Source: Acidimicrobiia bacterium | GTDB lineage: Bacteria; Actinomycetota; Acidimicrobiia; Acidimicrobiales; CAIXPF01 | Assembly (NCBI GenBank): GCA_009377505.1 | Contig: WHTX01000011.1 | Span: 1 to 36,552 of the forward strand | DNA length: 36,552 bases | Direction of reading: 5' to 3' | Part shown: positions 1 through 36,552 of the stretch, in pieces | Layout: every line of letters begins with the position of its first letter | Position numbering within the stretch: the stretch's first letter is position 1 | Program-made: the position numbers and the translations under genes | Notes under the pieces: model-generated | The model's input: the letters and a program-made list of their open reading frames with translations, nothing else | Database searches by the model: none | What the model was told of the DNA's origin: nothing

Positions 1-330
1 CGAAGACCGCGATGTGGTTGCCGTCATGCCCGGCATGGTGGCGAGGGCCAGCTTCCTCGCCGATCTGGGACTGCGTCCCGCGGAGCATCCGTCGGGCCTC
101 GGTGAGCACGTCCCGCCGACGAAGCCGGCCGCTCGGAGGTTCCCGGCGTCTGGGTCGCCGGCAACGTCACCGACATCGCCGCCCAAGTCGGTGCCTCCGC
201 GGCCGCGGGCGCCTTCGCCGCCGCGCAGGTCAACGCCAACCTCGTCGACGAGGAGGCGCGGGCCGCGTTGGAGACGCAACGCTCGTCGTCCAAGTCCGCC
301 CTGGCGACTGCGTGCCGTGTACTCGACCGC
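1..330 (+). pseudogene. C-terminal part of a thioredoxin-reductase-like FAD/NAD(P) oxidoreductase, truncated by the window edge and frameshifted
   Basis: Frame 2 reads EDRDVVAVMPGMVARASFLADLGLRPAEHPSGLGEHV; frame 1 continues with EAGRSEVPGVWVAGNVTDIAAQVGASAAAGAFAAAQVNANLV, the typical TrxR-like C-terminus. Frame switches at about 108-120. Confidence 0.6.
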
Positions 331-369
331 GATCGGGGTGGGCGACGGCGAGGTCCGTACGATGATCGG

Positions 370-618
370 ATGGCGCTCGCGCTCTTCGCCGAGATCCACG
401 TGCGGGACTTCCAGTCCGCGAAGGCGTGGTACGTGCAGCTCCTCGGTGAGTCCTCCTTCGTCGCCCACGGCACCGAGGAGGTGTGCGAGCTCGCCGAGAA
501 CCGTTCGATCGCCGTCGAGGAGCAGCCGGAGAACGCCAGTCACGGGGCTGTCACCGTCTTCGTGGACGACCTCGACGCTGTGGTGGACGTCCCGCCGGGA
601 GCGCTCGTGCAGCTCTGA
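370..618 (+). CDS. VOC/glyoxalase-like protein, N-terminal half only (short ORF, possibly truncated)
   Basis: MALALFAEIHVRDFQSAKAWYVQLLGESSF...AVTVFVDDLDAVV is a typical VOC module, but the ORF stops at 82 aa. Confidence 0.5.
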   Translation: MALALFAEIHVRDFQSAKAWYVQLLGESSFVAHGTEEVCELAENRSIAVEEQPENASHGAVTVFVDDLDAVVDVPPGALVQL

Positions 619-684
619 TCGCTCGATCGCGCCTCGACCGCCCTCAACTGCCCCAGCAGCCCGGGCCGCCTGGCCGGTCGGGGC

Positions 685-1530
685 TCAGGGCTTGGTGGCG
701 ACGAGGGCGAGGTAACCGGCGTCCCCGCGGGCGACGACGTCGCCGACGCTGCGGGTGATGTCGATGGCGCGGCGGAGGTCGAAGCTGCGCAGGAGCGGGA
801 GGTCGAGCAGTCGGAGGGCGCGGAGCCGGGTGGCGACGAGCTCGACCGTGGCGGCAAGTACGTCGTCGTGGCGCTCGACGTGGTCGACGCGCAGGCCCGC
901 GGCCTCGAGCAGAGCGCGGACCTCGGGGATGGGTCGGGCATCGGCGATGCAGGCGATGCGACCGGCGATGTTGGAGAGGTCCGGCTCCAGCCGGTCAGGG
1001 TGGAGCCAGACGTCCGTGAGGCCGAGCCGGCCACCGGGACGCAGCACCCGGGCGGCCTCCCGTGCTGCGGTCGGCTTGTCGGGGAAGGTGCAGAAGGCGC
1101 ACTCGCTCACGAGCACGTCGAAGGTGCCGTCGTCGAACGGGAGGCGTTCGGCGTCACCGACCTCGAAGCGGACGCGATCGGCGACGCCGGCGGCGGTGGC
1201 CCGGGTGGCGGCCCTGGCGACCTGGGCGGCGCCGAGGTCGATGCCGACCACGCAGGCACGGCGTTCGGCCGCGAGGAGCACGGCGGTGGTGCCCACCCCG
1301 GAGGCGACGTCGAGGACGTGGTGGTCGGCCTCGAGGGCGAGGAGCTCGGCGAGCCGGCGGGTGAGCTCGACGCCGCCGGGGTGGTAGCTCTCGCCGAGGA
1401 ACAGGCCGACGAGGTCGATGCCGTACACCACCGCGCAACAGGACTTCGCGGCCTCGGCGTCGCCGGCCGTGCCGGCCTGGTAGGCGGCGACGACATCACC
1501 GAGCACGGCGAGCGAGGGGATCGTGCTCAT
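685..1530 (-). CDS. Class I SAM-dependent methyltransferase, Cys-rich (AKSCCA, SECAFCTFPDK)
   Basis: Motif LDVASGVGTTAVLLA; RVLRPGGRLGLTD; start MSTIPSLAVLG overlaps the stop of the radical SAM gene (ATGA, 1527-1530). Confidence 0.85.
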   Translation of the reverse strand: MSTIPSLAVLGDVVAAYQAGTAGDAEAAKSCCAVVYGIDLVGLFLGESYHPGGVELTRRLAELLALEADHHVLDVASGVGTTAVLLAAERRACVVGIDLGAAQVARAATRATAAGVADRVRFEVGDAERLPFDDGTFDVLVSECAFCTFPDKPTAAREAARVLRPGGRLGLTDVWLHPDRLEPDLSNIAGRIACIADARPIPEVRALLEAAGLRVDHVERHDDVLAATVELVATRLRALRLLDLPLLRSFDLRRAIDITRSVGDVVARGDAGYLALVATKP

Positions 1531-3137
1531 CGCAGCTTCCGTCCGAGGTTGACCTGCACCGCGCCGACGGTCGACCCTGCGTGGGGGTCGACGGTGCGCG
1601 AGCCGTGCCGGGAGGGCACGAGCAGGTCGGCCAGCTCGGCAGCGTTGGGGACCACGGCCGGCACTGGCGCCCCGGAGAGCTGCTCGCGCACCTGCTCGCG
1701 ATAGCCGACCGAGTTGTAGGCGCAGAACGGGATGAGCCGCCCGTCGGGGGTGATCTCCTCGACGCAGCATTTCATGAGCTGCTTCACGTTGAGGGTGTAG
1801 GGGTCCTGGAAGTCCTGGATGACGATCATGAAGGCCTTCGACGCGAGGCCGGCGAGGGCGGCGGGGAAGTCGATGCCGCAGGCCGCGCAGGACTCGAGCG
1901 CGGCGGCGGTGACCGCGTTGAGGTCGCCGGTGAGGCCGAGGGAGCCGAGCGCGGTGGTGAGCCGCTCGACCATGTCCTCGGAGCCCGGGATGGCCGACGC
2001 GCTCCACAACCCCTCGAGCGCGGTGCGCACCGAGGGGTCGGGCAGCGCCCGGTTGGACACGTAGTCGAGGTAGGTGTCCATGGGGAGCAGTCGCGGGATG
2101 GGCACGACGTCCTCCTCGTCGGCGAGGAGGTAGGTGACCGACCGGCACGTCGGGAAGCAGCACGGCACCGGGAAGAAGTCCGAGGGCCGGAACCAATCGC
2201 CGCACTGCTCGACGAGCGCCCGGATGACGTCGGGGTTGGTGAGCCGCTGGAGCGGGTCGAAGGTGGGCGTGCGCCCGGCGTGGGTGACGGGTTGGAACAC
2301 CACGCCGCGCACGGCGGGATGGGCGATGCCGTGACGGACGATGTCGCCGACCTTCTCGAGGTTGACGTCGGCGTCGACAGCGGCGACCAGCAGCACCCCG
2401 AGACCGGCCGCGGCGCAGCGGTCGAGCGCCTTCGCCTTGGCCTGGCGCAGGTCCCTGCCCCGGAAGGCCAGGTGCGTCGAGGCGTCGAGCCCGTCGAACT
2501 GCAGGTAGATCCGCACGTCCAGCTGCGCCAGTGCGAGGGCGAAGCTCGGGTCGTGGGCCAAGCGGATGCCGTTGGTGTTCAGCACCACGGAGCGAACCCC
2601 CTTGGCGCGGGCGATGGCGCAGAACTCCAGGATCTGGGGGTGGATCGACGGCTCCCCTCCCGAGAACATCACCACCTCGGGATCGCCTTCCGCCGCCACG
2701 AGTGCGTCGAGACCCGCCTCGACCTGCTCGAGGGTGAGGGAGAAGCCGTCGGGGTGGTGACCGGAGTCGGCGAAGCACGCCGGGCAGGCCAGGTTGCAGG
2801 CGGTGTTGACCTCGATGAGCCCGACGCAGGCGTGCTGCTTGTGGTCCGGGCACAGCCCACAGTCGAGCGGGCAGCCGTCGTGCACCTCGGTCTGGGTCTG
2901 CAGCGGCAGCGTGCCCGGCTTGTTGAACCGCATCGACGCTGCGTAGGCCTCGGCGTCGCTGTAGACGAGCGCCTCGAAGCGGCCGTGCTCCCGGCAGCGC
3001 TTGCGGAGGAACACCTTGTTGTCGCGGACGTTCACCTCGGCGTCGACCACCGCCTTGCACACCGGGCAGATGCTCTTCGTGTACTCGAGGAACACCTCGT
3101 CACGGTCGATGCGTTCACGCGCAGGGATGACGGCCAC
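1527..3137 (-). CDS. Radical SAM protein of the Tes/MJ0619-like (COG1964-type) family
   Basis: 536 aa; N-terminal CPVC...CREHG, CPLDCGLCPDHKQ, radical SAM CNLACPAC (CX3CX2C), FSGGEPSIHP, C-terminal LMKCCVEEITPDGRLIPFCAYN. Confidence 0.85.
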   Translation of the reverse strand: MAVIPARERIDRDEVFLEYTKSICPVCKAVVDAEVNVRDNKVFLRKRCREHGRFEALVYSDAEAYAASMRFNKPGTLPLQTQTEVHDGCPLDCGLCPDHKQHACVGLIEVNTACNLACPACFADSGHHPDGFSLTLEQVEAGLDALVAAEGDPEVVMFSGGEPSIHPQILEFCAIARAKGVRSVVLNTNGIRLAHDPSFALALAQLDVRIYLQFDGLDASTHLAFRGRDLRQAKAKALDRCAAAGLGVLLVAAVDADVNLEKVGDIVRHGIAHPAVRGVVFQPVTHAGRTPTFDPLQRLTNPDVIRALVEQCGDWFRPSDFFPVPCCFPTCRSVTYLLADEEDVVPIPRLLPMDTYLDYVSNRALPDPSVRTALEGLWSASAIPGSEDMVERLTTALGSLGLTGDLNAVTAAALESCAACGIDFPAALAGLASKAFMIVIQDFQDPYTLNVKQLMKCCVEEITPDGRLIPFCAYNSVGYREQVREQLSGAPVPAVVPNAAELADLLVPSRHGSRTVDPHAGSTVGAVQVNLGRKLR

Positions 3138-3232
3138 GTTGTAGCTCCTCTCTCGGCGGGCGGTGACAGACGGGTCGGGAACCCGGCCGCCGTGCCTCCC
3201 ATTCCAGCCGGTCCCCGGGCGTCCCGCCTCTC

Positions 3233-3406
3233 CTACGTGCCGGTGCTCTGGTCCGGCTCGTCGGAGTCGACGACAGCCCCGTCGGCGAGCTGCTGACCGA
3301 AGGCCCGGAGCCGCGCCAGCGCGTCGTCGACCCGGCCCCCGCTGCGGCGGGCCGAGCTCGCCTCGATCTCGGCGTCGGCGCGGCCGCAGGCTGCCGCGTC
3401 GCTCAC
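3233..3406 (-). CDS. 57-aa hypothetical small protein
   Basis: GTG start overlaps the oxidoreductase stop (GTGA): VSDAAACGRADAEIEASSARRSGGRVDDALARLRAFGQQLADGAVVDSDEPDQSTGT. Confidence 0.45.
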   Translation of the reverse strand: MSDAAACGRADAEIEASSARRSGGRVDDALARLRAFGQQLADGAVVDSDEPDQSTGT

Positions 3407-4788
3407 GCCGGCTCGCCCCCAGGGCGGGCCCGTCGGGCGGTCCGTCCGTCGTAGGTCATGAAGAACTGGGCTGCCGCCTGCTGGACGGCCGTCGACCACG
3501 TCGGGTAGGCGTGGGTGGTCTGGGCGAGCCGGCCGGTGAAGAGCCGGGCCCGCATGGCCAGCGCCACTTCATGGATGAGCTCGCCCGCCCTGGGCGCCAC
3601 GATCGTGGCGCCCAACAGCCGGCCGCCGCCCACGTTGCCCAGGCCCGGCCGGGGCCCGGCGATGAGCTTGACGAAGCCGCGGGTGGCGCCCGTGACCACG
3701 GCCCGGTCGACGGCACTGAGGGGCACATAGGCGACGCGACCGCCATGGCCCGCCGCCTCGGCTTCGGTCATACCGACCCGGGCCACCTCGGGATGGGTGA
3801 AGGTCACCCAGGGGATCGGCGTCGGGTCGAAGCGCTGCTTGGCGACCCGGGCCCACGGGGAGAGGGCGTTGCGAACGGCGATGCGGGCCATGTGGGCGGC
3901 GGCGTGGGTGAACGGCATGCGGCCCGTCACGTCGCCCACGGCCCAGATCCCCGGCACGGTGGTCGCCAGCGAGGCGTCGGTCCGCACGTAGCCCTGCTCG
4001 TCCACGACGACGCCGACCTCCGCGAGGCCGAGCCCGGCGGTCGCCGGGGCCCGCCCGGCGGCCACCAGGACCCTGTCGGCGGCCACGTTGCCCCCACCGG
4101 CGAGGCGGAGGCACCAGCGCCCGTCGGACTCGTCGACGGCCTCCAGCGCGGTGCGGCAGCGGACGTCGACGCCACACTCGCCGAGCGCCTCGGCAAGGGC
4201 GGCCGATGCCTCCGGCTCCTCCCCGGGCAGCAACCGGCCGGCCGCCTCGATCATCGTCACGGCGACACCGAGCATGGCGAACGCCTGGGCCAGCTCGACG
4301 CCCACCGCCCCGCCGCCCAGCACCGCCAGGCGGTCGGGCCGCTCCCGCTGGCCGAAGACCGACTCGGTGGTCAGGGGCCGGGCCTCGGCCAGGCCCGCCA
4401 CCGGGGACACGACCGGCCCTGCCCCCGTGGCCAGGACGATCCGCGACGACCGCAGCCGGGCGTCGCCCACCTCGACGACGCCGGCGCGAGCGAGCCGGGC
4501 ACGCCCGGCGATGACCTGGATGCCCTCGGCCTGCAGCACCGGCGCATTCTCGGTCCGGGCGACCCGCTCGACCGCACCGCGCACCGCAGCCATGGCTTCG
4601 TCGAACGAGAGGCCACGCTCGGCGGCGGCGAGCAGGGCCTTGGACGGCACGCAGCCGGTGTGGGTGCAGTCCCCGCCGAGCGGCCCGTCGCTCACCAGCG
4701 CCGTGCGGGCGCCTCGCCGCGCGGCCTCCCGAGCCGCGGTGAGCCCCGCCGCACCGCCGCCGACCACGACGACGTCGAACGCGCTCAC
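3403..4788 (-). CDS. FAD-dependent pyridine nucleotide-disulfide oxidoreductase (mercuric reductase/dihydrolipoamide dehydrogenase-like)
   Basis: VVVGGGAAGLTAAREAARRG; GGDCTHTGCVPSKALL redox-active Cys pair; VLGGGAVGVELAQAF; GIWAVGDVTG; C-terminal dimerisation domain AYPTWSTAVQQAA. Confidence 0.9.
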   Translation of the reverse strand: MSAFDVVVVGGGAAGLTAAREAARRGARTALVSDGPLGGDCTHTGCVPSKALLAAAERGLSFDEAMAAVRGAVERVARTENAPVLQAEGIQVIAGRARLARAGVVEVGDARLRSSRIVLATGAGPVVSPVAGLAEARPLTTESVFGQRERPDRLAVLGGGAVGVELAQAFAMLGVAVTMIEAAGRLLPGEEPEASAALAEALGECGVDVRCRTALEAVDESDGRWCLRLAGGGNVAADRVLVAAGRAPATAGLGLAEVGVVVDEQGYVRTDASLATTVPGIWAVGDVTGRMPFTHAAAHMARIAVRNALSPWARVAKQRFDPTPIPWVTFTHPEVARVGMTEAEAAGHGGRVAYVPLSAVDRAVVTGATRGFVKLIAGPRPGLGNVGGGRLLGATIVAPRAGELIHEVALAMRARLFTGRLAQTTHAYPTWSTAVQQAAAQFFMTYDGRTARRARPGGEPA

Positions 4789-5093
4789 CCGGGACCGGTC
4801 CCGGCCGGCGGGCACCCTCGGGGCCGGGCCCGCAAGCGACGCCGCGCCGCGTCCACGGCGGCGACGGCGCCGGCATCTGCCCAGAGGCCCCGCCAACGCA
4901 CCGTCGCGCCGGCCTCGGCGAGGGCCATCCGCATCGACCAGCACGCGCCGCAGCCGCGGTGCCAGTACACCTCGAGCGGAACCTCGGTCGAGCTCACGAG
5001 ACAGCAACCCTGCACGACCTGCCTGCCATTCCGCAACGGATGCCAGACGATCACCCCCGTCGGCCCGGCCGGCGCCGCCGCCTCGACGGCCAT
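4785..5093 (-). CDS. Glutaredoxin/thioredoxin-like small protein with CGAC motif
   Basis: VPLEVYWHRGCGACWSMRMALAEAGATVRWRGLWADAGAVAAVDAARRR; stop overlaps the downstream GTG (4785-4788). Confidence 0.55.
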   Translation of the reverse strand: MAVEAAAPAGPTGVIVWHPLRNGRQVVQGCCLVSSTEVPLEVYWHRGCGACWSMRMALAEAGATVRWRGLWADAGAVAAVDAARRRLRARPRGCPPAGTGPG

Positions 5094-5211
5094 CTCGGCG
5101 CTGATCTTGCGTGGGGCTGGCGTGTCGGGCCTGAGGCGCGAGCGTGCTGGCCCGCTGGCGGAACCAGCCCACGGGTGACGACTGGCTGACGGAGCAGTGA
5201 TGGCCGCGGCG

Positions 5212-6099
5212 TCACAGCCGGCCGAGCACGACCCGCCGGAGGGGGATCCCCACGACACCGCCGGTGCGGCGTCGCAGGAGCTCGAGGGCCGCCGCCCGCT
5301 CGCGAGGGCTGACGTCGGGCAGGTAGAGCGAGTCGATCAGCGTCTCAGCATCGCCGCCGACCTCGAGTGGCAGCTCGAACGCCCGGCGACGGTCCTCGAC
5401 GACGTGGAGCCCGTGGCGCGCCGCCAGTACCCGGAGGCGCCCACGGCCGAGCGCCCGGTCGTTCGGGTAGCGGACCCGCCTGCGCAGCCGCGCCTGCAGC
5501 CGCACGTAGAGCACCACGTCGCGGAGGGGCAAGGGTCGCCCAGCCGGCAGGAGCACCACCACCGCTCCCCCCGCGCGGACGACTCGGGCCAGCTCGACCA
5601 CCATCGCCTCCAGCGGCTGCAGCACCTGAAGGCCCATCGACGACACCACGGCGGCACAGGACCCGTCGCGGACCGGCAGCCAGTTGCCGAGGGCCTGCAC
5701 CAGCGGCCCCCGGCCGCCCGCCCGGGCGGCCGCCAGCTCCTCGCCCGAGCGGTCCACGCCGATCCAGGAGCTGACATGGGAGGCCATGGGGCCGCTCCCG
5801 CACGCGACGTCCAGCACGGGCCCGACCGCAGCCCCGCCAGCCGCGCCCGGGAGAGCCTCGGCGCACCAGGCGTAGGGGTCCAGGCCACCGCCTCGGGCCC
5901 GCGCCAACACCCGCTCGGTGATGCCCGCAAGCCCACGATGGAACGACACCACGTACCGGTCCCACCGGAGGTCGGCCTCGTTCCCGCCTCCCCGCGCGCC
6001 ACGATCGCCCGTCACGGCAGCGAACCTGGCGGCGACCGGCGCGGACGTCAACCTCGCCCCTCTGTTGCCGATGCCCGCGAGGATGGCCACACGGGGCAC
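5212..6099 (-). CDS. Class I SAM-dependent methyltransferase
   Basis: GPVLDVACGSGPMASHVSSWIGVDRSGEELAAA...ELARVVRAGGAVVVLLPAGRP; start site uncertain. Confidence 0.75.
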   Translation of the reverse strand: MPRVAILAGIGNRGARLTSAPVAARFAAVTGDRGARGGGNEADLRWDRYVVSFHRGLAGITERVLARARGGGLDPYAWCAEALPGAAGGAAVGPVLDVACGSGPMASHVSSWIGVDRSGEELAAARAGGRGPLVQALGNWLPVRDGSCAAVVSSMGLQVLQPLEAMVVELARVVRAGGAVVVLLPAGRPLPLRDVVLYVRLQARLRRRVRYPNDRALGRGRLRVLAARHGLHVVEDRRRAFELPLEVGGDAETLIDSLYLPDVSPRERAAALELLRRRTGGVVGIPLRRVVLGRL

Positions 6100-6106
6100 G
6101 CGGCCG

Positions 6107-7341
6107 TCACCCGAGCACGGTGGTAGCAGGCTGGAACGCGGCCCAGGCGAACCAGAAGGTGTCGACGTGGGCCACGGCCTCCAAGCGCCGGCCGGCCAGG
6201 AGCCCCTCGGTGGCCGTGCCGAACACGTCCCAACGCGAGCCGGTCTCCCGGTCCCGGAACCCGCCGCCCGCCAGTGCCTCGAAGGACAGCACGTGCCCGT
6301 CGACGCGGGCGTCGAGGACCGCGGTGGTGCCCACGTCGCGACCGTCCGCCACCGTGCCGGCGTCGAGTGCGGAAGCCGTGCCCGGTTGCCACCACACGAC
6401 GAGCGGCCGGCCGCCTCGACGAACACGACGCGGTCGGCGGCGAGCCGATCGGCGGTCACGGCGAACGCCGCCCCCTCGAGCTGGACGCCGATGACGCGGG
6501 TCTTGGCCGCGTAGCGCCCGTCGACCTCGCCGTCGTAGAGGAACGGCGGGCTCCCCACGTCGTCGTAGCCGGGGTAGGGGTTGCGGCCGTAGTCCTTGGC
6601 GAACCCCGTCTCCCGGGAGAGGATGAGGCCGTCGGGGTGGGCGGCGGCGAACTCGGCCCACGACGCCAGCGCAACCGGGAAGGGGTCGAGGCGCACGCCG
6701 GCGAGCACCCCGAGGATGCCCTCCCCCGTGAAATGGCCCCACAGCGAGCTGGTCTGGCGGTCGTACATGACCAGGGAGCTGTTCCACAGCGCCCCGGACA
6801 CGCCGAAGTCGAGCACCCGGCCGTCGTGCCGACGGTCGTAGGCGAACGCCGAGTTGCACAGCGGGCAGTAGGTCACGGCGACCGGGATGCCGGCCACGGT
6901 GTCGTTCACGATCTCGTGCCAGGTCAGGATCTGCAGCGGGTAGGCACGGGCGTCGCCGTCGATCTCCAGCACGAACACGGGCTCGCGATCACTGAGAAAG
7001 TCCACGTCGTCGACGTTGTGGAAGCGGGGCTCGTCGATGGCCGGGATGCCGTCGGGGGGCGGGCCACCCGGGCGCAGGTCGCCCGACGCGACGGCCGGGG
7101 GGCCGAAGCTCGGGTCCTCGAAGCGGATCGTGGTGGGGATGTCGGGGATCTCGGAGATCTCCAGCGCCGGCACCACCGCCTCCCGCGGCGACGGCGGCAC
7201 CTGCTCGACCGCGAAGGCCTTGACGGCCGGGGCGTCGCTGCGGGTCCCCTCCTCTCCCGGCGGCGCGGAGCCGGTGCCGCTCAAGCAGGCCGCCGCCGCG
7301 ACCGCCACCACGACGCCCAGCCCGACCAGACGGCGCGGCAT
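6107..7341 (-). CDS. DUF3179-domain lipoprotein, one apparent frameshift near 6405-6412
   Basis: Lipobox VAAAAC; ARAYPLQILTWHEIVNDTVAGIPVAVTYCPLCNSAFAYDR; frame switch at VVFVEAAGR|PLVVWWQPGTASALDAG. Confidence 0.8.
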
Positions 7342-7696
7342 GCGGCCGCGCTGCGAGCGGCGGTGCTCGACGACAGCAGGCACGCGGCCATCGCCGTGGG
7401 CTGGCACCGGGCAGGCGCTGGCGGCGAGGATGCCGGCTGCATCGGCCATCGTCGAGCTCCTCGACATCGGGATGTGAACTCAGTCACGGAACCCGTCCGC
7501 GCCCCGGCGTCATTCCCCCGTGTTCGCGGGCCACGAGGCTCCTCTGGAGCGCCGCTCGGAGACGGCTCGCAGGCCCCGGCCGACGTCGGCGACGTGGTCG
7601 CGCCGGTGCCGTCCTGGGCGATGAGCTCCGCTGGTCGGCGGGCGCGCGTTTCTCTCCGGCGGCGGGGCCGGGTGGGAGCTGACGCAGAGAACCGCC

Positions 7697-7807
7697 ATGA
7701 AGCACGACGTGGTGGGCCACCTGCGGCAGCTCATCGACTGCGCCCGGGAGGCGGGCATCCCGATCCTCTACGCGCCGATGGCCTACACGGCGGAGGACTA
7801 CGCCTGA
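7697..7807 (+). pseudogene. Isochorismatase-family (cysteine hydrolase) fragment
   Basis: MKHDVVGHLRQLIDCAREAGIPILYAPMAYTAEDYA* then no continuation. Confidence 0.5.
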
Positions 7808-8004
7808 CGTAGAACGCTGTTGGTGGCCATCGCGACTTGCCCAATGACGGCCAATGCCTGGCAGAGGCTGGCTACCACCGTGAGTGGTCAATGACCGTCG
7901 AGGCGGTAGCCCTGAGCCGGCGGTCTGGGACGCCCGTGGCGTCGCGCCGCTCGCCAGGAGGGCCACCTCGGCGCTCAGCCTCGGGTCGACGTAGGCACAC
8001 CGAG

Positions 8005-8565
8005 GTGGCTGAGCCCGAACCGACCGCGGTGCGCCGCGGCGCGGCCGAGCAGGGGCTTGGCAACGTCGACTGCCGCGTGATGGATGCACAGAGACTCGAC
8101 CTCGACGACGCCAGCGTTGACGGGTGCTCTGCCGTCTGGGGTTCATGCTGATGCCCGACCCGGCTGCCGCGTTTCGCGAGGTACGCCGTGTCCTGCGCGA
8201 CGGGGGTCGTTTCGCGTACGCGGTCATCGGCTCGCCGCCGGCGAACCAGTGGATGGGTCTGATGATGATGGGGCTCGTCCAGCGGGGCCACGCCCCGGTG
8301 GGAGATCCCCTTCGGCCCGGGTGGGCCGTTCTCGCTGTCTGACCACGACCGCAACCGCGCGTTGCTGGCGGAGGCCGGGTTCAACGGCATCGAGGTCACT
8401 GAGCTCACCGGCGCCATGCCGTTCGACAGCCCTGCTGCGTACTGGGACCTGCAGTCGCAGGTGGGAGGGCCGATCCCGGCGATCGTCGCTGGCCTTCCAG
8501 TCGACGAGGTCGTCGAGATCCGCGCGACCGTCGAGGCGATGGTTGAGGAGTTCGCCACAACGTGA
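8005..8565 (+). pseudogene. SAM-dependent methyltransferase remnant with two frameshifts and no recognisable N-terminal SAM motif
   Basis: Stitched reading AAEQGLGNVDCRVMDAQRLDLDDASVDG|VLCRLGFMLMPDPAAAFREVRRVLRDGGRFAYAVIGSP...GDP|FGPGGPFSLSDHDRNRALLAEAGFNGIEVTELTG... Confidence 0.7.
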
Positions 8566-8703
8566 CGGCTACGCGGTGCCGTCGTCGCTGGTTGCGGGCG
8601 CCGCGCACTGAGCCGCACTCATGTCGTACAGACGACATGCGTCCGCAACCCGGCGGTATGGGGCAGGTGACCGCCGAGCGAGGAGCGGGCTCGAACGCAT
8701 GAC

Positions 8704-8734
8704 AAGGCCGCATCTCCCACGCAGGGGCGGCCTT
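8704..8734. terminator. Inverted repeat AAGGCCGC/GCGGCCTT, terminator-like
   Basis: 8-bp perfect arms 8704-8711 and 8727-8734, just past the 3' end of the minus-strand gene ending at 8797. Confidence 0.4.
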
Positions 8735-8796
8735 CGGTGACGCCAGCGTGGCCGCTCGATCGACGGGTCGGCCGGCGTGGTTTCGAGCCGTGGCGG

Positions 8797-9753
8797 TCAG
8801 GCCTCCCCGATGATGGGCTCGCCAGCGCGGTAGACGGTCACGGGGCCATCGGAGCTGACCACCGCGACGATCGCTTCTGGGTGGTCGAAGCTCCAGCGTT
8901 GGGCGGAGCGGTGTCGCATCCCGTGGTCGTTGCCGACCTGGGCCTCAGCCGTGGCAGTCGAGAGCAGGCCCACGCCGATCGTCTGGATCGCGCCCTGGGT
9001 GTCGATGAGCGTGGCGAGGTCTCGTTGCATCAGGCATGACAACAACGGTGGGAAGTGCCGGCGGTCTGTCAGCGTGAGCGCCGGCGGAGGGACGGCGCCG
9101 GAGGTGTCGAACGAACTGTCCGCAACGCCCCGGTGCACGACGAGCGTGGCACCGGCGCGCGCAGGGGCCAGCCAATGGATGGCCAGCGTCAGCAGCCCGT
9201 GAGCAACGGCGGGCTCCAGTTCAGGGGCTCGCTCCTGCAGGCCGGGTAGCAGGCTGCGAGCGGTTGCCCGGCCGGACCAGGATCGACCGTCCCAGGACAC
9301 GACCTGGTCGTGCTCGAACAGCCGGGTGACACCGAAGACGGGGGTGCGCTGCACGACGAGCGCACCGGTTGCTTCCTGCAGCAGGACGAGGTCGGCTTCG
9401 AACAGGAGGGGCCGATCGAAGCACGCGACGGCGATCCGCTCGGGATCGGCGGGGTTGCGGACGAGGTAGCAGGCGCGGCCATCTGCGAAGCTGCGTGCGT
9501 CCTCGAGGTTGCAGCTTGCGTCGACGACGTCGACGCCGACGTCGGACCAGGACTGCAGGTTCTCCGGGGCGGTGGTGATCATGGCGCCGTAGACGGGCCG
9601 TCGACCCTCGAACATGGGGGTCCGCCGGGCGTAGTCGAGCTCTTCGACGACGACCGAACCGGTGGCGTCGTCCCCGGGCAGGCCGATGCGGTCGTCTTCG
9701 AGCTCCTCCGCCAAGCGCCGCTGGGACCGGCTGGTGCGGTCGGCGTCTGTCAT
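8797..9753 (-). CDS. Protein with C-terminal DisA_N/diadenylate cyclase-like domain
   Basis: C-terminal RDLATLIDTQGAIQTIGVGLL...GMRHRSAQRWSFDHPEAIVAVVSSDGPVTVYRAGE matches the DAC fold pattern (RHR retained; DGA position reads DLA). Confidence 0.7.
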   Translation of the reverse strand: MTDADRTSRSQRRLAEELEDDRIGLPGDDATGSVVVEELDYARRTPMFEGRRPVYGAMITTAPENLQSWSDVGVDVVDASCNLEDARSFADGRACYLVRNPADPERIAVACFDRPLLFEADLVLLQEATGALVVQRTPVFGVTRLFEHDQVVSWDGRSWSGRATARSLLPGLQERAPELEPAVAHGLLTLAIHWLAPARAGATLVVHRGVADSSFDTSGAVPPPALTLTDRRHFPPLLSCLMQRDLATLIDTQGAIQTIGVGLLSTATAEAQVGNDHGMRHRSAQRWSFDHPEAIVAVVSSDGPVTVYRAGEPIIGEA

Positions 9754-10151
9754 CGCGGCGATCGTACCCATGGCTCATGGAGCCGATCCGGGGTCGTCAC
9801 AGGCCGGTGCGCCTCTCGATGGCCTCGGCGTGCGGTCACCGGTCCGGTCACGGCTCGACCAGGACCTCGAGCAGGTCCCGGTCGTTCATGGCCAAGGTCC
9901 TCGCCGACGCCGGCGGCGGCGTCTACCTGACCGCCGAGCAGGCCAGCCGCCACCGGCGCTCTGCTTGTGGTGCCTGACCGCGACAGGGGCGTCCCTGGCG
10001 ATGGTGCCCCAGGTGCTGACCGAGGCCCGCCTGGCGCTGCGCCGGGCACTGCCCTGGCCCTGATCGCCCGTCTCGTCGCCTCGAGGGGCTACGCAGCAAG
10101 CGGTGCGATGGTTGGGCGATCGGCGGTGACGATGAGGTCCAAACGCCGCAG

Positions 10152-10232
10152 TCACCACCTCCGCTTGGCGCTGAGCTGCGCGCCGTCGGCGACCAGCCGC
10201 TGGAGCTGGGGCCGGTCGATCGGTTGGGGCAC
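10152..10232 (-). pseudogene. Rhodanese-like N-terminal fragment
   Basis: VPQPIDRPQLQRLVADGAQLSAKRRW* resembles the first strand/helix of rhodanese domains, then a stop. Confidence 0.3.
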
Positions 10233-10256
10233 GGGTGACCTCCTCTCTCGAGTGGC

Positions 10257-10559
10257 TCAGGTCCCTGCGGTCCCCCCGGCCGCGTCCTCCTCCGGAGGGG
10301 GCCCTTCCCGGAGGAGCTGCTCGGCGAACTGGCGCAGGCGGACGAGCACGTCGCTGGGGACGTCGTCTCGGCGGGCGAGGCTGGCCTTGATCGCGGTGTA
10401 GGCGACGACTTCCAGCCCACAGCGCCGGCAGTCCTCGAGGTGGCGGAGGATGCGGCGGGCGGTGAGGTCGTCGACCTCCCCGTCGAGGTACCGCTGCAGG
10501 CGGCGCCCGACCTGCATGCAGTTCATGGGCCGCTCGCTGCGCGGGCGGAAAAGGCTCAT
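10257..10559 (-). CDS. Zinc-finger anti-sigma factor (ZAS-like)
   Basis: MSLFRPRSERPMNCMQVGRRLQRYLDGEVDDLTARRILRHLEDCRRCGLEV; HX3CX2C; start overlaps the sigma factor stop (ATGA). Confidence 0.8.
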   Translation of the reverse strand: MSLFRPRSERPMNCMQVGRRLQRYLDGEVDDLTARRILRHLEDCRRCGLEVVAYTAIKASLARRDDVPSDVLVRLRQFAEQLLREGPPPEEDAAGGTAGT

Positions 10560-11116
10560 CGGGTGCTCCTGGGGGCGAGACCGGCGGCGGCCAGTCGCTG
10601 TCGGATCCGGCGGCGGGCGCGGTGCAGCCGGCTCATGATCGTGCCGGTCGGCACGCCGAGGACGTGAGCGGCCTCCGCGTAACTGAGACCGTCGATGTCG
10701 ACGAGCTCGACGGCGCGCCGGAATGCGTCGGGCAGGGCTTTGAAGGCGTCCTCGACGACGGCGTCGAACGTGGCGCCCACGACGAGGGACTCCACGCCCT
10801 GGCTCTCGTCGGCGGTGCCGGCTTCCGTCGCCATCGTGCGGTCGGGGTCGTCGAGCAGCTCGGGGCGACGGCGGCGCGTCCGGTTGATCTGTGTGTTGCG
10901 CAGGATGGTCAACAGCCAGGCTCGTGGGTGGGCGCCGTCGAAACGTTCGATCCCCCGGTACGCGCGCACCAGCGTGTCCTGGACGAGGTCCTCGGCGTCG
11001 GCGTGGTGGGGGGTGAGCGTGCGCGCCACCCGGAGCAGCACCTCGATCTCGGGCAGTACGTACTTGGCGAACCGCTCGTCGGAGCCGGCCTCTGGGGTGC
11101 TCGCCGAGCCCGTCAT
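10556..11116 (-). CDS. ECF-type RNA polymerase sigma factor
   Basis: ADAEDLVQDTLVRAYRGIERFDGAHPRAWLLTILRNTQINRTRRR...LPDAFRRAVELVDIDGLSYAEAAHVLGVPTGTIMSRLHRARRRIRQRL. Confidence 0.93.
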   Translation of the reverse strand: MTGSASTPEAGSDERFAKYVLPEIEVLLRVARTLTPHHADAEDLVQDTLVRAYRGIERFDGAHPRAWLLTILRNTQINRTRRRRPELLDDPDRTMATEAGTADESQGVESLVVGATFDAVVEDAFKALPDAFRRAVELVDIDGLSYAEAAHVLGVPTGTIMSRLHRARRRIRQRLAAAGLAPRSTR

Positions 11117-11190
11117 CGAGGACGGAACCCGGTCGGGTGAAGGACCATTCCCGGGAAGGCCCCCGTCCGGTCATCGTGTTCCCGACGGTG

Positions 11191-11469
11191 ATGCACTGCC
11201 TCGCGCGCCGCCGCATGAAGCACACCGTGTCAGCGTTCCTCGACGGCGAGCTCGAACCCTCCGTCATGGCGAAGGTGGAAGCGCACTTGCGCCGCTGCTG
11301 GGAGTGCAGCAGCGACTACGAGCTGGGTCGCCTGGTGAAGTCATCGCTGCGCAACCTCGCCACCCGCGACCGGGACGCGCTCGCGGCGATGCGCCTCCGC
11401 CGGTTCGCCGCCCGCCTCGGGCGGAGAGGTACCGGCGGGCGTCCTGGCCCGCGCGGGCGGGCTTCGTGA
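11191..11469 (+). CDS. Second zinc-finger (anti-sigma-like) protein
   Basis: MKHTVSAFLDGELEPSVMAKVEAHLRRCWECSSDYELGRLVKSSLR; HX3CX2C; start uncertain (11137, 11191 or 11215). Confidence 0.65.
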   Translation: MHCLARRRMKHTVSAFLDGELEPSVMAKVEAHLRRCWECSSDYELGRLVKSSLRNLATRDRDALAAMRLRRFAARLGRRGTGGRPGPRGRAS

Positions 11470-11756
11470 CGGTGCCCTGGGATGCCGTCGATGCCCGGTT
11501 CGAGGAGGACGAGCGGGTGCCAGCGGGCACGATCTCATAGCCGCCGGCGCCTTACCCCGGGGCCACGGGAAGCCCTGACCCCTGAGCCCGGGTTCCCAGT
11601 TCGTCCGAGCGTGCCGTCACGGCCCAGCTCCCCACCTGGGGGACCACGACACGAGCGAGCGCGCGAGGCGAATGCGTGGTCACGGTTCGCATGGCGGCGC
11701 CACTCGTCCCCGCGTCAACGCTGACCGACCAGCGACCGGAGCAGGGGGAGACGACC

Positions 11757-12296
11757 ATGTCGCAGAAGAGGCCCAACCCGGCGACGACACCGGAGGCGCC
11801 GCCGACGACGGAGACGACGGAGGAGATCGGCGAGGCGGGCCGGACGAGTTGGATGGGCCGATGGGTCGCTGGTGCGCTGGCGGGTGGTGTCGCCGGTGTG
11901 CTCTTCGCCGTGGTGATCCCACCCGAAGAGCTGATGCCGATGGTGGCGTCCCTCTATGGCCTCGAGGGCGTGGTCTGGGGATGGGTCTTCCACCTGCTCC
12001 ACAGCCTCGTGTTCGGCCTCCCTTTCGCGGTGCTCCTGTCACTCCTCGGCCCGCGGGCCGCGATGACCGAGGACCTCCTGGCCCGAGCGCTGGTCGGCGC
12101 GGTCTACGGAGTGGTCGTGTGGTTGGTCTTCGCCGCCTTCGTGATGCCTGCCTGGATCGGAGGCGTCACCGACATGGAACCTCCGGTCCCGGACTGGAAC
12201 CGCTTGAGCCTCGTCGCCCACATCGTGTACGGGACGGTCCTCGCGACCTTCCTCCCGATGGTGGGGCAGGCCAACCGCCGACGTGGGGCCGCCTGA
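11757..12296 (+). CDS. Predicted integral membrane protein, function unknown
   Basis: MSQKRPNP...; about four hydrophobic segments (WVAGALAGGVAGVLFAVVI, VVWGWVFHLLHSLVFGLPFAVLLSLLG, LVGAVYGVVVWLVFAAFVMPAW, LVAHIVYGTVLATFLP). Confidence 0.75.
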   Translation: MSQKRPNPATTPEAPPTTETTEEIGEAGRTSWMGRWVAGALAGGVAGVLFAVVIPPEELMPMVASLYGLEGVVWGWVFHLLHSLVFGLPFAVLLSLLGPRAAMTEDLLARALVGAVYGVVVWLVFAAFVMPAWIGGVTDMEPPVPDWNRLSLVAHIVYGTVLATFLPMVGQANRRRGAA

Positions 12297-12422
12297 CACG
12301 CCGGGGCCTCCGTGGGCGCCACGGACGTCGGCTCGCCGGTACGGCGGTTTCCGCCGGCATGTGCCGCCGGCCAGCTTCGGCCGGGGCGAGGCTGCGCCGG
12401 GGGGCGAGGCCGGGCCCGAGCG

Positions 12423-12456
12423 GCCCGGGCCTCACCGTGTGGGGTGAGGCCCGGGC
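12423..12456. terminator. Bidirectional hairpin between convergent genes
   Basis: 14-bp perfect inverted repeat GCCCGGGCCTCACC-gtgtgg-GGTGAGGCCCGGGC. Confidence 0.7.
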
Positions 12457-12475
12457 GGAGGGCAGCATCGTGGCA

Positions 12476-12994
12476 TCAGCCGGATGGCTCGAGGTCCTCG
12501 GGCAGGCAGTACCAGGTGGTCTCGTAGCCGACGACGAAGAGCCCGTCGTCGTCGTAGACGGGCTCTTCGAAGGGCGAGAGGAAGGTGCCCTCCGGGCAGC
12601 GGGCACCCAGGATGGGCCCCATCCCCCTGGACTGCGCCTTGGGGGCGGCGGCGAGGGCCCGGCCGTCGGGCACCGAGGCCTCGACGTTGTCGTCGCAGTA
12701 GCCGTGCGTGGGCTCGCCGGCCCCGTTGACCTCGTCGTAGACGAAGATGCCTGCGCACAGGTCGCCGACGACCAGGCACTGGAGGTCGCCGTGGCACCAC
12801 GTCACGACGCCCACCTGGTCGCCCTCGGTGGTGAGGCCCCCGGGCCCCCCAGGAGGCACGGTGGTGGTCGGCGCAGCGACGGCCGAGGCCGCCGCCCGCG
12901 GGGCGGCCGTCGCGCTGGCGCTCAGCCCGATCACGGCCATAGCCGGCGCCAGCACGCCCAATGCGGTGAGCTTCACTACCCGGTCCAGTTGCAT
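12476..12994 (-). CDS. Secreted Cys-containing protein, function unknown
   Basis: Signal peptide MQLDRVVKLTALGVLAPAMAVIGLSASATAAP; mature part with about seven Cys (WCHGDLQC...DLC...YCDD...RCPEG...WYC); SD GAGGAG upstream. Confidence 0.7.
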   Translation of the reverse strand: MQLDRVVKLTALGVLAPAMAVIGLSASATAAPRAAASAVAAPTTTVPPGGPGGLTTEGDQVGVVTWCHGDLQCLVVGDLCAGIFVYDEVNGAGEPTHGYCDDNVEASVPDGRALAAAPKAQSRGMGPILGARCPEGTFLSPFEEPVYDDDGLFVVGYETTWYCLPEDLEPSG

Positions 12995-13042
12995 CGCGCT
13001 CTCCTCGTCTCGTCGGTGTGCGGCCCCACATGGACCACGCGG

Positions 13043-13071
13043 CGAGTGAAGGACGGGTGAGGTTCGGGTGA
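13043..13071. promoter_or_regulatory. Candidate SARP-binding direct repeats (three heptamers at 11-bp spacing)
   Basis: CGAGTGA (13043) AGGA CGGGTGA (13054) GGTT CGGGTGA (13065), in the divergent intergenic region. Confidence 0.55.
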
Positions 13072-13155
13072 GGCCCGGCACAGCCCGTTGGGGAGGCCGG
13101 GGAACGAGGGATGTTCCCCATCCGCCGTGCGCGCCCGCTCGCCATGCTGGCCTGC

Positions 13156-14433
13156 ATGCCGCCAGGTGTGGTCCGCACCTCCAAGCCCGCGGCTCGCGTC
13201 GAGCTCGGGCTGCTGGGGCCGCTCTCCGTCTGCGTCGAGGGGCGCCCGACCGCGGTGCCGGGTCGTCTCGCCCGGGCGTTGCTCGCCATCCTCGCGCTCG
13301 ACACCGGACGGTCCCTGTCCGTCGCCGCCATCATCGAGCGCCTGTGGGACGAGCCCCCGACGAGCGCGAGGAACACGCTGCAGACCTATGTGGCGCACCT
13401 CCGGCGGGTGCTCGAACCATGGCGGGCGCCAGGTGGCCCGAACGCCGTCCTCGAGACGGCGGGCGACGGCTACCGTCTCGTTGGTTCCGCCGTGGCCGTC
13501 GACGTGGCGGACTTCGAGGAGCTCATGGTCGCGGCTCGAACCGCCGACGAACCGGCCGAGCAGCTGGCGACGGCCGAAACGGCGCTGGCGTTGTGGCGGG
13601 GGGAACCCCTCGCCGACCTCGGCCCCGTGCGCTACGCCCACGGCGAACGGGCGCGCCTCGGCGAGCTCGAACGCGATGCGCATCAGTTGCGGGCGGAGGC
13701 GCTCATGGCCCTCGGCCATTCCCATGCGGCGATCGCCGCCGCCGACGCCGCACTCGGCGCGAACCCCTACGACGAGGCCATGTGGGGCCTCGGCATCCTC
13801 GCCCGCTACCGGGCGGGCCGGCCCGCCGATGCATTGGCCGCCTACCACCGGGCACGCGACGTCCTCGCCACCGACCTGGGGCTCGAGCCGTCAGCCCCCC
13901 TGCGGGCGCTCGAGGCTGCCGTGCTCGCCCACGACCCGACCTTGCTCCCCGGCCCCGAGCGCCCGCCGCGTGCGACCGCCAGGCCGACCTGTCGGTCAGC
14001 CCCCCTCAGGGTCGTCGTCGGGGAGGACGACCTCCTCGTGCGCGAGGGGCTGCTGCGGTTGCTCGCCCGCTCCGGCGACGTCACCGTCGTTGCGGCGACG
14101 GCGACCTACGACGAGGCCCTCGACGCCGTCGAGCGTCACCGACCGGACGTGCTGATGACCGACATCAGGATGCCCCCACACCAACGTGACGAAGGCATCC
14201 GCATCGCCGGCGAGCTGCGCGTGCGCCGACCCGACGTCGGAGTGGTCCTGCTCTCCCAGCTCGCCGACCCGCACTACGCACGTCAGGTGTTCATGCCCAC
14301 GGCGACCCGGCGCGGCTACCTCCTCAAGGAGCACGTCGGGCGACCGGACCAGTTGCTCACCGCGCTGCTGACCGTGGCGATCGTCGACCTCCTGGTCACT
14401 TCCGGTGAAGGCGAGGGCCGGCACCGGCCATGA
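13156..14433 (+). CDS. SARP-family regulator (wHTH + BTAD) fused to a C-terminal response-regulator receiver domain
   Basis: VELGLLGPLSVCVEGRPTAVPGRLARALLAILAL...NTLQTYVAHLRRVLEP; BTAD ADALAAYHRARDVLATDLGLEPSAPLRALEAAVL; REC VVVGEDDLLVREGLLRLL...DVLMTDIRMPP...YLLKEHV. ORF open from 13111. Confidence 0.85.
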   Translation: MPPGVVRTSKPAARVELGLLGPLSVCVEGRPTAVPGRLARALLAILALDTGRSLSVAAIIERLWDEPPTSARNTLQTYVAHLRRVLEPWRAPGGPNAVLETAGDGYRLVGSAVAVDVADFEELMVAARTADEPAEQLATAETALALWRGEPLADLGPVRYAHGERARLGELERDAHQLRAEALMALGHSHAAIAAADAALGANPYDEAMWGLGILARYRAGRPADALAAYHRARDVLATDLGLEPSAPLRALEAAVLAHDPTLLPGPERPPRATARPTCRSAPLRVVVGEDDLLVREGLLRLLARSGDVTVVAATATYDEALDAVERHRPDVLMTDIRMPPHQRDEGIRIAGELRVRRPDVGVVLLSQLADPHYARQVFMPTATRRGYLLKEHVGRPDQLLTALLTVAIVDLLVTSGEGEGRHRP

Positions 14434-15635
14434 GCGCCGAGGTGCGCCGCCACCCGATCGAGACGTTCCTCCGCTACGACCAGGCCACCTGCGGCTTGGG
14501 GGTCGCGGCGCTGTTGGCCGTCCACGTTTTCCTCGCCCCCCATCCGTTGCTGGTGGTCGAAGCCGTGGCCGTGGCCGTGGGCGGCGCGGCCCTGGGGGCG
14601 GCGCGGCGGCCGTTGGGGCGCGACGACCCCGCCCGGGCCGTCTCCGTCATCGCTGTCGTGAGCTGGCTCACCCTGCTGGCCCCCGCTGCCGTCACCCCCT
14701 TCGTCGAACCCGTCCTCGTCGTCGCCGCCTTGCTGCCCGTCGTGTTGGCGATCCCCTACGTGAGCCCACGCCACCTGGCCGTGCTCGTGGTCGGCTCGAC
14801 GAGCGTGGCCGGGGCCGTGGCCGTCATCACCGCCGGGGCGGGGGGCGGTGTCATGGACCAACTGCCAGGCTGGCTCCCCACCGTGGTCGTCGCCGCCTTC
14901 CTCCCTGCGGCGACCGGGATGATCGGGCTTCTCAGCGGTCACAACCACCAGGCGATGGCAGCCAGCCGGGCACGGCTGGTCGCCAGCACGGACCAGGCTC
15001 GGCGCGGGATCGAACGTGACTTGCACGACGGCGCCCAGCAGCGGCTCGTGTCGGTGGCCATGCAGCTGGGGCTGGCGAGGTCGCTCGTGGAGGAGGACCC
15101 CGACGGGGCCGTCGAGCTGCTGGCGGACCTGGAAGCGCAGGCGCACCTCGCCCTTGCGGAGCTGCGGGACCTCTGCCTCGGTGTCTACCCCGCTGCGCTC
15201 ACGGACTTCGGCCTCGCCGCGGCGCTGACGGCCGCGGCGCGGCCGCACGGGCGACGATGCCGGCTCGAGATGTGCGACGTCGGCCGGCTCCCCGAGGCCA
15301 CCGAGAGCGCCGTCTACTTCTCCTGCCTCGAGGCGCTGCAGAACGCGGTGAAGCACGCCGGGCCCGACGCGGTCATCACCATCCGCTGCGAGCGGACCCG
15401 ACCCGACCGGCTGCGCTTCTCCGTGCGCGACGACGGGGCCGGCTTCGACCCGACCCGGGCCCGAGCCGGCGCCGGGCTGGCCAACATCGCCGACCGGGTC
15501 AGCGCGATGGGAGGCAACGCCCGCATCACCTCGGCCCCCGGGCACGGGACCTGCGTCGCTGGCGAGGTCCCGCTGCCCCAGCGCGGCCGGCCCCACGGCG
15601 CCGGCGCGGTCATCGCTGGCGAAGCGCAGACGTGA
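14430..15635 (+). CDS. Membrane sensor histidine kinase, HisKA_3 (NarX/DesK-like) family
   Basis: Multiple N-terminal TM segments; IERDLHDGAQQRLVSVAMQLGLA H-box; CLEALQNAVKHA N-box; DDGAGFD; ATGA overlap with regulator. Confidence 0.9.
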   Translation: MSAEVRRHPIETFLRYDQATCGLGVAALLAVHVFLAPHPLLVVEAVAVAVGGAALGAARRPLGRDDPARAVSVIAVVSWLTLLAPAAVTPFVEPVLVVAALLPVVLAIPYVSPRHLAVLVVGSTSVAGAVAVITAGAGGGVMDQLPGWLPTVVVAAFLPAATGMIGLLSGHNHQAMAASRARLVASTDQARRGIERDLHDGAQQRLVSVAMQLGLARSLVEEDPDGAVELLADLEAQAHLALAELRDLCLGVYPAALTDFGLAAALTAAARPHGRRCRLEMCDVGRLPEATESAVYFSCLEALQNAVKHAGPDAVITIRCERTRPDRLRFSVRDDGAGFDPTRARAGAGLANIADRVSAMGGNARITSAPGHGTCVAGEVPLPQRGRPHGAGAVIAGEAQT

Positions 15636-15813
15636 TCGAGCCCGTCCGCACCGTCCATGTCGACCGATCGTCGCTGGGGCGCCGCCTTCTGGCCTACGAC
15701 GTCGTCGAGGCCGGGTGTGGTGCACGCGCCCCAGGAACGGGCTCCGGACCGGCCCGAACCTGTGGCACGGACGAACCCGGTTCTGCTGATGCCAGCCGCC
15801 CTCGCACCAGCGC

Positions 15814-15948
15814 CTAGCGGCGGGGCCTTGCCCGCTTCGCCGCCCTGCTGAACGTGGCCTTGGCGGCGAGCAGCAGCAGCGTCCCGCTGCTCGCCAGGAA
15901 CGGGACCAGCAGTTCCTCGATCGGCGCTCCTCCGATGTGGCCGGTCAT
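15814..15948 (-). CDS. 44-aa predicted small membrane protein (absent from the supplied ORF track)
   Basis: MTGHIGGAPIEELLVPFLASSGTLLLLAAKATFSRAAKRARPRR*; hydrophobic segment followed by a basic tail. Confidence 0.45.
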   Translation of the reverse strand: MTGHIGGAPIEELLVPFLASSGTLLLLAAKATFSRAAKRARPRR

Positions 15949-16226
15949 CGGTCCGGGTACTCGTCGTGACGGCGGAACCACGAACCGGTCCCGTCATTGC
16001 CGCCCTTCAGCGCCCGGTCGAGCCACTGGTACATGCCCCAGAGCCCGTCGACGCCCCCGGGTGAACGGCCGCCAAGTCATCGCGCCGCCCGGTGCGAGGG
16101 CGCTCGGCCCCGGCCGGCCGGGGGCCGGGCGCCACTCGAGCTGTTCTCGGTCGGCAGCGCCTCGCATGTGAGAGAGATCCGACCGAGAACGGGGGCGAGC
16201 CTGCCGGCCGGCTAGCGACAGGCGTC

Positions 16227-16269
16227 CTGGGTGCACCTGATGCCGCCCAGCGGGCAGGGGTGCACCCAG
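16227..16269 (-). terminator. Hairpin downstream of the SBP gene
   Basis: 11-bp perfect inverted repeat CTGGGTGCACC...GGTGCACCCAG with nested GCCC-agc-GGGC, about 65 nt past the stop at 16334. Confidence 0.55.
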
Positions 16270-16333
16270 AACGGGCCGGTCAGAGGCCTGGCGCGCTCAC
16301 CACGGCGCGCCGCACCGGGGTCGGGCCACGGCG

Positions 16334-17896
16334 TCAGCCGCAGCGGGAGCCGGCCTGGTCCCAGGCGCACAGGGGTGTGCGGCCGGGCAGGTCGGCGATG
16401 CTGTCCTGCACCCAGGTCTGCTGCTCGGCGTCCCAGTACGAGACGTCGGAGCCCTCCACGAGGTAGGCGTCCTCGTTGCCGTCCATGTTGAAGGTGATAC
16501 CGGGCAGCAGCATCGGGTGGGTCATCTCCAGGCTGCGCAGCGCCAGGATGAGGTTCGTGCGGGTCAGGCCGCCGTCGAGTTGGCCGGCGATCTGGAGCGC
16601 CTGGCTCAGGGCCCAGCTGTAGTACAGGCCGAGGTTGTACGACGGCGTGAGCTCGTAGCCAGCCTCGTCGATGAACTCCCGGGCAGCGACGATGAACGGG
16701 TCGTCGTCGTACTCTTCGGTCAGCGCGTCCTTGAGGCCACCGCCCACGCTCCACCAGCCGTCGGAGTCCTCGCCGACCACGTCCCGGGTCACCGGCCCGG
16801 TCGCCTTGCACGCCGAGCTCATGAACTTGTAGTCGACGCTCTCCTTCATGCCGTTCAACGCCGACTCGGTCACGAACTGCGTGCACGTCGACCCGGTGCT
16901 CATGCCGATGAACACGTCGGGGTCCTCGGCGGCGAGGGTCGTCATCTCGTCCTTCAGCGTCGCCGCCGCGGGCTCGAAGGACTCGGAGACGTACTCGATG
17001 TCGTCCTTGCGGGGGGAGTCGGCGAAGTACGCCTCGAGGGCGGCGTGGTACGAGGCGCCGAAGTCGTTGTTCATCCGCAGGCTCGCCACCTTGGCCTTCC
17101 CGCCGAGCTCGTCGAGGTGCTGCTCGACGAAGACGCCCCAGATGACCGCCTCGGTCGAGTAAGAGATCGAGCTCGCCGTCGTCCACGGGTGGTTGACCGG
17201 GTCGCCGAAGGCAGGGTGGCCGGACGCCACGAGGGGCTGGGGGATGCAACGCTCGTTGAGCTTGTCGTAGGTGCGCAACGTGCTCGGCGTGCCCAACGTC
17301 TCCACAGCGAAGACCTTCTCGGAGTCGATGAGCTCGTCGACGAGGGGGATCGTGCGGGCCGGGTCGTAGGCGTCGTCCCGCAGTAGCATCCTCACCTGGC
17401 GGGTCTTGTCGTTGACGTCGGTGTAGACGCCCTGCTCGTTGTAGTGGCGGAACAACGCGTCGTGCGCCCGGCCGATGCCGCCGGCCTCGGCGTTCGGGCC
17501 CGACTGGGCGACGGGGTAGCCGATCTTCACCTCGGTGTCGGTCATGCCCTCGGTGTCGCTCCAGCTCGCAGGGCACCGGGCGAGGTCGATCGTGAAGCCG
17601 CCCGGCCCGACGAGCTGGGAACCGTCCTCCTTCACGCCCCAGCCGTTCTCCTGGATGCGGGCGACGACGGCGGCGCGCTCTTCGGCCCACAGCGCCTCCC
17701 ACCCCTCCATCGAGGTGGGCTGGTCGGCGGGCCCGTCGCCTGCCGTGGTGGCCGGGGCCGCGGTGCTGGCCGGCGCCGCCGTGGTGGCCGTCTGCGCCGT
17801 CGTGCTCGCGCTGTCGTCGGTCCCGTCCGAGCTGCACGCCGTGACACCGATGAGGCCCAGCACGAGCGCGCCGCAGCCAAGGACACGTGTCCTCAT
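16334..17896 (-). CDS. ABC transporter substrate-binding lipoprotein, branched-chain amino acid (Liv/Peripla_BP_6) type
   Basis: MRTRVLGCGALVLGLIGVTACSSDG lipobox; VKIGYPVAQSGPNAEAGG; RMLLRDDAYDPARTIPLVDELIDSEKVFAV. Confidence 0.88.
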   Translation of the reverse strand: MRTRVLGCGALVLGLIGVTACSSDGTDDSASTTAQTATTAAPASTAAPATTAGDGPADQPTSMEGWEALWAEERAAVVARIQENGWGVKEDGSQLVGPGGFTIDLARCPASWSDTEGMTDTEVKIGYPVAQSGPNAEAGGIGRAHDALFRHYNEQGVYTDVNDKTRQVRMLLRDDAYDPARTIPLVDELIDSEKVFAVETLGTPSTLRTYDKLNERCIPQPLVASGHPAFGDPVNHPWTTASSISYSTEAVIWGVFVEQHLDELGGKAKVASLRMNNDFGASYHAALEAYFADSPRKDDIEYVSESFEPAAATLKDEMTTLAAEDPDVFIGMSTGSTCTQFVTESALNGMKESVDYKFMSSACKATGPVTRDVVGEDSDGWWSVGGGLKDALTEEYDDDPFIVAAREFIDEAGYELTPSYNLGLYYSWALSQALQIAGQLDGGLTRTNLILALRSLEMTHPMLLPGITFNMDGNEDAYLVEGSDVSYWDAEQQTWVQDSIADLPGRTPLCAWDQAGSRCG

Positions 17897-17907
17897 GACG
17901 TTCTCCC

Positions 17908-17942
17908 CTGCAGGCCCGTCGTGGGGGGGGTACGGCCTGCAG
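17908..17942 (-). promoter_or_regulatory. 5'-UTR inverted repeat upstream of SBP gene
   Basis: CTGCAGGCC (17908-17916) / GGCCTGCAG (17934-17942), perfect 9 bp, adjacent to the SD-like GGGGAG. Confidence 0.5.
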
Positions 17943-18227
17943 AGCGGGGACCCTACAACTCGCCGAACCGCCATTCACGTCACCTTGACATACTGTCAGC
18001 GCCACCTGCCGGGCCGGGCGCGATGCGGAGGTAGGGTTCGCCGGCGTGCCTCGGCCTCGGCCTCGGGGTGGGATGCTTGCCCTGATCTTTTCATGAGGCT
18101 CGCGGCCAGGCCCCTGACCAGGACGGCAGCTGGCCCGGGCGAGCGATGCGGGCAATTGCCTGACCAGCTCGAGCGAGCTCGAATGAAAGATTGGGGCTTG
18201 GAGTGACGTCAGCGACCTGGGGGGACC

Positions 18228-19148
18228 ATGCGCGATCAGTCGGACGGTGTCGAGTTCGGGCTCTCGATGCGCTTGTTGAAGGAGGTCCGGGCCGAGGCGC
18301 ACCTCGCCGAGTCGCTCGGGTTCGACTATCTGCTCACGGGTGAGCACATCAGTTTCCACGGGCCGACGCCGAACACGCTGATCTCGTTGTCGGCGGCTGC
18401 TGCGGTCACCGAGCGGATCCGGTTGCTGAGCGGCATCGTGCTGGTGCCGCTCTACCCGCCAGCGCTGCTCGCCAAGCTCATCGCCACGCTCGACGTGATC
18501 AGCCACGGCCGGTACTGCTTCGGCATCGGCATCGGTGGTGAGAACCCCCGGGAGTTCGACGCGGTCGGCGTGCCCGTCAAGGAACGCGGCGCCCGCACGA
18601 ACGAGGCGCTCGAGGTGATCGACCGCCTGCTGACCGAGGACAAGGTCTCCTTCGAGGGCCGCTTCACCTCGCTGTCCGGCATCACGATCGCCCCCAGGTC
18701 CAAGGAGCGGCCGCCCTTCTGGGTCTCGGGCCGCAAGGAAGGCGCGATGCAACGCGCCGCCCGCTACGGCGACGCCTGGATGCCCTACATGTACACACCG
18801 GAGATGCTGGCCGACTCGATGGCGAAGATCGCCGCGTTCACCGAGGACGCCGGCCGACCGGCGGGATCAGTTCGGGGCGCGGCGTTCGCGTTCACATGCG
18901 TGCACGAGGACCGCGACACAGCACTGCAGATGGCCAACAAGGTGCTGTCCACCACCTACAACCAGGACTTCACCGACCTCGTCGGCAAGTACGCGATCGC
19001 CGGCTCCCCCGACGTGTGCCGAGCGCGCATCCAGGATTACATCGACGCCGGCGCTCGCACGGTCATCTTCGCCCAGGGCTGCCCGGCCGGCTACATCTCC
19101 GAGAACGCCCGCCTGCTGGCCGAGGAGGTCATGCCTGCCTTCAGGTGA
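18228..19148 (+). CDS. LLM class flavin/F420-dependent oxidoreductase
   Basis: VEFGLSMRLLKEVRAEAHLAESLGFDYLLTGEHI...RIRLLSGIVLVPLYPPALLAKLIATLDVISHGRYCFGIGIG. Confidence 0.9.
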   Translation: MRDQSDGVEFGLSMRLLKEVRAEAHLAESLGFDYLLTGEHISFHGPTPNTLISLSAAAAVTERIRLLSGIVLVPLYPPALLAKLIATLDVISHGRYCFGIGIGGENPREFDAVGVPVKERGARTNEALEVIDRLLTEDKVSFEGRFTSLSGITIAPRSKERPPFWVSGRKEGAMQRAARYGDAWMPYMYTPEMLADSMAKIAAFTEDAGRPAGSVRGAAFAFTCVHEDRDTALQMANKVLSTTYNQDFTDLVGKYAIAGSPDVCRARIQDYIDAGARTVIFAQGCPAGYISENARLLAEEVMPAFR

Positions 19149-19160
19149 GCCCGCACCGGC

Positions 19161-20705
19161 TCAGCGGCAGCGCGCCTCGGACTGGTCCCAGGCGCAGTTG
19201 GGGGTCTGCACGTCGAGCTCGACGATGCTGTCCTGCACCCAGGCCTGCTCGTCGGTGCTCCAGTACGAGATGTCGGAGCCCTCGAGCATGAAGGCGTCGG
19301 CGTTGCCGTCCATCTTGACCTTCAGGCCCCCGACCAGCATCGGGTTCGTCATGTCGATGCTGCGCAGCGCCAGGATCAGGTTGCTGCGGGTGAGGCCGCC
19401 GTCGAGCTGACCGGCGATCTGCAGGCCCTGGGCCAGCGTCCAACCGTAGTAGAGGCCGAGGTTGTAGGACTGGCTCACCTCACGGTCGATATCGGCGACC
19501 CACTGGCGGGCGGCCACCGCGAAGGGATCGTCGTCGTAGGCCTCGACGTCTACGTCCTTGAGGGCGCCTCCGACGGTCCACCAGCCGTCGGAGGCGTCGC
19601 CGAGGTCCTGGACCGGGGTCGTGACCTTGCACGCCGAGCTGAGGAACTTGTAGGGCACGTCCTCCTTCATGCCGTTGATCGCCGCCTCGCTGACCATCTG
19701 GCTGCAGGACGACCCCGTCGTCATGGCGATGAACATGTCGGGCGACCCGGCGGCGAGGGTGGTCATCTCGTCCTTCACCGTCGCCGCCGTCGGCTCGATC
19801 GTCTCCGAGACGTACTCGATGTCGTCCTTGTGCTCGGAGGTCTCGAGGTAGGCGGTCAGCGCAGCGTGGTAGGAGGCGCCGAAGTCGCTGTTGATGCGCA
19901 GCGCGGCGATCTTGGCCTGGCCGCCGAGCTCGTCGAGGCGCTCCTCGAGGAAGGTGCCCCACAGGACGGCTTCGGTGGCGTAGTTGATCGAGCTGGTCGT
20001 GGTCCACGGGTGGTTGACCGGGTCGCCGAACGCCGGGTGCCCGCTCCCCGGCAGGACCTGGGGGATGCAGCGCTGGTTCAGCTTCTCGTAGGTGCGCAGG
20101 GTGCTGGGCGAGCCGGTCGTCTCGATGGCGAAGACCCGTTCGGAGTCGATCAGCTCGTCGACGAGGGGGATCGTGCGGGCCGCGTCGTAGGCGTCGTCGC
20201 GCAGGAACATCGTGACGTTGCGGGTCTTGCCGTTGACGTCGGTGAACGCGCCTTGCGCGTTGTAGTGGGCGAAGAGCGCCTCCTGGGAGTAGCCGAGGCC
20301 GCCCGACTCGGCCGCCGGGCCCGACTGTGGCAGCGGATAGCCGATCTTGATCTCCGTGTCGGTCAGCCCCTCGGTGTCGCTCCAGCCGGCGGCGCAGGCG
20401 GACAGGTCGATGGTGAAGCCCTCGGGCCCCGTCAGCTGCGTCCCGTCGGCCGACTTGCCCCAGCCGTTCTCCTCGATCCGAGCGACGACGGCGGCCCGCT
20501 CCTCGGCCCAGAGCGCCTCCCACGCCTCCATGGAGGCTGGCCCGTCGTTCGTCCCGCCCACACCGGCGGCGGTCGACGACGTCGAGTCCACCTTCCCTGC
20601 GCTGGTCGCCGCGCCTCCGGACGTTTCGCTGTCGTCACCGCCGCACGCCGTGGCGGCGCTGACGGCGGCCACGAGCACGACTGCGGCCAAGGTGCGCGAG
20701 ACCAT
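19161..20705 (-). CDS. ABC transporter substrate-binding lipoprotein, Liv type; close paralogue of the protein at 16334-17896
   Basis: MVSRTLAAVVLVAAVSAATACGGDD lipobox; IKIGYPLPQSGPAAESGG; long near-identical blocks with the first SBP. Confidence 0.88.
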   Translation of the reverse strand: MVSRTLAAVVLVAAVSAATACGGDDSETSGGAATSAGKVDSTSSTAAGVGGTNDGPASMEAWEALWAEERAAVVARIEENGWGKSADGTQLTGPEGFTIDLSACAAGWSDTEGLTDTEIKIGYPLPQSGPAAESGGLGYSQEALFAHYNAQGAFTDVNGKTRNVTMFLRDDAYDAARTIPLVDELIDSERVFAIETTGSPSTLRTYEKLNQRCIPQVLPGSGHPAFGDPVNHPWTTTSSINYATEAVLWGTFLEERLDELGGQAKIAALRINSDFGASYHAALTAYLETSEHKDDIEYVSETIEPTAATVKDEMTTLAAGSPDMFIAMTTGSSCSQMVSEAAINGMKEDVPYKFLSSACKVTTPVQDLGDASDGWWTVGGALKDVDVEAYDDDPFAVAARQWVADIDREVSQSYNLGLYYGWTLAQGLQIAGQLDGGLTRSNLILALRSIDMTNPMLVGGLKVKMDGNADAFMLEGSDISYWSTDEQAWVQDSIVELDVQTPNCAWDQSEARCR

Positions 20706-20734
20706 CGGTCCTCCCCCGAGGGCGGGCTGTCTCA

Positions 20735-20761
20735 GGTGCGATCGCCCCCGACGATCGCACC
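20735..20761 (-). promoter_or_regulatory. 5'-UTR inverted repeat upstream of the SBP paralogue
   Basis: GGTGCGATCG (20735-20744) / CGATCGCACC (20752-20761), perfect 10 bp, 7-nt spacer. Confidence 0.5.
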
Positions 20762-20898
20762 GGCCCGGACGGCCCCGGACCCTAGTGCCATGCCCACCAA
20801 CGTTCGCCGCGTTCAGGCCGCGCGCGGGGCGCCTGCCGGCCCGCGCCACGCGACCCGCTCGCCGCCATGTCCCTGCGCGCGCGAGGATCAGAGGAGAA

Positions 20899-22866
20899 AT
20901 GAGCGCCGATTCAACCTCCGAGGGGGAACCCGTGGCCCACACGACGGCATCCGGAGCAGACGAGCAGCAGTTCACCGATGCGGTGGCCAGCGCCAACATC
21001 CCGACGCTGCTGATGGTGCTCGTCCAGCTCACGGGCGAGCTCCACTGGCTCGAGGAGCCGTACCGGCCGAAGCGCCAGTCGGGCATGGGCGACAACGACA
21101 GCGGAGGGCTCGCCCCCGAGCACCAGGCCGAGGTCCGCGACGCGGCCCTCGAGGCGATCCTCGCTTGGCGGGCCGGGCGGCCGGTGGCCATCTCCGAGCC
21201 CTCCGAGGAGCTGCTGGTCAAGATGCTCAGCGTCGCCATGGGCGAGCGGGTGCCCGAGGAGTACGGGTCCTTCACCGCCGCCCAGCTCGGCACGAAGTCG
21301 CTGCTGGCCGAGCCGATCGCCGTGCCCGAGGGCTTCAAGGTCCTGGTCATCGGCGCCGGCGTGTCCGGCATCTGCACGGCCGTCAACCTGCAGGCCGCCG
21401 GCGTGCCCTTCGAGATCATCGAGCGCAACCCCGAGGTCGGCGGCGTCTGGTGGGAGAACAAGTACCCGGGCGCCGGCGTCGACACGCCGAACCACCTCTA
21501 CTCGTTCTCCTTCGCCGAGTACGACTGGAACGCGTACTTCTGCCTGCGCGACGAGCTGCACGGCTACCTCGAGCACGTCGCCGACCACTTCGACCTGCGC
21601 AAGTACATCACCTTCGACACCGCGGTCGAGCGCATCACCTACCACGAGGCCGCCCAGTCCTGGTCGGTGGAGACGCGTGACGCGAAGGGCAACGCCGAGG
21701 TACGCGAGGCCACCGCCGTGATCAGCGCGGCGGGGCTCTTCAACCCTCCGGTCGAGCCGAACATCCCCGGCCTCGACAGCTGGGCCGGCGACCGGTGGCA
21801 CTCCGCCCGCTGGCCCGACGACAAGAGCATCGCCGGCAAGCGGGTGGCGATCATCGGCAACGGCGCCAGCTGCATGCAGATCGCCCCGGAGATCCAGGAC
21901 GACGTCGAGTCGCTCACCATCTACCAGCGGTCGAACCACTGGGCGGCACCCTTCGAGCAGTTCCGCAAGCCGGTGCCCGACGCCCTGCGCTTCCTGTTCC
22001 GCGAGTGCCCGCTGTACCGCGCCTGGTACCGGGTTCGCCTGGGGTGGACGTTCAACGACCGCATCCACTCGGCCTTGCACAAGGACCCGAACTGGGAGCA
22101 CCCGGAGCGCTCGCTCAACGCCCAGAACGATGCCCACCGGGCCTACTTCACCAAGTACGTCACCGAGGAGCTGGGCGACAAGGCCGACGAGCTGCTGCCC
22201 AAGGTGCTGCCCACCTACCCGCCCTTCGGCAAGCGCATGCTCATGGACAACGGCTGGTACCGCATGCTGCGCAACCCGAAGGTCGAGCTGGTCGACGACC
22301 GCATCGACCACATCGAGCCGAACCGCATCGTCACCGTCGACGGCATCCCCCGCGAGGCCGAGACGCTCGTGCTCGCCACCGGGTTCGACGTGCTCCGGGT
22401 CGTCAACACCTACGAGACGGTCGGCCGCGACGGGCAGACCCTGCGCGAGGCGTGGGAGGACGACAATGCCCAGGCCTACATGGGCACCGTGGTCCCGGGC
22501 TTCCCGAACTACTTCGTGCTCTACGGCCCCAACCTGCAGCCCGGCCACGGCGGCAGCCTCATCTTCGTGGTCGAGATGCAGGTGCGCTACATCATGGACA
22601 TGCTGGCCAAGATGGCCGACCAGGGCCTGGGCGCGGTCGAGGTCCGCGAGGACGTGTGCCGACGGTACAACGAGGTCGTCGACGCCGAGCACGAGAACAT
22701 GGTGTGGACCCACCCCGGCATGTCGACCTACTACCGCAACGACCGCGGCCGCATCGTGATCAACTCGCCGTTCCGCAACGTCGACTTCTTCGACATGACC
22801 CGTGAGGTCGACCTCGACGAGTACGACATCGAGCCCCAGCGGCAGGCCGAGCTCGTCGCCGACTGA
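20899..22866 (+). CDS. FAD-dependent monooxygenase, Baeyer-Villiger (BVMO) type with an N-terminal extension
   Basis: VLVIGAGVSGICTAVNLQAAGVPFEIIERNPEVGGVWWENKYPGAGVDTPNHLYSFSF; GDRWHSARWPDD BVMO-like motif; VAIIGNGASCMQIAPEI. Confidence 0.9.
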   Translation: MSADSTSEGEPVAHTTASGADEQQFTDAVASANIPTLLMVLVQLTGELHWLEEPYRPKRQSGMGDNDSGGLAPEHQAEVRDAALEAILAWRAGRPVAISEPSEELLVKMLSVAMGERVPEEYGSFTAAQLGTKSLLAEPIAVPEGFKVLVIGAGVSGICTAVNLQAAGVPFEIIERNPEVGGVWWENKYPGAGVDTPNHLYSFSFAEYDWNAYFCLRDELHGYLEHVADHFDLRKYITFDTAVERITYHEAAQSWSVETRDAKGNAEVREATAVISAAGLFNPPVEPNIPGLDSWAGDRWHSARWPDDKSIAGKRVAIIGNGASCMQIAPEIQDDVESLTIYQRSNHWAAPFEQFRKPVPDALRFLFRECPLYRAWYRVRLGWTFNDRIHSALHKDPNWEHPERSLNAQNDAHRAYFTKYVTEELGDKADELLPKVLPTYPPFGKRMLMDNGWYRMLRNPKVELVDDRIDHIEPNRIVTVDGIPREAETLVLATGFDVLRVVNTYETVGRDGQTLREAWEDDNAQAYMGTVVPGFPNYFVLYGPNLQPGHGGSLIFVVEMQVRYIMDMLAKMADQGLGAVEVREDVCRRYNEVVDAEHENMVWTHPGMSTYYRNDRGRIVINSPFRNVDFFDMTREVDLDEYDIEPQRQAELVAD

Positions 22867-22879
22867 GCAAGCGCCTCGA

Positions 22880-22914
22880 GCAGACGGGCCGGCGTCCTCG
22901 TCCGGCCCGTCTGC
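22880..22914 (+). terminator. Hairpin after the BVMO gene
   Basis: 13-bp perfect inverted repeat GCAGACGGGCCGG-cgtcctcgt-CCGGCCCGTCTGC, 14 nt after the stop. Confidence 0.75.
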
Positions 22915-22985
22915 CCGCTCGGCAACGTTCTTCCGGTGCACCACGTACTCCGGGTGCAATGCGCCCCGCCCGGTGGTGCGGAGCA

Positions 22986-23200
22986 GCTACCGGTGCAACA
23001 CAGGCCCCGAGCAGTAGTTTCATCGCGAGGTCGAGATCGATGTCGGCGCGAACCTGCCGCGGTCCCGGGCGGCCGCGAGCCTGGCCCTGACATCGTCCAT
23101 GGACGGCCGGATCAGGCGCTCTATCGTCGTGCCGCGAGTTCCGGGTCGTCCTGGACGGCGACCATCATCGCCCGGTGGGGCGCTTCCCACGCGGCGTCGC
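22986..23200 (-). pseudogene. TetR-family regulator C-terminal remnant, frameshifted
   Basis: Stitched minus-strand reading DDPELA..TTIERLIRPSMDDVRARLAAARDRGRFA|DIDLDLAMKLLLGACVAP. Confidence 0.5.
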
Positions 23201-23276
23201 GAACGCGTGGCTGGTGGCACGTAGCACCCGTCGAACGTCGTCCCGAAGGTCGCCCGGTCGAGCGGTCCCAGCCGAA

Positions 23277-23370
23277 GGAACCGACGCTCGATGACGTGTT
23301 CCTCAGACTGACCGGACGCCTCGCCGAAGCCGACCCTACCGACGAGCTGAGCACGGGGGCGGCAGCGTGA
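23277..23370 (+). pseudogene. DrrA-like ABC ATPase C-terminal remnant
   Basis: EPTLDDVFLRLTGRLAEADPTDE, typical C-terminal segment of DrrA-type ATPases; no upstream NBD motifs. Confidence 0.55.
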
Positions 23371-23496
23371 GAGCCGTGGCCCTGGACCGCACCCAAGCCC
23401 CACCACCTGACCTGGACTGAGGTCGTCGCGGACAGCCGCGTCGATGGCCGCCCACCAAGCCTCGCGCGAGCCGCCTCTCGTCGTCGCGTTGCCCTC

Positions 23497-23600
23497 GTGC
23501 AGCTGGTGATGCTGCTGCCGCCGCCGCTGCTGTTCCGCTACGTCTTCGGCGGCGCCATCGACACCGGCGGCCTCGCTACGTCGACGGTCCTCATCCCGGG
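23497..23600 (+). pseudogene. DrrB-like ABC-2 permease remnant
   Basis: VQLVMLLPPPLLFRYVFGGAIDTGG resembles the first TM region of DrrB-type permeases. Confidence 0.5.
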
Positions 23601-24309
23601 ATCATCGACCAGCCGGCGGTCTTGGCGCTCTCATAAGGCCATTGGACTCGGGAGGAGCCAGACTCGACGTCAGTGTCAGTCGATGTATGCGACAACCTCG
23701 ACATCCTTCGTCGCGCAGATGGCAGAGGTGGGACATCTCGGAACAAACCGCCGACCTTTTTCGGGGCCGCCTGGTGCCGAATTCACGATCGTGTCTCGCA
23801 TCGCATGACGGCAATAAGGGCACTCATGGCGTCACCATAGAGCGAGTGGGCCGAACATGTGATGGGCATCATGGCTGCGGCCGACGACGCCGCCGACTCC
23901 CCGGGTGCCCAACATGAGGAAGCGAACGCCTGGATAGCGCGCGCCACTGAACGTGTGGACGGTCGTCGCCAAAGAGGCGCATCGGAACTGGGCCGCCCAG
24001 GCGCAACCATCGAGAGTGGACCATGACAACGTCGTTCCTCGGTGCGCCCGCCGCATCGGCGAGGTCACCCTCGGCCCGGACCGTGTCGCGGTTGACGGAC
24101 GCTATGGGGCACGGCACAATGCCACCTACCGACCGGTCGGTACCCACCTGGGGAAGGTGGAGACGAGGGGGAACCAGCTACCTCGCACTGCGGTGCGGAG
24201 CCTGGGGGACGTCCGGTTCAGTGTGCTGAACTGACGGATGGATGTCGCCATTCGTCCTCGTCGAGCGCGTCCTGGCCTAGCCCAACCACGGCTCATGGAC
24301 GTACTGACC

Positions 24310-24455
24310 TCGTCGTCCCGAGGAGTTCCATCGAGGCCCCAAGACCCACGCCGTCCGCAACGCCACCGTCGTCGAGATCCCGGGCATGCGGCCACTGCTC
24401 GGAGATCGAGCCCAACCGAGTCCTGAGGGCAGTCTCCGACTTCCTCGGCAGCTGA
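24310..24455 (+). pseudogene. Alpha/beta hydrolase C-terminal remnant, frameshifted
   Basis: ATVVEIPG|CGHCSEIEPNRVLRAVSDFLGS* in two frames, catalytic-His-type context. Confidence 0.35.
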
Positions 24456-24478
24456 ACCCGCTCCGCCCAGAGGTCGAC

Positions 24479-25819
24479 ATGCAGATCGTGTATTTTACCG
24501 AGCGCCCGTACCGCGGTATCGAGGAACGCGAGATCTTAAGGAACCGTGCTTTCTTCGGCACCTCCAACAGGCTCTTTGACCACATCAAGGGGTCTCGCCT
24601 CTACAATTACTACTTCGACGAGATGCTCTACGCCGAGGCGCTCGGCTTCGACGGCATCGCCCTCAACGAGCACCATGGCACGCCGTTTTGCATGGGCGGT
24701 GTGATGAACCTCGAAGCGGCGATCCTCGCCCGCATCACCACCACGGCGAAGATCGTGCTCATCGGCAACGCGCTGCCGAGCAAGAACCCACTGCGGATGG
24801 CGGAGGAGCTCGCGACCATCGACCTAATCTCCGAGGGAAGGTTGATTTCGGGATGGGTCAGGGGTTCGGGCTCCGAGCAGTTCTTCAACAACATCAACCC
24901 GGCCCTTAACCGGGAGATGTTCGAGGAGGCGCATGACATAATCGTCCAGGCGTGGTCGCGTCCCGGACCTTGGCGATATGAGGGCAAGCACTACCACTTT
25001 CGCATGGTCAACCCTTGGACGCTGCCCTACCAGAAGCCCCACCCGCCGATGTGGATCCCGGGGCTGTTGAGCCCCGAGACGATCGCCTGGGCGGCGGAGC
25101 GCGCCTACCCCTACGTCGGCCTCGGCACGGCGCTCTCGATGACCTGCGACATGTACGACATGTATGCGGACGTCGCCGCCAAGTTCGGCTACCAGGCGGG
25201 CTCGGAGAACTTCGGCTACCTCGTACCCGTCGTCGTGGCCGACACCGAGGAGCAAGCACAGGAGGTGGGCGCGGGGTTCGTATGGGGTGGCGGCGGCGGG
25301 GCATTCTCGCGCCCCGAGCACACCCTGCCGGCCGGCTACAACTCGAAGACCGCGATCCGGCGACTGGCGACCCAGCCCGGAGGGACCTGGCTAGGTGTCA
25401 GTCGTGACCGGCTCCGGGAGCAGCTGACCGATAGCCGCGCCACCAGCGAGGTCGATGAGGCCGCGATCAAGGCGCGCCTGCAGAGCGGCTACCTGAAGCA
25501 GCAGGCCAACTACCAGCTGGTGGTGGGCACGCCGGACTCCGTCCTGCCGAAGATCCGGACGATCCTCGAAGTGCTGCGGCCCGGCGCCCTCATCATGTTC
25601 GCCGTCCAGGGCGGCGAAGTGTCTGACGCCGACCGGATGCGCAGCCTGCAGCTCACCGGTGAGGTGGTGCTCCCCGAGGTGCGGACCATCGCGTCCGAGC
25701 TCGGGCTCGCCGACGGCTCCGAGCGCGCTCCGGGCTCGGTGAAGCTCCGCCCCGGCGACTCCCGTCATGCCGTCGTCGACCGAGAGCGCCTTGCCGCTGC
25801 GGAGATCCCGCAATCGTGA
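24479..25819 (+). CDS. LLM class flavin-dependent monooxygenase
   Basis: MQIVYFTERPYRGIEE...EALGFDGIALNEHHGTPFCMGGVMNLEAAILARITTTAKIVLIGNALPSKNPLRMAEELATIDLISEGRL. Confidence 0.9.
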   Translation: MQIVYFTERPYRGIEEREILRNRAFFGTSNRLFDHIKGSRLYNYYFDEMLYAEALGFDGIALNEHHGTPFCMGGVMNLEAAILARITTTAKIVLIGNALPSKNPLRMAEELATIDLISEGRLISGWVRGSGSEQFFNNINPALNREMFEEAHDIIVQAWSRPGPWRYEGKHYHFRMVNPWTLPYQKPHPPMWIPGLLSPETIAWAAERAYPYVGLGTALSMTCDMYDMYADVAAKFGYQAGSENFGYLVPVVVADTEEQAQEVGAGFVWGGGGGAFSRPEHTLPAGYNSKTAIRRLATQPGGTWLGVSRDRLREQLTDSRATSEVDEAAIKARLQSGYLKQQANYQLVVGTPDSVLPKIRTILEVLRPGALIMFAVQGGEVSDADRMRSLQLTGEVVLPEVRTIASELGLADGSERAPGSVKLRPGDSRHAVVDRERLAAAEIPQS

Positions 25820-25904
25820 GGCCTGCACCCGTCCATGAGGAGGCCGGCGTGGCCGAGCCGCGACCGAGTCCGTGCACCTGAACCGTGATTGCTGGGGGGA
25901 AGCG

Positions 25905-27209
25905 ATGTTGAGCGAGACACGTGGTTCTGATCTCGATGACGCTGCCAGGCGCCGCGCGCGGCGCAGCTGGCGATGGGCCGGCGTGATGGTCGCCGGCGCT
26001 CTCGCGGCCGCGGCCTGCGGAGGTGACGATTCCGGCTCGTCGAGCAGCGACACGACGGCGGGCGGTGCAGGCGCCACCTCGGCCGGAGGAGAGACCACCG
26101 CCAGCGGTGACCCGTTCGTGATGGGCTGGATCGACTCCCAGACTGGCCCGGCGGGCCCGGGCTACCTCGCCACCGGTCTGGCCGGCTTGCAGACCTACGT
26201 GGATGGCCTCAACGCTCGCGGCGGGGTGTCCGGCCGACCGGTCGAGCTCGACGTTGTCGACGACCGCACCGATCCCTCGGCCGCCGTGACGGGCTTCCGT
26301 CAGCTCGCGGGCGGAGACAGCCTCGCCATCTTCGGCTCCTCCGTCAGCTCGCACGCCGCAGCCCAGGCACCTCTGGCCGAGGAGCTCGGCGTCGCCCTTG
26401 TCGCCGGCGGGGTACCGGACGCGCTCGTCTACCCGCCCCAGAGCTTCTTCTTCGCCTCGAACCTCGCCCACACCGCCTCGGCCCAGGTGCAGCTGGACTT
26501 CGCCGAGGGCCTCATGGAGGAGGAGGGCATCGACGCGCCGAAGGTAGCCATGTTCACGGTGGACACCGCCGCGTCCAAGGAGTTCCGCGAGTACGTCTCC
26601 TCGAAGTTGCAGGACATGGGTTGGACCGAGGTCGACGACCAGGTCTACACGATCGGCGACACGGACTTCTCCGCCCAGATGGCCTCGATCGCCCGCGCTG
26701 AGCCCGACGTCGTTCTGACGCTCGTGGGTAGCACCGATGTGCCGCCCTTCGTCGGCCAGCTCCGCCAGCGGGGCATGGACAAGCCGATCATCAACACCTA
26801 CGCCGGCTCCGATGAGCCGGCCTTCGAACAGGTCAATGACGCGGACTTCTACGCCCCGCGCTCGTTCGTCTGGCCCACGGACGAGGTGGCGTCCGAGATG
26901 GCCGCCCAGGCGGAGGAGAGCGGCCTCGCCGACGAGATGGTGAGTACCTACTTCACCCGTGGCTACGTACTCGGCCAGCTGATTGAGGAGGCGCTGGTGG
27001 CCTGCGGCGAGGGCTGCGACCGCGCCGGGTTCCGTGACGCGCTCGAGACCATCACCGAGCTCGACACGGGCGGCTTGTCCGGCCCCCTCAGCTTCGGCCC
27101 CGAGGACCACCAGCTGGTCTCAAGCGCCCAGATGTTCATCTGGGACCCAGAGGAGGGCCACACCGCGCCGGTGTCGGACTGGATCGATGCCGAGGCCGCG
27201 AGCCGGTGA
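25905..27209 (+). CDS. ABC transporter substrate-binding protein, Liv type
   Basis: Signal MVAGALAAAACGGDD; VMGWIDSQTGPAGPGYLATGLAGLQTYVDGLNARGGVSGRPVELDVVDDRTDPSAAVTGFRQLA. Confidence 0.88.
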   Translation: MLSETRGSDLDDAARRRARRSWRWAGVMVAGALAAAACGGDDSGSSSSDTTAGGAGATSAGGETTASGDPFVMGWIDSQTGPAGPGYLATGLAGLQTYVDGLNARGGVSGRPVELDVVDDRTDPSAAVTGFRQLAGGDSLAIFGSSVSSHAAAQAPLAEELGVALVAGGVPDALVYPPQSFFFASNLAHTASAQVQLDFAEGLMEEEGIDAPKVAMFTVDTAASKEFREYVSSKLQDMGWTEVDDQVYTIGDTDFSAQMASIARAEPDVVLTLVGSTDVPPFVGQLRQRGMDKPIINTYAGSDEPAFEQVNDADFYAPRSFVWPTDEVASEMAAQAEESGLADEMVSTYFTRGYVLGQLIEEALVACGEGCDRAGFRDALETITELDTGGLSGPLSFGPEDHQLVSSAQMFIWDPEEGHTAPVSDWIDAEAASR

Positions 27210-29182
27210 GCATGGACGGGAGCGGGCCGGGCGACCCGTCGGCAGCCATCGGCGCAGGGGCGACCGCATTGAGCGGGCGCCCGGGCAGAGGCCGGGCAGC
27301 TACGGCGGGGGGCGCCCAGCCGACTTGGGCAGGTCCGGCGGTGCTGGCGGCGACGCCCCTCGTCCGACACTTTCTGGACCGTACGCACGGGTCTGGAGGG
27401 GACGTCGCCTTCCGCTACAAGGACCTCGGCATCTGGCAGGACGTGACGTGGTCGGTCTACCGGCGTTGCGTCGAGCGGTTCGCCCTCGGGCTCTCCGCCC
27501 TCGGTGTGAAGCGCGGCGACCGGGTGGCCATCATGGCCGACGTCCGGCCGGAGTGGCTCTACGCCGATGTTGCGGTCCAGTCCCTCGGTGCGCTCACGGT
27601 GGGTGTCTACCCCACCGCCCCGCCGGCCGAGCTGGCCCACGTCCTCGCGGACAGCGGGTCCCGGGCCTTCATCGCCGGTGACCAGGAGGCGGTGGACCAC
27701 CTGGCCGAGGCTGGCTACGGCGCCCTCGAGCATGTCGTCGTCATCGACGCCCGAGGCGTCGAGGGGTACGAGGACGTCTGCATCTCGAGTTACGCCGACG
27801 TGGAGAACGTCGGCGACGCCGCCGCCAACCGTGACGGCACCGGTTGGGAACAGATCGCATCCCAGGCAGGGCCGGACGACGCCGTCGGTGTGTTCTACAC
27901 CGTTGGCTCGACCGGCCCTCCCAAGGGCGTCGTCTTGTCGTCCCGCAACCTCGTGCTGTCCTGGGCTGCGTCCGTCACGTCGGCGAGAAGCTCCATGCGC
28001 GCGGAGCGCACCGTGTCCCATCTCCCGCTCGCCTACGTGGCCGAGCGCCAGCTGATCGTCCACGACCCCATCCTCCACGGCAGCATCGCCCACCTTCCCG
28101 AGGACGCCGAGACGGCCAGGCAGGCGATCATCGAGGTCCGGCCGACGCTGGCCATTGGGCCCCCCGGGGAATGGGCCGCGGCCGCCCGGCAGGTGGCTGT
28201 GGGAATGGAACGGAGCGGTCGGCTCGAGCGGGCGGTCTACCGCCTCGGCATGCGCGCCCGGCGCCGAGACGTGAACAGGCGGTGGCACGGAGCGAACCCC
28301 TCTCCGCCCAGCCGGCTAGCCTCCTGGGCCGCCTACTGGGTGGTGTGCCGGCCCGTCCTCGACAAGTTCGGGTACTCACGGCTCGATCGGGTCTTCGCGG
28401 TCGGTGCGCCGCTGCCCACCGAGGTCGCCGAGCGCTGGGAGCTCTGGGGGGTGCGGCTGGTCGAGGCGTACCTTCTGACCGAGGCCGCGGGGATCGTGGC
28501 CCTCCAGCGCTCGCCGACCTCGCCGCCGGGGGCACCACTCGACGTTCTCGCCGGGATCGAGGCCCGCGCCGCGCCCGATGGTGAGCTGCTGCTGCGGGGC
28601 CCCAACCTCTTCGAGGCCTACCGCGGGCCCGGCCGCGCTGTCGACGAAGAGGGCTGGTTCGCCACGGGCGACGAGGCCGAACTCATGGCCGATGGGTGCC
28701 TCCGTGTCCGGGACCGCAAGGGCGACGTGATGGAGATCGGCGGGCACCGCGTCTCGGCCAATGACGTTGAGGTCGTCCTGCGGTCGAGCCCGTTCATTCG
28801 TGAAGCGGTCGCCTGCGGAGACGGACGCGACCAAGTGAGCGCCCTCGTCGAGGTGGACGTCCGTGCGACCGCCGAGTGGGCCCGCGGGCGGGGCATCACC
28901 TTCTCGAGCTACGGAGGCCTCGTGGCGAACGCATCGGTGCAGCAGCTCGTCGGCGAGGAGATCGTGCGGCTCAACACCGTGCTTGCTGAGCGCGCCCTGC
29001 CGCCGGTCGCCGCCCACCGCCCCTTCCCCCACCAGCTCGACCCTGCCGCGGGCGACGAGGTGACGGCCACCAGGACGATCAAGCGCCACTCGATCACGAG
29101 GAAGTACATGGCACTCATCGACGACATGTACGCGACCGCCGCAGCCGGCCCCGCGGGCCGCGCAGGAGGAGGGCGAGGATGA
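27206..29182 (+). CDS. AMP-binding long-chain acyl-CoA synthetase-like protein
   Basis: VFYTVGSTGPPKGVVLSSRNLV; LLLRGPNLFEAYRGPGRAVDEEGWFATGDEAELMADGCLRVRDRKGDVMEIGGHRVSANDVE. Confidence 0.9.
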   Translation: MSMDGSGPGDPSAAIGAGATALSGRPGRGRAATAGGAQPTWAGPAVLAATPLVRHFLDRTHGSGGDVAFRYKDLGIWQDVTWSVYRRCVERFALGLSALGVKRGDRVAIMADVRPEWLYADVAVQSLGALTVGVYPTAPPAELAHVLADSGSRAFIAGDQEAVDHLAEAGYGALEHVVVIDARGVEGYEDVCISSYADVENVGDAAANRDGTGWEQIASQAGPDDAVGVFYTVGSTGPPKGVVLSSRNLVLSWAASVTSARSSMRAERTVSHLPLAYVAERQLIVHDPILHGSIAHLPEDAETARQAIIEVRPTLAIGPPGEWAAAARQVAVGMERSGRLERAVYRLGMRARRRDVNRRWHGANPSPPSRLASWAAYWVVCRPVLDKFGYSRLDRVFAVGAPLPTEVAERWELWGVRLVEAYLLTEAAGIVALQRSPTSPPGAPLDVLAGIEARAAPDGELLLRGPNLFEAYRGPGRAVDEEGWFATGDEAELMADGCLRVRDRKGDVMEIGGHRVSANDVEVVLRSSPFIREAVACGDGRDQVSALVEVDVRATAEWARGRGITFSSYGGLVANASVQQLVGEEIVRLNTVLAERALPPVAAHRPFPHQLDPAAGDEVTATRTIKRHSITRKYMALIDDMYATAAAGPAGRAGGGRG

Positions 29183-30060
29183 GCTTCGACGTGCTGCCCG
29201 ACGTGCTCGTGAGCTCGATCGTGCTTGCCAGCACCTATGCCCTCGTGGCCCTCGGCTGGGTGTTCATCTTCCGGGCGACCGGCATCCTGAACTTCGCCAC
29301 CGGCCAGTTCCTTGTTCTCGGCGCGTACTTCTTCTTCTGGACATCGATCCAGTTGGAGCTACCGTTCTGGTTGGCGCTGCCCATCGCGCTGCTCATGATC
29401 GCCGCTCTCGGCGCCCTCGTCTACCTCGGGACGCTGCGGCCCCTGGCAGGCCAACCGATGTTCTCGCCCATCATGGTCACGCTCGGTTTGTCGATCATCA
29501 TGACGAGCGCGATGACCATCATATGGGGAGCCCAATCGCGGGTGCTCACACCCCCCATGGACAACAACACCTACCAACTGCCGGGCGATGCCGTCATCAC
29601 GACCTTCGGCATCATAACCATAGCCGTCGCCCTCATGGTCTATGGCGCGCTGATGTCCTTCCTGCGCTTGTCCAAGCGCGGCATCCAGATGCGCGCCACC
29701 GCCGAGAACCCGCTGCTCGCCAGCCAGCGCGGCATCAACGTCGACGTGATCTTCGTGATCGCCTTCGCCGTGGCCGTGAGCGCGGCGGCGCTCGCCGGGC
29801 TCAGCTACTCCTTCTCGAACATCCTGGCCCCCTCGGCCGTGGCCCTCGGCCTCCGCGGGCTCGCGCCTGCCCTCATCGGGGGCATGGACAGCATCGGCGG
29901 TGCCCTCATCGGCTCGGTCGTCGTCGCTTTCATCGAGACCGCCGCGGTGACCCAGTGGGGGGGCGACATCAAGGACATGGCCGCGTTCCTGGTGCTCCTC
30001 GTCGCCCTCGCCGTGCGGCCCTATGGGCTCTTCGGCACACCCGAGATCCGGAGGGTTTGA
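29179..30060 (+). CDS. livH: Branched-chain amino acid-type ABC transporter permease
   Basis: SSIVLASTYALVALGWVFIFRATGILNFATGQF; RATAENPLLASQRGINVDVIF; ALIGGMDSIGGALIGS. Confidence 0.9.
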   Translation: MSFDVLPDVLVSSIVLASTYALVALGWVFIFRATGILNFATGQFLVLGAYFFFWTSIQLELPFWLALPIALLMIAALGALVYLGTLRPLAGQPMFSPIMVTLGLSIIMTSAMTIIWGAQSRVLTPPMDNNTYQLPGDAVITTFGIITIAVALMVYGALMSFLRLSKRGIQMRATAENPLLASQRGINVDVIFVIAFAVAVSAAALAGLSYSFSNILAPSAVALGLRGLAPALIGGMDSIGGALIGSVVVAFIETAAVTQWGGDIKDMAAFLVLLVALAVRPYGLFGTPEIRRV

Positions 30061-30100
30061 TGCGACGAGCGCGCCGCCCCACCCGAGGGGGTACGAGCTG

Positions 30101-31186
30101 ATGGCGCTCGTACCGTCCGACTACCTCAAGCGGTCGTACCTGGCAGACATGGTGATCGCCGACACGAGGACCCGCAAGCTGGCTGCCCTCGCCCTCATCG
30201 GCGTCGTCCTGGTCGTGCCGGCGTTCGCCAGCGGCTTCGTCGTCACCGTGTTGAACCTCGTGGCGATGGCCACGCTCGGGGCGCTCGCCCTCAACCTGTT
30301 GATCGGCGTGGCGGGCCAGGTGTCGATCGGGTCGGCCGCGTTCCTCGCCATCGGGGCCTTCTCCGCCGCCTACTTCGGTAGCGGGCACGGTGTGCCGTTC
30401 CTCGTCGTCGTGCCGCTCTCGGCCGTCGTGGCGGCGGCGGTCGGCGCAGTCGTCGGCGTCCCAGCCCTGCGCCTGCGGGGCCTGTACCTGCTCATCGCCA
30501 CCCTGGCGCTGCACTACATCGTCGTGTACATCGTGCGGCGGTACCAGGCGGCCGAAGCGGGCGCGGTCGGCTTCCTCATGCCCACGCCGTCGCTCTTCGG
30601 CGTGCGGCTGTCTTCGCCGACGTCGTGGTACTACCTCCTCGTGCCTTGCTCGGCAGCAGGGGCGCTCCTCGTCACGAACCTGTTGCGCAGCCGCTACGGG
30701 CGCGCGTGGATGGCCATCCGCGATCGGGACATCGCGGCCGAGATCATCGGCATCAACGTCAGCTCCTACAAGATCCTCGCCTTCGTCGTGAGCGCCTTCC
30801 TCACCGGCTTCCAGGGAGCCCTCTTCGCCTACTACCTCAAGGTCGTCGACGCCGACGCGTTCACGTTCCACCTCGCGGTGCAATACGTGGCGATGATCAT
30901 CATCGGCGGCATGGGGTCCGTCCTCGGGTCGTACTTCGGGGCGGCGTTCGTGATCGGCCTGCCCTACATGGTGCAGGAGGTCGTCAAGCGGGTCCCTGAA
31001 TCGGCTCCCGGCGCGGACATCCTCCACCGCGACGTCTTCGACATCCAGGCCGCGCTCTACGGCGCCGCCATCGTGCTCTTCTTCCTCGTTGAGCCGCGCG
31101 GGCTCGTCGCCCTCTGGGGCCGTGTGACCACCTACCTGCGGCTGTGGCCGTTCCGTCGGGAAGGAGCCGTGGGCGATGGCAGCTGA
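30101..31186 (+). CDS. livM: Branched-chain amino acid-type ABC transporter permease
   Basis: ALALNLLIGVAGQVSIGSAAFLAIGAF; RSRYGRAWMAIRDRDIAAEIIGINVSSYKILAFVVSAFLTGFQGALFAYY; IIIGGMGSVLGSYFGAAF. Confidence 0.9.
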   Translation: MALVPSDYLKRSYLADMVIADTRTRKLAALALIGVVLVVPAFASGFVVTVLNLVAMATLGALALNLLIGVAGQVSIGSAAFLAIGAFSAAYFGSGHGVPFLVVVPLSAVVAAAVGAVVGVPALRLRGLYLLIATLALHYIVVYIVRRYQAAEAGAVGFLMPTPSLFGVRLSSPTSWYYLLVPCSAAGALLVTNLLRSRYGRAWMAIRDRDIAAEIIGINVSSYKILAFVVSAFLTGFQGALFAYYLKVVDADAFTFHLAVQYVAMIIIGGMGSVLGSYFGAAFVIGLPYMVQEVVKRVPESAPGADILHRDVFDIQAALYGAAIVLFFLVEPRGLVALWGRVTTYLRLWPFRREGAVGDGS

Positions 31187-32060
31187 GCTGGGCACAATCG
31201 GTGCGCCGGAGGCAACATCGGCCACCTCGTCGGCGCCGCCAGCGCCGCGGCCGGCTGGACAGGTCGCCGACCTCGAGTTGCGCCGGGTCGTGGTCACGTA
31301 CAACCGGGTCGCCGTCGCCATCCAGGAGGTGTCCCTGCGCGTGCCGGCCGGACGGGTCGTGGCCGTGCTCGGGGCCAACGGTGCCGGCAAGACCACCACC
31401 CTGCGCGCTGTGAGCGGGTTCCTGCCGGGCGACGGCGCCGCCGTGACCGGAGGCACGGTGCTCTACGGCCACGCGGACCTCACGGGTCGCAAGCCCCACG
31501 TGGTCGCCCGGCGGGGCGTCGTGCTGATCCCCGAACGGCACAAGGTGTTCGCCACACTCAGCGTGGAGGACAACCTGCGCTGCGTGCCCGTGCCGAAAGA
31601 TCGGGGGGACCACGCCGCCACCTTGGCGCTCATCGACGAGCTCTTCCCGGTGTTGTCCAAGCGGCGTCGCCAGCTGGCTGGGTACCTCAGCGGCGGTGAG
31701 CGCCAGATGCTCGCCATCGCCAAGGCGCTGCTGCTCGAGCCGAACGTGCTATTGGCTGACGAGCTCTCCCTCGGCATCGCGCCCGCGCTCCTCACCCGCA
31801 TCCTCGAGGCGGTGCGCCAGATCAACGCCCAGCGAGGCGCCAGCGTGCTGCTCGTCGAGCAGAACGCGGCAGCAGCGCTCGAGATCGCTGACCACGTCTA
31901 CGTGCTCGAGACGGGGCGCGTCGTGCTCGACGGCACACCCGCCGAGCTCACGGAGCACGCCGACGTGCAGAACTTCTACCTGGGCACGAGCGACGGGTCC
32001 GGAGAGAGGAGCTACGCCGACGTGAAGCAGTACCGCAAGGCGCGGCGGTGGGCGCGGTGA
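31176..32060 (+). CDS. livF: ABC transporter ATP-binding protein (LivF type)
   Basis: [50 protein letters not shown]. Confidence 0.9.
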
Positions 32061-32866
32061 CGGCCTCCGGGCTGCCCCAGCCGAGCGAGTACCAACTGGA
32101 GATCGACCAGGTGAGCTTGGCGTTCGGCGGCAACCAGGCGCTCGACAGCGTCAGCTTCGGGGTGCCCGCCGGCTCGGTCTTCGGCATCGTGGGCCCGAAC
32201 GGCGCCGGCAAGACGAGCCTCCTCAACTGCGTCAACGGCTTCTACCGGCCCCAGTCGGGCCGGATCCTCTTCGAGGGCACGCCCATCACCGGCATGCGCC
32301 CCTACGAGATTGCCCGCCGAGGCGTCGGGCGCACGTTCCAGAACGTGGAGCTGTTCCAGGACGCGACGACGCTCGACAACATCATGCTGGGCCGGCACCT
32401 GCACATGCGCAGCAGCGTGTTCGCCTCCGCCATCCACTGGGGTCGCGGTCGGCGGGAGGAGGCACGGCACCGGCTCGCCGTGGAGCGGGTCATCAAGTTC
32501 CTCGAGATCGAGCACCTCCGAAAGCGGGCGGTCGCCAACCTGCCCTGGGGCATGCAGAAGCTCGTCGAGATCGGCCGGGCACTCTCCACGGAGCCCCGCC
32601 TGCTGTTGCTCGACGAACCGACGTCGGGCATGAACCGAGAGGAGAAGGAGGACGTGGCCCGAGCCATCGTGCGCATGAAGCGGGAGATGGGCATCACCCA
32701 AGTGCTCATCGAACACGACATGCGCTTCGTGTCCGACCTGTGCGACCACGTCGTCGTGCTGGACTTCGGCCGCCAGATCGCGTACGGCACGCCGGCGGAG
32801 ATCAGCCGCGACGAGCGGGTCATCGAGGCCTACCTCGGCCGGGGGCTGCAGAAGGCGACGTCATGA
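32048..32866 (+). CDS. livG: ABC transporter ATP-binding protein (LivG type)
   Basis: [70 protein letters not shown]. Confidence 0.9.
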
Positions 32867-34047
32867 GCGGGTTCTCCGGCACCACCGCCCTCGTCGGCAT
32901 CGGCGAGACCGACTACGTGCGGGGCGCCGACGAATCGCCCCTCGAACTCATGCTGGCCGCCTCGCGCACAGCCATCGCGGATGCAGGGCTCACTCCGGCG
33001 GATGTCGACGGGGTCATCCCCCCGCCCGGCTTCGCTGCCGCCGAGGAGATCGCGGCCCACCTCGGGATCAGCGACCTGCGCTACTCGGTGACGGTGCACA
33101 TGGGTGGGGCGAGCATGACCGCCTCCCTACAGAGCGCGGCGATGGCCCTGACCGCCGGCGTCGCCAAGAATGTGCTCGTCACCATGGGATGGAACGGCTT
33201 CTCGGCGCTCCAGCCTCGACCCGGCGTGCGCCGCCCCCGGCGGGGGCCCGACCCCGGCTCCTTCAGCGGGATCCTGCCCGACTTCTTCGTGCCCTACGGG
33301 CTGCGCTCGGCCGCCCAGTCCTACGCCCTCTACCTCAACCGCTACAAGCAGTTCCACGATGTTCCCGAAGAGGCGGCAGCAGCGATCGCCCTCGCCTGCC
33401 GGCGCCACGCCCAGCTCAACGAACGGGCGCTGATGGCCGGCCGGGAGATGACGATGGAGGACTACCTCGCCTCGCCCGTGCTAGCCGAGCCGCTGCGCAA
33501 GCTCGACTGCTGCCTCGAGACGGACTGCGCCACCGCCGTCGTGCTCACGTCGACCGAACGGGCACGGGACCTGCCCCACGTGCCCGTCGTCTACCTCGCC
33601 GGCGCTGAGGGCCACCCCTACCCCGCCGACGACATCACCAACCGGGCCGATCCCCTGCGCATCGGTCTCCACGAAGCGGCGCCTCGGGCCTTTGCCATGG
33701 CCGGCGTGTCGCCCACCGACGCCGACTTCCTCCAGATCTACGACTGCTTCACCTATGTGGTGCTCGTAGAGCTCGAGGCGCTCGGCCTCGCCGAGCCGGG
33801 CGGCGCCGCCGACTTCGTCGGCGACGGTTCGGTCATCTCCCTCGGGGGACGCTACCCGCTCAACACGCATGGCGGGCTGCTCTCCCAAGGGCACTGCTGG
33901 GGGTTCAATCACGTGGTCGAGGCGGTACGCCAGCTCCGCCACGATGCCGGTCGCGCCCAGGTGGAGGGCGCTGAGGTCGGCGTGGTCACGGGCTACGGCG
34001 ACCTCGGTGACGGCAGCCTTGCCGTCCTCGCTCGGGGAGCTGCCTGA
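32863..34047 (+). CDS. Thiolase-like / lipid-transfer (Ltp-type) protein
   Basis: [77 protein letters not shown] overlap with livG. Confidence 0.85.
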
Positions 34048-34093
34048 TGGCGCGCCGGACCCGACGACCGCAGGAACGCCAGGAGGGGACGGC

Positions 34094-34513
34094 GTGACCG
34101 GCCCCAACGCAGCGGGGCGCAAGTACGTCCCCCGCCCGACCGGGCTCAACGCCGAGTTCTACGAGGCGGCGAGCGGGGGCGCGCTGCACCTCCAGCGCTG
34201 CAGCGACTGCGGCCGCTTCCGTCACCCGCCGCGCTACTACTGCGCGGCGTGCGGCTCCGGGACGTACGACTGGGCCCAGAGCGACGGCCAGGGGCTGCTG
34301 TTCTCCTGGACCGTGACGCACCGCGCCTACGACTGGGGCTGGGCCGACGACCTGCCCTACGCCACCGGGGTCGTCGACATTGCCGAGGGGGTCCGCGTCG
34401 TCGGCGCTCTCGAGCACGTGGCCCCGGAGGAGTTGGCGATCGGCCTGCCGGTGCGGGCCCACCTCGCACCCGTCGAGGAGGGCTTCGTCTTCATCAGCTT
34501 CCGCCCACGTTGA
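34094..34513 (+). CDS. Zn-ribbon/OB-fold (DUF35) protein
   Basis: LHLQRCSDCGRFRHPPRYYCAACGSGTYDWAQSDGQGLLFSWTVTHRAY...DLPYATGVVDIAEGVRVVGALE. Confidence 0.85.
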   Translation: MTGPNAAGRKYVPRPTGLNAEFYEAASGGALHLQRCSDCGRFRHPPRYYCAACGSGTYDWAQSDGQGLLFSWTVTHRAYDWGWADDLPYATGVVDIAEGVRVVGALEHVAPEELAIGLPVRAHLAPVEEGFVFISFRPR

Positions 34514-34571
34514 GGCCGAGAATGCCGGCGAACCTGGGTACGACGGCGTACGTACGAGAGGGGAACACACC

Positions 34572-36552
34572 GTGTTGAGTGACGTCAGGGTGCTCGACCT
34601 GACCGACGAGCGGGGTCAGTTCGCGGGCGCGATCCTGGCGCGCCTAGGCGCCGATGTCATCGCCGTCGAGCCTCCCGGCGGCACGTCGTCGCGCCGGCTG
34701 CGGCCCTTTGCCGGCGGTCGGCCCGACATCGAGCGCAGCTTGTGGCACTGGGCGTACAACGGCGGGAAGAAGAGCGTGGTGGTCGACTCGTCCACCGATG
34801 CGGGCCGGGCCGCCGTGGCCCGACTCGCCGCCGACGCCGACATTGTGCTCGACAGCGGAGCGCTCGCCGTCGACCTCGCCGTCCTGCGGCGCAGCTGTCC
34901 GCACCTCGTCACGGTGATCATCCACGGTCTCGGCGCTGGCGGACCGCACGCCGACTGGCACACCACCGACCTCACGGTTTGGGCGGCGAGCGGCGCGATG
35001 CACACGACCGGCGACGCCGATCGGGCCCCCGTGCGGCCTTCGGCGCCCCAGAGCTGGCTGAACGCCTCCGCCGACGCGGCCGGCGCGGCCCTCGTCGCCC
35101 TCGCCGAGCGGGAAGTCTCCGGTCTCGGCCAGCACGTCGACATCGCCGCCCAGGTGTCCTCGATGCAGGCCACCCAGTCCGCGGTGCTCGCCCACGCCGT
35201 CGGAGCGACGCCGAACCGCCGCATGGGAGCGAAGACAGACTACGGGGCCATGAGCTTTCGAGTGTTGTGGCCGGCCAAGGACGGCTGGGTGTGCGCCGGC
35301 ATCCAGTTCGGGGTCTCCCTGGGCGCTTTCACCCACCGCCTGATGAGCTGGATGTGCGAAGAGGGGTTCTGCGACGAGGCGACGCGGGACAAGGACTGGG
35401 TCACCTACGGCATGGCGCTGGAGGACGGGACCGAGCCCGTCGCGGAGTACGAGCGAGTGCAGGCGTGCCTCGAGCGGTTCACCGCGTCGAAGACGAAGGG
35501 GGAACTGCTCGAGGGCGCCCTGTACCGCAAGCTGCTGATGGCACCGGTGTTCACGGTCGGCGAGGTGCTCGAGAACCCGCACCTCGCCGCCCGGGGCTTC
35601 TGGGACGAACTCGAGGTGGACGGCCGCCGTGTCCGCACGCCGGGAGCCCTCTTCCGTAGCGATCGCCCGTTGCCCGCTCCCCTCGGCCGCGCGCCACGCC
35701 TTGGCGAGCACCAAGACCTTCTCACCACTCTCAGCCAGGAGCGGCGCGCCACAGGGGCGCCCGCCGCGCCCACCGAGCCTGGCCCGGCTCGTGCACTCGG
35801 CGGTCTCAAGGTGCTCGACCTCGGGTGGGCGGTCGCAGGACCCTGGTCGACCCGAGTCCTGGCCGACCACGGCGCGACCGTTGTCAAGATCGACTCGAGC
35901 CGCGTCATCGACGCCGCCCGCACTGTCGGGCCGTTCGTGGCCGACCAGCCGGGAGTCGACAACTCCGTCATCTACAACAACGGGGCCGCCGGCAAGCTGA
36001 GCCTCGGCCTCGACATCACAAACCCCGTCGGCCGGCAGGTGCTTCTCGACCTCGTCAGCTGGGCCGACGTGCTCACCGAGAACTTCACGCCCGGTGTCAT
36101 GGCACGCCACGGCCTCTCAGACGCGGAGCTACACGAGCTCAACCCCGGCCTCATTGTCGTACACAGCAGCATGATGGGCCAGAGCGGGCCCATGTCGATC
36201 TTCGCCGGGGTCGGGACCATGGGCGCCGCCATCGCCGGCTTCTACAACCTCACGGGCTGGGCCGACCGCCCCCCGGCCCCGCTCAACGCCTACACCGACT
36301 ACATCACACCGAGGATAGCGCTGGCGGGCCTGCTCGCCGCCCTGCACCAGCGGCGGCGCACGGGCCAGAGCAGAGCCATCGACGTCTGCCACGCCGAGGT
36401 GGCGTGCCACTTCCTCGCGCCAGCGCTGTGGAACTGCGCACTGAACGGGGTCGAGCCGTCCCGCATGGGCAACGACGACGACAACGTCAGCCCGCACGGC
36501 GTGTACCCGACCCGGGGTGAGGACCAATGGGTCGCCCTCGCCTGCGAGGATG
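34572..36552 (+). CDS. CaiB/BaiF-type (family III) CoA transferase, two fused domains, runs off the window end (absent from the supplied ORF track)
   Basis: VLSDVRVLDLTDERGQFAGAILARLGADVIAVEPPGG...ALVALAEREVSGLGQHVDIAA...GLKVLDLGWAVAGPWSTRVLADHGATVVKIDSSRVID...LLDLVSWADVLTENFTPGVMARHGLS. Confidence 0.9.
   Translation, partial: MLSDVRVLDLTDERGQFAGAILARLGADVIAVEPPGGTSSRRLRPFAGGRPDIERSLWHWAYNGGKKSVVVDSSTDAGRAAVARLAADADIVLDSGALAVDLAVLRRSCPHLVTVIIHGLGAGGPHADWHTTDLTVWAASGAMHTTGDADRAPVRPSAPQSWLNASADAAGAALVALAEREVSGLGQHVDIAAQVSSMQATQSAVLAHAVGATPNRRMGAKTDYGAMSFRVLWPAKDGWVCAGIQFGVSLGAFTHRLMSWMCEEGFCDEATRDKDWVTYGMALEDGTEPVAEYERVQACLERFTASKTKGELLEGALYRKLLMAPVFTVGEVLENPHLAARGFWDELEVDGRRVRTPGALFRSDRPLPAPLGRAPRLGEHQDLLTTLSQERRATGAPAAPTEPGPARALGGLKVLDLGWAVAGPWSTRVLADHGATVVKIDSSRVIDAARTVGPFVADQPGVDNSVIYNNGAAGKLSLGLDITNPVGRQVLLDLVSWADVLTENFTPGVMARHGLSDAELHELNPGLIVVHSSMMGQSGPMSIFAGVGTMGAAIAGFYNLTGWADRPPAPLNAYTDYITPRIALAGLLAALHQRRRTGQSRAIDVCHAEVACHFLAPALWNCALNGVEPSRMGNDDDNVSPHGVYPTRGEDQWVALACED

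Follow-up and report, generated by a model that had tools for sequence, protein, structure and literature searches.

A candidate three-heptamer SARP operator between a receiver-fused SARP gene and a divergent secreted-protein gene

A repeat array in a divergent intergenic stretch

The window (the whole stretch of DNA analysed, 36,552 nucleotides) holds a SARP gene with a C-terminal receiver (SARP-REC) and a small secreted-protein gene that diverge from a 116-bp intergenic stretch, within which lies a short array of direct repeats. The features are as follows:

12476..12994, minus strand: small protein of 172 aa with a signal-peptide-like N-terminus; the divergent gene and likely target
13002..13007, minus strand: GAGGAG, Shine-Dalgarno-like, shortly upstream of the start at 12994
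13043..13071, minus strand: heptamer triplet TCACCCG-aacc-TCACCCG-tcct-TCACTCG, 11-bp period; putative SARP operator
13054..13073, plus strand: CGGGTGAGG twice in direct orientation, all 9 bp identical, at period 11; core pair of the putative operator
13111..14433, plus strand: SARP-REC gene with an OmpR-type DNA-binding domain, a BTAD and a C-terminal receiver (Pfam PF00486, PF03704, PF00072)
14430..15635, plus strand: HisKA_3/HATPase sensor kinase, the presumed partner; overlaps the SARP-REC stop codon (ATGA)

The preliminary description of this DNA had placed heptamers CGAGTGA, CGGGTGA and CGGGTGA at 13043, 13054 and 13065, and the letters of 13043-13071 are indeed exactly CGAGTGA-AGGA-CGGGTGA-GGTT-CGGGTGA. 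The perfect part of the array is longer than it had reported: CGGGTGAGG occurs at 13054-13062 and again at 13065-13073, with the heptamer at 13043 one mismatch away from this core pair. This is the sole period-11 heptamer triple with at most one mismatch in the 36.5-kb window (dinucleotide-shuffle mean 0.09), and a matching triple arose in 0 of 20,000 shuffles of the intergenic stretch. Since chance alone should produce about one triplet of some period from 8 to 25 in a window of this size, the significance of the array rests on its place and on its period of 11. The intergenic position alone is no evidence of function, because the repeats place TGA in all three plus-strand frames, which keeps similar arrays out of genes trivially.

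In the organism's own 5.35-Mb genome, the three-heptamer pattern has no second site with two or fewer mismatches, and a regulon search yielded one further exact heptamer pair only (C283:17864-17881; L091, 1501-1518). This pair, which could be due to chance, lies about 100 bp upstream of a gene for a secreted right-handed beta-helix protein, with the opposite orientation to the gene. We rejected the same word as the sign of a regulon across the order: it is found in 34 of 397 genomes, about twice as many as a reversed-pattern control, and mostly in unrelated contexts. A word in common does not imply a regulator in common. Arrays of four to five CGGGTGA/CGAGTGA copies at an 11-bp period occur at G048:C66:7491-7552 (L116) and at G030:C317:5068-5118 (L103); the G030 array sits between ScpB-like and pseudouridine-synthase-like genes, and the neighbours in both genomes appear to be unrelated to SARPs.

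Elsewhere in the window, an ECF sigma factor gene (10556-11116, minus strand) has small cysteine-containing anti-sigma-like reading frames on both sides (10257-11469). Two similar periplasmic substrate-binding proteins, the first of which matches Peripla_BP_6, are encoded on the minus strand at 16334-17974 and 19161-21485, and between them is a plus-strand luciferase-like oxidoreductase reading frame.

The divergent gene and its promoter region

The 172-aa product of the divergent gene has no family match in Pfam or NCBIfam. Its start at 12994 and the GAGGAG sequence, both named in the preliminary description, are present as reported. Small secreted proteins in two distant genomes, G084 and G141 (L052; L053), are related to this product in their C-terminal part; the common block (window 12476-12700) centres around YDDxGLFVVxxExxWxCxPxDLEPxG and has no Pfam match. 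The two relatives lie in other contexts, with neither 11-bp repeats nor an adjoining SARP-REC gene.

The sequence that had been proposed as the -10 element, TCCATG, agrees with TANNNT at the first base only and is not recognisable as such. Indeed, we found no recognisable -10 or -35 element or promoter-like pair on either strand of the intergenic stretch, and no -10 at AfsR-like spacing on the plus strand. A SARP operator would be expected to cover or stand in for the -35, with the -10 following within a few bases. Poor -10 elements are frequent in known SARP promoters (PMC10936776). The minus strand, which carries the TCA core, faces the secreted-protein gene; here the AfsR geometry would predict a start site near 13023, some 28 bases upstream of the ATG that GAGGAG precedes. 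Reading the direction from a fixed -10 spacing was an approach that we dropped, as such a spacing gave no signal in either direction among 38 positive regions of relatives.

A SARP with a receiver beside a histidine kinase

The SARP-REC product, of 440 aa, has the N-terminal OmpR-type domain followed by a BTAD that defines the SARP family (PF00486 and PF03704 above cut-off, with matches to AfsR and EmbR). Its best solved relatives in the PDB are EmbR and AfsR for the DNA-binding/BTAD part and NarL-type receivers for the last part. It also has the marks of a two-component response regulator, in that residues 301-416 match PF00072 and a HisKA_3/HATPase gene overlaps its own; direct reading of the sequence shows intact acidic residues in the receiver, together with the Asp in TDIRMP and the Lys in LLKEH. 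A second full-length BTAD-receiver fusion was absent from overlapping samples of 100, 396 and 398 genomes (relatives, class and phylum), none of the plasmid records covers 80% of the protein, and the genome samples searched for relatives contained no orthologous SARP-REC/secreted pair.

The true start of SARP-REC may be 13111, 13147 or 13159. A perfect 7-bp inverted repeat, GGGGAAC-GAGGGAT-GTTCCCC (window 13099-13119), spans the ATG at 13111 and makes this codon doubtful as the start. The inverted repeat could be a second, dyad operator; a hairpin over the start was rejected, since it folds no better than shuffles.

Similarities to known operators

Known SARP operators are heptameric direct repeats with an 11-bp period, in three copies in several cases (ActII-ORF4, DnrI, PimR), and in the case of PimR the operator separates the regulator gene from its target (PMC10972967, PMC5930380). 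The window matches this description on both counts: two or three heptameric direct repeats at an 11-bp period, found here as an exact triplet, and a position in the promoter region adjoining a SARP gene, here the divergent stretch upstream of SARP-REC. The main PimR operator (pimR-pimM of Streptomyces natalensis; PMC5930380) is likewise a set of three heptamers in direct repeat, separated by 4-bp spacers and placed upstream of a target gene next to the SARP gene. It differs from the window in its heptamer, CGGCAAG, in its regulator, a SARP-LAL, and in its target, which codes for a PAS-LuxR activator instead of a secreted protein (PMC5930380). EmbR of Mycobacterium tuberculosis (PDB 2FEZ) is the solved structure closest to the DNA-binding and BTAD part (E 1e-33) and, like the window protein, is a SARP with a C-terminal signalling module; that module is an FHA domain in EmbR, whereas it is a receiver beside a histidine kinase gene in the window protein.

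The AfsR box of afsS (CGTT(T/C)ATCGNN; PMC10936776, PMC10972967) shares with the window its 11-bp units, a TCA-like core and, in the regulator, an OmpR-type domain with the conserved recognition-helix threonine, but it consists of two 11-bp repeats rather than three. AfsR also differs from SARP-REC in having NOD and TPR domains and in being acted on by Ser/Thr kinases. Within its DNA complex, the contact of AfsR Thr88 is with the C base pair of the TCA core and that of Arg92 with the T two positions ahead of this C (PMC10936776). The window protein keeps T88 (LQTYVAHLRRVL against VRTYASRLRKVL), has His in place of the base-contacting Arg92 and does not keep Q48, so its binding specificity is not predictable. 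Where Arg92 contacts T, the three window repeats have C, C and T; together with the His, these bases would be consistent with a shifted specificity.

11-bp repeats at SARP genes across the class

We surveyed the 200 bp upstream of the DNA-binding-domain start in 158 BTAD genes, all but two of them belonging to the order and class and those two to other parts of the phylum, all strand-oriented, as a first set of 98 and a second set of 60 that was fetched separately. Exact runs of at least 8 bp at period 11 are present in 21/158 of these BTAD/SARP upstream regions, where about 0.8 are expected. The first set contributes 11/98 (shuffle mean 0.48, maximum 3), and the second, independent set replicates this result with 10/60 (shuffle mean 0.33, maximum 2 in 200 shuffles). 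All other periods from 8 to 23 give only 0-4 regions with runs of this length; control windows 400-600 bp further upstream give 4/152, and windows inside genes 0/38. Heptamer triplets with at most two mismatches are likewise enriched, in 9 regions of the first set and 10 of the second, compared to 0.26 and 0.13 expected.

The frequency of repeats differs with the orientation of the neighbouring gene. Repeats of at least 7 bp at period 11 occur upstream of 30/82 divergent but only 2/55 codirectional SARP genes (Fisher p = 2.7e-6), with orientation called by a codon-position GC heuristic for the genes with a classifiable neighbour. The arrangement in the window is of the divergent kind, and its repeats lie at -138 from the DNA-binding-domain start, slightly farther than in positive relatives, where the range is -27 to -127. 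The lack of repeats at codirectional SARP genes may have the simple reason that these genes are inside operons and need no promoter of their own. No clear 11-bp repeats were found at the other SARP genes examined in the organism's own genome.

The divergent partners, judged from sequence alone, appear varied: secreted proteins, lipoproteins, an ABC transporter, and methyltransferase-like and metallo-beta-lactamase-like proteins. Secreted targets did not hold up as a rule, with secreted-looking partners at 10/27 loci with repeats and 18/65 without, a difference that is not significant (some loci are represented by the wrong flank). Several apparently unrelated divergent partners (L237, L242, L251, L256) have a similar leader near their start, such as MQTMTRP, MTMQTME or MTMTMQST, perhaps a shared translation-start element.

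The repeat words themselves differ, and each SARP appears to have its own, for example TGCTGCAGGAC, GTTGCAAGGTG and GCTGACGGCCC. An 11-bp model learned from the SARP repeats of the class gives a CGCTGACGG-like unit (some training loci entered by the wrong flank); in reverse complement this unit reads CCGTCAGCG, similar to the AfsR box CGTT(T/C)ATCGNN of PMC10972967. The window unit scores poorly against the CGCTGACGG-like motif and shares its TCA core on the minus strand.

A model for the switch, and alternatives to it

The class-wide enrichment of period-11 repeats at SARP genes, mostly at divergent pairs, and the fit of the window to this architecture make a SARP operator the likely identity of the array. 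Judging from its sequence, the triplet is very probably a switch where the neighbouring SARP regulator would bind. We assign a probability of roughly 70% to its being an operator of the SARP type, placed where the promoters of the 12994 gene and SARP-REC diverge and working by the kinase-receiver mechanism outlined below. The preliminary description had also called the site a SARP operator, and that part is strengthened by the enrichment upstream of SARP genes, found almost only at divergent ones, whereas the -10 element that accompanied it is not supported. The target that it proposed, the 12994 gene, would fit both the divergent rule and the AfsR-box TCA core on the minus strand.

In the proposed mechanism, the HisKA_3 kinase (14430-15635) would phosphorylate the C-terminal receiver of the SARP-REC protein. 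The OmpR-type domains would then line up along the DNA, each on one 11-bp unit and in successive major grooves, and the bound SARP-REC would bring RNA polymerase to a promoter whose -10 is poor. The secreted-protein gene would be the favoured target, and the same site may also let the SARP-REC/kinase operon regulate itself. What the analysis shows directly is the repeats with their rarity, the domains of the proteins and the link of 11-bp repeats to divergent SARP genes across the class. We infer the binding by SARP-REC, the control by phosphorylation, the direction of activation and the target. More tentatively, with odds somewhat short of even, a two-component-output SARP (DNA-binding domain, BTAD and receiver, plus a HisKA_3 kinase) may switch the divergent secreted-protein gene through the three-heptamer operator, as one case of a class-wide divergent rule for 11-bp repeats that can be read from sequence.

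A considerably less probable explanation is that the operator mainly serves the SARP-REC/kinase operon, leaving the secreted-protein gene as a bystander. In relatives the repeats are close to where the SARP gene starts, at -27 to -127 relative to the DNA-binding domain, which speaks for such autoregulation, as does the occurrence of the learned motif in both orientations about equally (18 and 16, some loci entered by the wrong flank), which does not single out the divergent gene. However, autoregulation would also require repeats upstream of codirectional SARP genes, where they are nearly absent (2/55); furthermore, the strand with the AfsR-like TCA core points to the 12994 gene and the plus strand has no -10 at AfsR-like spacing. 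The divergent bias favours an operator that would serve the divergent gene, alone or together with autoregulation.

It is improbable that the site is a PHO-box-like operator of PhoP, or of another OmpR-family response regulator, rather than of the neighbouring SARP. The PHO box, the target of an OmpR-family regulator, is similarly made up of direct repeats with 11-nt units, and PhoP specificity overlaps that of AfsR (PMC7866108); this 11-bp geometry is common to both proteins, whose sites overlap at afsS (PMC10972967, PMC7866108), and the minus-strand YTCACYCG resembles GTTCACC. But the window site does not contain tandem GKTCAYYYRSG-like units: its units are without the GTTCA start of PHO-box units, and its best dimer, CCTCACCCGTC CTTCACTCGCC, scores 16 of 22, a value reached by 25% of shuffles. 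The GTTCA start is present upstream of a pstS-like gene in the same genome, where an array dimer scores 18 of 22, and the enrichment of 11-bp repeats was found at SARP genes. This PHO-box-like array, CGTTCAACGCT CGTTCACCTCC GCGCCACCTCC (C79, L269), lies about 270 bp upstream of the start of the PstS-family match and includes GTTCAACGCTC GTTCACCTCCG.

Chance or slippage yielding a short tandem array without regulatory function is an equally poor explanation: about one triplet of some period from 8 to 25 is expected per window, and unrelated arrays of the same word lie between unrelated genes in other genomes of the order (G030, G048), but the period is exactly the 11 bp of SARP spacing, the array adjoins a SARP gene where an operator would be expected, no match arises in 20,000 intergenic shuffles, and 11-bp repeats are associated with SARP genes across the class.

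Implications

As an operator of the SARP type, the array would be one like many others; what stands out is the SARP fused to a receiver and accompanied by its own kinase, along with the divergent-operator rule across the class. Most of what is known about SARPs comes from the antibiotic clusters of Streptomyces. Our survey indicates that the SARP genes of a poorly studied class often face their neighbour across an 11-bp-repeat operator, such that operators and their likely targets could be predicted from sequence. What the window contributes to this picture is a SARP that a histidine kinase apparently controls directly.
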